The translations under genes were made by a program, and so were the position numbers. A model generated the notes under the pieces. That model did not search any database. It had not been told where the DNA came from and saw nothing but the letters and a program-made list of their open reading frames with translations. 64,000 nucleotides of DNA from a bacterium (GTDB lineage Bacteria > Actinomycetota > Acidimicrobiia > Acidimicrobiales > CATQHL01), in contig JAPOVS010000022.1 in assembly GCA_026708055.1 (NCBI GenBank), positions 1-64,000 on the forward strand. The letters run 5' to 3'. Positions 1 to 64,000 of this stretch are shown one piece after another. How positions within the stretch are numbered: position 1 is the first letter of the stretch; each line of letters opens with the position of its first letter.

Positions 1-55
1 CGGCTCCCGCTACGGGGGCTCGGCGGGCTGCGGCGACACGACACCCGGCGACGCG

Positions 56-95
56 AGCGACCCCCCGACCGGTTTCCCGGGCCCAGGGGGTCGCT
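56..95 (-). terminator. Hairpin downstream of groEL1
   Basis: A perfect 10-base inverted repeat (AGCGACCCCC at 56-65, GGGGGTCGCT at 86-95) lies just past the groEL1 stop. It is GC-rich with no T-run, so it may be a Rho-assisted or mRNA-stabilising end. Bases 1-55 show no feature. Confidence 0.5.
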
Positions 96-121
96 GGGGG
101 GACTTGTGGCGCTGGGGCCTG

Positions 122-1777
<1,656 letters not shown>

Positions 1778-1826
1778 TTAAGGCCGTGCAGTGGGCGGCG
1801 TGCGGTCCCGGGCGTTGGGGGGACGC

Positions 1827-2117
1827 TCAGCCGATGGTGGCCAGCACGTCGCGGGCCGACAGGATCAGCAGGTCCTCGCCGCCGACGGTGATCTCGGTGC
1901 CGCCGAACTTGCTGTAGACCACGGTGTCGCCGACGCTCACGTCGACGCTGATGATCTCGCCGGTCTGATCGGAACGCTTGCCCGGACCGACTGCGAGCAC
2001 CTCACCCTGCTGGGGCTTCTCCTTGGCGGTGTCGGGAATGACGAGACCGCTGGCGGTGACTTCCTCGGACTCGCTGGGCCGTACGACGATACGGTCCTCG
2101 AGGGGCTGAAGGTTCAT
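1827..2117 (-). CDS. groS: Co-chaperonin GroES
   Basis: Co-chaperonin 10 (96 residues) that caps the GroEL ring. The protein starts [12 protein letters not shown] and contains the mobile-loop region ([20 protein letters not shown]) and the roof motif [14 protein letters not shown]. The reading frame stays open to 2171, but the family start at 2117 is right: it has the Shine-Dalgarno GGGAG just upstream, and the extra codons would run across the CIRCE operator. It is the first gene of groES-groEL1. Confidence 0.97.
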
Positions 2118-2140
2118 TGGCTCTCCCTTTGGTTCTGCTG

Positions 2141-2167
2141 TTAGCACTCTCGGTCTGAGAGTGCTCA
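2141..2167 (-). promoter_or_regulatory. CIRCE operator of groES-groEL1
   Basis: TTAGCACTC - 9 bases - GAGTGCTCA closely matches the CIRCE consensus (TTAGCACTC-N9-GAGTGCTAA) bound by the heat-shock repressor HrcA. It lies between the promoter and the groES start, where repression is expected. hrcA itself is not in the window. Confidence 0.95.
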
Positions 2168-2194
2168 ACATACCGACCGCTGCGGAGATACCAA
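2167..2194 (-). promoter_or_regulatory. groES promoter
   Basis: On the minus strand TTGGTA (2194-2189) and TATGTT (2172-2167) are separated by 16 bases and abut the CIRCE element. This is a credible sigma-A type promoter controlled by HrcA. Confidence 0.6.
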
Positions 2195-2253
2195 CCCCCC
2201 GGCGGGCTTGTTCCGGGCCCTGCGGTGGGGGCCGGGAGCGGCGGGCGAGGCGG

Positions 2254-2327
2254 AGCCCGAGGTGGGAATCGAACCCACTACCTCCGGTTTACAAGACCGG
2301 TGCTCTGGCCAGATGAGCTACTCGGGC
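2254..2327 (-). tRNA. tRNA-Thr(UGU)
   Basis: Cloverleaf on the minus strand. The acceptor stem is GCCCGAG/CTCGGGC, the anticodon stem CCGGT/ACCGG with loop CTTGTAA gives anticodon TGT (Thr, ACA codons), and the T-arm holds GGTTCGATTCC. No CCA is encoded. Confidence 0.95.
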
Positions 2328-2433
2328 GGTACACCTCAGCCTACGAGGCGGGCGGCCGCGGCCGCTTGCGGGCCGTGGGTTGCGCACTCTGGTTGCACAC
2401 CCGGATATGACCCAACTGCCGCTGAGACGCGTC

Positions 2434-2479
2434 TAGCCTGTCGTCGATGTCTCCCAGCCGCTTGGCTTCGCGCCCATGA
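2434..2479 (+). promoter_or_regulatory. Leaderless promoter and 10-codon leader ORF before the LytR_C gene
   Basis: TAGCCT (2434-2439) lies 7 bases before ATG 2447, the spacing seen at other leaderless starts here. That ATG opens a 10-residue ORF (MSPSRLASRP) whose TGA overlaps the next ATG at 2476 (ATGA). The leader peptide may load ribosomes onto the downstream gene, which has no good Shine-Dalgarno. Confidence 0.35.
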
Positions 2480-3096
2480 ACGCCCTGCGCGGCGCCCTCC
2501 TCGTCATCGTCGCACTGGTGATCGCGGTGGTGATCCTGGCGCGCGGCCTCGACGATCCGGAGACGACGAACGAGCCGGTCGGCACGACCGACACGACGGC
2601 GGAGAGCACCGAACCCCCGGCGGCGCCGGCCCCGGCGCCCGAACCCGCGCCGCAGCCCCCGGCGCCCGCCGCCGAGCCGACCCCGCAGCCGGCGGCACCG
2701 GCGCCCGCACCGGCGGAACTCCCCGAGGCCGCCCCCGACGACATGTTCGCCGAGCCGCCGCCACCGCCGGCTCCGACCCACAACCGCGACCAGGTGCGGG
2801 TGCTGGTGGCCAACGGCTCCGGCGTCTGCGGAGCGGCCGGCCGACTCTCCACCTCGCTCAGCGCCCAGGGGTACAACGTGCTGCCGGCCGTCAACGACGA
2901 CCCCGAGGGCAACATCGAGATATCGACCATCTACTACGTGGACCAGTACGGCGCCGACGCCGGCGTCGTGGCCTCGCTCATCCAGGTGGCCTCCAGCCAG
3001 GTGCTGCCGCTGCCGGCCTCACCCCCGACGGCCCCCGGCGACGCCCACGTGCTGATCCACCTCGGCGCCGACGACCTGGCCCAGCCCAACTGCTGA
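2476..3096 (+). CDS. Membrane-anchored LytR C-terminal (LytR_C) domain protein
   Basis: A 206-residue protein. Residues 4-23 form one transmembrane helix (RGALLVIVALVIAVVILARG). Then comes an acidic, Pro/Ala-rich linker (about 40-95) and a LytR_C domain (about 105-205, beginning VRVLVANGSGVCGAAGRLS). LytR_C domains occur at the end of LytR-CpsA-Psr cell-wall ligases and as stand-alone envelope proteins in actinobacteria. The catalytic LCP domain is absent, so a ligase role is unlikely. The topology puts the LytR_C domain outside the membrane. A specific role cannot be assigned. Confidence 0.85.
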   Translation: MNALRGALLVIVALVIAVVILARGLDDPETTNEPVGTTDTTAESTEPPAAPAPAPEPAPQPPAPAAEPTPQPAAPAPAPAELPEAAPDDMFAEPPPPPAPTHNRDQVRVLVANGSGVCGAAGRLSTSLSAQGYNVLPAVNDDPEGNIEISTIYYVDQYGADAGVVASLIQVASSQVLPLPASPPTAPGDAHVLIHLGADDLAQPNC

Positions 3097-3128
3097 GGCC
3101 CCGCCGGGGCTGAAGGCCAACCCCCGGC

Positions 3129-4133
3129 ATGGCGAGCCGAACCCCACGCCTGATCGCCGCCCCTGACAAGTTCAAGGGCACCGCGTCCGCCGCCGAGATC
3201 GCCGCGGCGGCGTGCCGGGCGGCCGAGGCGGCCGGCTGGGAGGCCGAGTCGATGCCGATGGCCGACGGGGGCGAGGGCACGCTGGCGACCCTCGGCGGGG
3301 CCAACCGCCACACCGTCGTCACGAACCCGCTGGGCGACCCGGTCAGCGCCGGCTGGCGGCTGGACGGCGAGGTGGCGATCATCGAGATGGCCCAGGCGTC
3401 GGGCCTGCAGCTCGTCGGCGGCGCCTCCGGCAACGACGCCCTCGCCGCCTCCACCTACGGCACGGGCGAGCTGATCGAGGCGGCCCTGGAGCGGGGCGCC
3501 AAGAGGATCATCGTGTGCGTGGGGGGATCGGCCACGACCGACGGCGGGTTCGGGGCGCTGCGGGCGCTGCTGCCGGGCTACCGGCTGCGGGCCACCGAAC
3601 TGGTGGTGGCCTGCGACGTGCGCACCCGCTTCTTGGAAGCCGCCGAGGTGTTCGGCCCACAGAAGGGGGCCACGCCGGCGGAGGTGAAGCTGCTGCGCCG
3701 GCGCCTCGAGCGGCTGGTGGACATGTACGTCGCCGAGTACGGGGTGGACGTCTCCGACCTGCCGCGGGCCGGCGCCGCCGGCGGGCTGGCGGGCGGGCTG
3801 GCGGCCCTGGGGGCGCGGATCGTGGAGGGGTTCGAGGTGGTGGCCGAGGAGACCGGCCTGGCCGAGCGCCTCGATGGGGCCGACCTGGTGGTGACCGGGG
3901 AAGGATTGCTGGACGCCGAGTCGTTCAACGGCAAGGTGGTGGGAGGCGTGTGCGGGCTGGCCGACCGCCTGGGGGTGCCGGCGCTGGCCGTGGCCGGACA
4001 CGTGCAACGCGACGCAACGGCGCCGGCCGATGTGCGGGTGCTGTCGCTGACCGAGCGCTTCGGCCCCGACCGGGCCTGGAACGAGGCCGCCGCCTGCGTG
4101 GAAGAGGTGGTGGCGGCGCACCTGTCGGACTAG
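3129..4133 (+). CDS. Glycerate kinase (GlxK/GarK family)
   Basis: 334 residues, matching the bacterial glycerate 2-kinase family that phosphorylates D-glycerate with ATP. The start shows LIAAPDKFKGTASAAEIA, followed by MADGGEGTLATL. Further conserved blocks are GSATTDGGFGALRAL, GPQKGAT and VVTGEGLLDAESFNGKVVGG. The ATG is 33 bases after the LytR_C gene on the same strand, so co-transcription is possible. Nothing nearby belongs to glyoxylate or glycerate metabolism, so its substrate supply is unknown. Confidence 0.95.
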   Translation: MASRTPRLIAAPDKFKGTASAAEIAAAACRAAEAAGWEAESMPMADGGEGTLATLGGANRHTVVTNPLGDPVSAGWRLDGEVAIIEMAQASGLQLVGGASGNDALAASTYGTGELIEAALERGAKRIIVCVGGSATTDGGFGALRALLPGYRLRATELVVACDVRTRFLEAAEVFGPQKGATPAEVKLLRRRLERLVDMYVAEYGVDVSDLPRAGAAGGLAGGLAALGARIVEGFEVVAEETGLAERLDGADLVVTGEGLLDAESFNGKVVGGVCGLADRLGVPALAVAGHVQRDATAPADVRVLSLTERFGPDRAWNEAAACVEEVVAAHLSD

Positions 4134-4201
4134 CGGCCCCAGGGGCGCGGTAAGAGCCCGGGCGGCCGGGGGTCGGGAGTAGCTCGGTAGCATGTCGGGC
4201 C

Positions 4202-4495
4202 ATGAGTGTGACCGTGCGAATTCCCACCACACTGCGGCCCTTGACCGCGGGCGCGGCGACCGTCAGCACCAGCGGCGCGACCGTGGCCGACGTCCTGAAC
4301 GACCTGGAGGCGCGCCATCCCGGCCTGCGCGAACGGGTCGTGGACGAGTCGGGCGACCTGCGGCGTTTCGTGAACGTCTTCGTGGACGACGAGGACGTGC
4401 GCTTCCTGGACGGCCCCGCCACCGAAGTGCCCGAGGGTTCGACCCTCGCCATCGTCCCCGCAGTAGCCGGCGGCACTTTCCCCACCACTACCTGA
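4202..4495 (+). CDS. CysO/MoaD/ThiS-like ubiquitin-fold sulfur carrier with a masked di-glycine
   Basis: A 97-residue beta-grasp protein. The RFVNVFVDDEDVRFLDG stretch and the end AIVPAVAGG resemble mycobacterial CysO, which carries sulfur as a C-terminal thiocarboxylate for cysteine synthesis. Carriers of this fold need a free terminal Gly-Gly. Here GG (90-91) is followed by six residues, TFPTTT, so a protease would have to expose it, as known for QbsE-type carriers. No mec, cysM or E1-like moeZ gene is adjacent. TAGCAT at 4188-4193 ends 8 bases before the ATG and may be the -10 of a leaderless mRNA. Confidence 0.85.
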   Translation: MSVTVRIPTTLRPLTAGAATVSTSGATVADVLNDLEARHPGLRERVVDESGDLRRFVNVFVDDEDVRFLDGPATEVPEGSTLAIVPAVAGGTFPTTT

Positions 4496-4534
4496 CCCGG
4501 CGCCAACCCAACGCCTACCAGCCGCAACATCGCA

Positions 4535-4629
4535 AGGGCGGGGGGCCGGGGGGCCGGGCTGCGACGCCTTGCGCCTGCGCGAAGGAGCAGGGCGGCACCC
4601 CGGATCCTCGCCCGGACCCTCCCCCGCCG
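4535..4629 (+). repeat. Palindromic repeat family C, intergenic copy C1
   Basis: G-rich left arm (GGCGGGGGGCCGGG), a core reading GGCTGCGACGCCTTGCGCC, then GGCACCCCG and a C-rich right arm. The same core occurs inside prmC (26706-26788) and hom (34290-34376). This copy sits immediately upstream of the groEL2 promoter. Confidence 0.75.
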
Positions 4630-4632
4630 GTG

Positions 4633-4661
4633 TTGGGGACGGTGCCGGTCACCCCTAAGCT
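4633..4661 (+). promoter_or_regulatory. groEL2 promoter
   Basis: TTGGGG (4633-4638) and TAAGCT (4656-4661) with 17-base spacing, directly before the CIRCE element. Confidence 0.5.
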
Positions 4662-4663
4662 TC

Positions 4664-6347
<1,684 letters not shown>

Positions 6348-6393
6348 ACGGGTACCGAGCCATACCGCGCCCAGACAGCCTCAACCGCCCGGT

Positions 6394-6422
6394 CCTGGAT
6401 TCCGGCCTGCGCCGGAATGACG
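6394..6422 (+). repeat. Short palindromic repeat family D, copy D1
   Basis: CCTGGATTCCGGC-CTGC-GCCGGAATGACG: ATTCCGGC and GCCGGAAT form a small hairpin. The same sequence recurs at 12775-12803, 28404-28431, 33589-33641 (inside thrC) and 54965-54993. Confidence 0.85.
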
Positions 6423-6465
6423 ATGGTCGGGACGTGAGACCCGGTACAGCCGGCTAGAAGCCCCA

Positions 6466-6981
6466 GTGGAACTGCACCCGGCCGCCGCCCACCTGGCTCC
6501 GCTGCTGGGGACCTGGCGAGGCGGCGGCCGTGGTGATTATCCGACCATCGAGGCCTTCGACTACAGCGAAGAAGTCACCATCGGCCACGTCGGCAAGCCG
6601 TTCCTGGCCTACAGCCAGCGGACGAAGGGCGCCGACGGGGCGCCGCTGCACGCCGAGTCGGGCTACCTGCGACCCGACGGCGAGTCGGGCCTGGAGTTGC
6701 TGGTGGTGCATCCCAGCGGCATCGCCGAAGTGCTGGTGGGCGAGGTGACCGACACCCATTTCGGCCTGCTGGTGGTGCTGCGGGCCGGCGCGGACAGCCT
6801 GTCGGGCTGGGCGGGCCCCGAAGGCAGCCGGGTGGTCCTGGCGCCGACCGCCAAGCGGGTCGACGCCACCGAGCGCCGCATCTCCGTCGACGGCGACACC
6901 ATGCGCTACGAGGTGCACATGGCGGCGGTCGGCGAGCCCATGACCCCCCACCTCGAAGCCACCCTCCGCCGCAGCGACTGA
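6466..6981 (+). CDS. Nitrobindin-like heme-binding beta-barrel protein
   Basis: A 171-residue protein of the nitrobindin / DUF1794 family (FABP-like barrel, mycobacterial relative Rv2717c). The signature is at the N-terminus: GTWRGGGRGDYPTIEAFDYS (about 16-35), then GKPFLAYSQRT. Near the C-terminus PHLEATLRR contains the His that binds heme iron in characterised members. Such proteins bind ferric heme and react with nitric oxide or peroxynitrite; that role is inferred here. The start is GTG 6466. The gene follows groEL2 after a 118-base gap that contains repeat D1. Confidence 0.9.
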   Translation: MELHPAAAHLAPLLGTWRGGGRGDYPTIEAFDYSEEVTIGHVGKPFLAYSQRTKGADGAPLHAESGYLRPDGESGLELLVVHPSGIAEVLVGEVTDTHFGLLVVLRAGADSLSGWAGPEGSRVVLAPTAKRVDATERRISVDGDTMRYEVHMAAVGEPMTPHLEATLRRSD

Positions 6982-7067
6982 GCCCCGCACAACCCCGGGC
7001 GCGGCGGCGCCCCGCCTCCCGGGTCGGGGGACGGGGCACCGGTTCGTCGCTAGTCCGGTCGGGGCCA

Positions 7068-7140
7068 CCGGTGGCCGTCGGCGGATCGTCTGGCGAAATC
7101 GATCCGGCGCCGCCCCCCGGCGTCCCCTCCCTCGGTTGTG
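7068..7140 (-). repeat. Palindromic repeat family A, copy A1
   Basis: Read on the minus strand it begins CACAACCGAGGGAGGGGACG and continues to CGGATCG...CGATCCG, a 7-base hairpin. Bases 7068-7112 are identical over 45 bases to 33522-33566 inside thrC. Related copies lie at 21573-21660 and 62033-62121. It occupies most of the gap between the nitrobindin-like gene and the metY stop. Confidence 0.8.
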
Positions 7141-7176
7141 TGCGGCGGCCGGGATCTGCCGGCGCCGCGGCCCCGG

Positions 7177-8487
7177 TCAGAGGGCTTTGAAGCCGAACTC
7201 CAGGTCGGCGATGATGTCGTCCACCGACTCGAGGCCCACGGCGAGGCGCACCAGGCCGGGCTGCACTTGGGCGGCCGCCTGCTCCTCCTCGGTGAGCTGG
7301 GAGTGGGTGGTGGAGGCCGGGTGGATCACCAGGCTGCGCACGTCGCCGATGTTGGCCACGTGGCTGTGCATCTGCAGCGCCTCCACGAAGCGCTGGCCGG
7401 CGTCACGGCCGCCGGAGACGATGAACGACGGGATGGCGCCGTAGCCCCGCCCGCCGGTGAGCCGTGTGGCCCGCTCGTGGGTGGGGTTCGACGGCAGGCC
7501 GGCGAAGAACACCTGCTCCACCTCGTCGCGGCCCTCCAGGTACTCCGCCACGATCTGGGCGTTCTGGCAGTGCCGCTCCATCCGCAGGCTGAGGGTCTCC
7601 AGCCCCTGCAGGAACAGGAACGAGTTCAGCGGTGCGACCGCCGCCCCGATGTCCCGCAGCAACTGCACCCGGGCCTTGATGATGTAGGACCCCGGACCCA
7701 GCGCCGGCCAGTAGGCCAGGCCGTGGTAGCTGGGGTCGGGCTCGGTGAAGTTGGGGAACTTCTCGCTGCGGCTGAAGTCGAAGGTGCCGCCGTCGACGAT
7801 GCAGCCGCCGATGGAGGTGCCGTGTCCGCCGATGTACTTCGTCAGCGAGTGCACGACGATGTCGGCGCCCCACTCGATCGGCCGCACCAGGTACGGCGAG
7901 GCCGCCGTGTTGTCGATCATCAGCGGGCAGTCGTTGGCGTGCGCCAGGTCGGCCACGGCCTCGATATCGAGGAAGTCGTTGCCGGGGTTGCCGAACACCT
8001 CGCCGTAGAAGCACTTGGTGTTGGGACGCACGGCCGAGGACCACTCGTCGAGGTCATGCGGGTCGTCCACGAAGGTGACCTCGATGCCCAGCTTCGGCAG
8101 CGTGTAGTGGAACAGGTTGTAGGTGCCGCCGTAGAGGGACGCCGAGGAGACGATGTGGTCGCCGGCCTCGGCCAGGTTCAGGATCGCCAGCGTCTCCGCC
8201 GCCTGGCCGCTGCTGAGGACCAGCGCACCGGGGATGCCCACTGCTGTCTCGGTGCCACCCTCCAAGCTCGACATTCGCGCTTCCAAAACCGCCTGGGTCG
8301 GGTTCATGATGCGCGTGTAGATGTTGCCGATCTCGGCGAGGGCGAACAGGTTCGCAGCGTGCTCGCTGCTGTTGAAGGTGTACGAGGTGGTCTGGTAGAT
8401 GGGTACCGCTCGAGCATTCGTCGCCGAATCCGGTACCTGACCGGCATGGATCTGGCGGGTCTCGAAACCCCAGGTTGATTCGGACAC
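7177..8487 (-). CDS. metY: O-acetylhomoserine sulfhydrylase / aminocarboxypropyltransferase
   Basis: A PLP enzyme of the Cys/Met metabolism family (436 residues) that makes homocysteine from O-acetylhomoserine and sulfide. It has the MetY-type N-terminus GFETRQIHAGQVPDSATNAR, the substrate-site segment YTRIMNPTQAVLE, LSSGQAAETLAIL, and the PLP lysine in HSLTKYIGGHGTSIGG. GTG 8487 is chosen because AAGGAG lies 9 bases upstream. No metX is adjacent. The upstream gap (8488-8692) was checked for a SAM riboswitch and none was recognised. Confidence 0.96.
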   Translation of the reverse strand: MSESTWGFETRQIHAGQVPDSATNARAVPIYQTTSYTFNSSEHAANLFALAEIGNIYTRIMNPTQAVLEARMSSLEGGTETAVGIPGALVLSSGQAAETLAILNLAEAGDHIVSSASLYGGTYNLFHYTLPKLGIEVTFVDDPHDLDEWSSAVRPNTKCFYGEVFGNPGNDFLDIEAVADLAHANDCPLMIDNTAASPYLVRPIEWGADIVVHSLTKYIGGHGTSIGGCIVDGGTFDFSRSEKFPNFTEPDPSYHGLAYWPALGPGSYIIKARVQLLRDIGAAVAPLNSFLFLQGLETLSLRMERHCQNAQIVAEYLEGRDEVEQVFFAGLPSNPTHERATRLTGGRGYGAIPSFIVSGGRDAGQRFVEALQMHSHVANIGDVRSLVIHPASTTHSQLTEEEQAAAQVQPGLVRLAVGLESVDDIIADLEFGFKAL

Positions 8488-8692
8488 GTCCGTCTTCTCC
8501 TTTTTCCTATGGGAACGGCCGTGGATTCACGGCCACCGATCAGGCTACGGCGCCGGCGGCGAAATACGACCGTCGGGGTAGGGAATTCGAATCCGGTCCC
8601 GGTTGCCTCGCCCGGTCGGGGACCCGGGGATGGCCGGCGCGCGATAGGGGCAGAACTACTCTCGGTGCGGGTACGGAACGAGAGGATCACCG

Positions 8693-9622
8693 GTGGTGGG
8701 ATCGAAGGACACGAGCGGACCTCCCCAGACCGACCGCGCCGAGCGGCCGATCGCGGAGTCTCTCTCGCTGGTCGGGCCCCACACGCTCCTCGGGGGATCC
8801 GGGTTCGACGCCATCCTGACGCCGCGGGGCCGCATCCTGAAGCGCCGCATGAGTGTGCTGGTGGTGATGGCGGCAGCGGCGGTCATCCCGCTGCTGGTGA
8901 TGGAGGAGCAGTTCACCGGCTCGACCGCCGTGTTCTGGCTCCACGTCGCCGACTGGGCCATCTGGGGCGTCTTCGCGGCCGAACTGGCCATCATGCTGAT
9001 CGTCACGCCCAACCGCAGGGCGTACCTGCGCTGCGCCTGGCTGGACGTGTGCATCGTGCTGTTCACGGTGCCGTTGGTTCCCTACCTGCTGGCGAGCCTG
9101 CGGCTGGCCCGTCTGGGGCGTCTCATCGAGGTGCTGCGGCTGCTGCGGCTGCTGCGGCTCGCCGCCATCGCCAACCGGACCGCCGCGCTCATCCACCGGA
9201 TCTTCGGGAGATCGGGGCTGGGTTGGCTGCTGTCGAGCCTGATCGTGCTGGTGGTCGTCAGCGGCACTCTCTTCTCGTACCTGGAGGAGGGCCGCAACGT
9301 CCCCGAGGGCATCTGGTGGGCGATCGTGACCGCCACGACGGTGGGCTACGGCGACGTCGTCCCCAACTCGGGGCTCGGCAGGCTGGTGGCCACGGTGCTG
9401 ATGATCGCCGGCATCAGCTTCATCGCCCTGCTGTCGGCAGCCACCGCCGCCCGCCTGGTGGAACTCGAGACCGAGGAGGGCCACGAGGAGCTGCTGGCGG
9501 GGATCCGGGGTCAGAGCCACCGCGAGCAGGAGATGCGGGACGAGCTGCGGGAGATGAACGAGCGCCTCGCCCGCCTGGAGGAACTGCTGGGCGACGGCAA
9601 CGGTCGCGGCCGCCCGGGGTAG
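8693..9622 (+). CDS. Six-helix voltage-gated-type potassium channel
   Basis: A 309-residue membrane protein. Hydrophobic helices lie at about 52-70, 82-104 and 116-134. An arginine-rich S4-like helix follows (about 137-158, RLARLGRLIEVLRLLRLLR). The pore domain has helices near 178-195 and 231-250 around the K+ selectivity filter TVGYGD (216-221). The C-terminal 50 residues are a charged coiled coil that could assemble the tetramer; no RCK/TrkA-N domain is present. The start is GTG 8693, with AGAGGA 6 bases upstream. It is divergent from metY. Confidence 0.93.
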   Translation: MVGSKDTSGPPQTDRAERPIAESLSLVGPHTLLGGSGFDAILTPRGRILKRRMSVLVVMAAAAVIPLLVMEEQFTGSTAVFWLHVADWAIWGVFAAELAIMLIVTPNRRAYLRCAWLDVCIVLFTVPLVPYLLASLRLARLGRLIEVLRLLRLLRLAAIANRTAALIHRIFGRSGLGWLLSSLIVLVVVSGTLFSYLEEGRNVPEGIWWAIVTATTVGYGDVVPNSGLGRLVATVLMIAGISFIALLSAATAARLVELETEEGHEELLAGIRGQSHREQEMRDELREMNERLARLEELLGDGNGRGRPG

Positions 9623-9640
9623 GGGGCCGCGGAGGTGGGA

Positions 9641-12109
9641 TCAGCCGTTGGGGGCGCCCGGTGTGGGGGTGGGGGTGGTCCGGAAGTCGCCGGTGGCGTC
9701 GGGTAGGCGGGCGTAGCTGGTTCCCTCGCCGGCCTCGCCTTCGGCCCAGTCGACCTGGTCGACGGGTGCCCCGTCGGCGGTCCAGATGCCCAGCTCCTCG
9801 TCCTGTCCGAGGGCGAAGCCGGGCCAGGCCTCCTTGTCGAGCTCGACCTGCAGGTAGCCGCCCGGCGGGATCACCAGGTCGGGCGGGAACGGCACCCGCT
9901 TGGCGGGGTCCGACAGGTCGTCGGCCATCACGAAGTTGGCCAGCGCCAGGTACTCCCCCGAGGAGTTGTGGAGCTCGAACCAGTCCAGCGGATCGCCCTT
10001 GGCGGCCACCTCGTTGATGACGAGGCCGACGTTCACGGGAGCCGGGCCGGTGTCGCCCCCGTCCGAGTCGCCCCCGTCCGTGCCTCCCCCGCCGGTGCCG
10101 TCGCCCGCGATGCCGGGGGTGCCGCCGAACGCACCGACGAAGCTGCCGAGGACCGTCGCCCCCTCCGACGTGCCGGCCTCGACCAGCTTCAGGGTGCCTT
10201 CGGTGAACGGGGTGAAGCTGTCCAGCGCGGTGCCGCCGGCCGGGATGGTCCACACCCCGCCCCCGACGGAGTCCACGCCGATCACCAGTTCGGCGCCACC
10301 CGTGAACCGGGCCAGGGGCAGCACGACGGTCATTCCCTCCACCGAACCGTCGGGCTGCAGGCCGAGGAGGGTGATCGAGGCCGCCGGCTCGTCGAACCCG
10401 GCCGCCTCCTCGGGGCTGGCGTGGCCGACGATCACACCGCTGTCGCCGGGGGGAACCTCGGTGCCGTCGAAGGCCAGGTGCAGGATCTCGCCCTCCGCCA
10501 CGGGGTTGATTCTCTTGTTGGATCCCCACGTGCTCTCGAAGCGCACCGTCAACTCGACCCGCTCCGATTCGTCGGCGGGGAAGTCGGGAGCCGGCCACTC
10601 CGGCGGCTCGGGCGTGAGGTCGTCGAGGATCTCCGCCCGGCGCTTCTTGATGAACTGACGGACCCGCTCGGCGTCGGCGGCGGCCCCGGCCCGGTCCTCC
10701 GGCAGGGCGTTCTCCTGCACGATGGCGGCCATCTCGTCGACGCTCGCCAGCAGGGCCTCCTCGGCCCAGACGGCCTCCAGCAGGTGCTTCAGGCGCTCGA
10801 CGTACCGGTCCCGCCAGTAGCTGTCGTTGTACAGCCGATTGGGGATGGCCGTGAGGGCCAGCACCGACGGCGGCGGGTCGCTGATGTTGTCGAACGGGTT
10901 GGGGTCGTCCCGGAGGTGGAAGGTGTCGTCGACGCCCCAGGGGATGAACACGAAGGGGCCGCCGGGATCCCGGTAGAACCAGTAGTTGTTGCGGTCGCCG
11001 GCGTAGCCGTCCCAGTGGCCCACCAGCACCTCGGTGGCCCAGAACGTCACGAAGGCGTCGAGGTCGACCATGAGGGAAAGGTCCGCCCAGCCGGCGTCGG
11101 AGGGGTCCTGCAGGGCGGCCACGACGGCGTCGATGTCGGACCAGTCGTCGGCGTCCTCGTTGTTCTTCTTCTCGAACGTGCCGCGGAACTCGGGCGTGAA
11201 GTCGCTGACGTTGCCCTCGTAGAGATTGCCCTCGGTGCTGGCGAAGTGGCGGGCCAGGAAGGGGGCCTTGATCTCCTCCACGTGGACGTAGAGGCCGAGG
11301 TTCTTGCCGTTCACCGAGACGGTGGCGAAGTTGCAGCGCGAGGCCGGATTGCCCGCCGCGGCGAAGACCCGGTAGGTGAGGCAGGTGTTGATCATCGACG
11401 GGTCCTGGATGCTGTTGTTGAGGGTCATGCGTTCCATGACGCCGCCCAGGACCTGGTCGTCGACGTACTTGTCGAAGCGGAGCTTGAGGGAGGGCTTGGT
11501 GTCGCTCTGGGAACCGATGAAGCCCTTCTTGCGGACGCCGACTTCGGTGTGGGTCTCGCCGTCGACCGTCACCGTGGCCGGGAACCAGGTGTAGATGCTT
11601 GCGAACGGTCGGGAGAGTTGGTACTCGGCGATCTCGGCGAACAGGTCCTCGAGAGTGCGGGTCTGGTGGCGCAGGGTGTCCCAGTCCTCGGTGTCGATCT
11701 CTATGGCGATGTCCAGCACCCGGTGGAGGGCGAAGTAGGCGTCGCTGGGGCCCGGCGGGATGCGTTCGGGCAGCGGGACGGGCGCCGGGACCTCGGCCGC
11801 ATCCTCAGGCTGCGGCGGGGGCGGCGGCTCCGCCGGCGTGATCTCGGGCTCGGGTTCCCGCTCCGGCGGGGGTGGCGGCGGCTCGGCCGGCGGGGGTGCC
11901 GGAGGCTCCGAGGGCGGTTGCGCGGCCTCGGCCGGTGACGGCGCCGCTGCCGGCGGCGCTTCAGCGGCGGGCGCCGGGGCGGGCTCGGGGGACGGAGCGG
12001 CGGGCTCGTCCGAACCGCACGCCGTGGCCAAGACCGCGACGCCTACCAGAATCGCCGCGATGTGGTTCCCCACCTTCGCCGGTACGGCGGGAGAGGCAGG
12101 TCGGAGCAT
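9641..12109 (-). CDS. CotH-kinase-family lipoprotein with lamin-tail domain
   Basis: An 822-residue secreted protein. The signal peptide ends in lipobox LATAC (Cys31), so it should be lipid-anchored outside the membrane. A long Pro/Ala/Glu linker (about 35-130) leads to a CotH kinase-like domain (about 140-520: DIAIEIDTEDWDTLRH, GVRKKGFIGSQSDTKPSLKL, RMTLNNSIQDPSMI, VDDTFHLRDDPNPFDN). A Ser/Gly/Asp linker follows, then a lamin-tail domain (about 700-822, GLVINEVAAKGDPLDWFELHNSS). Characterised CotH proteins phosphorylate other proteins; lamin-tail domains are common on surface proteins. It is 3 bases downstream of leuD on the same strand, but a functional link is unlikely. Confidence 0.93.
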   Translation of the reverse strand: MLRPASPAVPAKVGNHIAAILVGVAVLATACGSDEPAAPSPEPAPAPAAEAPPAAAPSPAEAAQPPSEPPAPPPAEPPPPPPEREPEPEITPAEPPPPPQPEDAAEVPAPVPLPERIPPGPSDAYFALHRVLDIAIEIDTEDWDTLRHQTRTLEDLFAEIAEYQLSRPFASIYTWFPATVTVDGETHTEVGVRKKGFIGSQSDTKPSLKLRFDKYVDDQVLGGVMERMTLNNSIQDPSMINTCLTYRVFAAAGNPASRCNFATVSVNGKNLGLYVHVEEIKAPFLARHFASTEGNLYEGNVSDFTPEFRGTFEKKNNEDADDWSDIDAVVAALQDPSDAGWADLSLMVDLDAFVTFWATEVLVGHWDGYAGDRNNYWFYRDPGGPFVFIPWGVDDTFHLRDDPNPFDNISDPPPSVLALTAIPNRLYNDSYWRDRYVERLKHLLEAVWAEEALLASVDEMAAIVQENALPEDRAGAAADAERVRQFIKKRRAEILDDLTPEPPEWPAPDFPADESERVELTVRFESTWGSNKRINPVAEGEILHLAFDGTEVPPGDSGVIVGHASPEEAAGFDEPAASITLLGLQPDGSVEGMTVVLPLARFTGGAELVIGVDSVGGGVWTIPAGGTALDSFTPFTEGTLKLVEAGTSEGATVLGSFVGAFGGTPGIAGDGTGGGGTDGGDSDGGDTGPAPVNVGLVINEVAAKGDPLDWFELHNSSGEYLALANFVMADDLSDPAKRVPFPPDLVIPPGGYLQVELDKEAWPGFALGQDEELGIWTADGAPVDQVDWAEGEAGEGTSYARLPDATGDFRTTPTPTPGAPNG

Positions 12110-12112
12110 CGC

Positions 12113-12709
12113 TCAGCCGGTCGTGACCGGGAGCCAGGTGGGGCGGGTCTGCTCGAAGGCGGCGATGGCCTCGGCGTGGCGGAGGGTGATGGCGATGTCG
12201 TCGAGGCCGCCGAGGAGGCGCTCCTGGACGGCGTCAGCCAGCGGGAACGGGGCGGCGAGGCCGGCGGCGGGCGCCTCCACGGTGAGGTTCTCCACGTCGA
12301 CCCGCACGACGAGGTTATGGTCGACCAGCAGCGCGTCGAGCAGCGCCCGGCCGAAGTCGGCGTCCACAGCGGCGGTCACGAGGCCGCACTTGGCGGCGTT
12401 GTTGCGGAAGATGTCGCCGAAGCGGGGGGCGACGACGGCCCGGAAGCCGTACTGCTGGATGGCCCACACGGCGTGCTCGCGCGACGAGCCGATGCCGAAG
12501 TTGGGGCCGGCCACGAGCACCTCGGCGCCGGCGTAGCGCCGGTCGTTCAGCACGAAGGCGGGATCCTCGCGCCACGAGGAGAACAGGCCCTCCTCGAAGC
12601 CGGTGCGCTCCACCCGCTTCAGCCAGTGGCTGGGGATGATCTGGTCGGTGTCCACGTCGGAGCGGTCCAGCGGCAGCGCCCGGCCCTCCACGATCCGTAC
12701 GGGTTCCAT
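12113..12709 (-). CDS. leuD: 3-isopropylmalate dehydratase small subunit
   Basis: 198 residues. Small (swivelling-domain) subunit of isopropylmalate isomerase, working with LeuC to isomerise 2- to 3-isopropylmalate; in the citramalate route the same enzyme handles citramalate. Family features are SDVDTDQIIPSHWLKR (18-33), GPNFGIGSSREHAVWA and FRAVVAPRFGDIFRNN. ATG 12709 has GAGGAG upstream. It is separated from leuC by 135 bases that carry repeat D2. Confidence 0.97.
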   Translation of the reverse strand: MEPVRIVEGRALPLDRSDVDTDQIIPSHWLKRVERTGFEEGLFSSWREDPAFVLNDRRYAGAEVLVAGPNFGIGSSREHAVWAIQQYGFRAVVAPRFGDIFRNNAAKCGLVTAAVDADFGRALLDALLVDHNLVVRVDVENLTVEAPAAGLAAPFPLADAVQERLLGGLDDIAITLRHAEAIAAFEQTRPTWLPVTTG

Positions 12710-12774
12710 CGGCTACTTCGCTCCTCGCACCGTCGCCGGGTGGTCCGCCGACGCCGCAAGTCGGGTCCCCGACT

Positions 12775-12803
12775 CCTGGATTCCGGCCTGCGCCGGAATG
12801 ACG
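12775..12803 (+). repeat. Short palindromic repeat family D, copy D2
   Basis: Identical to D1 (6394-6422) over all 29 bases. It lies between leuC and leuD within one transcription unit, where the hairpin could adjust the relative level of the two mRNA halves. Confidence 0.85.
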
Positions 12804-12844
12804 GATCTTCTCGTCGGGGCCGTAGGTCGGTGGGCCATCGGGGC

Positions 12845-14254
12845 TCAGTCCAGGTCGGCCGGGGCGGCGAAGTGGCCGGCCACCGCGGTTGCCGCCGCCA
12901 CCGCCGGCGACACGAGGTGGGTGCGCCCGCCGATCCCCTGGCGGCCCTCGAAGTTGCGGTTGCTGGTGCTGGCGCAGCGCTCGCCGGCGGAGATCTTGTC
13001 GGGGTTCATGCCCAGGCACATGGAGCAGCCCGGCTCCCGCCAATCGAACCCGGCTGCGATGAGCACCTCGTGCAGACCCTCGGCCTCGGCCTGGTGCTTC
13101 ACCTGCATCGAGCCCGGCACCACCAGGGTGCGCATGCCCGGCGCCACCCGCCGGCCCGCCACCACCTCGGCCACGGTCCGCAGGTCCTCGATGCGGCTGT
13201 TGGTGCACGAGCCGATGAACACGGTGTCGACGGGGATGTCCCGCATGGGCGTGCCGGCGGCGAGGCCCATGTACTCCAGCGCCCGGACGGCGGCGTCCCG
13301 CCCGGCGGCGTCGCCGGCCTCGTCGGGCGACGGCACGGCGCCGTCGAGCGGCGCCACGTGGCCCGGGTTGGTGCCCCAGGTGACGTGCGGCGGGATGTCG
13401 GCGCCGTCGAGGTGCACCTCGGTGTCGAAGCCCGCCCCGTCGTCGGTGCGCAGCGCCCGCCAGTGCTCGACCGCCTCGTCCCAGGCGGCGCCCGCCGGGG
13501 CGTGCGGGCGGCCCTGCAGATAGGCGAAGGTGGTGTCGTCGGGGGCGACCATGCCGGCCCGGGCGCCCGCCTCGATGGACATGTTGCACACGGTCATGCG
13601 GCCCTCCATGGAGAGGGCCTTGATGACGGCGCCCCGGTACTCGATGACCGAGCCGATGCCGCCGCCGGTGCCGATGCGCCCGATGATCGACAGGATCACG
13701 TCCTTGGGGCCCGAACCGGCCGGCAGCTCGCCGTCCACGGTGACCGCCATGGTGCGGGGCCGGGCCTGCGGCAGCGTCTGGGTGGCCAGCACGTGCTCGA
13801 CCTCGCTGGTGCCGATGCCGAATGCCAGCGCCCCGAAGGCGCCGTGGGTGGAGGTGTGGCTGTCGCCGCAGACCACGGTGCTGCCCGGCAGGGTGAGGCC
13901 CAGTTCGGGGCCGATGACGTGGACGATGCCCTGGCGGTCGTGGCCCATGGGGTACAGCGGCACCCCGAATTCGGCGCAGTTGGCCCGCAGCGACTCCAGC
14001 TGGCGGCGCGACACGGCGTCGGCCACCGGGCCGCTGATGTTGGCAGTGGGCACGTTGTGGTCCTCGGTCGCCACGGTGAGGTCGGGGCGGCGCAAGCTGC
14101 GGCCCGCCATGCGCAGGCCGTCGAACGCCTGCGGGGAGGTGACCTCGTGCAGCAGGTGCAGGTCGATGAAGAGGATGTCGGTGCCGTCGTCGCCGGCGTG
14201 GACGACGTGGGCGTCCCAGACCTTCTCGCTGAGCGTGCGAGGGCCGGCTGCCAT
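12845..14254 (-). CDS. leuC: 3-isopropylmalate dehydratase large subunit
   Basis: 469 residues. Aconitase-family catalytic subunit with a 4Fe-4S cluster. The cluster cysteines appear in [12 protein letters not shown] and in [12 protein letters not shown] (CxxC). Other marks are [37 protein letters not shown] and [12 protein letters not shown]. The start codon shares one base with the greA stop (TGATG), so translation is coupled. With LeuD and LeuB it can serve both leucine synthesis and the citramalate route started by CimA at 16784. Confidence 0.98.
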
Positions 14255-14739
14255 CAGTGGCGGTCCTCGGCGGTGACGACGTCCACGACGGTGACCTCCA
14301 CCGGGCCGGCGGGCGCCTCGTAGCGCACCACGTCGCCGGGCCGGGCGCCGATCATGGCCACCCCGAGCGGCGAGGAGGGCGACACCACGTCGTAGTCCTC
14401 GTGGCGCTCCTCGATGGTGCCGATGAGGTAGCGCTCGGTGTCCTCGTCGCCCTCGAAGCGCAGATCCACCAGCGAGCCCACGGTGGCGCGGTCGGCGGGC
14501 CCGTCGCCGGGGGAAACCACCACCGCGTTCTCCAGCAGCGCCTGGATCTGCTGGATGCGGCCCTGCATCTTGCCCTTCTCCTCGCGGGCGGCGTGGTAGT
14601 CGCCGTTCTCGGAGAGGTCGCCGAGGGCCCGGGCGGCGGCGATCTGCGCCGTGATGGCCTCGTTGGCCGGCCCGGTGAGGTAGGCGAGCTCCTCCTGCAG
14701 CCGCTCGTAGGCCACACGCGTCAACTGCGGGGCGTTCAT
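14254..14739 (-). CDS. greA: Transcription elongation factor GreA
   Basis: 161 residues. It rescues backtracked RNA polymerase by stimulating transcript cleavage. The N-terminal coiled coil carries the hallmark [21 protein letters not shown], with the acidic tip residues of GreA. The C-terminal domain includes [22 protein letters not shown] choose ATG 14739 over GTG 14742 because TAGATT on this strand lies exactly 6 bases upstream, matching the leaderless pattern of divergent leuB. It reads into leuC with a one-base overlap. Confidence 0.96.
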
Positions 14740-14745
14740 CACATC

Positions 14746-14783
14746 AATCTACTGACCCCCCGCCGCGAAACGCCCGGTAGATT
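14746..14783. promoter_or_regulatory. Divergent leaderless promoters of greA and leuB
   Basis: Two identical -10 boxes face away from each other: TAGATT on the minus strand (14751-14746) 6 bases before the greA ATG, and TAGATT on the plus strand (14778-14783) 6 bases before the leuB ATG. Neither gene has a Shine-Dalgarno. Both mRNAs should begin at or next to the start codon. Confidence 0.65.
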
Positions 14784-14789
14784 GTTCGC

Positions 14790-15776
14790 ATGGCGACACA
14801 TCGCATTGGAGTGCTGGCAGGCGACGGGATCGGGCCGGAGGTGATCGGCGAGGGCCTGAAGGTCATCGAGGCCGCCGGCGTGAACTTCGAGACGGTGGAC
14901 TACGACCTCGGCGGCGAGCGCTACCTGCGCGACGGCACCGTGCTGCCCGACAGCGTGGTGGAGGAGTGGCGGGGCCTCGACGCCATCTACGTGGGCGCGG
15001 TGGGCACCCCCGACGTGCCGCCGGGCACCCTGGAGCGGGGCCTGCTGCTGCGGATGCGCTTCGAGTTGGACCTGTACATCAACCTGCGCCCCTTCCGCCT
15101 GCCCGAACGCAACATCGACATGGCCGTCATCAGGGAGAACACCGAGGGCGCCTACGCCGGCGAGGGCGGGTTCCTGCGCAAGGGCACACCGCACGAGATC
15201 GTCACGCAGGGCTCGGTGAACACCCGCATGGGCGTGGAGCGGGCCATCCGCTTCGGCTTCGAGTTGGCCTCCAAGCGGCGCCGCCACGTCACGCTGGTGC
15301 ACAAGACCAACGTGATGACCTACTCCGGCGACCTGTGGTACCGCACCTTCGAGGAGGTCGCGGCCGAATACCCCGACTACGGCACCGCCTACAACCACGT
15401 GGACGCCGCCTGCATCTACTTCGTGGACTCGCCGGACCGCTACGACGTGATCGTGACCGACAACCTGTTCGGCGACATCCTCACCGACCTGGGCGGGGCG
15501 GTCAGCGGCGGCATCGGCAAGGCCGCCTCGGCGAACCTGAACGCGGCCGGCACCGGACCGTCGATGTTCGAGCCCGTGCACGGCTCGGCGCCCGACATCG
15601 CCGGGCAGGGCATCGCCGATCCGAGCGCGGCGATCCTGTCGGCGGCGATGATGCTGGAGCACCTGGGCGAGAACGCCGCCGCGGCGGCCATCGACCGGGC
15701 CTGCATGGCCGTCGACGGCAGCGTGGGTGGCACCAGCGCCATCGGCGACGCCATCGCCGGCGCCGTAGCCGGCTAG
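14790..15776 (+). CDS. leuB: 3-isopropylmalate dehydrogenase
   Basis: 328 residues. An NAD-dependent beta-decarboxylating dehydrogenase that oxidises 3-isopropylmalate, or 3-methylmalate in the citramalate route. The start reads [20 protein letters not shown]. Further marks are the substrate arginines in [34 protein letters not shown], the metal-binding aspartates in [20 protein letters not shown], and [14 protein letters not shown]. It is slightly short but has every core motif. It starts a plus-strand run leuB-ilvE-cimA. Confidence 0.96.
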
Positions 15777-15803
15777 GGGCCCGCCGGAACCACGGCGAGC
15801 CCC

Positions 15804-15827
15804 GGTGACGGTCCGCGGGCCGTCACC
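15804..15827. other. GC-rich palindrome between leuB and ilvE
   Basis: GGTGACGG...CCGTCACC around a CCGCGG centre, nearly perfect over 24 bases, 27 bases after the leuB stop and 50 before ilvE. It could be a terminator or attenuator-like mRNA hairpin. No T-run follows it. Confidence 0.5.
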
Positions 15828-15876
15828 GCCCGCATTGGACCATCATTGACGCACCGAGACAACGAAGGGATACCCG

Positions 15877-16797
15877 ATGCCGATTCAGCCCGTCGAGAAG
15901 ATCTGGATGGACGGTGAGTTCGTGGACTGGCACGACGCCAAGGTGCACATCCTCACCCACACCCTGCACTACGGGAACGGCGTATTCGAGGGCATCCGCG
16001 CCTACGCGACCGACCGGGGGGCCGCCGTTTTCCGCCTCACGCCCCACATCGAGCGGCTGTTCCGCAGCGCCAAGATCCTGGGGATCCAGATCCCGTACAC
16101 GCCCGAGGAGCTGGTGGAGGCCACGAAGCAGACCGTGGCGATCAACGAGCTGGAATCGTGCTACATCCGCCCGCTAGTGTACCTGGGCTACGGCGAGATG
16201 GGGCTCAACCCCATGCCCTGCCCGGTGAACGTGTCGATCGCCACGTGGAGTTGGGGCATCTACCTGGGCGCCGACTCCATCAACACCGGCGTGCGCATGA
16301 TGATCAGCTCGTGGCAGCGCCACGACCCCAACGCCATGCCGCCGGCCGCCAAGGGCTGCGGGCACTACATCAACAGCCAGATGGCCAAGGTGTCGGCCCT
16401 GAACGCCGGCTACGACGAGGCCATCCTGCTGTCGCCGCAGGGCCACGTCAGCGAATGCACCGGCGAGAACCTGTTCGTCGTGATGGACGGGCGGATCATC
16501 ACGCCGCCGACCAGCGCGGGCGCCCTCGGGGGCATCACCCAGGACGCCATCGAGACCATCGCCGGCGACCTGGAGATCCCGTACGAGACCGGGAACCTGC
16601 TGCGCAGCGACCTGTACACGGCCGATGAGGCGTTCCTCAGCGGCACCGCGGCGGAGGTGGTGCCGATCCGCTCGATCGACGACCGGGAGATCGGCGACCC
16701 GGGGCCGGTGACCCGCCAGATCCAAGAGGTGTTCTACGAGGCGGTCCAGGGGAAGGTGGACCGCTACAAGGAGTGGAACGAGTATGTCAACGAGTAG
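15877..16797 (+). CDS. ilvE: Branched-chain amino acid aminotransferase
   Basis: 306 residues. A class IV PLP aminotransferase for the last step of Leu, Ile and Val synthesis. Marks are the N-terminal IWMDGEFVDWHDAKVHILTH, LHYGNGVFEGIRAY, the PLP lysine in AAKGCGHYINSQMAK, DEAILLSPQGHVSECTGENL and FLSGTAAEVVPI. ATG 15877 has GAAGGG upstream. Its 3' end overlaps cimA by 14 bases in another frame, so the two are probably translated together. Confidence 0.97.
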   Translation: MPIQPVEKIWMDGEFVDWHDAKVHILTHTLHYGNGVFEGIRAYATDRGAAVFRLTPHIERLFRSAKILGIQIPYTPEELVEATKQTVAINELESCYIRPLVYLGYGEMGLNPMPCPVNVSIATWSWGIYLGADSINTGVRMMISSWQRHDPNAMPPAAKGCGHYINSQMAKVSALNAGYDEAILLSPQGHVSECTGENLFVVMDGRIITPPTSAGALGGITQDAIETIAGDLEIPYETGNLLRSDLYTADEAFLSGTAAEVVPIRSIDDREIGDPGPVTRQIQEVFYEAVQGKVDRYKEWNEYVNE

Positions 16798-18688
16798 CGG
16801 CGCGGGCCGCGGGGTGGCCGGCGACGGCGCCGACACCGCCGCGGCAGGCGCCGCGCCGGCCCTGCCGACCGGGGCCGGTGCTGCTGCTCGAACCGGAGCC
16901 GCCGCCGGAGCCGGTACCGCTGAGGCCGGTGCTGCTGCTCGAGCCGGAGCCGCGAGAGCCCGTGCCGTCTGGCTGAGCGGCGACCTCGAAGCCCGGGCCC
17001 GGGCCGCGGCGGCCGCCCACCGCACGCCGGCCGCGGTGGAGATCTACGACACCACCCTGCGCGACGGCAGCCAACTCGAGGGCATCTCGCTGACCGTCGA
17101 GGACAAGCTGCGCATCGCCCGGGAGCTGGACCGCCTCGGCGTGCACTACATCGAGGGCGGCTGGCCGGGCGCCAACCCCAAGGACGACGAGTTCTTCGCC
17201 CGGGCCGCCGAGGAGCTGCGGCTGGAGACGGCCCGCCTGGCAGCGTTCGGCTCCACCCGGCGGGTGGGGGGCCGCTGCGACGGCGACGCCGTGCTGGCGA
17301 ACCTGCTGGCGGCCGGCACCCGGACGGTGTGCATCGTGGGCAAGTGCTGGGACTACCACGTCAGCGAGGCGCTGCGCACCAGCCTGGACGAGGGCATCGC
17401 CATGGCGGCGGAGTCGGTGGCGTACCTGGTCGGGGCGGGCCGGCGGGTGTTCTTCGACGCCGAGGGGGCCTTCGACGGCTACAAGCACAACCCGGACTAC
17501 TCGCTGGCGGTGCTGGCGGCGGTGGCCGAGGCCGGGGCGGAGCGGCTGGTGCTGTGCGACACCAACGGGGGCTCGCTGCCGCACGAGGTGTACGCCATCG
17601 TGGCGGAGATCGTGGACGCCCTCGGCGCCCCGGTCGGGGTGCACCTGCACAACGACACCGGCTGCGGGGTGGCCAACGCGCTGGCCGGCGTGCGGGCCGG
17701 GGCCACCCAGGTGCAGGGCACGATCAACGGCTACGGCGAGCGCACCGGCAACTGCGACCTGGTGCCGATCATCGCCAACCTGAGCCTGAAGATGGGCGTG
17801 GCGACGCTGCCGCCGGAGCGGCTGGAGCTGCTGACGTCGGTCTCCCGGCGGGTGGCGGAGATGGTCAACTGGGTGCCGGACCCCCAGCAGCCCTACGTGG
17901 GCACCTCGGCGTTCGCCCACAAGGCCGGGCTGCACGCCAGCGCCCTGGCCCGCCGGGCCGACGCCTACGAGCACATCGACCCGGCAGCGGTGGGCAACGG
18001 CACCCGGTTCGTGGTCTCGGAGATGGCGGGACGCTCGTCGATCGAGTTGAAGGCCCAGGAGCTGGGCATCGAGCTGGACGGCGCCACGATCAGCCAGCTG
18101 ATCGAGACCCTGAAGCGGCTGGAGTACGAGGGCTACCAGTTCGAGGTGGCCGACGCCTCCCTGGAGTTGTGGATGCGGGCGGCCCTCGGCTGGGAGCAAC
18201 CGTTCTTCGGCATCGAGTCGTTCCGGGTGGAGGTGGGGCGGCACCTGCGGTCGGGCGGTGCGCCGGTCGGTGTCTCCGGGCCGAGACGGCCCGACGACGA
18301 CGCCATGCACCGCCAGTGCGAGGCCACGATCAAGCTGTGGGTGGGCGACCAGCGGCGCATCACCGTCGGCGAGGGCAACGGCCCGGTGAACGCCCTGCAC
18401 AACGCCCTGCTGTCGGCGGCCGGCGATCACTACCCCGAGATCGCCCGCATCGCCCTCACCGACTACAAGGTGCGGGTCCTGGACACGGCCGCCGGCACTG
18501 CCGCGGTCACCAGGGTGCTGATCGACTCCACCGACGGCGCCCGCACGTGGACCACGATCGGCGTGTCGGAGAACATCGTGGAGGCCTCCTGGGAGGCGCT
18601 CTGCGACTCGATCGTCTGGGGCCTGCTCCACAGCGACGCCGAGGCGCCGGCCGGGGAGTCCTGGGCGCTCAGTCGGCGAGGTCGCTGA
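16784..18688 (+). CDS. cimA: (R)-citramalate synthase
   Basis: 634 residues. It condenses pyruvate with acetyl-CoA to citramalate, starting isoleucine synthesis without threonine. The catalytic barrel begins at about residue 85 (VEIYDTTLRDGSQLEGISLT) and shows GGWPGANPKDDEFF, VGKCWDYHV, LCDTNGGSLPHEV, HLHNDTGCGVANAL and GTINGYGERTGNCDL. A LeuA-type regulatory domain follows (about 500-625). This pattern, with GWPG, separates CimA from isopropylmalate synthase. The first 80 residues are an Ala/Gly-rich extension containing a tandem repeat (16875-16960). AAGGAG before ATG 16784 supports that start. Confidence 0.95.
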   Translation: MSTSSGAGRGVAGDGADTAAAGAAPALPTGAGAAARTGAAAGAGTAEAGAAARAGAARARAVWLSGDLEARARAAAAAHRTPAAVEIYDTTLRDGSQLEGISLTVEDKLRIARELDRLGVHYIEGGWPGANPKDDEFFARAAEELRLETARLAAFGSTRRVGGRCDGDAVLANLLAAGTRTVCIVGKCWDYHVSEALRTSLDEGIAMAAESVAYLVGAGRRVFFDAEGAFDGYKHNPDYSLAVLAAVAEAGAERLVLCDTNGGSLPHEVYAIVAEIVDALGAPVGVHLHNDTGCGVANALAGVRAGATQVQGTINGYGERTGNCDLVPIIANLSLKMGVATLPPERLELLTSVSRRVAEMVNWVPDPQQPYVGTSAFAHKAGLHASALARRADAYEHIDPAAVGNGTRFVVSEMAGRSSIELKAQELGIELDGATISQLIETLKRLEYEGYQFEVADASLELWMRAALGWEQPFFGIESFRVEVGRHLRSGGAPVGVSGPRRPDDDAMHRQCEATIKLWVGDQRRITVGEGNGPVNALHNALLSAAGDHYPEIARIALTDYKVRVLDTAAGTAAVTRVLIDSTDGARTWTTIGVSENIVEASWEALCDSIVWGLLHSDAEAPAGESWALSRRGR

Positions 18689-19535
18689 GGGCCTCGGCGA
18701 GGGGTTCGAGGACCGCCGGGTCGTGCGGTGGGGGCAGGTAGCAGATGGCCAGATCCATGCCGGCCTCGGCGTAGCCGGCACAGGCTTCGACGACCGGGCC
18801 GGGGGAGCCGTCGGGCGGCACCCTGACGTGCGTCGAGATCATGATCTCGCCGGGGGGCCGGCCGATGGCGGCGCAGGCCTCGTACAGCACGTCGCGCTTG
18901 GCCCGGAAGCCGTCGGTGTTGACCTGGCCGGGCGGGGCGTCCCAGTCGGGGGGGCAGTTCCAGTGGTCGGCGAAGCGGGCCACCAGCGGCAGCGTGCGCC
19001 GCTCGCCCCCGCCGCCGATGCAGATGGGAGGATGCGGCTTCTGGACGCCCGGCGGGTTGTTGCGGGCCTCGCTGAGCGTGTAGTAGCGGCCGTCGAACGT
19101 GGTGACCTCCTGCGTGAGCAGGCCCGTGATGACCTCGCAGGCCTCCGCGAAACGGTCGAAGCGCTCGGTCAGGGTGCCGAGGCGGATGCCGTAGCCCTCG
19201 CACTCCTCCTCGTTCCAGGCGGCGCCGATGCCGAACTCCAGCCGGCCCCCGCTGATGATGTCCACCGTGGACGCCATGGACGCCAGCACCGCGGGGTGGC
19301 GGTACACGATGCCGGTCACCATGCAGCCCACCCGCAGGCGCTTCGTGGCCTGCGCCAGTGCGGTGAGGGTCGTCCAGCCCTCCAGGCACTCACCCGTGGA
19401 GTCCGAGTAGATGGGGTAGAAGTGATCGAAGTTCCAGGCCGACGTGAAGACCGGGATGTCGTCGGCCTCGGTCCAGACGGCCAGCATGTCCGCCCAGTCA
19501 GTGTCCTGCTGCGAGGTCTTGATTCCGAAGAGCAT
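18669..19535 (-). CDS. LLM-class F420-dependent oxidoreductase
   Basis: 288 residues of the luciferase-like family in the coenzyme-F420-using branch. Marks are MLFGIKTSQQDTDWADML, AWNFDHFYPIY, LTALAQATKRLRVGCMVTG, NPAVLA-type YRHPAVLASMASTVD, ISGGRLEFGIGAAWNEEE, and GGGGERRTLPLVARFADHWN. The substrate cannot be read from sequence. The frame is open back to 20069, but the family start is ATG 19535; TACCGT 6 bases upstream suggests a leaderless mRNA. It converges on cimA with a 20-base overlap. F420 use fits the FrhB-like gene at 48987. Confidence 0.92.
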   Translation of the reverse strand: MLFGIKTSQQDTDWADMLAVWTEADDIPVFTSAWNFDHFYPIYSDSTGECLEGWTTLTALAQATKRLRVGCMVTGIVYRHPAVLASMASTVDIISGGRLEFGIGAAWNEEECEGYGIRLGTLTERFDRFAEACEVITGLLTQEVTTFDGRYYTLSEARNNPPGVQKPHPPICIGGGGERRTLPLVARFADHWNCPPDWDAPPGQVNTDGFRAKRDVLYEACAAIGRPPGEIMISTHVRVPPDGSPGPVVEACAGYAEAGMDLAICYLPPPHDPAVLEPLAEALSDLAD

Positions 19536-19667
19536 GGGTGCACGGTACCGGGCCTCGACCAGCACCAAGCGATCTGCCGAGACGGCGACCCGGATCGCCG
19601 GGCGACGGACTCTACGGATTCTGCCGTGGAGCGCTGAAGCCCGCCGGCCCGCAAGTACATTTGCGCC

Positions 19668-20135
19668 ATGGCCCAGCCCCCCTACGTGCCCCACGCACCC
19701 GGCAGGACGGCCCGCCACTACAGCTCGCCCCCGCAGCGGGGCGGCTGGCGCGCCGAGCGGCCCGGCGAGCTGCCCGAGGGGCCGCTTCCGGCCGGCGACG
19801 GGTTCGGCCACCAGGGCCCCGACCAGGGGTACGCGCTGCGCCTGGCGGGGCGCTTCGTGCCGCATCTGGCGCTGCAGGCGGGCGAGAAGGCCGGCGACGT
19901 GGTGGCGGGCTGCGTGGCGGTGGCGCTGAAGCGGGCCTCGCTGTTCGGCCGGGCGCCGGTGGCCGACGACCTGCAGGTGGCCTTCGACCACTGGGGATAC
20001 CTGGACGCCGGCACCCCCATCGAAGTGGTGGCCTCCCGGCGGGAGCTGTTCGCCGGCGCCGGAGGCCATGACGGCTACCCCATCCGCTGCCGCATCGCGG
20101 AGGAGGCGTCACCCGAGGCGCTCGGGGCGCCGTGA
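19668..20135 (+). CDS. Conserved hypothetical protein coupled to gltX
   Basis: 155 residues, no family recognised. The first 50 residues are Pro/Gly/Arg-rich and probably disordered. Residues 55-145 look folded (GYALRLAGRFVPHLALQAGEKAGDVVAGCVAVALKR...). No signal peptide, membrane segment or Cys cluster is seen. Its TGA overlaps the GTG of gltX (GTGA), so it is translationally coupled. TACATT ends 6 bases before the ATG with no Shine-Dalgarno, indicating a leaderless start. A role near tRNA charging is only a guess from position. Confidence 0.8.
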   Translation: MAQPPYVPHAPGRTARHYSSPPQRGGWRAERPGELPEGPLPAGDGFGHQGPDQGYALRLAGRFVPHLALQAGEKAGDVVAGCVAVALKRASLFGRAPVADDLQVAFDHWGYLDAGTPIEVVASRRELFAGAGGHDGYPIRCRIAEEASPEALGAP

Positions 20136-21487
20136 CCCGGCCACGGGTGCGGTTCGCCCCGTCGCCGACGGGGTTCCTGCACGTCGGCTCGGCCCGGACG
20201 GCGCTGTTCAACTGGATCTACGCCCGCTCGGTGGGCGGGCGGATGCTGCTGCGCATCGAGGACACCGACGAGGCCCGCAACCAGCCCGAAGTGGTCGACC
20301 TCATCTACGACCTGCTGGAGTGGCTGGGCATCGACTGGGACGAGGAGCCCGTGTTCCAGTCCGAGCGCAGAGAGCGCCACCGGGAGGCCGTGGAGTCGCT
20401 GCTGGCCGGCGGCGGCGCCTACCTCTGCGACGCCGACAACCAGCCGGTGGCGGGCACGACGCTGCAGCCCGGCCTGGCGGCCCGGTTCCGGATGCCCGAG
20501 GGGCGCACGGTGACGTTCCAGGACGTCGTGCGCGGCGAGGTGTCCTTCGCCAGCGACGACCTGGAGGACTTCGTGGTGTGGCGCTCCGCCGGGGCGGCCA
20601 CGTTCCTGCTGGCCAATGCCGTCGACGACGTGGACATGGGCGTCACGCACGCCATCAGGGGCGAGGACCTGCTGTCGGGGGTGCCGAAGGTGATCCTGCT
20701 GCTGGAGGCCCTGGGGGCCGAGGCGCCCGTCTACGCCCACCTGCCGCTGCTGGTGAACGCCTCCCGCAAGAAGCTCTCCAAGCGGCGCGACGACGTGTCG
20801 CTGGGCGACTACCGGGCCCGCGGCTACCTGCCCGAGGCCATGGCGAACCACCTGGCGCTGCTGGGCTGGGGGCCGACCGACGGCGTCGAGATCCGCCCCA
20901 TGGCCGAGATCATCGAGCAGTTCCGCCTGGCCGACGTGAACCGGGCGCCGGCGTTCTTCGACACCAAGAAGCTGGAGCACTTCAACGGGGTGTACATCCG
21001 GGCGTTGAGCACCGAGGAGTACCTGCGGCGCTCCGAGCCGTGGCTGGGCGAGGCGGCTCCCTGGCCCGCCGAGCGGACCCGCCCCGAGGTGCTGGAGGCC
21101 CTGGCCCCGGTGGTGCAGGAGAAGGTGCGCACCCTCGGCGACATCGGCCGCTACGTGGACTGGCTGTTCCTGGAGGAGCCGCCAGCCGATGACGACTCGT
21201 GGCGCAAGGCCATGGGCGGCCCGCAGGCCCCGGCGGTGCTGGACGACGCCATCGCCACCTACGCCGCCGCCGACTGGACCCCCGAAGCCGCCCACGCCGC
21301 CGCGCTCGCCCTCGCCGAGCGCCACGACCTGAAGCTGGGCAAGGCCCAGGCCCCGATCCGGGTGGCGCTCACCGGACGCACCGTCGGCCCGCCGCTCTTC
21401 GAGTCCATGGTCCTGCTGGACCGAGCCGAGGTCCTCCGCCGCCTGCGGAACGCCCGGGCCCGCCTGGATTCGGAGCCCGCCGGCTGA
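20132..21487 (+). CDS. gltX: Glutamyl-tRNA synthetase
   Basis: 451 residues. A class I synthetase charging tRNA-Glu, and in organisms without GlnRS also tRNA-Gln. The HIGH-type motif is in RFAPSPTGFLHVGSARTALF (7-26), and the KMSKS-type loop is KKLSKRRDDVSLGDY. LLRIEDTDEARNQPEVVDLI and the C-terminal anticodon-binding helices are present. Length is normal. The start is GTG 20132, inside the stop of the upstream gene. tRNA-Gln(CUG) and tRNA-Glu(CUC) lie 0.2 and 2.2 kb downstream. Confidence 0.97.
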   Translation: MTRPRVRFAPSPTGFLHVGSARTALFNWIYARSVGGRMLLRIEDTDEARNQPEVVDLIYDLLEWLGIDWDEEPVFQSERRERHREAVESLLAGGGAYLCDADNQPVAGTTLQPGLAARFRMPEGRTVTFQDVVRGEVSFASDDLEDFVVWRSAGAATFLLANAVDDVDMGVTHAIRGEDLLSGVPKVILLLEALGAEAPVYAHLPLLVNASRKKLSKRRDDVSLGDYRARGYLPEAMANHLALLGWGPTDGVEIRPMAEIIEQFRLADVNRAPAFFDTKKLEHFNGVYIRALSTEEYLRRSEPWLGEAAPWPAERTRPEVLEALAPVVQEKVRTLGDIGRYVDWLFLEEPPADDDSWRKAMGGPQAPAVLDDAIATYAAADWTPEAAHAAALALAERHDLKLGKAQAPIRVALTGRTVGPPLFESMVLLDRAEVLRRLRNARARLDSEPAG

Positions 21488-21572
21488 CAGTCCTTCCGGG
21501 GCGGGGCCCGCCTGGAGACTGAGCGCGCCCAGCTCTTCTCCTCCAAGTGCCGGCAACCGTCCCAAGAATCAC

Positions 21573-21660
21573 CACAACCGAGGGCGGTCGACGCCGGGGG
21601 CGAAGTCCGGATCGATTACGCAGGCGAGAGACGGACTCGGCACCGGGGGCGCCCGCCCGG
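21573..21660 (+). repeat. Palindromic repeat family A, copy A2
   Basis: Starts CACAACCGAGGGCGG and continues CGAAGTCCGGATCGATTACG...CGGACTCG, giving a small hairpin. It is closest to copy A4 at 62033-62121. It lies between gltX and tRNA-Gln. Confidence 0.75.
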
Positions 21661-21700
21661 GCCGTCGCCAGCGGGTTGCCGGTAGCCTTGTCCCACCCTT

Positions 21701-21772
21701 TCGGGGGTGGTGTAATAGGCAACACAGCGGGTTCTGGTCCCGTCGTTGGGGGTTCGAGTCCTCCCCCCCGAG
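21701..21772 (+). tRNA. tRNA-Gln(CUG)
   Basis: Acceptor stem TCGGGGG/CCCCCGA with discriminator G and a genomic CA after it. The anticodon loop TTCTGGT inside GCGGG/CCCGT gives CTG (Gln, CAG). The T-arm contains GGTTCGAGTCC. Confidence 0.95.
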
Positions 21773-21823
21773 CATCGCAGAGCGCTCCGGCCGGCCGGCA
21801 GGGGCGCTCGCCGGCGTTCGGGG

Positions 21824-23527
21824 CTAGGACTCCCGGGGGCAGTCCATGTCGTCCGGCGGCACGATGAGGTTCACCAGGTACTCGTCCACGATGCCGGTGA
21901 CGCAGTTGCTGAGCCCGTAGCTGCCGTGCTCGTTGCCGTCGTAGCTGATCAGCACCCCTGATTCGAGCTGTCCGGCGACCGCCACGGCCCACTCGTAGGG
22001 CGTGGCGTTGTCGCCCCGGTTGCCCACCACGAGGATCGGCGGGGCCAGGGGAGCGGCGACCGGCCCGACGGGCCGCGTGCCGTTCGTGACCGGCCAGTGC
22101 TCGCACGGCAACCCCGAGATCATCGAGGCCCGCCCGAGGACGCCGGCCACCTCCTCCAGCACGTCGGCCAGGGCGTCGAGTTCGGCGCGGGTGGCGGCGC
22201 CGCCGTCGGTGCAGTTGATGGCGACGAAGGCGCCGAGGTCGGCCAGCAGGGTGTAGGCCTCGCCGAGTTGCGCAAGTCTCGAGCCGTCGCCCGCGGTCGC
22301 CTCGGCCAGGAACTGGAAGAAGTATGGCCAGAGCTGCGAGCTGTAGGTGGCGAACACCGCGGCCAGCACCACCCTGGCGGGGTCCAGCACGAGTTCGCCG
22401 GCCGGGCCGGTGAGCGGGGCCTCGTCCACCTGCTCCAGCAACCCGTAGTAGGCGTCGGCGGGATCGCCGCTGACCGCACAGCCGGGGTCGCTGCGGCACC
22501 AGGCGAACATGTCCTCGACCGCCCTGTCGAAGCCCACCATCTGCCCGACGGCGTGCTCGGTTCCCGACAGCGACGGATCGGCCACGCCGTCGAGGGCGGC
22601 CGCACGAAGGCGCTCGCCGAACAGGTCGGCGTAGAGCAGGCCCAGAAGCGTGCCGTAGCTGAACCCGACGTAGCTGATCGTGTCGGCGCCGAGTGCCCGG
22701 CGGATGGCGTCCATGTCCCGGACCGTGTCGATGGTGCCGACGTGGCCGACCATGTCGCCGAGCCGGGCGATGCACTCCTCGGCGACGGCGCGGGCTGCAT
22801 CGTCGAGGGCCTCCTGCTCGGCCGGTGAGTCCGGCACCGGGTCCAGGAGGTGCAGCTCGACGGCCTCCGCCCAGCAGCTCGAGGGCACGCTGCCGCCCAC
22901 GGCGCGGGGGTCCCAGCCGATCACGTCGAAGCGCTCCAGCAGGTAGGGGGAGAGCCCGGCGCCGAAGTCCAGGAACCCCTGCATGCCGGCGCCCGGGCCG
23001 CCCGGGTTGGCGAGCAGGTATCCGACGCGCCGGGCCGGATCGGCGGCGGGAATCATGCCGACGGCAAGATCCACGGTGGGCCCGCCGGGGTCGGCGTGAT
23101 CGGCGGGCACGGCCAGCGTGGCGCAGAGGTACTCCTGCCCGCAGTCGGCGAACTCGAGCATGCCCCGGAGCTCTGCGGCGTCGGCGTCCGGCTCGGGGGC
23201 CGGCGGCGGTTCCTCCGCGGCCGCCGGCTCGGCAGGTTCGTCCGGCGATTCCCCGGCAACGGTCTCACCGGGCACCTCCGGCGGTTCCGGTTCTTGCGAG
23301 CCCTCCCCCGCCGGAGGCTCGGAGGGCGGGGGCGGCTCGGGCGGGGCCTCCGGCTCCTGCGGCGGCTCCTCACCGGACGACGGCTCCGGCTCCGCGACGA
23401 GGTTCCCGGTCTCGGCGCCGGGCTCGCGGTCCGCGGATTCGCCGTCTCCGACGCCACCACATGCCACCGCCACGAGCGCCACCGCCACGAGCGCCGCAAC
23501 CGCCCTCGCCAAGCCACCACCGAGCAC
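21824..23527 (-). CDS. Secreted alpha/beta-hydrolase lipoprotein (tripeptidyl-aminopeptidase/Slp type)
   Basis: 567 residues. The signal peptide ends LVAVAC (Cys23), predicting a lipoprotein. A Pro/Glu-rich linker runs to about residue 120. The hydrolase domain shows the oxyanion segment LLANPGGPGAGMQGF, DVIGWDPRAVGGS, the nucleophile in ISYVGFSYGTLLGLLYADLF, and a TAP-like C-terminus with the acid in VVGNRGDNATPYEWA and the His in DGNEHGSYGLSNC. These match actinobacterial secreted tripeptidyl aminopeptidases. It probably trims peptides outside the cell. The start is GTG 23527, with TAGGGT 6 bases upstream and no Shine-Dalgarno. Confidence 0.92.
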   Translation of the reverse strand: MLGGGLARAVAALVAVALVAVACGGVGDGESADREPGAETGNLVAEPEPSSGEEPPQEPEAPPEPPPPSEPPAGEGSQEPEPPEVPGETVAGESPDEPAEPAAAEEPPPAPEPDADAAELRGMLEFADCGQEYLCATLAVPADHADPGGPTVDLAVGMIPAADPARRVGYLLANPGGPGAGMQGFLDFGAGLSPYLLERFDVIGWDPRAVGGSVPSSCWAEAVELHLLDPVPDSPAEQEALDDAARAVAEECIARLGDMVGHVGTIDTVRDMDAIRRALGADTISYVGFSYGTLLGLLYADLFGERLRAAALDGVADPSLSGTEHAVGQMVGFDRAVEDMFAWCRSDPGCAVSGDPADAYYGLLEQVDEAPLTGPAGELVLDPARVVLAAVFATYSSQLWPYFFQFLAEATAGDGSRLAQLGEAYTLLADLGAFVAINCTDGGAATRAELDALADVLEEVAGVLGRASMISGLPCEHWPVTNGTRPVGPVAAPLAPPILVVGNRGDNATPYEWAVAVAGQLESGVLISYDGNEHGSYGLSNCVTGIVDEYLVNLIVPPDDMDCPRES

Positions 23528-23580
23528 GATCCCACCCTACCGACAAGCCTCGCGCCCACCCGGGCTGCAGCCAACGGGCG

Positions 23581-23655
23581 AGGGCGGGGACGCCGGGGCT
23601 GGCGCAGGCGCGCCATTCTCAGAGGCCGCCGGAGCACCACCGGCGTCACCCGCCC
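23581..23655 (+). repeat. Palindromic repeat family B, copy B1
   Basis: Core GGCGCAGGCGCGCCATTCTC then AGAGGCCGCCGGAGCACCAC. It is closely similar over about 70 bases to 33421-33490 inside thrC, where translation gives the same PFSEAAGAPPAS string that one frame of this copy would encode. It sits between the hydrolase promoter and tRNA-Glu. Confidence 0.8.
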
Positions 23656-23725
23656 GGGCAGCACTAGAGCGCACGGGCTCAGTGGGTGGCGCGGGACGGT
23701 GGCCGCTAGCCTGTGGGGCGCTCCT

Positions 23726-23798
23726 GCCCCGTTCGTCTAGAGGCCTAGGACGCCAGATTCTCAATCTGGTAGCACGGGTTCGAATCCCGTACGGGGTG
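23726..23798 (+). tRNA. tRNA-Glu(CUC)
   Basis: Acceptor stem GCCCCGT/ACGGGGT, anticodon stem CCAGA/TCTGG with loop TTCTCAA giving CTC (Glu, GAG), T-arm GGGTTCGAATCCC, discriminator G. Confidence 0.95.
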
Positions 23799-23826
23799 CT
23801 CAGCCGCCGATCGCCGCGAGGCGCCG

Positions 23827-24000
23827 ATGTCGACCTACATCGTTGACGGGCCGTGCCCGAAGCCCGACTGCCTGACGCTGGTGCCCTACGGCATCGACCA
23901 CATCGACGGCGTGCGGGTGCTGGTGGGGACCTGCAAGGTGTGCGGGTCGTACCGGGCCTACGACGGCGCCAAGAACATCACCGTCATCGCCGAGGAGTAG
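23827..24000 (+). CDS. Small zinc-ribbon-like protein (57 residues)
   Basis: ATG 23827 to TAG 24000 encodes a 57-residue protein beginning MSTYIVDGPCPKPDC. It has two cysteine pairs, CPKPDC (10-15) and CKVC (37-40), about 21 residues apart, which could bind one zinc ion as a minimal ribbon. The frame is balanced and ends IAEE. It lies between tRNA-Glu and tRNA-Pro, 28 bases after the former. It is short enough to be missed by gene finders. Function unknown; the paired cysteines make chance unlikely but not impossible. Confidence 0.65.
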   Translation: MSTYIVDGPCPKPDCLTLVPYGIDHIDGVRVLVGTCKVCGSYRAYDGAKNITVIAEE

Positions 24001-24064
24001 CAGGGGCGCAGCCGCCGGCGCCGGCCCGGAAGGGCGGCCGGCACGAGCGGGGTGATCGGAGGTG

Positions 24065-24139
24065 TCGGGCTGGCCGGATTTGAACCGGCGACCCCCTGCT
24101 CCCAAAGCAGGTGCGCTGACCAAGCTGCGCCACAGCCCG
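24065..24139 (-). tRNA. tRNA-Pro(UGG)
   Basis: Minus-strand cloverleaf. Acceptor CGGGCTG/CAGCCCG, discriminator A, anticodon stem CCTGC/GCAGG with loop TTTGGGA giving TGG (Pro, CCA), T-arm GGTTCAAATCC. Confidence 0.95.
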
Positions 24140-24184
24140 TCGGGGATCCGGCCACGAGCCTACCGAGCGGCCGTGGCAGGCGGG

Positions 24185-24664
24185 CTACTGCAGGGCCTCG
24201 TCCACCTTCTCGACGGCGTCCTCCTCGGAGATGTCGAGGGCGAAGCTCAACTCCGAGATCAGCACGCTGCGCGCCTTCGAGCACAGCGTCTTCTCGCCCG
24301 CCGACAGGCCCTTGGCCCGGTCACGCAGGGCCAGGTTCCGGACGATCTCGGCCACCTGGTAGACGTCGCCGGACTTCAGCTTCTCCTGGTGGTTCTTGAA
24401 GCGGCGGCTCCAGTTGGCCGGCTCGTGCACGTCACGCTTGCGCAGCACTTCGAAGAGGTCCTCCACCTCGTCGGCGCTGATGGGCCAGCGCACGCCCACG
24501 TCGTCGAGTTTGTCCGCCGGCACCGCCACGGTCATGTCGCCGTGGGCCATGCGGAGCACCAGGTACTCGGTCTCGGTGCCGAAGGCCTCGCGCATCTCCC
24601 GGCGCTCGATGACCGCGGCGCCGTGATGTGGGTACACGACCCGGTCTCCAACGTCGTAGCTCAT
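24185..24664 (-). CDS. carD: CarD-family RNA polymerase-binding regulator
   Basis: 159 residues. CarD binds the RNA polymerase beta subunit and stabilises open promoter complexes, especially at rRNA genes. The N-terminal Tudor-like RNAP-interaction domain is clear (FDVGDRVVYPHHGAA-type start MSYDVGDRVVYPHHGAA, then EYLVLRMAHGDMTVAVPADK). The helical C-terminal DNA-binding domain contains WSRRFKNHQEKLKSGD and RDRAKGLSAGEKTL. GGAGG lies 4 bases before the ATG. It is 166 bases downstream of rpiB on the same strand. Confidence 0.96.
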   Translation of the reverse strand: MSYDVGDRVVYPHHGAAVIERREMREAFGTETEYLVLRMAHGDMTVAVPADKLDDVGVRWPISADEVEDLFEVLRKRDVHEPANWSRRFKNHQEKLKSGDVYQVAEIVRNLALRDRAKGLSAGEKTLCSKARSVLISELSFALDISEEDAVEKVDEALQ

Positions 24665-24830
24665 GACCCTCCAGACGCCTGCTCAACCGTCAAGTGTGGC
24701 ACCTCGGCCGGCGGGTTCCTCAATCGGGCGCACTCACCGACACGACGGTGGCGTCCACGAGGGCGGCCATGACGCCTCCGCGCATCACGCCCGCCCGCGG
24801 CCGGAACATCGCCCGCCACGGGCGCAAGGC

Positions 24831-25262
24831 TCACAGTGCGTCCAGCTTGGCGACCCGGGCCACGTGGCGGCCGCCCTCGAAGCCGGCGTCCAGGAAGGCG
24901 TCGAGGGCCTCGAGGGCGACGGACTCGTCGAGCAGGCGCTGGCCGAAGCAGACCACGTTGGCGTCGTTGTGCATGCGGGCCAGGGCCGCCGAGGTGGTGT
25001 CGTGCACAACCGCCGCCCGGATGCCGGAGATCTTGTTCGCCGCCATGGCGATGCCGATTCCGCTGCCGCACACGCACACCCCCAGGTCGGCCTCGCCGGC
25101 GGCCACGGCGCGGCCGACCGCGGCGCCGAAATCGGGATAGTCGACGCGGTCCTCGCTGTGGGCGCCCAGGTCGACGACCTCGTGGCCCCGCTCGGCGAGA
25201 CGCCCGGCCAGGAGGCTCTTCAGCTGGTAGCCGGCGTGGTCAGACCCTGTGGCAACGCGCAC
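24831..25262 (-). CDS. rpiB: Ribose-5-phosphate isomerase B
   Basis: 143 residues of the RpiB/LacA/LacB family, interconverting ribose-5-phosphate and ribulose-5-phosphate in the pentose phosphate pathway. Marks are the start VATGSDHAGYQLKS, DLGAHSEDRVDYPDF, the catalytic cysteine region LGVCVCGSGIGIAMAANK, and RMHNDANVVCFGQR. The start is GTG 25262; TACAAT ends 7 bases upstream, consistent with a leaderless mRNA. Confidence 0.96.
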   Translation of the reverse strand: MRVATGSDHAGYQLKSLLAGRLAERGHEVVDLGAHSEDRVDYPDFGAAVGRAVAAGEADLGVCVCGSGIGIAMAANKISGIRAAVVHDTTSAALARMHNDANVVCFGQRLLDESVALEALDAFLDAGFEGGRHVARVAKLDAL

Positions 25263-25349
25263 GGACGGGATTGTACGGGGGCCGTGGCCCGGGCGATCGC
25301 CTTATCGACGTTCCAGCCTCCGTTGGTGCGGAAGTCCGAGGTTTACGGC

Positions 25350-25371
25350 CAGGTACCCGCCGCTATATGCT
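25350..25371 (+). promoter_or_regulatory. Possible plus-strand promoter upstream of a hairpin
   Basis: TTTACG and TATATG with about 16 bases between them, followed by the strong hairpin at 25396-25441. No gene starts on the plus strand before 37219, so if active it would make a small RNA or an antisense transcript across tsaC. Speculative. Confidence 0.2.
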
Positions 25372-25395
25372 TCGGCAGGGTCTTAGACCTTCGGT

Positions 25396-25441
25396 GCCGC
25401 CCCCCTCAAGGGTCACAATCCTTGAAGGCGAGGGGGGCGGC
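25396..25441. terminator. Strong hairpin between tsaC and rpiB
   Basis: A perfect 12-base stem, GCCGCCCCCCTC (25396-25407) with GAGGGGGGCGGC (25430-25441), with an inner AAGG/CCTT pairing. It lies 78 bases beyond the tsaC stop and is a likely end for the long leftward operon. Neither side has a T-run. Confidence 0.55.
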
Positions 25442-25518
25442 GCTTGCATTCTGGACTCAGGACCACCAAGGCACAACCGCTGGTGTGGCGTTGCGGACCG
25501 GTCGGCGAATGACCGCTC

Positions 25519-26166
25519 TCAGGCGGAGTTGGACGGTTCGAGCCTCAGGGGCCCCGAGCGGAGGATCTTCAGTTCGCCGTCTTGCCAGGTAACGACGGTG
25601 GAGGCCTGGCCGGTGCAGGGGCCACCGTCTATGGCCACGGCGATGCCGACGGCGGATTCGTGATCGGGAGTCAGAGCAGCCAGAACCTCGGTGGCGTGGG
25701 TTGGGGTTTGCTGGGCGTGGCGGTTGGCGCTGGTGGTGGCGAGGGGGCCGACCTCGGCCAGCAGGCTTCGCAGCCACGGGTGGTTGGGGCAGCGGACGCC
25801 GATGGTTTCGCGGTTGCCGCCGACTTGTGGGACCGATGTCTGCGGGCGGGGCAGCACCACGGTGAGCGGCCCCGGCCAGTGTCGGTCCATGAGTTCTGCG
25901 AGTGGTTCCGGGACTGAGACTGCGAGGGACTCGGCTGCGGGGCGGTCGGCCACCAGTACTGCGATCGAGCGGTCGGCGGGCCGGCCCTTCAGCGCGAACA
26001 GGTCCTCCTCGGCGGCCGGGGTGAGTGCGGCGAGCCCGTAGACCGTGTCGGTCGGCAGGAGCACCACCCTTCCGGCGCGCAGCGCGGCGGTGGCCTCCTC
26101 CAGCGCCCGCTGTGGTTCGACCCGCAGGTCGATCAGCACGGGTCCGGGTGGAGGTGGGCGGCTCAT
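25519..26166 (-). CDS. tsaC: L-threonylcarbamoyladenylate synthase (Sua5/YrdC/TsaC)
   Basis: 215 residues of the YrdC domain, which makes threonylcarbamoyl-AMP for t6A37 in tRNAs reading ANN codons. Marks are VLLPTDTVYGLAALT, FALKGRPADRSIAVLV, WPGPLTVVL, IGVRCPNHPWLRSLL and GPLATTSANRH. The ATG overlaps the prmC stop (ATGA), giving translational coupling. The frame continues upstream but those codons are prmC in another frame. It is the last gene of the hom-to-tsaC operon. Confidence 0.96.
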   Translation of the reverse strand: MSRPPPPGPVLIDLRVEPQRALEEATAALRAGRVVLLPTDTVYGLAALTPAAEEDLFALKGRPADRSIAVLVADRPAAESLAVSVPEPLAELMDRHWPGPLTVVLPRPQTSVPQVGGNRETIGVRCPNHPWLRSLLAEVGPLATTSANRHAQQTPTHATEVLAALTPDHESAVGIAVAIDGGPCTGQASTVVTWQDGELKILRSGPLRLEPSNSA

Positions 26167-27179
26167 CCGGAGCGGCGGGCGACGAGGACGCGCTCGCAGC
26201 CGGCCAGGTCGTGGTGTACGGCGACCTCCTGCAGCCCCTCGGCGTGTGCCAGCTCCTCGACGCGGCCGGCGGTGCCGTCGGCCATCTCCAGCACCACCGC
26301 GCCGCCCGGGGCGAGCCACTCCGGCGCCCCGGCCAGGATCGTCCGGGTCGCCTCCGTGCCGGTCGGCCCCGAGTACAGCGCCACCGGTGGCTCGTGGTCG
26401 GTGATCTCTGGCGGAAGCCGGCCGCCGGCGGCGATGTAGGGCGGGTTGGAGACGAGCACGTCGAAGCGTCCGCGCAGATCCGCCGGCAGCGCCGCGTACC
26501 AGGAGCCCTCCGCCAGCCGCACCCGCCGCGCCGGCCGGCCCAGACCGGCCAGATTGGCGCTCGCCACCGCCAGCGCCTCGGGCGAGACGTCGGTGCAGAT
26601 CACCTCGACATCCAAACACTCGACCGCCAGCGACAACCCGATCGCCCCCGAGCCACACCCCAGGTCGGCGGCCAGCAGGACAGACGCTCTCCGAGGGGCC
26701 GCAGACGGAGGGGGCGGGGCGGGGGGCCGGGCCGCGGCGACTCTCGCCTGCGTGGAGGAACGGAGCGGCACCCCGCCTCCGCCCCCGGACGCACCGGCGC
26801 GGCGCTGGAGCTCGGCGAGGCGTTGGAGCTCGGCGAGGGCGCAACCGGCGGTGATCTCGGTCTCGGGTCGGGGGATCAGCACCCGCCGGTCCACGAACAG
26901 GTCAAGGGCGCGGAACCCCCACGAGCCCAGCACGTACTGCAGCGGCTCGCCGGCTGTCCGGCGTGCCAGCATCCGGTCGAACGAGGCCACGCCCCGGCGG
27001 GTGGCGGGCCGGTCCAGCTCGCTGTGCCAGGCGGCGTCGTCGCAGCCGGCGGAGGCCACCACGATGCGCCGAGCCTCGATATCGGCAGAGGCCACCCCGG
27101 CGGCCGTCAGGCGCTCGGCGGCCTCGGCCAGCAGCTCGCGCCAGAGCACGACGCCGGCACCGGCGACGTCGCCAGCCAC
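26163..27179 (-). CDS. prmC: Release-factor glutamine methyltransferase PrmC with in-frame insert
   Basis: Methylates the GGQ glutamine of release factors using SAM; its substrate RF1 is encoded just upstream. Recognisable parts are the N-terminal helical domain with GEPLQYVLGSWGFRAL, the IPRPETE motif (102-108), the SAM site ADLGCGSGAIGLSL (171-184) and the catalytic NPPY (245-248). At 338 residues it is about 50 longer than usual. The excess (about 119-166) is low-complexity and coincides with repeat family C copy C2 and an 18-base tandem duplication (26803-26840). The insert falls between IPRPETE and the SAM site and keeps frame. Confidence 0.94.
   Translation of the reverse strand: MAGDVAGAGVVLWRELLAEAAERLTAAGVASADIEARRIVVASAGCDDAAWHSELDRPATRRGVASFDRMLARRTAGEPLQYVLGSWGFRALDLFVDRRVLIPRPETEITAGCALAELQRLAELQRRAGASGGGGGVPLRSSTQARVAAARPPAPPPPSAAPRRASVLLAADLGCGSGAIGLSLAVECLDVEVICTDVSPEALAVASANLAGLGRPARRVRLAEGSWYAALPADLRGRFDVLVSNPPYIAAGGRLPPEITDHEPPVALYSGPTGTEATRTILAGAPEWLAPGGAVVLEMADGTAGRVEELAHAEGLQEVAVHHDLAGCERVLVARRSG
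26706..26788 (+). repeat. Palindromic repeat family C, copy C2 (inside prmC)
   Basis: The core GGGGGGCCGGGCCGCGGCGA...GCGGCACCCCG aligns to C1 (4535-4629) and C3 (34290-34376), with G-rich and C-rich arms that can pair. It lies in frame within prmC, encoding Gly/Ala/Pro-rich residues about 131-158. Confidence 0.75.
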
Positions 27180-27189
27180 GCCGACCCGC

Positions 27190-28272
27190 TTACGACGTGG
27201 CGCCGGCCAGCGCCTGCTCGCGGTCGTGGCGGGCCAGGGCCTCGACGATCTCCTCGAGGGCGCCGGCCAGCACCCGGTCCAGCTTGTAGAGGGTGAGCCC
27301 GATGCGATGATCCGTGACCCGGTTCTCCTTGTAGTTGTAGGTGCGGATCTTCTCCGAGCGCCCGCCCCGGCCGATCTGGCTGCGCCGCTGGTCGGAGGCC
27401 TCGGCGGCGGCCCGCTCCTGCTCCAGGCGCAGCAGCCGGGCCCGCAGCACCTGCAGCGCCTTGTTGCGGTTCTGCAACTGGCTCTTCTCGTCCTGCATGC
27501 TCACCACCAGGCCGGTCGGCTTGTGGGTGACCCGCACGGCGGAGTCGGTGGTGTTCACCGACTGGCCGCCGGGACCGGAGGAGCGGAACACGCTGATCTG
27601 CAGGTCGGCCTCGTCGATCTGCACCTCCACCTCGTCGGCGGTCGGCAGCACCGAAACCGTCGCCGAGGAGGTGTGGATCCGGCCCTGCGACTCGGTCTCG
27701 GGCACCCGCTGCACCCGGTGCGGGCCGCCCTCGAAGCGCAGCCGCCGCCACACGCCGTCGCCGGACACCTCGAAGGCCACGTGGGTGATGCCGCCGAGGT
27801 CGGAGGCCTGCGAGCCCAGCACGTCCACCTTCCAGCCCTGCGCCTCGGCGAAGGCCAGGTACATCTCGAAGAGCTCCCGGGCGAACAGGTTGGCCTCCTC
27901 GCCGCCCTCGGCACCGCGGATCTCCACGATGACGTCCTTGCCCTCGTTGGGGTCGCGCGGCGCCAGCAGGTCGGTGAGCTCGGCCTCGAGGGCGGCGATG
28001 CGCTCCTCGGCCTCGGCAGCCTCGGCCTGCAGCGACTCGGCCTCGGCGGGCGTGGCCTCGCCGAGCAGCTCGACGGCCGCGTCCCGGTCGTCGATCGCCG
28101 CCCGCAGGGCGTCGACGCGGTCGGTGATCTCGCTGAGTTGCTTGTAGCGGCGGGTGACTTGGCGGAAGGCGTTGCGGTCACGCGCCAGGTCGACGCCGGC
28201 GAGGCGCGCCTCGATGTCGGCGCGCTCGACTGCCAGCGCCTGGAAGCGCTCGGAGTGGGGATCGATGCTCAT
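27190..28272 (-). CDS. prfA: Peptide chain release factor 1
   Basis: 360 residues. Releases finished proteins at UAA and UAG. The codon-reading tripeptide is PET in [14 protein letters not shown], and the catalytic GGQ is in [20 protein letters not shown]. The C-terminus has [26 protein letters not shown] 28272 is chosen because it gives the normal length and family N-terminus; the frame is open further upstream through repeat D3. prmC begins 10 bases downstream. Confidence 0.97.
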
Positions 28273-28403
28273 CGGCTCACGGATCCCCTGCACAGGACCG
28301 CCCGCGCGACTGGACCTTGGACTGCGGCCTACGCCCGAACGATGGAACCCGGTCAGACTCCCCGCCAGCACGTTCGCCCCGCACAGCCACTCGACCCCCG
28401 GCA

Positions 28404-28431
28404 CTGGATTCCGGCCTTCGCCGGAATGACG
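28404..28431 (+). repeat. Short palindromic repeat family D, copy D3
   Basis: CTGGATTCCGGCCTTCGCCGGAATGACG, the family D hairpin with a TTCG-type loop, in the 278-base gap between rpmE and prfA. Apart from this copy I see nothing else in that gap. Confidence 0.8.
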
Positions 28432-28550
28432 ATAGAGGGGGCCGGAACGCCGAGAGAGGCACCCGCTGTCGCAGGGCGCTGATTCCCGGGCTCCACTGGG
28501 ATGATGGGGGAACGGCGGGCCCGGTGTGGAGGTGGTTCGCCGGCACTCCC

Positions 28551-28805
28551 CTATTGGCGGTCGCGCCTGCCGTAGCGCCGCTCGAAGCGCTCGACCCGCC
28601 CGGCGGTGTCGACGATGGTCATCGTGCCGGTGAAGAACGGGTGGCTGGCGCTGGAGATCTCCACCTTCGCCAGGGGATAGGTGTTGCCGTCGGTCCACTC
28701 CACGGTGTCGGCGGTGGCGATGGTGGACCGGGTCAGGAACATCTCCCCCGAGGACGTGTCCTGGAACACGACCGCGCGGTATTCGGGATGGATGTCGGGT
28801 TTCAT
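28551..28805 (-). CDS. rpmE2: 50S ribosomal protein L31 type B
   Basis: 84 residues. Starts [20 protein letters not shown] and contains [20 protein letters not shown] followed by a basic tail. The zinc-binding cysteine pairs of type A L31 are absent, so this is the zinc-independent type B form. In actinobacteria that form usually comes from a Zur-controlled site, but here it occupies the rho-prfA housekeeping slot normally held by rpmE. A separate zinc-type rpmE may exist elsewhere. Confidence 0.95.
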
Positions 28806-28835
28806 GCGCTCGGCTCCTCTCTGCGGGCGGTCCGC

Positions 28836-30731
28836 TCAGCCGCCCATCGGCCCGCGGGCCACTTCCTCCAGGAAAGCGTCGTTGTCGGGGAACGTCTTCA
28901 GCCGGTCTATCAGCAGTTCCAGCCCGGCGGCACCGTTGCCGTGATCGCTGGCGAGGCCCGACAGCACCCGGCGCAGCTTCCAGACCTGCTGCAGCTGCTT
29001 GCGCTCGAACAGCAACTCCTCGTGGCGGGTGGAGCTGGCGTCCACGTCGATGGCGGGATAGATGCGGCGCTCGGCGGTGCGCCGGTCGAGCCGCAACTCC
29101 ATGTTGCCGGTGCCCTTGAACTCCTCGAAGATGACCTCGTCCATCTTGGAGCCGGTCTCCACCAGCGCCGTGGCCAGGATGGTGAGCGAGCCGCCCTCCT
29201 CCATGTTGCGGGCCGCGCCGAAGAACTTCTTGGGCGGGTACAGCGCCCCGGAGTCCACACCACCGGACATGATGCGGCCCGTGGCCGGCGCCGCCAGGTT
29301 GTAGGCCCGGGCCAGGCGGGTGATGCCGTCGAGCATGATGACCACGTCCTCGCCGGCCTCGGTCATGCGCTTGGCGCGCTCGATGGTGAGCTCGGCCACG
29401 TGGGTGTGCTCCTCGGCGGGGCGGTCGAAGGTGGAGGCGGCCACCTCGCCGCGCATCAGCCAGCGGCGCATGTCGGTGACCTCTTCGGGCCGCTCGTCCA
29501 CGAGCAGCACAATGAGGCGGACCTCCGGGTTGTTGACCTCGATGGAGCGGGCGATCTCCTTCATGATCGTGGTCTTGCCGGCCTTGGGCGGCGAGACGAT
29601 GAGGCCGCGCTGGCCCTTGCCGATCGGCGAGATGAGGTCGATGATGCGGGTGGTCATGTTGCCCCGGTCGGCGGCGCGCTCGAGGCGCAGCTTCTCGTCG
29701 GGGAACAGCGGCGTGAGGTCCTCGAAGTTGGGGCGCTTCCGGGACTCCTCGGGAGGCTTGCCGTTGATGGTGTCGAGGCGCAGCAGTGCGGGGTTCTTCT
29801 CGCTGCGGTTGGCGGGGCGGGAGCCGCCGCTGACGTGGTCGCCCCTGCGGAGGCCGAACTGGCGCACCTGCTTGACCGACACGTAGACGTCCTCGCGGCT
29901 GGGCAGGTGGCCGTTCAGGCGCAGGAAGCCGTAGCCCTCGTCGCGCAGGTCGAGGTAGCCGGACACCTCCACCGGCTCGCCCTCCCAGGGCTCCTCCTCG
30001 ACCCGGCCGCGGCCCCGGCGTCGACGCCGGTTGCCGTACTCGGTGCCGCCGTCCTCCCAGCGGCCCCGCTCGCCGTCGGAGCGTTCGGAACGCTCGGCCG
30101 TGGCCGTCCCCGAGCGGCCCTCGCCGCCCTGACCCCGCTCACGGCGCTCGCCACCCTCGCCGCCCTGACCCCGCTCACGGCGCTCGCCACCCTCGCCGCC
30201 CTGACCCCGCTCACGGCGCTCGCCGGCGTCGCGGCGCTCGCCACCCTCGCGGCGCTGACCGCCCTCGCGGCGCTCGGCGGATCCGCGTTGCTCGGCGGAT
30301 CCGGGTCGGGATGCGGGGGCCGTGCGGCCCTCGGTGCGCTCGCCGGCCTCGGCGGCGTCAGCCACCTCGGTTGCGGACTCCAACCCGTTGGAGGACTCGG
30401 GAGTGGCGACAGCGGTGTCCGCGCCATCGTCCGACTCGGCGCCGTCTGCGGCGGCGATCTCCGGAGGGGCCTCGGTGGACACAGCGCCGGCGCCATCGCC
30501 GGCCGCGGTCGCCGTCGCAACAGCGGTGGCCGCGGGCGCGGCACTCTCTCCCTTGGCTGCCTGCTCGGTGGCGGCGCCGAAGCCCGCCAGCTCCACGATC
30601 AGATCGACCAACTCGGCCTTCTTGCTCCGCGATGAGGGTCTCCCACCCATCGCCGTGGCGATGTCGATCAGTTCGGCGCGGCTCTTGGCCTCGAACAGAC
30701 TGCGTTGCGAATCGACGGTCTCGGTGCTCAC
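28836..30731 (-). CDS. rho: Transcription termination factor Rho
   Basis: Hexameric RNA helicase that ends transcription. The N-terminus has the Rho_N helix-extension-helix ([19 protein letters not shown]). A disordered Arg/Gly/Glu-rich insert of about 160 residues follows, as is usual in actinobacterial Rho. Next come the RNA-binding cold-shock fold ([20 protein letters not shown]), Walker A ([17 protein letters not shown]) and [17 protein letters not shown] choose GTG 30731 (631 residues) with GAGG upstream; GTG 30770 is also possible. The insert contains a 36-base tandem repeat at 30121-30224. Confidence 0.96.
30121..30224. repeat. 36-base tandem repeat inside rho
   Basis: Nearly three copies of a 36-base unit (TCGCCGCCCTGACCCCGCTC...) encode repeated [10 protein letters not shown] units in the disordered part of Rho. 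Twelve codons per unit keep the frame, so copy number could vary without loss of function. Confidence 0.9.
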
Positions 30732-30974
30732 CTCAACCTCACTTCCACAGGCCGGCTCAGTCACCGGCACGGTTTTGCGTCCACATCAGAACTTGGGACG
30801 GAGAACCCCTGCGCAACCATTCCCGATGGCTGCTCGCGGTGCGTGCAAGATGCACCCACAAGCTTTCGGGGCACTCACAGAGCCCTCGGTCTGCGACTTG
30901 CCTGCCGAAGGCAACTTCAAGGGTAACCGCAGGCACAGAGGGCGACAACCCCCGGGGCCAGCTCCCGGTGGCCG

Positions 30975-32117
30975 TCAGGGCCGCAGCAACTCCCCCATCA
31001 GGCGGTGGCCGGGCACCACCGGTGCGTCCGCCGTCGCCGACTCGGTGTAGGAACCGCCGGCCCCCCCGGCGCGTGAATCCACCAGCAGGTACGGCACCGG
31101 GTCGGCGGTGTGGGTCCGCAACTCCAGCGGCGTGGCGTGGTCGGGCAGCAGCAGCAGTCGCCACGGACCGAGCTCGTCGAGCCCCGCCACCAGGTCGCGG
31201 AGGATGCGCCGGTCCCAGTTCTCGAGGCTCTTGACCTTCTCGTCCACGTCGCCGGCGTGGCCTGCCTCATCGCTGGCCTCGACGTGGAGCACGAACAGGT
31301 CGGCACCGGCCTCGAGGCCCGCCAGGACGGCATCGCGCTTGCCCTCGTAGTTCGTGTCGTACCAGGCGGTGGCACCCGGGACCGACACCACCTCCATGCC
31401 GGTGAGCACCCCCAGGCCACGGACCAGGTCGACCGCGCTGACCAGGCCGGCGGCCTTGCCGTAGCGGTCGGCGAAGGAAGGCATCTGCGGCGACGTGCCC
31501 TGGCCCCAGAACCAGACCTGCGTGGCCTCGATGTCGAAACGGGCCAGCACGTCGCGGGAGGCGTCCATGAGGGCCTGCAGGCGGGGGGCCGCCGGGCCGG
31601 TGGGCCACACCGCCGGCTGCCCGCTGATGTCGTGGGGCGGGGTGCAGTCGGCCTCGGCCCAGACGGCGGGCGCCACCATGATGTTCCGGTACTGCACGCC
31701 GGCGTGGAAGGCCACCTCGCCGCCCAACTCCTCCTGCAGGGCGCCGATCACCTCGGCGGCGGCGGCGCTGGGGGGATGCCCGCCGGCGAAGTCCAGCATC
31801 GTGCCGTCGCCGGAGAGGGTGACGAGATTGCAGCGGTACGCCACCTCGCCGGGGGCGAGGGGCACGCCCATGGCGGCGGCCTCGATGGACGCCCGACCGT
31901 TGTGGTACAGCGCAGGGTCGTAGCCCAGGATCGACATGTTGCCGACATCGCTGCCCGCCGGCAGGCCCTCGGGGATCACGCGGGCACGCCCCAGTGTGCC
32001 CCGGGCCGCCAGGCGCGCCAGCGTCGGCATGTGCGCCACCTCGAGCGGGGTGCGGCCCTCCAGGGCGGGCACCGGCTCGTCGGCGCAGCCGTCGGGAATG
32101 CAAACCACGTACTTCAC
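30975..32117 (-). CDS. ApgM-family phosphomutase homologue, proposed homoserine kinase (thrB slot)
   Basis: 380 residues of the cofactor-independent phosphoglycerate mutase family, archaeal (ApgM) type. Alkaline-phosphatase-fold metal sites are visible in YVVCIPDGCADEPVPALEG, LPAGSDVGNMSILGYDP, HVEASDEAGHAGD and LLLPDHATP. It begins at GTG 32117, 15 bases after the thrC stop, in the position held by thrB in the actinobacterial hom-thrC-thrB-rho order. An ApgM-related family found in thr clusters lacking thrB has been proposed to be a homoserine kinase. Context favours that role here; glycolytic mutase activity remains possible. Confidence 0.85.
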   Translation of the reverse strand: MKYVVCIPDGCADEPVPALEGRTPLEVAHMPTLARLAARGTLGRARVIPEGLPAGSDVGNMSILGYDPALYHNGRASIEAAAMGVPLAPGEVAYRCNLVTLSGDGTMLDFAGGHPPSAAAAEVIGALQEELGGEVAFHAGVQYRNIMVAPAVWAEADCTPPHDISGQPAVWPTGPAAPRLQALMDASRDVLARFDIEATQVWFWGQGTSPQMPSFADRYGKAAGLVSAVDLVRGLGVLTGMEVVSVPGATAWYDTNYEGKRDAVLAGLEAGADLFVLHVEASDEAGHAGDVDEKVKSLENWDRRILRDLVAGLDELGPWRLLLLPDHATPLELRTHTADPVPYLLVDSRAGGAGGSYTESATADAPVVPGHRLMGELLRP

Positions 32118-32131
32118 GCCCGGCCCCCTGC

Positions 32132-33781
32132 TCAGCGGTCGCCGGCGACACGGGTGTGCGCCGCCACGAAACGCTGCACCCCCGCCAGGTCGTTGTCCAA
32201 CTCGACGCAGCGCTCGGGCCGCTCGCCCAGGTCGGCGAGGTGCTCGGGAAGCTCGGGGCGGCGCCCGCAGGCTCGCGCCACGGCGTCGGGGAACTTGGCC
32301 GGATGCGCCGTGGCCAGCACTACCAGCGGGACCTCCGGGTCGCGCCGGGCGGTCGTTGCCGCGCCCACACCCACCGCGGTGTGCGGATCGATCATCATCC
32401 CGGTGCGGTCGTAGGTGTCGCCGATGACCGCCAGCGTCTGCGCCTCGCCGACCCGGGCCCCCGACCAGAGGGGAGACAGCCCGGCGGCCGGACCCGGCGG
32501 CAGCTCGGCCTCGCCGGCGGCACGGAAGCCCTCCAGCAACGCGGCGGTGGCGGCACCGTCGCGGCCGTTCAACTCGAACAGCAGCCGCTCCAGGTTGGAC
32601 GACACCTGGATGTCCATGCTCGGCGACATGGTGGGCATCACCCGGCGGATCTCCAGGCGGGCCGAGTCGAAGAAACGGGTGAGGATGTCGTTGACGTTGC
32701 TGCCGACCACGAACTGCTCCACGCCGAGGCCCATGCGGTGCGCCGCGTACCCGGCGTACACGTTGCCGAAATTGCCGGTCGGCACGGCGAAGCTCACCGG
32801 CCGGGCGGCCCCCGCGCCGGCGAGGGCCCGGGCCGCCACCACGTAGTAGACGATCTGGGCCATGACCCTGGCGAAGTTGATGGAGTTCACCGCCGCCAGC
32901 CGGTGCCGGCCGCGGAAGGCCTCGTCGGCGAACATGGCCTTCACCAGGTCCTGGCAGTCGTCGAAGCTGCCGTCGAGGGCGATGTTGTGCACGTTGGCGG
33001 AGGGCACCGTGGTCATCTGGCGGCGCTGCACCTCCGAGACGCGGCCGCGCGGGTGCAGCACGAAGATGTCGAGAGAGTCGCGGTCGCGGCACGCCTCGAT
33101 GGCGGCCGAGCCGGTGTCGCCCGAGGTTGCCCCCACGATGGTGACCCGCTCGCCGCGCCGGGCCAGCTCGTGGTCGAACAGCCTGCCCACCAGCTGCAGG
33201 GCGATGTCCTTGAACGCCAGCGTGGGCCCGTGGAACAGCTCCATGAGCCAGAGGCCCTCGCCCTCGTCGAGGGGGACGAGGGGGGCCACGTCGGGATGCT
33301 CGAACGTGGCGTAGGCCTCGGCGGTGAGCTGCTCGAAGGCCTGCCTGTCGATCTGGCCTGCCACGAACGGCCACATGACCTCGACGGCGGTCTGGGCGTA
33401 GTCGGACAGCGGGCGTCCGGGTGGGGACGCCGGTGGCGCTCCGGCGGCCTCTGAAAATGGCACGCCTGCGCTAGCCACCGGCATCCCCACCCCCAGTTGG
33501 TTATCACCATCGGCAGCGGTGCCGGTGGCCGTCGGCGGATCGTCTGGCGAAATCGATCCGGCGCCGGCCCCCCGCACCCCCGCCACTCCGTCATTCCGGC
33601 GAAGAGCCTGCCCCGGACTCGATCCGGGGCCGGAATCTAGAGTGCTGCCATGACGCACGGCCAGGGTGGGCCAAGTCGCCGGCACGTAGAGACCGCCGTC
33701 GGTTGCGAGGCCAGCGAGCAGGACGTCGGCGAAGGCCAGTTCGGGGGCTCGGCCGCGGGTGGAGACGTAGCTGAGGCTCAT
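32132..33781 (-). CDS. thrC: Threonine synthase with a repeat-derived in-frame insert
   Basis: A PLP enzyme converting O-phosphohomoserine to threonine (549 residues). The normal N-terminus is clear (YVSTRGRAPELAFADVLLAG, then DGGLYVPATWP). Residues about 41-123 are foreign low-complexity sequence, and the family pattern resumes at PLSDYAQTAVEVMWPFVAG. The PLP lysine is K191 in GPTLAFKDIALQLVG, with later GATSGDTGSAAIEAC, LQVSSNLERLLFE-type and IDPHTAVGVG. The insert DNA (33413-33661) comprises repeats D4, A3 and B2. The ATG overlaps the hom stop (ATGA). Confidence 0.95.
   Translation of the reverse strand: MSLSYVSTRGRAPELAFADVLLAGLATDGGLYVPATWPTLAVRHGSTLDSGPGSSPGQALRRNDGVAGVRGAGAGSISPDDPPTATGTAADGDNQLGVGMPVASAGVPFSEAAGAPPASPPGRPLSDYAQTAVEVMWPFVAGQIDRQAFEQLTAEAYATFEHPDVAPLVPLDEGEGLWLMELFHGPTLAFKDIALQLVGRLFDHELARRGERVTIVGATSGDTGSAAIEACRDRDSLDIFVLHPRGRVSEVQRRQMTTVPSANVHNIALDGSFDDCQDLVKAMFADEAFRGRHRLAAVNSINFARVMAQIVYYVVAARALAGAGAARPVSFAVPTGNFGNVYAGYAAHRMGLGVEQFVVGSNVNDILTRFFDSARLEIRRVMPTMSPSMDIQVSSNLERLLFELNGRDGAATAALLEGFRAAGEAELPPGPAAGLSPLWSGARVGEAQTLAVIGDTYDRTGMMIDPHTAVGVGAATTARRDPEVPLVVLATAHPAKFPDAVARACGRRPELPEHLADLGERPERCVELDNDLAGVQRFVAAHTRVAGDR
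33421..33490 (-). repeat. Palindromic repeat family B, copy B2 (inside thrC)
   Basis: A 70-base element with 17-base ends: GTGGGGACGCCGGTGGC (33421-33437) and GCCACCGGCATCCCCAC (33474-33490), one mismatch. The central part matches B1 at 23581-23655. It is translated as part of ThrC residues about 97-120. Confidence 0.85.
33522..33566 (-). repeat. Palindromic repeat family A, copy A3 (inside thrC)
   Basis: All 45 bases are identical to 7068-7112 (intergenic copy A1) and contain the CGGATCG/CGATCCG hairpin. Translated as ThrC residues about 72-87. Confidence 0.9.
33589..33641 (-). repeat. Short palindromic repeat family D, copy D4 (inside thrC)
   Basis: CGTCATTCCGGC and CCGGAATCTAG arms of family D, with a longer centre (GAAGAGCCTGCCCCGGACTC...) than the other copies. 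Translated as ThrC residues about 48-64, including the LRRND string typical of this repeat. Confidence 0.8.
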
Positions 33782-35226
33782 TCGTCGGCGATGACCCGCA
33801 GCACGCTGCCCACCTGCCGGACCGCTTCGAGGTGGCGCAGGTCGTCGAGCGTCGCCCGCATGTCGCTCTCGCAGGCCACGTGAGTGATGAAGATGATGCG
33901 GGCCTCCTCGCCGAGGCCCTCCTGGGTCATGGAGCGGATCGACACGCCGTGTTGGCCGAACACCCCGGCCACCGCGGCCAGCACGCCCGGCCGGTCGATC
34001 ACCTCCAGCGCCAGGTAGTAGGCGGTGCGGAGCTCGCCGATGGGGTGGATGCGGGCGGGCGCCATGGGCGGCGGGCCGCCCGCGGCGCCGCGGCGGAGGT
34101 TGGCGGCGGCGTCGATGAGGTCGCCGAGGACCGCCGAGGCGGTGGGGCGGCCGCCGGCGCCGCGGCCGTAGAGCATCAACTCGCCGGAAGCCTCGCCCTC
34201 CACGAACACGGCGTTGAAGCTGTCGCGCACCGACGCCAGCGGATGGTCCTCCGGCACCATCGCCGGATGCACCCGCACCGCGATCGTCGGGACCGGGGGG
34301 CCCGAGGCGCTGCTCTGCTCCTCGGTGCGGGGCGAAGAGTCGTCGCAGCCCGGCCCCCCGACCCCGCCCCCTCCCTTCGCCGCCTCAGCCGGGTGGGTCT
34401 CCTCAGCGTCGACGCGTTCAGCGATGGCCAGGAGCTTGATGACGTGGCCCAAGCGGCGGGCGAAGGTGATGTCGTCGGCGCTGAGGGTGGAGATTCCCTC
34501 GCAGTGCACGTCGGCCGCGGTCACCTCGGCGCCGAAAGCGACGGCGGCCATGATGGCGGCCTTGGCGGCGGCGTCGTGGCCCTCCACATCCGCGCGGGGA
34601 TCGGCCTCGGCGTAGCCCAACGCCTGGGCCTCGGCCAGGGCGTCGAGGTAGCTGGAACCGCCCGTCGTCATGCGGCTCAGGATGTAGTTGGTGGTGCCGT
34701 TGACGATGCCCATGATGCGGCGCACCGACTCGCCCGCCAGGGACTCCCGCAGCGCCCGCACCAGCGGGATGGCCCCGCCCACCGCCGCCTCGAACAGCAG
34801 ATCCACGCTGGCGGCGCGGGCCGCGGCGAACAGTTCGGCGCCGTGGTCGGCGATGACCTCCTTGTTGGCCGTGACCACGGGCTTGCCGGCAGCCAGCGCC
34901 GCCAGCAGCAACTCCCGGGCCGGCTCGATGCCGCCGATGAGCTCCACCACCACGTCGGTGTCGGGGCGCGCCACCACCGCTGCGGCGTCGCCGGTCAGCA
35001 GCTCGGCCGCCACACCCGGTCGGGATCGCTCCGGCGAGCGCACCGCCACGGCGACCGGCACGAGCTCGGTGCCGCAGCGGGCGGCGATCTCGGCCCGCCG
35101 CTCGTCCAGCAGCCCCACCAGCGCGGCGCCGACCGTGCCGCCGCCCAAGATGCCCACGCCGATTCGCACCGGAGCAGAGGAAGCCGCGGGCGCGGCACCG
35201 GACCCAGCAGAAGAGGGAGCAACCAT
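33778..35226 (-). CDS. hom: Homoserine dehydrogenase with in-frame insert
   Basis: 482 residues. Reduces aspartate semialdehyde to homoserine for Thr and Met. Marks are the NAD(P) site IGVGILGGGTVGAALVGLL (22-40), VVTANKEVIADHG (117-129), FEAAVGGAIPLVRAL, MGIVNGTTNYILSRM, GYAEADPRADVEGHDAAAK, and a C-terminal ACT domain (RPGVLAAVAGVFGQHGVSI). Residues about 272-314 are a Gly/Ser-rich insert that coincides with repeat C3. ATG 35226 is the likely start: TAGCGT ends 7 bases upstream and it precedes a short Ala/Ser-rich N-terminus. It is the first gene of the long leftward operon. Confidence 0.96.
   Translation of the reverse strand: MVAPSSAGSGAAPAASSAPVRIGVGILGGGTVGAALVGLLDERRAEIAARCGTELVPVAVAVRSPERSRPGVAAELLTGDAAAVVARPDTDVVVELIGGIEPARELLLAALAAGKPVVTANKEVIADHGAELFAAARAASVDLLFEAAVGGAIPLVRALRESLAGESVRRIMGIVNGTTNYILSRMTTGGSSYLDALAEAQALGYAEADPRADVEGHDAAAKAAIMAAVAFGAEVTAADVHCEGISTLSADDITFARRLGHVIKLLAIAERVDAEETHPAEAAKGGGGVGGPGCDDSSPRTEEQSSASGPPVPTIAVRVHPAMVPEDHPLASVRDSFNAVFVEGEASGELMLYGRGAGGRPTASAVLGDLIDAAANLRRGAAGGPPPMAPARIHPIGELRTAYYLALEVIDRPGVLAAVAGVFGQHGVSIRSMTQEGLGEEARIIFITHVACESDMRATLDDLRHLEAVRQVGSVLRVIADE
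34290..34376 (-). repeat. Palindromic repeat family C, copy C3 (inside hom)
   Basis: GGGACCGGGGGGCCCG (34290-34305) can pair with CGGCCCCCCGACCCC (34351-34365). The minus-strand core GGGGCCGGGCTGCGACGACT aligns to C1 and C2. It encodes the foreign Gly/Ser-rich stretch of Hom in frame. Confidence 0.8.
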
Positions 35227-35364
35227 CCCGCTCACGCTACCGGCGCAGCCGCCCACCGCCCGCCGCAGATCCAGCCTCCGGCTGGACAGACCGGACAACA
35301 ATCTCCACGAGCCGCCAAGCTGCTCGGCAGCACGTTCAGATCCTGAGGCAAGCTTCCGCGGGCT

Positions 35365-35853
35365 CTACCCGAATCTCGCCCCCAAGTTGCGCATCATCTC
35401 GAAAGTGTCCTCGTAGGGCACTTCGAGGTGACTGCAAGCATCAGGGATCTTGACCTTCTTCCGACTTGCACCAGCCAGCGTTTCCAGAGTCACGATCGTC
35501 GCACCAACGGCCGCCGCGGCACCCACGAGAAATGGATCAGCGCAGCTCATGAAGTCCTCGACCACATGTTCGCGATACCCCTCGCCGCGAGCCCAATCTC
35601 CCAGGTCGGAGACATGTCCCGCTACCTCCGAGGAGGCGGAGCTCACATGGAACAGGAGTTCGCGCCGGCTGCCGACCCAGTGGGCCAGTTCGTCGCCTCC
35701 ATCCTTGAGTTCCTGGTACACGAGGTCGGTTGACGCCAGCACCCCGGCGGTCGCCCGACCCTCCAGCCACGTCCAGAACGCAGGCACCAGATCGAATCCG
35801 TAGTATGTGTTCTTCGCCGTTATGAACACGTTGGCATCAAGCAGGCGGAGCAC
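35365..35853 (-). CDS. DUF4411 PIN-like toxin
   Basis: 162 residues. Starts MLRLLDANVFITAKNTYYGFD, with the PIN-fold acidic residue in LLDANVF and further acidic positions in STDLVYQELKDGG and CADPFLVGAAAAVGATIVTLE. The family (DUF4411) is a PIN-like ribonuclease usually paired with an Xre/COG2856 protein, exactly as here. The start is GTG 35853, overlapping the partner's stop codon by one base. Base composition is less GC-extreme than in neighbouring genes, suggesting transfer. Confidence 0.85.
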   Translation of the reverse strand: MLRLLDANVFITAKNTYYGFDLVPAFWTWLEGRATAGVLASTDLVYQELKDGGDELAHWVGSRRELLFHVSSASSEVAGHVSDLGDWARGEGYREHVVEDFMSCADPFLVGAAAAVGATIVTLETLAGASRKKVKIPDACSHLEVPYEDTFEMMRNLGARFG

Positions 35854-37016
35854 TATGTGCCGCCCAGGGAAGCCCGGAGTTTGGGAAGGTTCGCAGGCTT
35901 GACTCCGAGAAGCCGGGAAGCGTCGCGTATCAACATCTCCGACGCGCCGACGCTCTCAAGGACGGCCTCGGTGAGAAGCCGGCTGTTGCGGATCGGGACG
36001 TTCTTGTAGTAGTCGCCCCCCGAAGACGTTGTCGCGCGCTGCGCGTTCCACTTGGCCCGCTCGGCCTCGTAGAGTTCGAAGAATCTCTGGCGGCTGATCG
36101 CCCCGTGCGTCCAGAGTTGTCTGGCGACCATGACGGTCGAGACACGAAACTCTGCAGCTACACCCCCGAGCCATTCGCTCTCCGAGGAGGTCCGGCGCTT
36201 CCAGCTATCAGCGATGCGGTCCCAGGGCAGCAGAACTTCGCCCGCAACTTCATTGCAATACGCCTCGATATGTGTCGACCCGCCTCCCGGGATCGTCAAG
36301 TCTGCGTCCGAGATTCCACCCTCGCCGACCCAGATGTGCGCCAGTTCATGAGCCAGGGTGAAGATCTGGGCGGAGTGACTGTCCGCGTTGTTGATGAAGA
36401 TCACCGGGGCCATGGGATCCGCAATCGAGAAGCCGCGGAACTCCTCGACGCGAAGGGGACGATTCGTCGCCTGGTGAACGACCCCGTTTCTCATGACCAG
36501 GATTCCCAAGGCCTCAACCTGTCGGACAAACGCCCTGAGGAATCGATCTCGCTGGGTTTCGCAACGGACTTCGGAATCAAGATTGAGGCTCAGGGCAATG
36601 TCTGCCGCCACTGCGGAAACCGGGGCTTGGGTCGAGAACCGCCCCACGACCGGGAGGGGGGGCTCATCAGCACCGACCCTGAAGTCCCGGTACCAGTCCT
36701 GGTGCCGCAGGACGTCGGCTATCACGTCGCGAAGGTCGACCGACGGCCTTCGGTAGGCCCCTCCGGGAGCGCGACGGAAGTCGGGAATCGGCAACTCGTC
36801 CACGGGTGGATCAGCGAGGAACAGGTAACCGAACGGCACTCGCAGCCGTTTCGCCAATTGCTGCGCCTGGCTGAATGTCGGAGCCGACGAACCGTCCAAC
36901 CAGCGCTCGACCGTGCTGACCGATTGGCGCAGGGACCTGCTCAGATCATCCGATCCGAGGTCGGCCCGATCCGCCGCCCACTGCAACACCGCGGGATTGA
37001 CGTGGGCGACCGTCAT
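35853..37016 (-). CDS. Xre/ImmA-IrrE family antitoxin-type regulator (COG2856)
   Basis: 387 residues. An N-terminal helix-turn-helix (about 5-55: LGSDDLSRSLRQSVSTVERW, FSQAQQLAKRLRVPFGYLFL) is joined to a C-terminal zinc-metalloprotease-like domain with HELAH (223-227). Such proteins bind their own promoter and neutralise or regulate the neighbouring toxin, here DUF4411. The frame is open to 37052, but ATG 37016 gives the family N-terminus. TATTCT lies 8 bases upstream. It is divergent from the DUF6361 defence-like operon across 250 bases. Confidence 0.88.
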   Translation of the reverse strand: MTVAHVNPAVLQWAADRADLGSDDLSRSLRQSVSTVERWLDGSSAPTFSQAQQLAKRLRVPFGYLFLADPPVDELPIPDFRRAPGGAYRRPSVDLRDVIADVLRHQDWYRDFRVGADEPPLPVVGRFSTQAPVSAVAADIALSLNLDSEVRCETQRDRFLRAFVRQVEALGILVMRNGVVHQATNRPLRVEEFRGFSIADPMAPVIFINNADSHSAQIFTLAHELAHIWVGEGGISDADLTIPGGGSTHIEAYCNEVAGEVLLPWDRIADSWKRRTSSESEWLGGVAAEFRVSTVMVARQLWTHGAISRQRFFELYEAERAKWNAQRATTSSGGDYYKNVPIRNSRLLTEAVLESVGASEMLIRDASRLLGVKPANLPKLRASLGGT

Positions 37017-37203
37017 GCCCAGCCAGAATAGCCACGAACGGCGGCAACTCACATTGCCGTCGGCGGTGCCCCGGGCCGGCCGCCGGGGTTCGCCTTCCGA
37101 GTCAGCGACCGCCAGCGATCTGCGTACCGGATTGCGGGGTCTCCTCGACTGGCTGCTGCTCAGGTTGCCTCAGCCTGCCTGGCAGGCCATCTTCCGCGGT
37201 GCG

Positions 37204-37272
37204 TACTCTGGGTAGCACGTGATTGCGCAACCCCCGCCGGATACTGCCGCAGACCGAGCGCGACGCTCGTGA
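37204..37272 (+). promoter_or_regulatory. Possible promoter and 17-codon leader ORF of the DUF6361 operon
   Basis: TACTCT (37204-37209) precedes GTG 37219, which opens a 17-residue ORF (VIAQPPPDTAADRARRS) ending in TGA 37270-37272. That stop overlaps the GTG of the next gene (GTGA). The arrangement copies the one before the LytR_C gene and may provide coupled translation. Confidence 0.35.
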
Positions 37273-38498
37273 TCGCCCATGCGCCGGAGTCGTCGCTCGG
37301 CTGGCTCGACTTCGATGCGGCCGCCAGCGCGCGAGTGGGCGAGCTGCTGCGTTCGCTGGAGGAGCCCGGCACCCTGGACGAGTTGGGTTTGGGCACCGTG
37401 CGCGACGCCTTCTCGGGGAGGCTCAGCCCCGGCACGACGACCACCCAGACAAGGCTCCGCTACTTCATGTTCGTGCCGTGGATCTTCGCCCGCCTCGAGG
37501 CGCAGCGCGTCGCGCCGGGTGACTTCGCCCGCAGGCTCCGCGAGGACGAGGCGCGGCTCATCGGCTGCCTCCGCCATCTGGGGAAGAACAACGGGGTGAT
37601 CGGCTACGCCGCCGGAAGGGATCTCAAGCTCTTGCCGAGTTGGCTCTACTGGGCCGGCCTGGGCGCCTGGGGGCTGCGGCGTCTCGATCTCAGCATCGCC
37701 GAGTACGGGCAGCGGGCGGCAGCTCTGGGACGCCGTCAGCCCGAGCGCGACGACGACCGCAATCCGACGGCGCGGGCGGTGTCGATGTGGGCGTCCATGC
37801 CGCCGGCGCCCGACGACTTCCTGCAGGAGAACATCACATTCGAGCTGCGTCGCGATGAGGCGCAGGTCCTCGTCGAGTGCATCCGGCGGTGCCAGCCGGG
37901 CACGCTGCTGGCCTTCCTGTGCGGCACGCCGGCCGCCGCGGCGAACGCCCGCTTCCCGTGGGAAGTGCCGACGCACGGGATGCCCGGCGGTCTCGTGGAA
38001 CTCCTGCGCCACGCCCGCTGCTTCTCCGAGCTCACCCTCGGCCCCCAGTTGGTCTACAACGTGCTCCTCGCACGCAAAGCGCGGGCAGAGTTCGGATGGG
38101 ACACCCACGAACTCGAGCAGCGCCAACTCCGCCGCCTCGGCCGCTGGGCCAGGTTGCTCGAGGGCCGACACGAGGAGTTACGCATCTGGGCCGAGAACCT
38201 GCCCGAGTTCTGGCACGTCCTCAGCGAGCGCCGCATCGGCGGCGCCACCCGGGACTTCGTGAACTTCGTGGCCCGGCGGGCGGTGGAGAACCCGGCGGGC
38301 TTCGCCGAGGATCGCTCGGTCCACGATTGCATCGTCGACCGGGAGGTCCGACTCAAGTCGAGGCGCGCGCGCCTCGGCTACCGGGCGGCCCTGGAGAACT
38401 GGGGTCAAGTGCCCGGCGGCGGTCAGTTCAACTACCGGTGGCCGATCACCAAGAGCTACCTCTCCGATCTCGATGTGGCGCTGGGGCCGGTGCCCTGA
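37269..38498 (+). CDS. DUF6361-type protein, first gene of a putative defence operon
   Basis: 409 residues resembling the DUF6361 family. The N-terminus reads SSLGWLDFDAAASARVGELL, then LSPGTTTTQTRLRYFMFVPW and ARRLREDEARLIGCLRHLGKN. Aromatic-rich segments around LPSWLYWAGLGAWGLRRLD follow, with no transmembrane helix and no known catalytic motif. In other genomes such genes neighbour PLD nucleases and helicases, as here. It may sense or load substrate for the complex, which is inference. TGATG couples it to the next gene. Confidence 0.75.
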   Translation: MIAHAPESSLGWLDFDAAASARVGELLRSLEEPGTLDELGLGTVRDAFSGRLSPGTTTTQTRLRYFMFVPWIFARLEAQRVAPGDFARRLREDEARLIGCLRHLGKNNGVIGYAAGRDLKLLPSWLYWAGLGAWGLRRLDLSIAEYGQRAAALGRRQPERDDDRNPTARAVSMWASMPPAPDDFLQENITFELRRDEAQVLVECIRRCQPGTLLAFLCGTPAAAANARFPWEVPTHGMPGGLVELLRHARCFSELTLGPQLVYNVLLARKARAEFGWDTHELEQRQLRRLGRWARLLEGRHEELRIWAENLPEFWHVLSERRIGGATRDFVNFVARRAVENPAGFAEDRSVHDCIVDREVRLKSRRARLGYRAALENWGQVPGGGQFNYRWPITKSYLSDLDVALGPVP

Positions 38499-40402
38499 TG
38501 CTGCAGCCCGCCAACCGCCTGACCCTCCTTGACGCGTTGCGGCCCCCTGCCGGCTTCGGGCTGGAGTCGGCCATGGCCGTGACTTTCACGCTCGACCTCC
38601 GGGCGCTCCTAGCGGCACCCGCTGCGCTGACGCTCACCGGCCCCGACGGCATCGTCCCCGACGACGGCCGCCTCGAACCCATCGAACTGCTGCACGCGCT
38701 GCGCACCCACGCCGACAAGCTCAGCGTGCTCTGCCAAGCCGGCGAGATCGCCCTGCCGCCCTCGCGGCGGGTGTTCGCCTTCCTCGAGGGGGCGGTCATC
38801 CCCGTTCGTGCGCCGCGAGGCGGGGTCGTACACCCCAAGGTGTGGGTGCTGCGCTACGAGGCCGGCGAGGCACCGCCGGACGCGCCGCCCGACGGTGCGG
38901 GGCGACAGCGGGCGCTCCGGGTGCTCGTCGCCAGCCGGAACCTCACGTTCGACGCGAGCTGGGACGCCTTGGTCCGCCTCGACGAAACGAGCGCCGCGGA
39001 CGGCGTGTCGCTGGAACCCGTGGGCGACCTGTTCGGCGGACTCCTCGAATACGCGGTCGGCGAGGTCGGCGAGGTCCATCGCAACCGCGTGCGATCCCTG
39101 GCGGACGCTCTCGGGTCGGCCAGGTTCGCCCTGCCCGGCGGTGCGCAGGAGCTGCGCACCCACGTACTGGGCCTGACGCAGCGGTCTTCGCCGCTGCCGG
39201 ATGCCGCCGAGCGGTCGCTGATCATCTCGCCGTTCGTGAGCGACGACTTCTTCACGAGGGTGCATCCGCGACCGGTGGACGAGCCCGTCAGCACCCCGGA
39301 GGCGCGAGACGGCCAGGACATCAGCGCCGCCGCCCAGACCCCCCAAGTGATCGAACTCGTCAGCACGCAAGAGTCCCTGGACGGCCTCGATCCGGTGTCA
39401 CTCGAGGGTATGAATACCGTTCACACCTTCGACGACGCCAGCGTGCCGGATCTCGCGGATGCCGAAGACTCCGACTCACCCAACGACCCGGGCCGGCCGC
39501 TGGCGGGGTTGCACGCCAAGGTCTTCGCCTTCGAGCGCGACGGCCGGGCGCATCTGTTCCTCGGATCGGCGAACGCCACCGGTGCAGCATTCGGCGCCAA
39601 TGTCGAGATCCTGTTGGAACTCGTGGGCGCCACAGAGGCGCTCGGCATCGACCGGCTCTGCGTCGGCAGTGAGGACGAGCCAGGGCTCCGGGAGCTGTTC
39701 CGGAGCTACCGCCGACCCGAACCGACTCCTGAACCGGACGACGAAGGCCGAGGAGCGCTGGACAGCGCTCGCCGGGCCATCGCCCAGCTTCATTTCGCGG
39801 GATCCGTCGAACGCAGCGGCACCGGCTGGGCGGTCACGTACCGGACGTCTGAGCCTCTGCGGGCACCCGACGGCACGGAGATCCACTGCTGGCCGCTGGC
39901 GTCCGCGGGGAACCGGAGACGGGTTGTCGCCGGTGAACCTCTGGAGGCTCGCTTCGAGACGATCCTCGAAGCCATTTCCGGCTTCCTGGCATTCGAGCTC
40001 ACTCACTCCGACGACGAGGAGGCCCGGACTGGCTTCGTCGTCCCGGTCCCGCTCGACGGCGTGCCGGAGGAGCGTGAGGGTTCCCTGCTGCGCGCCCTCG
40101 TGGGGAACGCCGAGCGCTTCTTCCGCTACCTCTTGGCGCTGCTGGACGAGGACCCGGACCACGTGAGCCTGCTCGACGCCGTCGAGGGCGCCGCCAGAGG
40201 CCCCGCTGGCGGCGGGGGCGGTTCGTCGAGCCTGCCGGTCCTGGAGAAGTTGCTGCGCACGATGCGACGGGACCCCGCCAAGCTCGCCGGGCTGCACCCG
40301 CTCGTGGGCGACCTGGCCGAGGACGGCGCGCTGCCGCCGGGCTTCGCCGAACTCTGGAAGACGATCCACGAGGTGGCGCACACCGGGACGCCGGACCGAT
40401 GA
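38498..40402 (+). CDS. PLD-superfamily nuclease-like protein
   Basis: 634 residues with two half-sites of the phospholipase D fold. The first has HPKVW (about 112) with VLVASRNLTFDASWD. The second has GLHAKVFAF (H about 339) with LFLGSANATGAAFG. The HxK plus SxN pattern is that of PLD nucleases rather than lipases. An acidic segment (about 260-335) sits between the halves and a helical C-terminus follows. It starts at ATG 38498 inside the DUF6361 stop (TGATG) and ends inside the helicase start (ATGA). It probably cleaves nucleic acid processed by the helicase. Confidence 0.85.
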   Translation: MLQPANRLTLLDALRPPAGFGLESAMAVTFTLDLRALLAAPAALTLTGPDGIVPDDGRLEPIELLHALRTHADKLSVLCQAGEIALPPSRRVFAFLEGAVIPVRAPRGGVVHPKVWVLRYEAGEAPPDAPPDGAGRQRALRVLVASRNLTFDASWDALVRLDETSAADGVSLEPVGDLFGGLLEYAVGEVGEVHRNRVRSLADALGSARFALPGGAQELRTHVLGLTQRSSPLPDAAERSLIISPFVSDDFFTRVHPRPVDEPVSTPEARDGQDISAAAQTPQVIELVSTQESLDGLDPVSLEGMNTVHTFDDASVPDLADAEDSDSPNDPGRPLAGLHAKVFAFERDGRAHLFLGSANATGAAFGANVEILLELVGATEALGIDRLCVGSEDEPGLRELFRSYRRPEPTPEPDDEGRGALDSARRAIAQLHFAGSVERSGTGWAVTYRTSEPLRAPDGTEIHCWPLASAGNRRRVVAGEPLEARFETILEAISGFLAFELTHSDDEEARTGFVVPVPLDGVPEEREGSLLRALVGNAERFFRYLLALLDEDPDHVSLLDAVEGAARGPAGGGGGSSSLPVLEKLLRTMRRDPAKLAGLHPLVGDLAEDGALPPGFAELWKTIHEVAHTGTPDR

Positions 40403-43400
40403 CCGCGCCGGACGTCGACGCCGAGGCGGTCCTGACCGACCTGAAGGACTTCCAGAGGCGGACCGCCCGCTGGGCCTTCCAGCGGATGTACACCGCCGCC
40501 GATCCCGCCACCCGGTTCCTCGTGGCCGACGAGGTGGGGCTCGGCAAGACGCATGTCGCCAAAGGCGTGGTCGCCCAGGTCATCGACCACCTGCGGCGCA
40601 CCGGCGACGAGCGCCACGACATCGTCTACATCTGCTCGAACGGCGCCATCGCCCGCCAGAACCTTCGCAAGCTGGCGCCCGAGGGCGTCGAGCCCATCGA
40701 GTCCGTGGACCGGCTCACCATGCTCCCGCTGGTGAACCTGAACCAGGACAATCCCGGTCGGGGAGGCGTCAACCTGCTGGCCATCACCCCCGGAACCTCG
40801 CTCCAGTTCGGGCGCGGCACCGGCAAGTTCACCGAGCGCTGCCTCGCCTACACGTTCCTGCGCGCCATCTGGGGCGCGAGTGCAATGGGTGCGCCGGCGC
40901 GCCGGGTGTTCTGGCACGGCATCAGGGTCGACCCCGATGAGCGGCTGCGCTGGTGGGAGCAGTACTACCGCCCGCGCATCCAGGGGTCGCTCGAAGACTT
41001 CAAAAGGCTGCTGGAAGAGACCGAACGGGCGAGGCGCGCCCGCGGCGCGCGGACCCTGCGCGAGCTCTTCGACCAACTCGTCGAAGGGCTGCGCTGGCAG
41101 CGCACGTTCCCCGGGGACCTGCTCGGAAAGCGCTGGTGGTTCATCGCCGGCGTGCGGCGCATCATGGCGAACGTCGGCGTCGCCGCGCTGCAACCCGACC
41201 TGGTGATCCTGGACGAGTTCCAGCGCTTCAAGGACCTGCTGCGACCCGATCCTCAGAACTTCGCCGCCAACGTGGCGCACCGGATGTTCAACTACACCGA
41301 CCCGCAGACCGGCCGCACCACGCGGACGCTGCTGCTGTCCGCCACCCCGTACCGCATGTACACCACCGGCGACGAGCCCGACAGCGACCACTACGAGGAC
41401 TTCTACGAGACCTGCTCGTTCCTGCTCGGGGATCCGGCGCGGACCGAGGAGCTGCGGGACCGGTTCGGCGATCTCCGGCTGGCGCTCACCTCCGCCGACT
41501 CGCTGGGGCGCGCCGAGGAGATCTGCGTGGAGATCCAGGGCCGACTGCGCGGCGTGATGGCGCGGACCGAGCGACTGGCGGCGACGCCGGACCGCGACGG
41601 GATGCTGCACGAGCCAGAAGCGCACGTAGAGGTGAAGTCGCACGACCTGCGCGCCTACCTCCGCTTCGGGGATCTGGCCGAGTCCGTGAAGCACCACGAG
41701 CCCGCCGAGTACTGGAAGTCCGCGCCGTACCTCGTCAACTTCATGGAGGGCTACAAGCTGAAGGAGACCATCGTGTCGGCCGCAGCGGACGGCCGCCTCG
41801 GGGACGGCGCGGGGCTCGAAGCGGGTCCGGGCCTGCTGAGTTGGGAGGATGTGGAGGCCTACGAGCGCATCGACCCCCAGAACGGGCGACTCCGCTGGCT
41901 GCTCGACGACTTGCATCGCCACCGCGCCTTCGATCTGCTCTGGATCCCCCCGTCCCTGCGCTACTACGACACCGGGTCGGTCTACGAGAGCCCGGAGGCC
42001 GCCACCTTCACCAAGAGGCTCATCTTCTCGGGATGGGCGGTGGTCCCCAAAGTCGTCTCGTCGCTGGCCAGCTTCGAGGCCGAGCGCCGCGCCTACAGCG
42101 GACGCAGCCACGCCTACACCGCCAACTACGGGCGACGCGGCGGGCAGCGCCTCACCTTGCGCACCAGCGAGCGCACAACCGAAGCAGCGAGGCCCGGAGA
42201 GGCGGCCGGCGACAGTCGAGCCGCGGCGATGACCACGTTCCTGCTCACCTGGCCGAGCCCGACCCTCGCAGAACTGGGAGACCCCCGGCCACTGCCGGGC
42301 GACCCGCGCCGTTGCGTCAGCGGCGTGCCCGGCGAGGTGGCAGCGGCAGACCGACCAGTCGTCGGGGGAGGCCAGGCGGGCCGCCGCGTCACCGACCTGC
42401 TCGCCGAGGTGAAAGCTCGCATTGCGAAGGCCATCGAAGCCCTTGTCCTAACCGCACCCGCCGAGGGCGCGGTCGACCGGAGGTGGTACTGGGCGGCGCC
42501 CCTGCTCCTCGACCAGCAACGTCATCCGTCGGCGACGCACCGCCTGCTGGCCCTGAACGACCTCAGCCACTGGGAGGGTGAGCAGGTTGACCGCGGGCTC
42601 CGGGCGCACGTCGCCGAAGCCAAGGCCATGCTCGAATACAGTCCCGGGCCGTCCTCCGGCGACCATTGCCGACCTTCATCCGGGTCCGAAGCCAGGCCCA
42701 CGGGCGAAGACGGTCGCCACGCTCTCGGACGCCCGCCCGACGACCTCACGACAGTGCTGGCCGAGTTGGCGGTCGGCGGGCCGGCGCAGTGCGCGCTGCG
42801 GGCGATCGCTGCGGTCGCGGGGCTACCTCTCGACAATGAGTCTGCCGTGGTACACGCCGCTCGGGCTGCGGGCGCGTTCCGGAGCTTCTTCAACGCCCCC
42901 GAGGTCACCGGCACCATCGTCGGCGGGAGCTCGGAGGAGTCCGAGACCGAAGAGGGCGGCGGGCGTTACTGGCATGACGTCCTTCGGCACTCGATCATCG
43001 GGAACCTCCAAGCGGTGCTGGACGAGCACGCCCATGTGCTCCGTGACTGGCTCGGGTACCTGAGTCTGGGAGCCGACGAGCGGCGCGCCGCGCTGGCCGC
43101 CGACATCGCCGGCCACCTCAAAGAGGCCTTGGAGTTGCGCACCTCCTCGTTCCGGGTGGACGTGCCCCGGCCGGCGCAGGACAGCCGCCGCGTCGAGTTC
43201 GACGCCCGCCGTATGCGCACCCGCTTCGCCGTCGCCTTCGGCAACCAGGCTCTCGAAGGCGGCGGCGAGGTGCGGGCCGAGTCGCTCTCCAGAGCGTTCA
43301 ACTCGCCGTTCTGGCCCTTCGTGATGGCCTCCACGTCGGTCGGGCAGGAGGGACTGGACTTCCATCTCTGGTGCCACGCCGTCGTCCACTGGAACCTGCC

Positions 43401-44079
43401 CGCCAACCCCGTCGACCTCGAGCAGCGCGAGGGGCGCGTCCACCGCTACAAGGGCCACGCCGTCCGCCGGAACATCGCCGCGACCTTCGGCCCGGACCTG
43501 CTCACCGAGGGGCGGGCCAGCGGCGGCGACCCGTGGAGCCGACTCTTCGAGCGGGCCGTCCCGGAAAGACCGACGGACAGCGGCGAGATGGTTCCTTACT
43601 GGGTTTTCCACGCCGGACCGGCGAAGATCGAACGCCATGTGCCCGTCATGCCGTTCAGCCGCGACGCGGCGGCGCTGCCGAAGCTGCGCAAATCGCTCGC
43701 CGCCTACCGCCTCGCCTTCGGCCAACCCCGCCAGGAGGAGCTGGTGGAGTTCCTCGGCGCCGACCGCTCCGACGCCGACCTCCTCCGGCTGGCGTCGCGG
43801 CTCCGCATCGACCTGTCGCCTCCCGAGCGGGGCACGCGCCCGGCCGGAGATGACGACCTTGGGGGCGGCCTCGCCGACGAACCCCCGCCGCTGCTCGGGC
43901 ACACAACCGGCCAGCAGGCGTTGCCGGCGGGCGCCGCTCCCGGGCCCGCCCCCACTCAGGCACACAACCAGCCCGAAGGCTCCTCAACTCCCCGCGAGAG
44001 GCTGAGTTCGCCTGATCCATGGTGGCGACGCCTCGGGACGTCCCGCCCCTACAGGTCGAGGCGGAGGAGATCCTCGTAG
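40399..44079 (+). CDS. Large SNF2-type superfamily 2 helicase
   Basis: 1226 residues. Helicase motifs are Walker A VADEVGLGKTHVAKG (43-57), DEFQ box LVILDEFQRF (about 273), motif III LLLSATPYRM (about 313), and the C-terminal lobe with STSVGQEGLDFHLW and motif VI QREGRVHRYKG (about 1009). The DEFQ box and GLGKT match SNF2-like translocases. Three stretches (about 587-660, 747-777 and 1154-1226) look low-complexity and unrelated to helicase folds. It is the last gene of the DUF6361-PLD-helicase operon and its 3' end overlaps lysA, which is convergent, by 31 bases. Confidence 0.9.
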   Translation: MTAPDVDAEAVLTDLKDFQRRTARWAFQRMYTAADPATRFLVADEVGLGKTHVAKGVVAQVIDHLRRTGDERHDIVYICSNGAIARQNLRKLAPEGVEPIESVDRLTMLPLVNLNQDNPGRGGVNLLAITPGTSLQFGRGTGKFTERCLAYTFLRAIWGASAMGAPARRVFWHGIRVDPDERLRWWEQYYRPRIQGSLEDFKRLLEETERARRARGARTLRELFDQLVEGLRWQRTFPGDLLGKRWWFIAGVRRIMANVGVAALQPDLVILDEFQRFKDLLRPDPQNFAANVAHRMFNYTDPQTGRTTRTLLLSATPYRMYTTGDEPDSDHYEDFYETCSFLLGDPARTEELRDRFGDLRLALTSADSLGRAEEICVEIQGRLRGVMARTERLAATPDRDGMLHEPEAHVEVKSHDLRAYLRFGDLAESVKHHEPAEYWKSAPYLVNFMEGYKLKETIVSAAADGRLGDGAGLEAGPGLLSWEDVEAYERIDPQNGRLRWLLDDLHRHRAFDLLWIPPSLRYYDTGSVYESPEAATFTKRLIFSGWAVVPKVVSSLASFEAERRAYSGRSHAYTANYGRRGGQRLTLRTSERTTEAARPGEAAGDSRAAAMTTFLLTWPSPTLAELGDPRPLPGDPRRCVSGVPGEVAAADRPVVGGGQAGRRVTDLLAEVKARIAKAIEALVLTAPAEGAVDRRWYWAAPLLLDQQRHPSATHRLLALNDLSHWEGEQVDRGLRAHVAEAKAMLEYSPGPSSGDHCRPSSGSEARPTGEDGRHALGRPPDDLTTVLAELAVGGPAQCALRAIAAVAGLPLDNESAVVHAARAAGAFRSFFNAPEVTGTIVGGSSEESETEEGGGRYWHDVLRHSIIGNLQAVLDEHAHVLRDWLGYLSLGADERRAALAADIAGHLKEALELRTSSFRVDVPRPAQDSRRVEFDARRMRTRFAVAFGNQALEGGGEVRAESLSRAFNSPFWPFVMASTSVGQEGLDFHLWCHAVVHWNLPANPVDLEQREGRVHRYKGHAVRRNIAATFGPDLLTEGRASGGDPWSRLFERAVPERPTDSGEMVPYWVFHAGPAKIERHVPVMPFSRDAAALPKLRKSLAAYRLAFGQPRQEELVEFLGADRSDADLLRLASRLRIDLSPPERGTRPAGDDDLGGGLADEPPPLLGHTTGQQALPAGAAPGPAPTQAHNQPEGSSTPRERLSSPDPWWRRLGTSRPYRSRRRRSS

Positions 44080-45323
44080 GTCTCGCGGCGGATCACCGGG
44101 CGGGCCTCGCCGTCGCGCACAAACACCACGGCGGGTCTGGGCATCTTGTTGTAGTTGGAGGCCATTGCGTAACCGTAGGCGCCGGCCACGGGGATGGCCA
44201 GAACGTCGTCGGTGGCCAAGTCCTGCGGCAAATGGCCGTCCGCCACGAGAATGTCGCTCGACTCGCAATTCATGCCCACCACCCGGACGGCTCGGGGCCT
44301 CGCCGCGCTGGCGACGCGGGGCAGGAACGCCTCGTAGCCGCTGCCGTAGAGCACCGGCCGCGGGTTGTCGCTGAGGCCGCCGTCGACGGCGACATAGGTG
44401 CGGATGCCCGGAAGGGCCTTGACCGCGCCGACCGTGTAGAGCGTGACGGCCGCGGCGGCCACGATCGCCCGTCCGGGTTCGACGCTGAGTCGGGCCGTCA
44501 CGCCGGCGTCGGCCGCCGCCTGCAGCACGGTGCGCCCCCATTCGGTGATCGACGGTGCCTGCTCGCCGGCAACATAGGCCACGCCGAGGCCGCCGCCGAC
44601 TGACAACTCGGGCAGGCCCAACGGGTTGGCGAAGGACGCCAGGGTAGCCACCGCCCGCGCGAACGAGTCGAGGCGGAACACCTGACTGCCGATGTGGGCG
44701 TGGATGCCAACAAGTTCCACCGAGTCCGAAGCGCGGGCGCGGGCCACCGCCTCCGCCGCTGCGCCAGTGGATACCGTGAAACCGAACTTCGAGTCGTCCC
44801 GTCCCGTGGCCAGATAAACATGGGTGTGCGCCTCGATGCCCGGCGTGATCCGCAGCAACACCGCCGGCCGACACCCTCGCTCGGCCGCCAAAGTGTCGAG
44901 GCGGTCGAACTCCTCGAAGCTGTCGACCACGATGCGGCCCACGCCAGCCTCGATGGCGGCGGTCAAGGCCGCCGCCGACTTGTAGTTTCCGTGCATCACC
45001 AGCCGCTCGGGCGGGAACCCGGCCGCTAGGGCCACGTGCAGCTCGCCGCCGGTGGACACGTCGAGGTGCAGCCCCTCTTCGTGGACCAACTCCACCATGG
45101 CCCGGCAGAGGAAGGCCTTGGCGGCGTACGCCACGGCGCCCTCGCCGAAGACCGACCGCGCCTCGCCGCAGCGCGCCCGCAGGTGGTCCTCGTCGTAGAC
45201 GATGAGCGGCGTGCCGAACTCGCCTGCGAGGTCCACTAGGTCGCAGCCGCCCACGGAGAGCCGGCCGCCGGCGTCGCAGGCGGCGTTGTCGGGCAGCAGG
45301 TTCCGAGGGACAGGTCCGGCCAT
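44049..45323 (-). CDS. lysA: Diaminopimelate decarboxylase
   Basis: 424 residues. A PLP enzyme of alanine racemase fold making lysine from meso-diaminopimelate. The PLP lysine is in AVAYAAKAFLCRAMVELV. Further marks are VMHGNYKSAAALTAAIEAG, LLRITPGIEAHTHVYLATG, GIHAHIGSQVF, LSVGGGLGVAYVAGE, VEPGRAIVAAA and the active-site cysteine in MNCESSDILVADG. The ATG shares one base with the argS stop (TGATG). In mycobacteria lysA is followed directly by hom (thrA); here 8.7 kb of accessory genes intervene. Confidence 0.97.
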   Translation of the reverse strand: MAGPVPRNLLPDNAACDAGGRLSVGGCDLVDLAGEFGTPLIVYDEDHLRARCGEARSVFGEGAVAYAAKAFLCRAMVELVHEEGLHLDVSTGGELHVALAAGFPPERLVMHGNYKSAAALTAAIEAGVGRIVVDSFEEFDRLDTLAAERGCRPAVLLRITPGIEAHTHVYLATGRDDSKFGFTVSTGAAAEAVARARASDSVELVGIHAHIGSQVFRLDSFARAVATLASFANPLGLPELSVGGGLGVAYVAGEQAPSITEWGRTVLQAAADAGVTARLSVEPGRAIVAAAAVTLYTVGAVKALPGIRTYVAVDGGLSDNPRPVLYGSGYEAFLPRVASAARPRAVRVVGMNCESSDILVADGHLPQDLATDDVLAIPVAGAYGYAMASNYNKMPRPAVVFVRDGEARPVIRRETYEDLLRLDL

Positions 45324-47110
45324 CAGACCGCCTCCTCGGCATCGTCGGCGGGGCGGGTTTCCATGCGTTCAGGGGCGCTGACGCCTAGGAGGTCGAGGGC
45401 GATGACCAGGCCGATGCGGGCCGCCTCGGTGAGCCACAGCCGGGCGGCGCGCAGCGACGAGTCGACTTCGCTGCGCAGGATCGGGCAGTCGTGGTAGAAG
45501 CCGTGGAAGGCGCCAGCCAACTCTCGCACCCAGGTGGTGAGCTTGTGGGGGGCGCGCTCGCGGGCCGCCTCGGCCACGACGTCGCCGAGGGCGTGCAGCG
45601 TGCGGAGCACCTCCAGCTCGCGCCGGTGGGTGAGCAGCTCCAGCGCGGCGTCCTCGAGCGGCGGGCGCGTTGTGCCGCGCTCGGCGGCGGTGGCCATCAG
45701 CGAGCAGATGCGGGCGTGGGCGTACTGCACGTAGAACACGGGGTTCTCCATGGACTGCGCCGCTGCGACGTCCAAGTCGATGGTCTGGCGGCTGCCGAGG
45801 GACTGCAGCAGGAACGTCATGCGGGCGGCGTCGGGCCCGACGAGGTCCACCAGGTCGTCGAGCAGCACCACGTTGCCGGCCCTCTTGGAGATCTTGGCCT
45901 CGGCGCCGCCGCGCATCACCGTGACGAGCTGCCCCAGCACGATCTCCAACTGCTCACGGCGGTGCCCGAGGGCGCAGACGCCAGCCGCTAGGGGGGCAAT
46001 GTGGCCGTGGTGGTCGGCACCCCAAACGTTGATGAGAAGATCGAAGCCGCGGTCCAGCTTGTCGGCGTGGTAGGCGATGTCGGGCAACAGGTAGGTGGGC
46101 TCGCCGTTGGAACGGACGAGCACCCGGTCGCCGCCGCGGGAGGCGCGAGCGGCATCCCCGCCGAGGACTGCCGGGACCGGTCCGTCGCCGGTGTCCCGGT
46201 CGCCCCGGAGCGCTCCCTCGTGGACGGCATCGTCGCCGTCGCCGACCGGGGCGCCGGCCGCGGCCGGGCGCCCGCCGGCGGGGACGGCACCAGCGATGCG
46301 CAACCACACGGCGCCGTCGGCGCGGTAGGCGGCGCCTCTGCCCTCAAGAGTCTCCAGCGTGGCGGCGACGGCCCCTGAACTCACCAGGGCGCGCTCGCTG
46401 GACCAGGTGTCGAACCGCACGCCGAGACGCGCCAAGCTCTCGGCCACATCGCGGCGGGCGCGGACGTAGCCCCACTCCAGGGCGTCGGCGCCGTCGGGCA
46501 TCTCGGCGGCCCACTCGCGCACGTAGTCGGCGCGGTAGCCGTCCACAGGCGGCTCGCTGCCCTCCTTGCGGGCCACCAGCGACTCGGCGAAGGCGTCCAT
46601 CTGGCGGCCGCGGTCGTTGAGGTAGTACTCCCGGTGCGGGGCGAAGCCGCAGCGGGCCAGGATGTTGCAGAGGCTGTCGCCATAGGCGGCCCAGCGCCCG
46701 CCGCCCACGTGCAGCGGCCCGGTGGGGTTGGCGCTCACGAACTCCACGTTCACCGCCGTCCCGGCGCCGAAGTCACAACGGGCGTAGCCGTCCGTGCCCT
46801 GGGCGACCACCTGGCGCAGCACGTCGTGCAGCCAGCCGTCGTCGAGGTGGAAGTTCACGAACCCCGGCCCCGCCACCTCCACCCGGCGCAGGTGGGCGGG
46901 AGGGTCGGCGGCGATGCGCTCGGCCAGGCTCTCGGCCAGGTCGAGCGGGCGGCGGCCAGCTGCCTTGGCGCAGACCAGCGCCACGTTCGAGGACCAGTCA
47001 CCGTGCTCGGCGCGTGCCGGGCGACCGATCTCGATCGTGGCAGGCAGAGGCTCGACACCGGCGGCGCCGAGCGCGGCGCGCAGGGCGTCGAGCAGGTGCC
47101 TCCGAATCAT
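45323..47110 (-). CDS. argS: Arginyl-tRNA synthetase with an unusual internal insert
   Basis: 595 residues. A class I synthetase charging tRNA-Arg. HIGH motif HVGG in FVSANPTGPLHVGGGRWAAYG (134-137), then RVLVRSNGEPTYLLPDIAYH, NVWGADHHGHIAPL and MRGGAEAKISKRAGNVVLLDD, with a C-terminal anticodon domain. Residues about 273-327 (after AVWLRIAGAV) form a Gly/Asp/Ala-rich insert where other ArgS proteins have a short loop. No copy of repeat families A-D was recognised there. ATG 47110 gives the family N-terminus. tRNA-Arg(CCG) lies 50 bases away on the other strand. Confidence 0.96.
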   Translation of the reverse strand: MIRRHLLDALRAALGAAGVEPLPATIEIGRPARAEHGDWSSNVALVCAKAAGRRPLDLAESLAERIAADPPAHLRRVEVAGPGFVNFHLDDGWLHDVLRQVVAQGTDGYARCDFGAGTAVNVEFVSANPTGPLHVGGGRWAAYGDSLCNILARCGFAPHREYYLNDRGRQMDAFAESLVARKEGSEPPVDGYRADYVREWAAEMPDGADALEWGYVRARRDVAESLARLGVRFDTWSSERALVSSGAVAATLETLEGRGAAYRADGAVWLRIAGAVPAGGRPAAAGAPVGDGDDAVHEGALRGDRDTGDGPVPAVLGGDAARASRGGDRVLVRSNGEPTYLLPDIAYHADKLDRGFDLLINVWGADHHGHIAPLAAGVCALGHRREQLEIVLGQLVTVMRGGAEAKISKRAGNVVLLDDLVDLVGPDAARMTFLLQSLGSRQTIDLDVAAAQSMENPVFYVQYAHARICSLMATAAERGTTRPPLEDAALELLTHRRELEVLRTLHALGDVVAEAARERAPHKLTTWVRELAGAFHGFYHDCPILRSEVDSSLRAARLWLTEAARIGLVIALDLLGVSAPERMETRPADDAEEAV

Positions 47111-47158
47111 GCGGCAGCGTACCGGTGAGGGCGCACGCAGCGTTAGCCTGCGAGTCCG

Positions 47159-47230
47159 GCCCTCGTAGCTCAGGGGATAGAGCAGCGGCCTCCGGAGCCG
47201 TGCGCGCAGGTTCGAATCCTGCCGAGGGCG
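47159..47230 (+). tRNA. tRNA-Arg(CCG)
   Basis: Acceptor GCCCTCG/CGAGGGC, discriminator G followed by CA, anticodon loop CTCCGGA giving CCG (Arg, CGG), T-arm CAGGTTCGAATCCTG. A partial copy of its 3' half follows at 47255-47295. Confidence 0.95.
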
Positions 47231-47254
47231 CAAAGCGATCGAACAACAACCGAC

Positions 47255-47295
47255 GGAGCCGTGCGCGCAGGTTCCAGAACCCCACGGAGGGCGCA
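47255..47295 (+). repeat. Partial duplicate of the tRNA-Arg 3' half
   Basis: Twenty bases identical to tRNA-Arg positions 47194-47213 (GGAGCCGTGCGCGCAGGTTC) continue with a degraded T-arm and GGAGGGCGCA, matching the tRNA's end. Such 3'-tRNA copies are typical scars or attachment sites of integrated elements. Confidence 0.8.
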
Positions 47296-47339
47296 GCGGT
47301 GGCGCGATCGGCGCCGGGCGGGAGATGAAAGGACCAACC

Positions 47340-48176
47340 GTGGCTGGACGACTCGCGGGCAAGGTGGCGGCCATCACCGGGAGCGCCAGCGGCTTCGGGG
47401 AGGCCGCGGCGCGGCTGTTCGTGGTCGAGGGCGCCCGTGTGGCGCTCGGCGACATCCAGGTGGAGGCCGGGCAGGCGATCGCCGACGACCTCGGCGAGGC
47501 GGCCCGCTTCATCCGCTGCGACGTGACCCGGGAGGAGCATGTGGCGGCGCTCGTGGACCTGGCCGTCGACAGCTTCGGGCAGCTCGACGTGATGTACAAC
47601 AACGCCGGGATCGTGGGCGCCCGGGGACCGATCGACCAGATCCCCGAGGCGGAGTGGCGGTTCACCGTCGACGTGCTGCTACACGGCGTCTTCTACGGGA
47701 TGAAGCACGCCGCCCGGGTGATGAAGCCCCGCCAGAGGGGTTCGATCATCAGCATGGCGTCCACGGCGGGGGTCATCGGCGGGCTCGGACCGCACGCCTA
47801 CGCCGCCGCCAAGCACGCCGTGGTGGGGCTCACCAAGAACGCCGGCGCCGAGCTGTGCCGCCACGGCATCCGGGTCAACTGCATCGCCCCCCACTCCATG
47901 GCCACGCCGATGGTGGCCATGGCACACTTCGGCGACCCCGACGACATCGACGGCGTACTGGCCGAACTGACCGAGAAGTCGCCGCTGGCCGGGCGACCCG
48001 GCCTGGCGTCGGACGTGGCCAACGCCGCCCTGTGGCTGGCCGGCGACGAGTCGGGCTACACCAACGGCCACTGCCTCACCACCGACGCCGGCGTGACCAC
48101 CGGCTCGAAGGCCGAGGACGCCCCCTACTCCGAACTGCTCCCGATGATCCGCGAGGCGGGCCGCACCGGCCTGTGA
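47340..48176 (+). CDS. Short-chain dehydrogenase/reductase
   Basis: 278 residues of the classical SDR family. NAD(P) motif GKVAAITGSASGFGEAAARL, NNAG in VMYNNAGIVGARG, catalytic Ser in GSIISMASTAGVIGG, and YxxxK in YAAAKHAVVGLTK. The acidic residue in ALGDIQVEAG suggests NAD preference. The substrate is not identifiable. GTG 47340 is chosen over ATG 47325 because AAAGGA lies 6 bases upstream, while the ATG abuts its own purine tract. Confidence 0.93.
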   Translation: MAGRLAGKVAAITGSASGFGEAAARLFVVEGARVALGDIQVEAGQAIADDLGEAARFIRCDVTREEHVAALVDLAVDSFGQLDVMYNNAGIVGARGPIDQIPEAEWRFTVDVLLHGVFYGMKHAARVMKPRQRGSIISMASTAGVIGGLGPHAYAAAKHAVVGLTKNAGAELCRHGIRVNCIAPHSMATPMVAMAHFGDPDDIDGVLAELTEKSPLAGRPGLASDVANAALWLAGDESGYTNGHCLTTDAGVTTGSKAEDAPYSELLPMIREAGRTGL

Positions 48177-48189
48177 CCGAACCCGCTCG

Positions 48190-48624
48190 TCAGCCCGATC
48201 GATCCAGCCAGGTCTGAAGGGTCTGGGTGGTCCAGGTGGGGACACCGGTGCCCAGGAGATCGTTGTCGTTCGTCCACACCGCGGCGCTCAGGGCCAGGGC
48301 ACAAGCAACGACCGGCCAGTCGTCGGGATCTCGCTGCGAGCGCGCCCGCGCCTCCTCCTCGAACGGCGAGTAGACCTCGGCGGCGACGACTGCCAGGTTG
48401 TTGTCCACCGCATCGAGGCACAGAATCAACAGGTCGTCCCGTTCAGCCGCAGCGAACCCGGCGGACGCCGCGACGGCACCGATGCGTCGAGGCAACTCAG
48501 CATGAACTTCGCCCAGTGTGTGCTCGGGGATACACAGGTCCAAGCGGTGGTCGCTGAGCCGCTCCCTTCCCCTGATCCGCAGTAGGTCGGCCACCAGCAC
48601 GCTGGTGTCGACCACCAGCAGCAT
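48190..48624 (-). CDS. vapC: VapC-type PIN-domain toxin
   Basis: 144 residues. PIN ribonuclease fold with acidic residues in LLVVDTSVLVADLL (D6), PEHTLGEVHAEL, DPDDWPVVACALALSAAVWTNDNDLLG. Such toxins cut RNA and are held inactive by the adjacent antitoxin. The ATG shares one base with the antitoxin stop (TGATG). It converges on the SDR gene. Confidence 0.88.
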   Translation of the reverse strand: MLLVVDTSVLVADLLRIRGRERLSDHRLDLCIPEHTLGEVHAELPRRIGAVAASAGFAAAERDDLLILCLDAVDNNLAVVAAEVYSPFEEEARARSQRDPDDWPVVACALALSAAVWTNDNDLLGTGVPTWTTQTLQTWLDRSG

Positions 48625-48878
48625 CAGCTCGTTCGGCTCCCGGGGACGACCGCCTCGACGAGGTCCTCCTCGTCCAAACCTGTCCGGTCAAGCACCCGCT
48701 GGACCGCTTCGCCGACGCGGTCCAGCGATTGGCGAACCTCCTGGCGGCTTCTCTTGGGTGCCGGAACCGGCACGAAAAAGCCGATCGGCTTGCCGTGGCG
48801 TTCGATGCGGATCGTCTCGCCCAGCTTCATCAACGCGGTCGCGTGATCCCTGAACTCCCTGACCCCGACCGAGCGCAT
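48624..48878 (-). CDS. vapB: VapB/Phd-type antitoxin
   Basis: About 84 residues. The N-terminus reads RSVGVREFRDHATALMKLGE with IRIERHGKPIGFFVPV, the Phd/YefM-type DNA-binding fold. The C-terminal tail is charged and should wrap the VapC toxin. ATG 48878 has GGAGG 6 bases upstream; a GTG three bases earlier is also possible. The pair probably represses itself through the palindrome at 48895-48918. Confidence 0.85.
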   Translation of the reverse strand: MRSVGVREFRDHATALMKLGETIRIERHGKPIGFFVPVPAPKRSRQEVRQSLDRVGEAVQRVLDRTGLDEEDLVEAVVPGSRTS

Positions 48879-48894
48879 CACAGACCTCCACTCG

Positions 48895-48918
48895 TGTGAT
48901 CACTACCGTAGTCACAGT
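48895..48918. promoter_or_regulatory. Imperfect palindrome upstream of vapBC
   Basis: TGTGATCACTACCGTAGTCA with flanking bases forms an imperfect inverted repeat centred on ACTACCGTAGT, 17 bases before the vapB start. A plausible operator for VapBC autoregulation; no direct evidence. Confidence 0.4.
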
Positions 48919-48986
48919 ATCTCGGCCGGCACGATGCGCGCTGCCCGGACCGGTGACCGCGGCACCCGGCGGTACCATCGACGGCG

Positions 48987-50153
48987 ATGAGCGACACGAT
49001 GACCGCGCCGGCGGCGCCCGCCCCCAAGCCCCGCTGGACCTACCAGTGGAAGGAGCTCTACGAGGAGGTCATCACCAGCGGGCTGTGCACCGGCTGCGCC
49101 GGCTGCGTCATCGCCTGCCCCCACGACGTGATCGGCTACCGCCACGAGCCCGGCCAGTACTACCCGTTCCACCTGGAGGAGGAGCTGGGCCTGGAGGACT
49201 GCGTCCACGGCGTGAAGGGCTGCACCTCCTGCACCCGGGCCTGCCCCCGCTTCCGGGCCTGGGAGCCCGAGGCCGACGAGCACCTCTTCGGTCGCCGCCG
49301 CAGCGACGACGAGCCCTCGGGCGTCTACAAGGACATCATCCTGACCCGCGCCAGCGACGACTTCGTCTACGAGGTCGGCCAGGACGGCGGGCTGGTGTCG
49401 GCCATCCTCATCTGGTGCCTGGAGAACGGCATCATCGACGGCGCCCTGGTGTCGCACCTGGAGGGCGAGGCCGCCGGCTGGAAGGCCATCCCCGGCGTGG
49501 CCACCGACCGCGACGAGGTACTGGCCGCCGCCGGCAGCCGCTACACCTACTCGGCCAACACCATGGCGTACCCCGAGGCCGCCGAGCGGGGACTGAAGGA
49601 GCTGGCGCTGGTGGGCATGAGCTGCCAGACCTCCATCGGGCCGGTCATGTGGCACCGCAAGGTGGGCAAGGTGGGGCGGCCCATCAAGCTGAACATCGGC
49701 CTGCTGTGCTCCAAGAGCTTCGACGACTCGCTGTTCGACGAACTCTTCTGGATCAAGTACGGGCTGCGCAAAGAAGACATCAAGAAGATGAACATCAAGG
49801 GCGTCTTCCAGGTGTGGATGCACAACGGCGACTACCACGAGATCAGCCTGAAGGAGTGCCACGCCTGGACCCGGGAGGGCTGCCTGCACTGCCCCGACTT
49901 CGCCGCCGAGCACGCCGACATCTCCACCGGCGGCATCGGCGACGTCAGCGACTGGACCCTCACGGTGGTGCGCACGCCGCTGGGGCGGGAGATCATCGTG
50001 CGGATGCTGCAGGAGGGGGTGATCGAGGGGCGGCCCGGCGACGCCGACCCGGGCGCCATCGCCCTCATGCACAAACTCTCGGCCAAGAGCCGCCAGCGCT
50101 GGCCCGACTGGGCGGCGCCCGAGGCCCGGGTGGGGCTGCCTTCCCGGGGGTGA
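48987..50153 (+). CDS. FrhB-like coenzyme F420 hydrogenase/dehydrogenase beta-subunit protein
   Basis: 388 residues. Two 4Fe-4S motifs: CTGCAGCVIACP (Cys 34, 37, 40, 44) and Cys 72, 79, 82, 86 (CTSCTRACP). The FrhB-type F420/FAD domain follows, with DGGLVSAILIWCLENGIIDG, YSANTMAYPEAAERG, LVGMSCQTSIGPVMW and LNIGLLCSKSF. No hydrogenase large subunit is nearby, so it is probably a stand-alone F420-ferredoxin-type oxidoreductase. TACCAT ends 8 bases before the ATG. Confidence 0.92.
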   Translation: MSDTMTAPAAPAPKPRWTYQWKELYEEVITSGLCTGCAGCVIACPHDVIGYRHEPGQYYPFHLEEELGLEDCVHGVKGCTSCTRACPRFRAWEPEADEHLFGRRRSDDEPSGVYKDIILTRASDDFVYEVGQDGGLVSAILIWCLENGIIDGALVSHLEGEAAGWKAIPGVATDRDEVLAAAGSRYTYSANTMAYPEAAERGLKELALVGMSCQTSIGPVMWHRKVGKVGRPIKLNIGLLCSKSFDDSLFDELFWIKYGLRKEDIKKMNIKGVFQVWMHNGDYHEISLKECHAWTREGCLHCPDFAAEHADISTGGIGDVSDWTLTVVRTPLGREIIVRMLQEGVIEGRPGDADPGAIALMHKLSAKSRQRWPDWAAPEARVGLPSRG

Positions 50154-50176
50154 CCGCGGGGGCGGGGCCCCCGCGG
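50154..50176. terminator. Hairpin between convergent genes
   Basis: CCGCGGGGGC - GGG - GCCCCCGCGG, a perfect 10-base stem starting at the base after the FrhB-like stop codon and ending 23 bases from the stop of the convergent lipoprotein gene. Probably ends transcription from both sides. Confidence 0.7.
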
Positions 50177-50199
50177 GTGTTGGGCAGTCCGGGGAGGGG

Positions 50200-50574
50200 T
50201 CAGCTGCGGGTGTTGGCGGCTCGGCAGTCGGCGAAGATGGCCGAGAGGCGGGCGGCGGTGGATTCCGCGTCTTCGTCGATGATGTTGCCGGCGTCGTCCT
50301 TCACGTCGTCGTCGAGCTGCTTGAAGTCCTCGAAGCTGATCTCGGTCCGGACGCGGTCGTAGGCGCAGGCGCAGTACCGCGGGGCCACCGGGCTGATCCG
50401 GGGGTCGGTCTCGGCGGCCAGCTCGCAGCCGCTGATGAAGTTGGTCTCGACGGTGTCGTCGAAGGACGTGGGCTCGCCGCCCTCGCCGCAGGCCGCCAGC
50501 AGCAGGACCATTGCGGCGCACACGCCCACCAGAGCCAGCCGCGGCCCGCGCACGCCTCGACCCGAACGATCCAT
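50200..50574 (-). CDS. Small secreted lipoprotein
   Basis: 124 residues. Signal peptide with lipobox LLAAC (Cys29). The mature part has Cys in ISGCELAAETD, YCACAYDRVR and FADCRAAN, with a helix-rich acidic middle; the CACAYD pattern resembles small actinobacterial lipoproteins with two disulfides. Function unknown. It begins 12 bases after the uracil-DNA glycosylase stop on the same strand. Confidence 0.82.
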   Translation of the reverse strand: MDRSGRGVRGPRLALVGVCAAMVLLLAACGEGGEPTSFDDTVETNFISGCELAAETDPRISPVAPRYCACAYDRVRTEISFEDFKQLDDDVKDDAGNIIDEDAESTAARLSAIFADCRAANTRS

Positions 50575-50586
50575 GACTGGCGCAGG

Positions 50587-51339
50587 CTATCCGGCGAGGC
50601 GGCGGGCCCGGTCGAAGACGGCGTCCAGCATGTCCTCGGTGAGCCGGCCGGTGAAGGTGTTCTGCTGGCTCACGTGGTAGCAGCAGAGCAGGGTGCGCCC
50701 GCCGCCCAGCGGCACCTCCAACCCATGCGCGAAGCGGGGCCGGGGACGCAGGTCCCAGTGCCGCGCCACCGCGGCGCAGGCCAGACCGCCCAGCGCCACC
50801 ACCACCCGCACCTGCGCCAGCGCCGCCAACTCGGCCGTGAAGAAGCCGCTGCAGGCGGCGAACTCCTCGCCGGTCGGCTTGTTGGCGGGCGGCGCGCACT
50901 TCACCGGCGAGGTGACCCAGGCGCCGGTGAGGCGCAGCCCGTCGGCGGCGTGGAGGGCCTCGGGCTGGTTGGCGAAGCCCGCCCGCCACAGCGCCCGGTA
51001 GAGCCACTCGCCGGAACGGTCGCCGGTGAACATGCGCCCCGTGCGGTTGGCGCCGTGCGCGGCGGGCGCCAACCCCACCACCAGCAGGCGGGCCTCGGGG
51101 TCGCCGAAGCCCGGCACCGCCCGGCCCCAGTAGTCCTCGCCGGCGAAGGCGGCCCGGCGGGTGCGCGCCACCTCCTCCCGCCACGCCACCAGCCGCGGGC
51201 ACGCCCGACACGCCACCACCTCGGCCTCCAGAGCCCCCAGCCGTTCAGCCGCCGAGACCTGGACCCCTGCAGCGGTCCTGCCAAGCACATCCCCGGCATC
51301 TCCGTGCCTGGGCCCCGTCGCGCCACCGGAGGACCTCAT
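50587..51339 (-). CDS. udgB: Family 5 uracil-DNA glycosylase (UdgB)
   Basis: 250 residues. Removes uracil and other deaminated bases from DNA. 4Fe-4S cysteines are CRAC (44, 47), KCAPPANKP and AACSGFF. The active-site segment GLAPAAHGANRTGRMFTGD has Ala-His where family 4 has Gly-Glu/Asn, which is typical of UdgB. The end has CCYHVSQQNTFTGRLTEDM. The first 28 residues are poorly conserved, so a later start is possible. TAGCGT lies 7 bases before ATG 51339. Confidence 0.92.
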   Translation of the reverse strand: MRSSGGATGPRHGDAGDVLGRTAAGVQVSAAERLGALEAEVVACRACPRLVAWREEVARTRRAAFAGEDYWGRAVPGFGDPEARLLVVGLAPAAHGANRTGRMFTGDRSGEWLYRALWRAGFANQPEALHAADGLRLTGAWVTSPVKCAPPANKPTGEEFAACSGFFTAELAALAQVRVVVALGGLACAAVARHWDLRPRPRFAHGLEVPLGGGRTLLCCYHVSQQNTFTGRLTEDMLDAVFDRARRLAG

Positions 51340-51452
51340 CTCCCGGACGCTAACCGGTGCCGTCCGGGGGATGTGACGCTCCCGGCGACCGGGACGTCCC
51401 CAACACTCCTACCGTCCCGTAGCTGTCACACCCCTGTAGCTATCATCGCCGC

Positions 51453-52382
51453 ATAGCGTCAAACACTGTCGGGCAAGCACCCCCGCCACCGCCCGACGAT
51501 CGGGATGAGGCACTGCACCAAGTCCTCGACGACGGGGTCGTTTGGGGGGACGCGGAACTCTGGCTGGAGCGTCTGCCGGCAGAGTCGGTGGACCTGTTCT
51601 TCACCTCGCCCCCCTATGCCGACGCTCGGGCTTACTCGCGGATCCACCCGGACAACTACGTCGAGTGGTTCCTGCCCTTCGCCGCGGCGATGCGCGAGGC
51701 AACAGGCCCGACCGGATCGTTCGTGCTCAACATCAAGAACCGGGTGGCGAAATCAGGAGAACTGCAGGGCCAGCGTCACCCGTACGTCTACGAGTTGGTG
51801 CTCGCCATGCAAAGGATGGGTTGGCGGTGGGTCGAGACGTACATCTGGGCCAAGCCGAACGCCATCCCCGGCCGGTTCGGGCCGCGGACCAAGGACAGCT
51901 TCGAGTACGTGTACCACTTCGCCAAAGGGCCCAAGCCGTTCTTCGACCTCGACGCGGTGCGAGTCCCCTACAAGGCCGATCCGGCAGAGATCGCCAGGCG
52001 GCTCGGCGACCCCAACGGCCGCAAGAACACCGACGCCGGGTTCGGTCGGGACAGGACCAAGACCTACGGTTGCGGCGGCGCCGATCCGGGAAACGTCATC
52101 GCCGTCAGCCAGAGCTACAACCAGCACCACGGTCCGGCAGGACGCCACACCGCCGTCATGCCCGAGGGCCTCGCGGAGTTCTTCGTGAAGCTGGCCTGCC
52201 CACCCGGCGGGGTTGTCGTGGACCCGTTTGCAGGGTCGGGCACCACGATGGTCGCGGCGCGCCGCCACGGACGGCGGGCCGGTGGAATCGAGTTGCTCGA
52301 CGAATACGTCGCCGTGGCGACCGAACGGCTCGCCGACGACTGCGTCCAGGAGGAGTTGGGGCTACTCCGTGTCGCTATCTGA
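51453..52382 (+). CDS. Orphan beta-type DNA methyltransferase (N4-C or N6-A) with non-standard start
   Basis: SAM-dependent DNA methyltransferase of permuted (beta) order: the catalytic motif FFTSPPY comes first, then the target region (TYIWAKPNAIPGRFGPRTKD), and the SAM motif VVDPFAGSGTT near the end. The first ordinary start, GTG 51588, begins right at VDLFFTSPPY and would remove the expected WGDAELWLERLPAES lead-in, which is encoded in frame upstream. No ATG, GTG or TTG lies in that open stretch (51423-51587). TATCAT ends 6 bases before an in-frame ATA at 51453, copying the leaderless spacing seen elsewhere, so I place the start there. No restriction enzyme is adjacent. Confidence 0.8.
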   Translation: MASNTVGQAPPPPPDDRDEALHQVLDDGVVWGDAELWLERLPAESVDLFFTSPPYADARAYSRIHPDNYVEWFLPFAAAMREATGPTGSFVLNIKNRVAKSGELQGQRHPYVYELVLAMQRMGWRWVETYIWAKPNAIPGRFGPRTKDSFEYVYHFAKGPKPFFDLDAVRVPYKADPAEIARRLGDPNGRKNTDAGFGRDRTKTYGCGGADPGNVIAVSQSYNQHHGPAGRHTAVMPEGLAEFFVKLACPPGGVVVDPFAGSGTTMVAARRHGRRAGGIELLDEYVAVATERLADDCVQEELGLLRVAI

Positions 52383-52489
52383 CACCGACCGCGCCGCCCT
52401 CTCCGCCGCGGGCACAACTCCCGATCCCGTCTCCCGCCAAGGCGTAACGCATCATCGATCTCGCCCGGCCGGCCGAAGAACGTGTCGCT

Positions 52490-52789
52490 TCACGCCACCG
52501 GGGTCCGCCGACGCTTCAAGCGCACATCCACGTCGTAGCCGAACACGCGCGCCACGGCGTGAAGGGTCTCGAGGCGCGGGCTGTGTCCCGCCGACTCGAG
52601 ACGGGAGATCGCGCTGCGCGGCACTCCTACGGCTTCGGCGAGTTGCTGCTGCGTCCAGTTCCGTTGCTCGCGCAGGGCGCGCAGCTGGCCGACTATCGCG
52701 CGCCTCAGTCGCAGCGTCTCGTACTCCGCCTGGATTTCGGCGTCGTCGGCGACGATCTCTTCAATGTGCGCTCGGGCGTTGCTGGCCAT
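52490..52789 (-). CDS. higA: HigA-type Xre antitoxin
   Basis: 99 residues. C-terminal helix-turn-helix (LREQRNWTQQQLAEAVGVPR, SAISRLESAGHSPRLETL) with a basic tail. The order toxin then antitoxin is that of higBA systems. ATG 52789 has GAGGAG 5 bases upstream and overlaps the end of higB by 29 bases. It should repress the locus promoter at 53130-53158. Confidence 0.88.
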   Translation of the reverse strand: MASNARAHIEEIVADDAEIQAEYETLRLRRAIVGQLRALREQRNWTQQQLAEAVGVPRSAISRLESAGHSPRLETLHAVARVFGYDVDVRLKRRRTPVA

Positions 52790-53129
52790 GACGGCTCCTC
52801 CAATCCGCAAGCCGCCGCCGGGCGGTGGCGAGTTCTCGTCTATCAAGGGTCTGAGACCGCTTTCGCCACGCGTGGAGGAGGACGTATCTGCCTCCAAGTA
52901 CGGCGAAAGCGATCCGGTGCGAGCGGGGCCGCAGCTCGAAGATGCGCTCGGCGCGGTCGATGATCCGGGATTCGGGCATACGCAGCGCGCTCCCCCGTTC
53001 CTCAAGTTCCACAATCAGGTCGAGGATCGCCGCCACGTCGCGCTTGTCCCCCGAGCGCCCAAGTCATTCCACGTAGTCCGCTACAGGCTCGTCGCCTCTG
53101 GCCGTCCCGTAGTAGACGACATCCGGCAC
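52761..53129 (-). pseudogene. higB: HigB-type toxin interrupted by a TGA codon
   Basis: Read from GTG 53129, the frame encodes a HigB/RelE-like toxin: PDVVYYGTARGDEPVADYVE, then a TGA (53066-53064), then LGRSGDKRDVAAILDLIVEL and the toxin core ending YVLLHAWRKRSQTLDRRE. Both halves are in one frame and match the family layout, so a single base change, for example TGG to TGA, has cut the protein after residue 21. TACACT ends exactly 6 bases before the GTG, supporting that start. A fragment from ATG 53036 could still be made, but it lacks the first strand. Confidence 0.8.
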
Positions 53130-53158
53130 ACACGAAGTGTAGCATATATGTGACAGAC
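53130..53158 (-). promoter_or_regulatory. higBA promoter and operator region
   Basis: On the minus strand TGTCACATATATGCTACACT holds the self-complementary CATATATG next to the TACACT -10 box. AT-rich for this genome and placed for HigA autorepression. Confidence 0.45.
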
Positions 53159-53166
53159 ACGGCTGG

Positions 53167-54846
53167 TCAGAGCGGGCGGTATTCCAGCAGCGACGACTGA
53201 CCTCTCATCGCCACGAACCTCACGTCACACGCGTTGCCGTGGGCGTCTTGGAGACGAAGGATCTCCTCGCCGACGGCGAAGTGGACCGCGCCGGAGCTGA
53301 GGGCGCCGTTGACAGCCACGTTGTCTGTGTACAGACACGTACGCCCGTCCCCGTCGAGTATCGGGTCGAGTCGGCCTTCGATGCCCGGCAGGGACCCGGT
53401 CCGGTCTTCGAAGATTGCCGAGCCGCCGCCGACCAGCGGCACCAACTCGACGCTCAAGGCGCCCTCAGCCGGAACCCAACCTGTCGATACGTGGGCGCTC
53501 AGATCCGGCCCTGCGACGAACACCGTCATCGGCACGTCCTCGGTGTGGAGGTCGAGGCGGGCCACACCCCTCGCGTCGGTCGTCGCGCCGCGTCTCGTGC
53601 CGTTGGGAAACAGCGCCAGGACAGCCGCAGCGTCAACCGGGGCGCCCTCGCTGCCGACGATCACCGCCGTGTGGGTGTCGAATCGGCTCAGTGCCGCAGG
53701 GAATCTCCCGAGCGGCACCACGTCGACCTCCGACCGAGACTGCTGATTGTCGCCGCCGAAGACAACGGTCCGGGCCGTAATGCCGGGGACAGTCGCGGCG
53801 ACACGGTGCAACGGCCCGAACCAGTCGGAGGCCACGGTTGCCCCCGACTTGATCTCGACGGCATGGATGCCGCGCCCAGTCTCCTGGAACAGGTCGCATT
53901 CCAGCCCGCCCGATTCCCGGTAGAAGCTGAGCCGGGGATGGCGCCCGCGGTTGAAGCTGTGCTTCATCGCTTCGGCGACCACCATGTTCTCGAACAGTTG
54001 GCCGCGCAACGGGTGGGTCGCTACTTGGCTCGGTTCACCGATCCCCAGCAGGTGGCTGGCGAGGCCGACGTCGTAGAAGTAGATCTTCGGCGACTTCACC
54101 AGCCGCTTTCGAATGTTGGCGAAATACGGCGGCAACAGGAAGGCGATGTAGCTGCGCTCGAGCACGGCCAGCCAATGCCGGACGGTCGTGTGTGTCACCC
54201 CCGCGTCCGCGCCTAGCTGTGCCGAGTTGACGAGTTGCCCGACTCGTCCTGCGCACAGCGCCGAGAACCGTCGGAATGCCGAGAGGTCGCCGACGCCGCC
54301 CATCCGGCGGACATCCCTCTCGACGTAAGTGTCGAAGTAGTCGGCCAGCGCCTGTCGCGGCTCGAGTCGCTGGTCGATGATGCGCGGGTAGAAGCCCCTG
54401 TACGCGATCTCGGCGAACGCATCTGCCCCGCCCGCCCGGCGACTCTCCTCGAACGAGAACGGAAGCAGGCGCAGCTGCGCTATCCGGCCGGCCAGAGACT
54501 CGCCGACCGCCTCGTTCAGCTTGAAGTTCTCGCTGCCGGTGAGCACGTACAAGCCGTTCGCGCCGCGGGCATCGGCCGCTTCCTTCAGATACGAGAAGAG
54601 CGACGGCACATGCTGGACTTCGTCGATGACCGCCGGCGTGCCGAGGTCGCGCAGGAATCCCCGCGGATCGCGCTCGGCTCGCTCACGGACATCGAGCGCG
54701 TCCAAGCTGGCGTAGCTGACCTCAGCGTCGTCGAAGAGGGACTGGCACAGCGTCGTCTTGCCGGACTGGCGCGGCCCGGTCACCGACACGAACGGGTACT
54801 GTCGGAACAGTTTCAGTACAAGATCGGCAATCTCTCGACGAATCAC
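53167..54846 (-). CDS. AAA-type ATPase with DUF4143 and an extra C-terminal domain
   Basis: 559 residues from GTG 54846. Walker A VTGPRQSGKTTLCQSL, Walker B TPAVIDEVQHVPSLF, LYVLTGSENFKLNEAV, then DUF4143 with the winged-helix segment and PKIYFYDVGLASHLLG and GGLECDLFQETGRGIHAVEIKSG (nuclease-like fold). Most relatives end near residue 400; this one has a further 160 residues rich in beta strands (FDTHTAVIVGSEGAPVDAAA and on). The frame is open to TTG 54888, but TATGAT ends 6 bases before GTG 54846, which also gives the usual VIRREI start. Role unknown; often in mobile regions. Confidence 0.85.
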   Translation of the reverse strand: MIRREIADLVLKLFRQYPFVSVTGPRQSGKTTLCQSLFDDAEVSYASLDALDVRERAERDPRGFLRDLGTPAVIDEVQHVPSLFSYLKEAADARGANGLYVLTGSENFKLNEAVGESLAGRIAQLRLLPFSFEESRRAGGADAFAEIAYRGFYPRIIDQRLEPRQALADYFDTYVERDVRRMGGVGDLSAFRRFSALCAGRVGQLVNSAQLGADAGVTHTTVRHWLAVLERSYIAFLLPPYFANIRKRLVKSPKIYFYDVGLASHLLGIGEPSQVATHPLRGQLFENMVVAEAMKHSFNRGRHPRLSFYRESGGLECDLFQETGRGIHAVEIKSGATVASDWFGPLHRVAATVPGITARTVVFGGDNQQSRSEVDVVPLGRFPAALSRFDTHTAVIVGSEGAPVDAAAVLALFPNGTRRGATTDARGVARLDLHTEDVPMTVFVAGPDLSAHVSTGWVPAEGALSVELVPLVGGGSAIFEDRTGSLPGIEGRLDPILDGDGRTCLYTDNVAVNGALSSGAVHFAVGEEILRLQDAHGNACDVRFVAMRGQSSLLEYRPL

Positions 54847-54869
54847 AGAGTCATCATAACAACGGGTAC

Positions 54870-54902
54870 GTGTAATCTGAAAGCTCAAGTTTCAGATTAC
54901 AC
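54870..54902. promoter_or_regulatory. Perfect 13-base palindrome upstream of the DUF4143 ATPase
   Basis: GTGTAATCTGAAA - 7 bases - TTTCAGATTACAC, AT-rich and perfect. It overlaps the expected -35 region of the ATPase promoter (-10 TATGAT), so it may be an operator. It could equally be a hairpin left by a mobile element. Confidence 0.5.
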
Positions 54903-55197
54903 GCCCCTTCGGGCGTTAGGGGATAGGCGGCCATTACCGACCGAGAATTCCAATCCGCGAATCCCGTCATTCCGGCGGAGGCCGGAATCCAGGCTCCGGC
55001 TGCGCGATTCGCGCCACTGAGGCAGGACAGCAACTCCCCTGTTCAGAGCCTATCCGCGCACCCTCTTTGGCGTGTACGAGAGGCGATCTCTCGCGACTCT
55101 GCACGACCTACTCGACCTCCCCGACATCGACGCGCTCTGGGCACAGCGTCCTGACGGGGTGCTGCGAGGGATCGCCGAACGCTAGGTTGAGCGGGCG
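54903..55197. other. Gap with repeat D5 and a possible coding remnant
   Basis: About 295 bases between the ATPase palindrome and the phosphatase gene. It contains repeat D5 (54965-54993). A short plus-strand frame from GTG 55072 to TAG 55185 (37 codons, VYERRSLATLHDLLDLPDID...) has a protein-like composition and may be the end of a lost gene. Nothing else is recognised. Confidence 0.4.
54965..54993 (-). repeat. Short palindromic repeat family D, copy D5
   Basis: CGTCATTCCGGC-GGAG-GCCGGAATCCAGG, the reverse-orientation form of D1 and D2 with a different 4-base loop. Confidence 0.85.
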
Positions 55198-55836
55198 ATG
55201 GCTGCTGCCCGCCGTGCGGTCACGGTTCTGCTGGTGCGCCACGGCGCCACCGCCACCACCGGGCAGGTGCTGCCAGGGCGGGCGCCGGGGCTGCACCTCA
55301 ACGAGACGGGCCGGGCGCAGGCCGAGGCCGCCGCGGCGCGCATCGGCGCCCTGGCGGACGTGCGCGCCGTGTACGCCTCGCCGCTGGAGCGGGCCACCGA
55401 GACCGCCGCCCCGATCGCCCGCGCCGCCGGGCGGCGGGTCCGCACCGTCGACGGGCTGAACGAATGCGACTTCGGCGACTGGACAGGACGTGAGCTGGCC
55501 GACCTGCGGCGCCTCGCCGCCTGGCGGCAGGTTCAGCACACCCCCAGCGGTTTCCGCTTCCCCGGCGGGGAGTCGTTCGCCGAGATGCAGACCCGCGTCT
55601 GCGGCACCCTCGCCGACCTCACCGCCCGCCACCGGGGCGGTGCCATCGTGGCGGTCTCCCACGCCGACTGCATCAAGGCGGCGGTCGCCCAGGCGGTCGG
55701 CACGCCGCTGGACCTTTTCCAGCGCATCGTCGTCTCGCCCTGCTCAGTCACCGTCATCGCCTACGGCGGCGACGGCCCTCTCGTGCTGACCGTAAACTCC
55801 ACCGGCGACGACCTGCGCACGTTGCGCCCCGGCTGA
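55198..55836 (+). CDS. Histidine phosphatase family protein
   Basis: 212 residues. Phosphoglycerate-mutase-like fold with catalytic LVRHGAT (His about 17), ASPLERATETAAPIA, the acid residue in LNECDFGDWTG and the second His in AVSHADCIKAAV. It is the first of three genes in the order known from mycobacteria (Rv2135c-Rv2134c-Rv2133c) and streptomycetes. There the trio lies near mshC of mycothiol synthesis, but mshC is not next to it here. The substrate is unknown. Confidence 0.92.
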   Translation: MAAARRAVTVLLVRHGATATTGQVLPGRAPGLHLNETGRAQAEAAAARIGALADVRAVYASPLERATETAAPIARAAGRRVRTVDGLNECDFGDWTGRELADLRRLAAWRQVQHTPSGFRFPGGESFAEMQTRVCGTLADLTARHRGGAIVAVSHADCIKAAVAQAVGTPLDLFQRIVVSPCSVTVIAYGGDGPLVLTVNSTGDDLRTLRPG

Positions 55837-55856
55837 CCGTCGCACCCCCACCGATC

Positions 55857-56366
55857 ATGCCCTCCTCCTACGAATTCTCAGACGTGGACGGCTTCGCCTG
55901 CGGAACCGTCGGGCCCACAGGCCGGCGCGTCTTCTTCCTGCAGGTCCGCGAGGGCGACATCGAGGCGTCGCTGAAGATGGAGAAGCAGCAGGTGGCCGCC
56001 CTGGCGAGGTTCCTGAGTGAGATGCTCGGCGACATCGAGCGCAAGGGCAGCGCCGACGCGCCGCCGGACCCGCGGGACGCCGACGCCGGGGAGGCCGACT
56101 TCCGCGAGCCCGAGGGCCCCGACTGGATCGTCGGCACCATCGGCGCGGCCTACGAGGAGACGAACCGCCGCATCATCCTGTGGATCGAGGAACTCACCGA
56201 GGACGACGAGGACGAGGCCGCCTCGGCGCGCATCGCGCTCCGTCCCGGGCAGGTTGCCGGCTTCGTCCAGCAGGCGAACGCCCTGGTGGCCGCCGGCCGG
56301 CCGCCGTGCCCGTACTGCGGGGCGCCCCTCAATCACGACGACGGCTTCTGTCCCTGCTGGAACTGA
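55857..56366 (+). CDS. DUF3090 family protein
   Basis: 169 residues, matching the actinobacterial DUF3090 family. Start YEFSDVDGFACGTVGPTGRR, VFFLQVREGDIEASLKMEKQ, and a C-terminal zinc-binding-like end CPYCGAPLNHDDGFCPCWN (two CxxC-like pairs). It sits 20 bases after the phosphatase and 12 before the SCO1664-type gene, so the three are probably one operon. Function unknown. Confidence 0.92.
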   Translation: MPSSYEFSDVDGFACGTVGPTGRRVFFLQVREGDIEASLKMEKQQVAALARFLSEMLGDIERKGSADAPPDPRDADAGEADFREPEGPDWIVGTIGAAYEETNRRIILWIEELTEDDEDEAASARIALRPGQVAGFVQQANALVAAGRPPCPYCGAPLNHDDGFCPCWN

Positions 56367-56378
56367 CCCCGCTGCGCC

Positions 56379-57128
56379 GTGGGCGAATCCCCGATCCGCG
56401 CCAGAGGGCCCGTCGCGGACGCCGACGCCGTCGAGCTGCTAGCGACCGGCGAGGTGCGGGTGCTGGGGCGCCTGCCGTGGAGTTCCAACGCCACGTTCCT
56501 CGTGGACGTGAGCCCGGGTGAGGACCCCGGCGCCGAGCCGGCGCTGCAAGCCGTCTACAAGCCCGCCCGCGGCGAGCGGCCGTTGCACGACTTCCCTCCG
56601 GGGCTGCACAGGCGGGAGGCGGCGGCCTACGAGCTGTCGGCCGCGCTGGGCTGGGACCTGGTGCCGCCCACCGTGGTGCGCGACGGCCCCCTGGGCGCCG
56701 GGTCGCTGCAGCTGTTCGTGCTCGCCGACTTCGAGCAGCACTACTTCACGCTGCGGGAACGGCCAGAACTGCACCCCGCCCTGCGCCGGCTCTGCGCCTT
56801 CGACATCGTCGCCAACGCCACCGACCGCAAGGGCGGCCACGTGCTGCTGGAAGGCGGCGACCACGTCTGGGCCATCGACAACGGCCTCTGCTTCCACGCC
56901 GTCTTCAAGCTGCGCACCGTGCTGTGGGACTTCGCCGGGGACCCGCTGCCCGGCGACGTGCGCGACGGCTTGGGGGTGCTGTGCGAGGACGGGCCGCCGG
57001 AGGCGCTGGCCGAACTGCTGGACCCGGCGGAGTGCGCCGCCGTGGCGGTGCGATCGGAGACGCTGCTGAGCGACGGCCGCTTCCCCACCGACCCCTCCGG
57101 CAGGCGCTGGCCCTGGCCCGTGGTGTAG
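56379..57128 (+). CDS. SCO1664 family protein (kinase-like fold)
   Basis: 249 residues, third gene of the conserved trio. Lysine-containing segment LQAVYKPARGERPLHDFPPG, RREAAAYELSAALGWDLVPP, then FDIVANATDRKGGHVLL and WAIDNGLCFH, which resemble the catalytic and metal sites of phosphatidylinositol-3/4-kinase-like and HipA-like folds. The actual phosphorylated target is unknown. The start is GTG 56379. Confidence 0.9.
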   Translation: MGESPIRARGPVADADAVELLATGEVRVLGRLPWSSNATFLVDVSPGEDPGAEPALQAVYKPARGERPLHDFPPGLHRREAAAYELSAALGWDLVPPTVVRDGPLGAGSLQLFVLADFEQHYFTLRERPELHPALRRLCAFDIVANATDRKGGHVLLEGGDHVWAIDNGLCFHAVFKLRTVLWDFAGDPLPGDVRDGLGVLCEDGPPEALAELLDPAECAAVAVRSETLLSDGRFPTDPSGRRWPWPVV

Positions 57129-57245
57129 TCCAAGGGACCGAAAGGGAACCGAACCGCCGGACAGTCCGCCGGTCCTTGCCGGCCCCGGAAGAAAACGACC
57201 CCGCCCCTCGCCGGGGAGTAGCGTCGCCGCCGGAGGCGCGCCGCC

Positions 57246-58895
57246 ATGCGGAACCTGACGGACAAACTCCGCTACAGCAGGGACGACCTCCGCAGCGACG
57301 TCCTCGGCGGGATCACCGCCGGCGTGGTGGGGCTGCCGCTGGCGCTGGCATTCGGCGGGGGGTCGGGGCTGGGGGCGGTGGCCGGCCTGTACGCGGCGGT
57401 GTCCATGGGGCTGTTCGCGGCGCTCTTCGGCGGCACGCAGACCCTGGTGTCGGGCCCCACGGCGCCCATGACCGTGGCGGTGTCGGTGATCGTGGCCACG
57501 CAGGTGGAGAGCATCACCGAGGTGTTCGCCATCGCCATCATGGCCGGCGTGCTGCAGGTGCTGCTCGGCGCGCTGCGGCTCGGGCGGTTCATCGCCTACA
57601 CGCCGTACTCGGTGATCTCGGGGTTCATGTCGGGCGTCGGCATCATCATCATCCTGAGCCAGACCCTGCCCTTCGGGGGCAGCGCCGTCGTCGAGGGCGG
57701 GTCGCTGGGGGCGATCCGCGCCTGGCCCGACCTGCTCGACGGCCTCAACCTCCAGGCCGTCGTCATCGGCGCCGTGACCCTGGCCGTCAGCATCATCTGG
57801 CCGACCCGCCTGCGGCGCTGGCTTCCGGCGACCCTCGCGGCGCTCATCGCCGGCACGCTGCTGAGCGTCGCCTGGGGAGGCGACACGCCGATCATCGGCG
57901 ACGTGCCCCAGGGCTTCCCCACCATCGCCCTGCCGGCGTTCTCGGTGGACCTGCTGGGGCGGGCGGTGCAGCCGGCGATCACCCTGGCGCTGCTGGGCTC
58001 CATCAACACGCTGCTCACCTCGCTGATGGCCGACTCGATGACCCGCACCCAGCACGACTCGGACCGCGAGCTCATCGGCCAGGGCATCGGCAATGTGGTC
58101 ACCGGCTTCATCGCCGGCATGCCGAGCGCGGGGATCACCGTGCTGACCGGGGCGAACATCCGGGCCGGCGCCCGGACCCGGGTCTCGGCGGTGCTGTGCG
58201 CGGGGATCCTGCTGGCCATCCTGCTGGGGCTCGGGCGGTTCCTGGAGGTGATCCCCCACGCCGCCCTCGCCGCCATCCTGATGCGGATCAGCTGGGACAT
58301 CATCGACTGGCGCTTCCTGACCCGCATCCGCCAGATCCAGCGCGAGCACCTCGCCGTCATGGTTGCGACGCTGGCGCTGACGGTGTTCGTGGATCTGCTG
58401 ACCGCCGTGGCGGTGGGCCTGGTCGTGGCCGGGATGGTGGGGGCGCGCCGCTTCGAGCTGTTCCAGATGGACCGGGTTGTCTCGGTGCCGCTGCTGGACC
58501 AGACCTTCCTCTATGCCGACGTGGACATCTTCGACCTCGACGACGACGTGGACATGTTCGCGGCACGCACCGGCATGGTGGGGCTGAAGGGCAACTTCAC
58601 CGTGGCCTCCTCCCGGAGGCTGATCAAGGCCCTCAGCCAGGACATCGGCGAGCACGAGGTCGTGATCCTGGACTTCTCCGAGACCCAGTACATCGATGAC
58701 AGCGCCGCGCTGGTCGTGGAGCAGATGATCGACGTGGCCCGCGCCACCGACACCGAGTGCATCGTGATGGGCCTGCACGGCCCGCCGGCGGAGACCCTCC
58801 GGTCGCTCAACGTGCTGCGGCACATCCCCGCCGGCCACATCGTGGAGGACCTCGACGGCGCCCGCGAGGTCGCCAAGCGCCTGCTGGACGCCTAA
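57246..58895 (+). CDS. SulP family anion transporter (first of two)
   Basis: 549 residues of the SulP/SLC26 family. The SulP signature is near the N-terminus (GITAGVVGLPLALAFGGGSG, LYAAVSMGLFAALFGG, GPTAPMTVAVSVIVA), with about 12-14 hydrophobic segments to residue 400 including PYSVISGFMSGVGIIIILSQ. A cytoplasmic STAS domain follows (about 430-545, HEVVILDFSETQYIDDSAAL). The ion may be sulfate, bicarbonate or another anion. GGAGG lies 9 bases before the ATG. Confidence 0.95.
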   Translation: MRNLTDKLRYSRDDLRSDVLGGITAGVVGLPLALAFGGGSGLGAVAGLYAAVSMGLFAALFGGTQTLVSGPTAPMTVAVSVIVATQVESITEVFAIAIMAGVLQVLLGALRLGRFIAYTPYSVISGFMSGVGIIIILSQTLPFGGSAVVEGGSLGAIRAWPDLLDGLNLQAVVIGAVTLAVSIIWPTRLRRWLPATLAALIAGTLLSVAWGGDTPIIGDVPQGFPTIALPAFSVDLLGRAVQPAITLALLGSINTLLTSLMADSMTRTQHDSDRELIGQGIGNVVTGFIAGMPSAGITVLTGANIRAGARTRVSAVLCAGILLAILLGLGRFLEVIPHAALAAILMRISWDIIDWRFLTRIRQIQREHLAVMVATLALTVFVDLLTAVAVGLVVAGMVGARRFELFQMDRVVSVPLLDQTFLYADVDIFDLDDDVDMFAARTGMVGLKGNFTVASSRRLIKALSQDIGEHEVVILDFSETQYIDDSAALVVEQMIDVARATDTECIVMGLHGPPAETLRSLNVLRHIPAGHIVEDLDGAREVAKRLLDA

Positions 58896-58954
58896 CAGGT
58901 CACCGACGGCAAATTAGGCTCAGCTCGCTCGCAGAGCGGAGCAGGCGGGTGCCG

Positions 58955-60568
58955 ATGAGGGGGAACTACAACGTCGAAGCCCTTCGGGGCGACGTCTTCG
59001 GCGGCCTCATCTCCGCCGTCGTCGGGCTTCCCCTGGCACTGGCGTTCGGGGTTGCGTCGGGTCTCGGGGCGATCGCCGGGTTGTACGGGGCGGTGGCACT
59101 GGGATTCTTCGCCGCCGTCTTCGGAGGGACCCGAACCCTCATAGCCGGCCCCACCGGCCCGATGGCCGTGGCGTTCGTGGCGATCGTCACCCACCACGCC
59201 GACAACCTCTCCGAAGTGTTCACCGTCGTCGTCATGGCGGGGCTCATCCAGATCCTGCTCGGCGTGCTACGGATCGGCCGGTTCGTCTCCTACACGCCGC
59301 ACTCGGTGATCTCGGGATTCATGTCCGGGATCGGGCTGATCCTCATCCTCATGCAGACCCTGCCGATGTTGGGGGCGCCCGTCGCCTCCGGCGGTGCGCC
59401 GGGGGCCGTCCGTGCGTGGCGCGGAGCGATCGGCGACTTCAACGCCGGCGCATTGGCGGTTGGCGCCATCACCCTGGTGGTCGGCGCGGCCTGGCCCGCC
59501 CGGCTGCGTGCCTTCCTGCCGCCCGCGGTGGCGGCGCTGGTCGCCGGGACACTCGCCAGCGTGCTGTGGCCGACCGACATGCCGGTCATCGGCGACGTGC
59601 CGGGCGGCGTGCCGGAACTGGCCCTGCCGGCCCTGTCGGCGGATCTCGTGGCACGTTCGGTGGCGCCCGCCCTCACCCTGGCGCTGCTCAGTTCGATCGA
59701 CAGCCTGCTCACGTCGCTCATCGCCGACGCCATGACGCGCACCCGCCACAAGCCCAACCGGGAGCTGATCGGTCAGGGCATCGGCAACACCGTCTGCGGG
59801 TTCATCGGCGGGCTGCCCGGGGCAGGAGCCACGCCCAACACCGTGGTGAACATCCGGGCCGGCGCGCGGTCCCCGGTCGCGGGCGCGCTGTGCGCGGCGA
59901 TCCTGTTCGGGGTCGTCCTCGGGCTCGGGCGCTACGCGGCAGTGATCCCGCACGCCGTCCTGGCCGGGATCCTGATGAAGGTCGGCTGGGACATCATCGA
60001 CTGGCGCTTCATCCGGCGCCTTACCCACGTCCAGAGGGAACACCTGCTGGTGATGCTGCTGACCCTCGGCCTGACCGTCTTCCTGGATGTGGTCACCGCC
60101 GTGGCAATCGGCCTGATCGCGGCGGGAATGGCAGGCGCCCGGCAGTTCGAGCGCCTGCAACTGGACAGCGTTGTCTCGGTGCCGCTGCTGGACCGGACCT
60201 TCCTCGGCGACACCGGCGAGGAGGACCCGTTCGCGGCTCGCGTCGGCCTGGTGGCCCTCAAGGGAAGCTTCACCGTCGCCTCCTCCAACATGATCATCGA
60301 CAGGATCGGCGCGGAGATCGGCGACCACGAGGTCGTCATCCTGGACTTCTCCGAGACGGTCCACATGGACGACAGCGCCGCCCACATGGTCGGGCAGATG
60401 GTCGACATCGCCCGCGACGAGGAGACCGCCTGCATCGTCATGGGCCTCGCCGGGGCGCCCGCCACGACGATGGAGGGGCTCGACGTGCTGGCGCACATCC
60501 CGGCCGACCAGATCGTCGAGGACCTCGACGAGGCCCGAGAAGCGGCACGACGGCTGATCGGCGCCTGA
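58955..60568 (+). CDS. SulP family anion transporter (second of two)
   Basis: 537 residues, clearly paralogous to the preceding gene along its whole length (GGLISAVVGLPLALAFGVAS, GPTGPMAVAFVAIV, PHSVISGFMSGIGLILILMQ, WDIIDWRFIRR) with a STAS domain (HEVVILDFSETVHMDDSAAH). ATG 58955 is used; the frame is open upstream but would run into the first SulP gene. The two are 59 bases apart and probably co-transcribed, the product of a local duplication. Confidence 0.95.
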   Translation: MRGNYNVEALRGDVFGGLISAVVGLPLALAFGVASGLGAIAGLYGAVALGFFAAVFGGTRTLIAGPTGPMAVAFVAIVTHHADNLSEVFTVVVMAGLIQILLGVLRIGRFVSYTPHSVISGFMSGIGLILILMQTLPMLGAPVASGGAPGAVRAWRGAIGDFNAGALAVGAITLVVGAAWPARLRAFLPPAVAALVAGTLASVLWPTDMPVIGDVPGGVPELALPALSADLVARSVAPALTLALLSSIDSLLTSLIADAMTRTRHKPNRELIGQGIGNTVCGFIGGLPGAGATPNTVVNIRAGARSPVAGALCAAILFGVVLGLGRYAAVIPHAVLAGILMKVGWDIIDWRFIRRLTHVQREHLLVMLLTLGLTVFLDVVTAVAIGLIAAGMAGARQFERLQLDSVVSVPLLDRTFLGDTGEEDPFAARVGLVALKGSFTVASSNMIIDRIGAEIGDHEVVILDFSETVHMDDSAAHMVGQMVDIARDEETACIVMGLAGAPATTMEGLDVLAHIPADQIVEDLDEAREAARRLIGA

Positions 60569-60611
60569 CGCCTCACACTTGTCGAGCGGCATCCCGGCGG
60601 GCGCCGGCCCC

Positions 60612-61892
60612 CTACTCGTCGTCGTTGAAGATCTCCTCGGGGACGACCACGAACTCGGGGTAGGCCTCGATGCCGAGCTCGCCGACGTCCTGGCCGAGCT
60701 GCTCCACCTTCCTGGAGACCCGCAGGCCGATCGTCATGTCGATCAGCTTCCACACGACGAAGGAGGCGGTGAACGAGAAGGCGCCGATGGTCACGACGCC
60801 CAGAAGCTGCGTGCCGAAGCTTGCGCCGCCGGCGATGCAGGCGGCGATGGTTCCCCAGATGCCGCAGATCAGGTGGGCGGGGATGGCCCCGACCACGTCG
60901 TCCAGCCTCATCATCTCGAGCGCCTTGATGCCGGCCGTGCAGAGGATGCCGCCGATTGCGCCGATGACGATCGCCCACCAGTGCTCGGTGATGTAGGGCG
61001 CGGCGGTGATGGACACCAGGCCGGCGATGGCGCCGTTGAGGCCGGCGATGAGGTCCATGCGTCCCAGCAGCCTCTTGGAGACGGCGAGCGCCGACACGAC
61101 GCCGGCGGCAGCCGCCAGGTTGGTGTTGACCAGCACGACGCTCATGCTCACGGCGTCGGCCGCGCTGCCCAGAGCCAGCACGGACCCGCCGTTGAAGGCG
61201 AACCAGCCCATCCAGAGGATGAACACGCCGAGAGTGACGATCAGCACGTTGGAGGGTGGCGTGGGCCGGGCCGTGCCGTCGGGGCGGAACTTGCCGAGCC
61301 TCGGGCCGATGATCATGACGCCCGCCAGCGCCGCCCAGCCGCCGGTGCTGTGGACGATGGTGGAGCCGGCGAAGTCCACGAACCCCCGCTCGGCCAGCCA
61401 GCCGCCGCCCCAGGTCCAGGAGCCGACGATCGGGTAGATGAAGGCGGTGAGGATCAGCGTGAACGCGAAGAAGGACCACATCTTGATGCGCTCGGCGATG
61501 GCCCCGGACACGATCGAGGCCGCCGCCGCCACGAAGACCATCTGGAAGTACCAGTCCGACATGACCGAGTAGCCGTTGTCGACCACCGACCCGACGGCGC
61601 CCTCGTCACCGCCGAGCAGCGCAACCTCGCTAGCCGACGACTCGTACAGGAACCGGAAGGAGCCGACGGCGTCGCCCACGTCGACGTACATGATGTTGTA
61701 GCCGATGAGGTAGTAGGCGATGCCGGCGATGGAGAAGATCCCGATGTTCTTCAGGCAGATCATCGATGCGTTCTTGGTGCGCACCGAGCCCGCCTCGAGC
61801 ATGGCGAACCCCGCCGCCATCCACATCACCAGCACCCCCCAGATGAGGAATGCGAAGGAGTTGAGGATGAACTGGGCTGAGACGTCGATCAC
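60612..61892 (-). CDS. amt: Ammonium transporter
   Basis: 426 residues with 11 membrane segments of the Amt/MEP/Rh family. Marks are AGFAMLEAGSVRTKNAS, the phenylalanine gate region, the first pore histidine in DFAGSTIVHSTGGWAALAG and the second in AIPAHLICGIWGTIAACIAG, plus GWFAFNGGSVLAL. The start is GTG 61892 with GGGAG upstream. No glnK/PII gene is adjacent on this side. It converges on the SulP pair. Confidence 0.97.
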   Translation of the reverse strand: MIDVSAQFILNSFAFLIWGVLVMWMAAGFAMLEAGSVRTKNASMICLKNIGIFSIAGIAYYLIGYNIMYVDVGDAVGSFRFLYESSASEVALLGGDEGAVGSVVDNGYSVMSDWYFQMVFVAAAASIVSGAIAERIKMWSFFAFTLILTAFIYPIVGSWTWGGGWLAERGFVDFAGSTIVHSTGGWAALAGVMIIGPRLGKFRPDGTARPTPPSNVLIVTLGVFILWMGWFAFNGGSVLALGSAADAVSMSVVLVNTNLAAAAGVVSALAVSKRLLGRMDLIAGLNGAIAGLVSITAAPYITEHWWAIVIGAIGGILCTAGIKALEMMRLDDVVGAIPAHLICGIWGTIAACIAGGASFGTQLLGVVTIGAFSFTASFVVWKLIDMTIGLRVSRKVEQLGQDVGELGIEAYPEFVVVPEEIFNDDE

Positions 61893-62032
61893 AGCGCTCC
61901 CTCCCTGCTGCCAGACGATCGGGTCGATCTCGCGCCGGCCGCGGCCGCGGATCCCGGCGGGGACGTTAGCAGTCGTCTCCTCGCCTCTGCTTGCCCCTCA
62001 AGCGCCGCCCACAGGCCCCTCTTGGGCCTGCG

Positions 62033-62121
62033 ACAACCGGGGAGGGTGGGGGACGCCGGAGTCGAAGTCCGGATCGATTACGAGGCGGGAGCCGGACTCG
62101 GCACCGGCGGCGCCTGCCCGG
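62033..62121 (+). repeat. Palindromic repeat family A, copy A4
   Basis: ACAACCGGGGAGGGTGGGGG then ACGCCGGAGTCGAAGTCCGG, closely matching A2 (21573-21660). It ends at the base next to the etfA stop codon and fills the gap to the amt promoter. Confidence 0.75.
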
Positions 62122-63099
62122 TCAGCCGCGGGCCTGCAGGGCTTCGATGAGGCGGGGCAGCACCTGGTGGACGTCGCCGACGATGCCGAGGTCGGCCACC
62201 CCGAAGATGGGGGCCTCGGCGTCCTTGTTGACGGCGACGATGTTGCGGGAGTTCTTCATCCCCACGAGGTGCTGGGTGGCGCCGGAGATGCCGCAGGCGA
62301 TGTAGACGTCGGGCTTGACCACCTTGCCGGTCTGGCCCACCTGCTGGGAGTAGGGAACCCAGCCGGCGTCGACGATGGCGCGGGAGGCCCCCGCGGCGCC
62401 GCCCAGCAGGCCGGCGAGCTGCTCGATCATCTCGTACTTGCCGGCCTCGCCGAGGCCACGGCCGCCCGAGACCACCACGGCCGCCTCGTCCAGCTTGGGT
62501 CCCGTGGACTGCTCGGCCTGGCTGCCGATGACGACTGCGGCGCCGGCGGCGCCGCAGTCGGCGGCCGGCAGGTCCACCAGCTGCGCCGGCGGCCCGCCGG
62601 TCGGCTCGGCCTGGAACGACTTGGGGCGGATGAGGAAGATCTGCGGGCCGCCGGCGCCGGCGAAGCGGGTGTGCACGTTGGTGGTGCCACCGAAGACGGG
62701 CTCGATGCCGATCAGGGCGCCGTCGCTGACCGCCAGTTCGGTGACGTTGGTGACCACCGGGGTGTCCAGGCGGGCCGAGAGACGGCCGGCCACGTCGCGC
62801 CCGTCGTAGGTGGTGGCCGCCAGGATCACCGCCGGCGGGTCCTCGGCTGCGGCCACAGCCTCCGCCAGCGAGGTCGCCAGCAGCGGGCCGACCAGGGCCT
62901 CGTCGGGACGCTCGAGATAGCGCAGGGCGGAGGCGCCGTGCTCGCCCGCCGCGGCGCTCACCGCGTCGGGGTCGCCGCCGGCGCAGACCGCCTCGACGCG
63001 CTCACCGAAGCGGCGCGCCGCCGCCAGCAGCTCCTGGGAGATCGACGCCACGCCACCGGGGGCGGGCTCGACGTGCACCCAGACGGTTCCGACACCCAT
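62122..63099 (-). CDS. etfA: Electron transfer flavoprotein alpha subunit
   Basis: 325 residues. The FAD-binding subunit of ETF, passing electrons from acyl-CoA and other dehydrogenases to the respiratory chain. The C-terminal FAD domain reads [60 protein letters not shown] and [21 protein letters not shown] 63099 gives the family start; the frame extends upstream through etfB. It follows etfB after 10 bases. Confidence 0.97.
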
Positions 63100-63109
63100 G
63101 GCGACCTCC

Positions 63110-63886
63110 CTAGAGGACCTTGAGTTCTTCCAGGAACGCCACGATGCGCTCGTGGCCGTCGCCCTCGTCGTCGACGATCTCGCCGGCCTCGCGGGCGGGC
63201 ACGGGCGCCACCTCGACGATCTCCTGGCGGGCGCCGGCCCAGCCGACCTGGCCGGCCTCGATTCCCAGGTCGGCGATCCCGAGCCGGTCGGCGGGCTTGT
63301 TCTTGGCCGCCATGATGCCCTTGAAGGAGGGGTAGCGGGGCTCGACCACACCGGCGGTCACCGACAGCACCGCCGGCAGCGGGCAGACGACCTCGTCGTA
63401 GCCTTCCTCGGTCTGGCGCTGGACGGTCACCTCGCCGTCGCCGAGGTTGACCGACTTGGCGAAGGTGACCGACGGCAGGCCCAGCAGTTCGGCGATCTGA
63501 GCGGGCACGGTGCCGGTGTAGCCGTCTGTGGACTCCGTGGCCGTCAGGATCAAGTCGGGCTCGGCTCGGCGCATCGCCGCCGCCAGAACCTTGGCGGTGC
63601 CGAGGGCGTCGCTGCCGGCCAGAGCCTCGTCGCTGACGAGGATGGCCCGGTCGGCCCCCATGGCCAGGGCGGTGCGCAGCCCGCCGAACTCCTCGTTGGG
63701 CGCCATCGAGACCACGATCACCTCGCCCTCGGTGGCCTCGGCCATCTGCAGCGCCATCTCGACGCCGTAGGAGTCGGACTCGTCGAGGATGAGCTTCTCG
63801 TCGCGGACCAGGGTGTTCGTATCCGGATCGAGCTTGCCGGGGTTCGCCGGGTCGGGGATCTGCTTCACACAGACTGCGATTCGCAC
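63110..63886 (-). CDS. etfB: Electron transfer flavoprotein beta subunit
   Basis: 258 residues. AMP-binding ETF subunit, partner of EtfA. It starts RIAVCVKQIPDPANPGKLDP and contains LDESDSYGVEMALQMAE, VSMAPNEEFGGLRTALAMGA and LILTATESTDGYTGTVPAQI. GTG 63886 is chosen because the family begins with this valine/methionine position; an upstream TTG would add eight unconserved residues. Bases 63887-64000 contain no recognised feature beyond its promoter region. Confidence 0.96.
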   Translation of the reverse strand: MRIAVCVKQIPDPANPGKLDPDTNTLVRDEKLILDESDSYGVEMALQMAEATEGEVIVVSMAPNEEFGGLRTALAMGADRAILVSDEALAGSDALGTAKVLAAAMRRAEPDLILTATESTDGYTGTVPAQIAELLGLPSVTFAKSVNLGDGEVTVQRQTEEGYDEVVCPLPAVLSVTAGVVEPRYPSFKGIMAAKNKPADRLGIADLGIEAGQVGWAGARQEIVEVAPVPAREAGEIVDDEGDGHERIVAFLEELKVL

Positions 63887-64000
63887 CGTCAGAGTCTGCT
63901 GCTCGGCCAACCCGATTACAACGCGCCTCGGTGGCCGCCCGGGTGGACGCCGCCGGTGCCGTGATTGTGGTCGGCGAGGACCGCAGCGCTAGCGTCGCGG

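Follow-up and report, generated by a model that had tools for sequence, protein, structure and literature searches.

An apparently intact Azaca (ZacABC) operon between lysA and hom of an uncultured Acidimicrobiia genome

Three coupled genes in a 64,000-nucleotide stretch of contig JAPOVS010000022.1 (the window), which comes from an uncultured Acidimicrobiia lineage, raise the question of whether they form a new defence system. The first-pass annotation regarded them as an unnamed candidate operon. Judged from the sequences of its proteins, the trio is almost certainly a complete copy of Azaca, an anti-phage defence system already named in 2022, and thus not new. The features concerned are as follows.

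33778-35301, hom (longest ORF)
35267-44048, inserted block of about 8.8 kb between hom and lysA, delimited by alignment with related genomes
35365-35853, minus strand, DUF4411 (PIN-like) putative toxin; Pfam PF14367, E 1.3e-43
35853-37052, minus strand, Xre + ImmA/IrrE-type antitoxin/regulator; Pfam Peptidase_M78, E 1.3e-16, and weak HTH_3
37269-38498, plus strand, zacA, DUF6361 protein of 409 aa, GTG start
38498-40402, plus strand, zacB, PLD-superfamily protein of 634 aa with two half-sites (HPK/SRN and HAK/GSANAT/NxE)
40399-44079, plus strand, zacC, SF2 (SNF2/RapA-like) helicase/translocase of 1226 aa
44049-45323, strand opposite to zacC, lysA

Identity of the operon

The three open reading frames (409, 634 and 1226 codons) lie on the plus strand and overlap by stop and start, as had been read by eye: the junction of zacA and zacB is TGATG at 38496-38500, and that of zacB and zacC is ATGA at 40399-40402. 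A further overlap, GTGA, had been placed in front of zacA. It does exist, at 37269-37272, but its partner is a 17-codon mini-ORF (37219-37272), and a search upstream of zacA in the relatives gave no conserved counterpart. The mini-ORF was therefore rejected as a coupled leader; in other words, the operon proper begins at 37269 and not at 37219.

For each protein, a separate PADLOC model of Azaca matches almost the whole length. The ZacA model PDLC03828 covers residues 8-405 of the zacA product (profile 3-394 of 396; E 7.7e-102), the ZacB model PDLC03829 covers residues 1-628 of the zacB product (profile 1-582 of 586; E 4e-142), and the ZacC model PDLC03830 covers residues 6-1142 of the zacC product (profile 4-1017 of 1019; E 1.4e-300). 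ZacA, ZacB and ZacC are all present, adjacent, on the same strand and in the order A-B-C. Three coupled frames with E-values down to 1e-300 are no chance pattern. All other PADLOC matches of the trio are confined to a short stretch at the C-terminal helicase motifs or to one PLD half-site. In the Pfam scan, DUF6361 was recognized in ZacA (PF19888, E 4e-45), as had been proposed; PLD stayed below threshold in ZacB, and ZacC gave a short Helicase_C match only. This weak signal for ZacB and ZacC is the reason why the trio seemed unnamed by eye. An exact match to a named system had been set beforehand as the refutation of novelty, and such a match was found, so that the claim of an unnamed system falls. 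The more general claim, a helicase and PLD nuclease operon for anti-phage defence, is borne out.

ZacA and ZacB are presumably the Azaca protein names, which agree with the names of the PADLOC models, and the system was reportedly named in Millman et al. 2022 in Cell Host Microbe. In the literature, Azaca from Millman et al. 2022 is described as having a PLD-like domain (PMC10952713), and ZacC is listed as its SF1/SF2 helicase (PMC12278908). It has been placed among the systems of unknown mechanism and is enriched in Actinobacteria (PMC10482375); its mechanism is still given as unknown in a 2026 review (PMC12926258). Among the papers mentioning Azaca that were consulted or listed, no mechanistic one was found, and a search for a paper on DUF6361 also gave none.

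The combination of a helicase and a PLD protein recalls other systems. Like Azaca, DISARM pairs an SNF2-like motor (the helicase DrmD) with a PLD nuclease (DrmC), and a helicase + PLD combination is also common to Azaca and Mokosh or the phospholipase D-like anti-phage protein. A new helicase + PLD system, as a variant of DISARM or Mokosh, would draw on weak local matches of ZacB to DrmC (E 0.0019 and 0.00084) and of ZacC to DrmD and DpdE over the C-terminal helicase motifs. However, the Azaca models match far more strongly, and nearly over the full length, for all three proteins, whereas the curated DISARM cut-offs are missed by more than 100 bits. The block has neither a methyltransferase nor a DUF1998 protein, and DUF1998 was absent from the Pfam scan of the trio. 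From the DISARM set (DrmA, DrmB/DUF1998, DrmC, and DrmD/DrmMI or DrmMII), the trio thus gave partial, sub-threshold matches to DrmC and DrmD only; DrmA, DrmB and the methyltransferase are missing. As for Dpd, the DpdE match spans about 60 residues and scores 53.6 bits where the cut-off is 500, and the trio has no DpdA. The NCBIfam phospholipD_antiphage match reached 26 bits, the cut-off being 1100. Among the results of the PADLOC models, which may or may not include Mokosh, no Mko-named match appeared. In view of the near-full-length Azaca matches, we consider a DISARM or Mokosh variant as the identity of the trio scarcely conceivable. To this extent the first-pass annotation, which had set the trio apart from both systems, appears to have been right.

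The Xre/ImmA-DUF4411 pair that had been noted beside the trio is present on the minus strand at 35365-37052. It might be a functional part of the locus, either as a regulator or as a guard that fires when Azaca fails, and its position, divergent to zacABC and inside the same inserted block, fits such a role. However, the pair is not beside the other Azaca loci examined, at least five related loci have it with no Azaca alongside, and its GC3 is 0.73-0.76 against 0.86-0.90 for zacABC. A functional part in Azaca is therefore very improbable, and the pair is most plausibly a separate toxin-antitoxin module of more recent arrival.

Two other groups of genes in the window should be mentioned. A PIN_2-domain protein and the small partner encoded upstream of it (48190-48881, minus strand) form a VapBC-like toxin-antitoxin pair near argS. 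About 7.5 kb past the Azaca block, a DNA methyltransferase (N6_N4_Mtase; 51588-52382, plus strand), an Xre protein (52490-52810, minus strand) and a DUF4143 AAA ATPase (53167-54888, minus strand; PADLOC PDC-S01) are close together.

Conserved residues of ZacA, ZacB and ZacC

The alignments comprised sequences from Acidimicrobiia and other MAGs, Halomarina, Cronobacter, Bradyrhizobium, Mesorhizobium and a gut contig. In ZacC, GLGKT (residues 47-51), DEFQ (272-275), SAT (314-316) and GQEGLDFH (982-989) are invariant in 15 of 15 homologues, as is the QREGR core of motif VI (1009-1013). This agrees with the earlier reading of an SNF2-type helicase of 1226 residues, whose motifs DEVGLGKT, DEFQ, SAT, QEGLDF and QREGRVHR are all present. 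The nearest profiles outside Azaca are those of the SNF2-type DpdE and DrmD, followed more weakly by RapA; these support the SNF2/RapA-like reading, although they cover the C-terminal helicase domain just in part. No sequence match of ZacC was found in the PDB.

The family-conserved part of ZacC ends at about residue 1142, at or soon after which the relatives stop. The last ~80 residues are a non-conserved tail, whose coding sequence overlaps the 3' end of lysA, on the opposite strand, by 31 bp. This tail, together with internal insertions, explains why the window ZacC has 1226 residues, whereas complete relatives have 1031-1134. The tail looks like read-on sequence that arose at the edge of the inserted block, and ZacC can probably do without it.

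The two PLD half-sites that had been proposed for the second protein were found on one chain, as H112-x-K114 with N148 and as H339-x-K341 with GSxN at 356-359. They are invariant in all 22 ZacB homologues aligned, in which H112, K114, R147, N148 and D156 of the first part and H339, K341, G356, S357, N359, N368 and E370 of the second are unchanged. ZacB had no sequence match in the PDB and no confident profile match to solved structures. Its AlphaFold2 model (pLDDT 52) was too poor for use, so that a bilobed fold is suggested by the motifs only.

In ZacA, the conserved residues include W12, D37, G40, P54, G55, Y65, E94, W128, F252, S253, E359, K363 and R390. The AlphaFold2 model, made from 10 sequences, is all-helical with a mean pLDDT of 77. 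A fold search with this model against the PDB gave no match with E<1 (the best, at E 1.4, is meaningless), and neither sequence nor profile gave a confident relative there. No ZacA was found in IMG/VR. No catalytic motif known to us is apparent in the protein, and we infer a role as an adaptor or a sensor.

The half-sites are kept in the ZacB homologues and the SF2/SNF2-like motifs in those of ZacC; the system therefore looks intact. Taken as a whole, the locus is very probably a complete, apparently intact Azaca that was acquired horizontally and inserted between lysA and hom.

Insertion site and relatives

Homology with the related genomes ends at about 35262-35266 and restarts at 44042-44049. 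In five relatives, lysA and hom are neighbours with a gap of about 30-200 bp that holds no ZacABC. This means that a block of about 8.8 kb was inserted here, and the earlier statement that the block interrupts a conserved housekeeping operon holds, since the hom-lysA neighbourhood is split. In three other relatives, unrelated sequence of 1-2 kb lies at the junction, which suggests that the spot tolerates insertions; the lysA-hom junction may be a small integration spot. Alcohol dehydrogenase-like and PEMT-like genes were seen in insertions of 1-2 kb at this junction (three loci). No direct repeat of at least 11 bases joins the two block boundaries, and for this reason neither a target-site duplication nor an integrase mechanism is claimed. 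No recombinase was seen.

The relatives of zacABC span Acidimicrobiia, Chloroflexi, Proteobacteria and a haloarchaeon. The order A-B-C, with genes that overlap or lie tightly together, was observed in Acidimicrobiia, Chloroflexi, Halomarina, Cronobacter, Bradyrhizobium, Mesorhizobium and a gut "phage" contig. When full-length matches are counted, ZacC is present in three of seven relatives within the genus and absent from all 52 further genomes of the family and order; ZacA is present in 8 of 397 genomes of the phylum sample. The other Acidimicrobiia copies are flanked mostly by metabolic genes (flavin reductase, ABC transporter, PGI, acyl-CoA dehydrogenase, PNPase). Defence-like flanks are occasional: a D12-class DNA methyltransferase (L023), DUF4143 AAA proteins (L023, L024), and IS21 with UvrD (L025). 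On plasmids, the neighbours include an integrase (Cronobacter), HNH (Halomarina), and AbiE and SbcCD-like genes (Bradyrhizobium). The patchy presence, and flanks that differ from copy to copy, indicate horizontal movement of zacABC, and such mixed flanks point to a self-contained cassette for which a defence island is not a constant setting.

The DUF4143 AAA proteins are immediately 3' of zacC in the two Acidimicrobiia genomes (L023:16711-17859 and L024:16758-17882) and share Pfam families with the protein at 53167-54888 of the window. A complete trio is also found at L081:7995-14272 (MT835621.1), an unverified human-gut "Bacteriophage sp." contig. The trio may be an Azaca carried by a phage or prophage, or the contig may be a piece of bacterial DNA that was mislabelled.

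In the four annotated Rhizobiales plasmids inspected (4/4), an AddAB-like pair of a PD-(D/E)XK nuclease and UvrD immediately precedes zacA in the same orientation (L079:887-6954, L082:1-4891, L083:1-5863, L084:1-5868). By position, the pair is probably upstream of zacA in Niveispirillum too. Its PD-(D/E)XK nuclease was found on 60 plasmids in all. The pair is a possible accessory of Azaca.

Proposed mechanism and meaning

ZacC, as an SF2 motor of the SNF2/RapA-like type, would be the sensor; it would engage invading DNA or aberrant DNA intermediates and translocate along them. The nuclease effector would be ZacB, a PLD phosphodiesterase that has both half-sites on a single chain, and the all-helical ZacA might be an adaptor that bridges or restrains ZacB and ZacC. 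As a dsDNA-translocating sensor and motor, ZacC would license cleavage by ZacB. We lean slightly towards such a DNA-cleaving mechanism. A methyltransferase was found neither within the trio nor consistently adjoining it in the loci examined. Since the core has none, self and non-self are probably distinguished by DNA state or replication intermediates and not by a methyl mark. Recognition of a DNA state has been shown for HamAB, the helicase-nuclease pair of Hachiman, which provides a precedent for a helicase-gated nuclease (PMC12278908). The proposed likeness, a helicase sensor gating a nuclease, would be one of mechanism only: the Hachiman helicase is Ski2-like and its nuclease is DUF1837, and both differ from those of Azaca.

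The same proteins might instead act by abortive infection, in which ZacBC degrades DNA indiscriminately, or the targets of ZacB are RNA or membrane lipids, so that the cell dies. Several phosphodiester substrates are open to the PLD fold, and PLD enzymes can also cut RNA or lipids. A methyl mark to protect self is missing, and pairs of a helicase sensor and a nuclease effector, such as Hachiman, can act abortively (PMC12278908). However, the sequence carries no sign of membrane targeting, and we consider abortive infection possible but rather doubtful. Within the favoured model of licensed DNA cleavage, a fuller proposal can be made, tentatively and as an unlikely one: Azaca might be a methylation-independent DNA-state sensor, in which the SNF2/RapA-like translocase licenses the PLD nuclease via a new helical adaptor fold (ZacA), and which in Alphaproteobacteria works with the AddAB-like UvrD/PD-(D/E)XK pair upstream of zacA.

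With the copy described here, an apparently intact Azaca is added from an uncultured lineage of Acidimicrobiia; its insertion site between lysA and hom is clean. Residue-level conservation of the system reaches from Actinobacteriota to Halobacteria. It provides catalytic or structural residues for dissecting Azaca: H112, K114 and N148, and H339, K341 and N359, of ZacB, and K50, D272/E273 and R1010/R1013 of ZacC.

Follow-up and report, generated by a model that had tools for sequence, protein, structure and literature searches.

In the type II toxin-antitoxin (TA) module HigBA of Streptococcus pneumoniae (PDB entries 6af3 and 6af4), a PF05973/HigB toxin with a C-terminal helix is encoded first in the operon and is followed by an XRE antitoxin; R68, R73, F90, and K92 make up the putative active site of the toxin, and F17 and M20 are residues that contact HigA (PMC7984235). 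Orphan antitoxins and degraded type II TA loci are reported to be abundant in Klebsiella and Escherichia coli, and orphan antitoxins have been proposed to be anti-addiction genes or regulators (PMC7192599, PMC10790755). The locus described here lies in a 64,000-nucleotide stretch of DNA (the window) of a metagenome-assembled genome (MAG). It shares the toxin-first order, the toxin family with its C-terminal helix, and the XRE antitoxin with the S. pneumoniae system and, like the orphan antitoxins and degraded TA loci, has an intact antitoxin that apparently stands without a working toxin. Unlike the Klebsiella and E. coli cases, however, the toxin remnant is nearly complete, being interrupted by one nonsense codon, and belongs to an uncultured genome. 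We consider it highly probable that this is a HigBA-type module that was acquired horizontally and whose toxin was recently silenced by one nonsense mutation, with retention of the XRE antitoxin (Table 1). The locus is a fresh instance of well-known TA decay that leaves the general understanding unchanged; it provides a clear single-base example of a TA module whose toxin is lost ahead of an antitoxin that is still intact, as one would predict were the toxin the more costly partner.

Table 1. Features of the higBA-like locus (positions in the window)
Feature	Position	Strand	Basis
higB-like toxin gene (PF05973 Gp49/HigB, RelE fold), broken at codon 22 of 122 (final stop not counted)	52761..53129	-	Translation, profile, PDB and relative alignments
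In-frame TGA, codon 22, mid helix 1 (residues 15-25 of L024 model)	53064..53066	-	Translation and L024 model
Possible downstream restart ORF from GTG 53036, 91 aa (initiation hypothetical)	52764..53036	-	ORF, alignment, L024 model
Intact higA-like antitoxin gene (XRE/HTH_3), 99 aa	52490..52789	-	ORF and Pfam
Imperfect palindrome GTCACATATATGCTAC, putative HigA operator (inferred binding)	53139..53154	.	Conserved in L024 and L025
TACACT, -10-like hexamer, six bases 5' of GTG 53129	53136..53141	-	Equal spacing in L024-L027

The preliminary description of this DNA had presented the frame from GTG 53129 as a complete HigB save for a TGA at 53066-53064; the coordinates proved exact and the gene real, as judged from PF05973, 6af3, and relatives. 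Translation shows that this TGA is the sole internal stop in the 122 codons. With the stop read as X, the product matches PF05973 (Gp49) in Pfam at an E value of 2.4e-10 (40.7 bits, against a curated cutoff of 23.9), and a phmmer search of the PDB matched S. pneumoniae HigB (6af3) at an E value of 7.7e-13 over query residues 3 to 113. Because the latter match begins at residue 3, the 21 residues preceding the TGA are also homologous and belong to the gene. Owing to the TGA, the window higB is not a full-length HigB/Gp49 ORF and was classed as a broken copy. The substitution at codon 22 is the only lesion; a second one is absent, and the putative active-site residues are retained. The proposal that the cell had kept the antitoxin and silenced the toxin by a single nonsense codon is thus borne out, with one TGA in an otherwise open frame and an intact HTH_3 higA.

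Relatives of the module were found by scanning one genome per species (GTDB contigs). Two of them, L024 (JAPOXB010000103.1) and L025 (VYDC01000104.1), share 81% and 80% toxin identity, respectively, with the window over all 122 codons, and three more-distant ones share 55% (L026), 47% (L027), and 48% (L028); all five are in MAGs labelled Chloroflexi or Dehalococcoidia. Comparison of codon 22 in relatives, as the preliminary description had proposed, gave a sense codon in each of L024 to L028; the residues in this column are variable, and neither a stop nor a Cys occurs there in any relative aligned. A natural toxin start downstream of the TGA was also considered and can be rejected, because the alignments with relatives begin at the GTG/ATG at 53129 and those with L024 and L025 run over the full length, which upholds the proposed start. 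Because the intact copies have an uninterrupted frame beginning at the equivalent start and both the distant relatives and S. pneumoniae HigB align across the stop, the natural start lies upstream of it. The L024 and L025 modules resemble that of the window in start, gene overlap, operator-like palindrome, and antitoxin (81 to 87% identity) but differ from it in that the toxin is intact and the flanking genes are unrelated.

As in L024 to L028, the window toxin gene lies directly upstream of the XRE antitoxin gene, which is the type II HigBA order. The antitoxin gene is intact, as had been claimed: it matches PF01381 (HTH_3) in Pfam at an E value of 9.6e-18, its first 29 nucleotides (nt) lie within the 3' end of higB, and a GGAGGAG Shine-Dalgarno-like motif lies just 5' of it. 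Upstream of the toxin start, the palindrome GTNNCAYATATGNTAC is common to the window, L024, and L025, and the conserved promoter/operator-like block stops 6 nt before the start codon. The constant spacing of the hexamer in the window and in L024 to L027 suggests a leaderless mRNA for the module. A strict sigma-70 consensus scan found no promoter at the toxin start; promoter spacing, which had been invoked in favor of this start, is therefore replaced as support by the relatives and the conserved promoter/operator-like block. HigA was also considered as a wider regulator and rejected as such, since no second exact copy of the palindrome occurs in the genome and a reversed-pattern control gives near matches at a similar level. 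Near-perfect, one-mismatch operator-like palindromes occur at G000:C27:51681-51696 and G000:C59:9365-9380, at chance level by the same control.

The structure modelled was that of the intact L024 protein. The AlphaFold model (mean pLDDT of 87.7) contains a strand (residues 3 to 6), helices at residues 15 to 25 and 29 to 45, four further strands, and a final helix (residues 97 to 114). It superimposes on S. pneumoniae HigB (6af4) with a TM score of 0.83 and an E value of 4.6e-9, at about 30% identity, and thus has a RelE-like fold; codon 22 falls inside helix 1. S. pneumoniae HigB aligns across the stop, and the nonsense codon at position 22 exists only in the window copy. Equivalents of R68, R73, and K92 are common to both toxins, F90 is replaced by W in the window, and all four positions come after the stop; the equivalents of F17 and M20 map before it.

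For an estimate of selection, replacement and silent changes specific to the window, L024, and L025 lineages were counted. The replacement-to-silent counts are 19:19, 4:15, and 5:14, respectively, for higB and 7:12, 5:11, and 11:14 for higA. In higB the window differs from the two relatives combined (19:19 versus 9:29; Fisher's P = 0.03, with P = 0.02 for the post-stop part), and higA shows no replacement excess in the same comparison (P = 1.0). Polarization with L026 to L028 shifts three of the higB replacements that separate the window from L024 and L025 to the side of the latter; because these three are then derived in the relatives, the excess is at most a weak signal of relaxation in the window higB. 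The dN/dS of the post-stop part of higB is 0.18 to 0.19 for the window against L024 and L025, well below 1, and 0.06 between these two; that of higA is 0.15 to 0.19 for the window, similar to the 0.19 of the L024-L025 pair. These values point to a toxin gene that was constrained for most of its history and to a recent stop.

In the reading that we prefer, a toxin-first type II TA module would have arrived horizontally as one unit, and a single nonsense mutation at codon 22 would recently have inactivated higB, the loss of activity being deduced from the broken frame. Translation from GTG 53129 would then yield only a 21-residue peptide, and since the putative active-site residues are all encoded after the stop, this product would be without an active site. 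With a ribosome-binding site of its own, higA should remain translatable, and HigA probably continues to repress the module promoter, if the module is autoregulated; as a side effect, it might neutralize related incoming HigB toxins and so act against addiction.

The main uncertainty is whether the single base is correct in a MAG. Given the retained catalytic residues and the lack of a second lesion, the lesion could have arisen very recently, could be polymorphic, or could be an artifact of assembly. If the base were wrong through assembly or sequencing, or if the MAG consensus had fixed the variant of a minority strain, the real gene would be intact. Such an error agrees with one substitution being the only lesion in 122 codons whose remainder is conserved, putative active-site residues included, and with a genome that is a draft in 87 contigs. 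Per-base consensus errors are rare in short-read assemblies, however, and broken toxins of the PF05973 family are not. A survey of 395 genomes of the class gave 131 PF05973 matches, of which 6 have a stop within the aligned region (counted by hand); this is a lower bound, as the window's own stop fell outside its aligned stretch in that search. Two further HigB-family toxins of the same phylum are broken beside an intact XRE gene, one by an internal TAA (L016, 1469-1813) and one by a frameshift and a TAG (L020, 1504-1794). The latter are independent parallels and, together with the window locus, suggest that toxin decay recurs in the HigB family. With the somewhat larger number of replacements in the window higB than in its relatives, this makes an error unlikely. 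Open PF05973 toxins also exist elsewhere in the window's genome.

Re-initiation at GTG 53036, 27 nt past the stop, would produce a shortened toxin of 91 residues. By itself the ORF reaches 40.4 bits against PF05973; it keeps the equivalents of R68, R73, F90 (as W), and K92, and belongs to the part of the gene that is still constrained. Nevertheless, strand 1, helix 1, and part of helix 2 would be missing from its product, and with them the equivalents of the HigA-contact residues F17 and M20 (PMC7984235); to judge from the L024 model, this product is unlikely to fold. Moreover, relatives with the same local sequence use the full-length start codon, and the constraint is explained by an ancestry predating the mutation. 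We therefore regard re-initiation as quite improbable. Similarly slight is the probability that the stop is a stable and useful state, in which selection would keep the antitoxin for its anti-addiction effect on related HigBA modules in circulation among related bacteria and the near-intact toxin frame would supply trace protein by leakage or re-initiation.

TGA followed by C is considered a leaky context in E. coli. The TGA of the window is followed by C and the frame past it is open, as would suit the suggestion in the preliminary description that low-level readthrough may give a little toxin. As a designed and useful feature, readthrough is not borne out and is very improbable: the intact relatives have a sense codon in this variable column and none has a stop there, the next 50 nt fold worse than shuffled sequences (z = +1.54), and other broken copies carry their stops at other places. 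A basal leak, as through any TGA, is possible. Because a tRNA-Sec gene is present in the genome (L048; G000:C26:120070-120161; 64.3 bits against RF01852, ARAGORN anticodon TCA), selenocysteine had to be weighed, but this or a reassigned amino acid is exceedingly improbable, as no relative has a Cys at the column that would mark a selenoprotein, folding against shuffles gave no SECIS-like structure after the TGA, TGA serves as the stop codon of higA, and translation table 11 otherwise applies. The tRNA-Sec gene leads us to expect true selenoproteins elsewhere in the genome.

The horizontal origin that we propose for the silenced module is suggested by its surroundings. DNA identity is 83% between the window and L024 and 81% between the window and L025 over about 660 to 665 bp. 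The matching stretch opens shortly upstream of the start codon and closes where higA ends; it is limited to the module, and similarity does not extend into the flanks. The module was not found in any other of the eight genomes of the genus examined, several of which are incompletely covered MAGs, and collections of viral, phage, and plasmid sequences held no relative of it. Flanking genes without the module are present in three genomes of the genus (the methylase in G005, G006, and G007 and the ATPase in G006 and G007), and gene order around the site is rearranged within the genus. Because homology is confined to the module, the flanks are unrelated, and the module is absent from the sampled genus genomes, the locus fits horizontal acquisition as a compact TA unit.

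Two neighboring genes differ within the genus. An AAA_14/DUF4143 ATPase (53167-54888, minus strand) is 573 residues long in the window and 402 to 405 in G006 and G007, where about the last 160 to 170 codons of the window gene have no counterpart. An N6/N4 DNA methylase gene adjoins the TA module (51588-52382, plus strand); directly beside the methylase, where the window has higBA, G005 and G007 have an ORF that is unrelated and matches nothing in Pfam (L057:3620-4906, minus strand, and L058, 2700-3164); it encodes 428 residues in G007 and runs off the contig in G005. As a guess, this ORF may be a restriction partner that was lost in the window.
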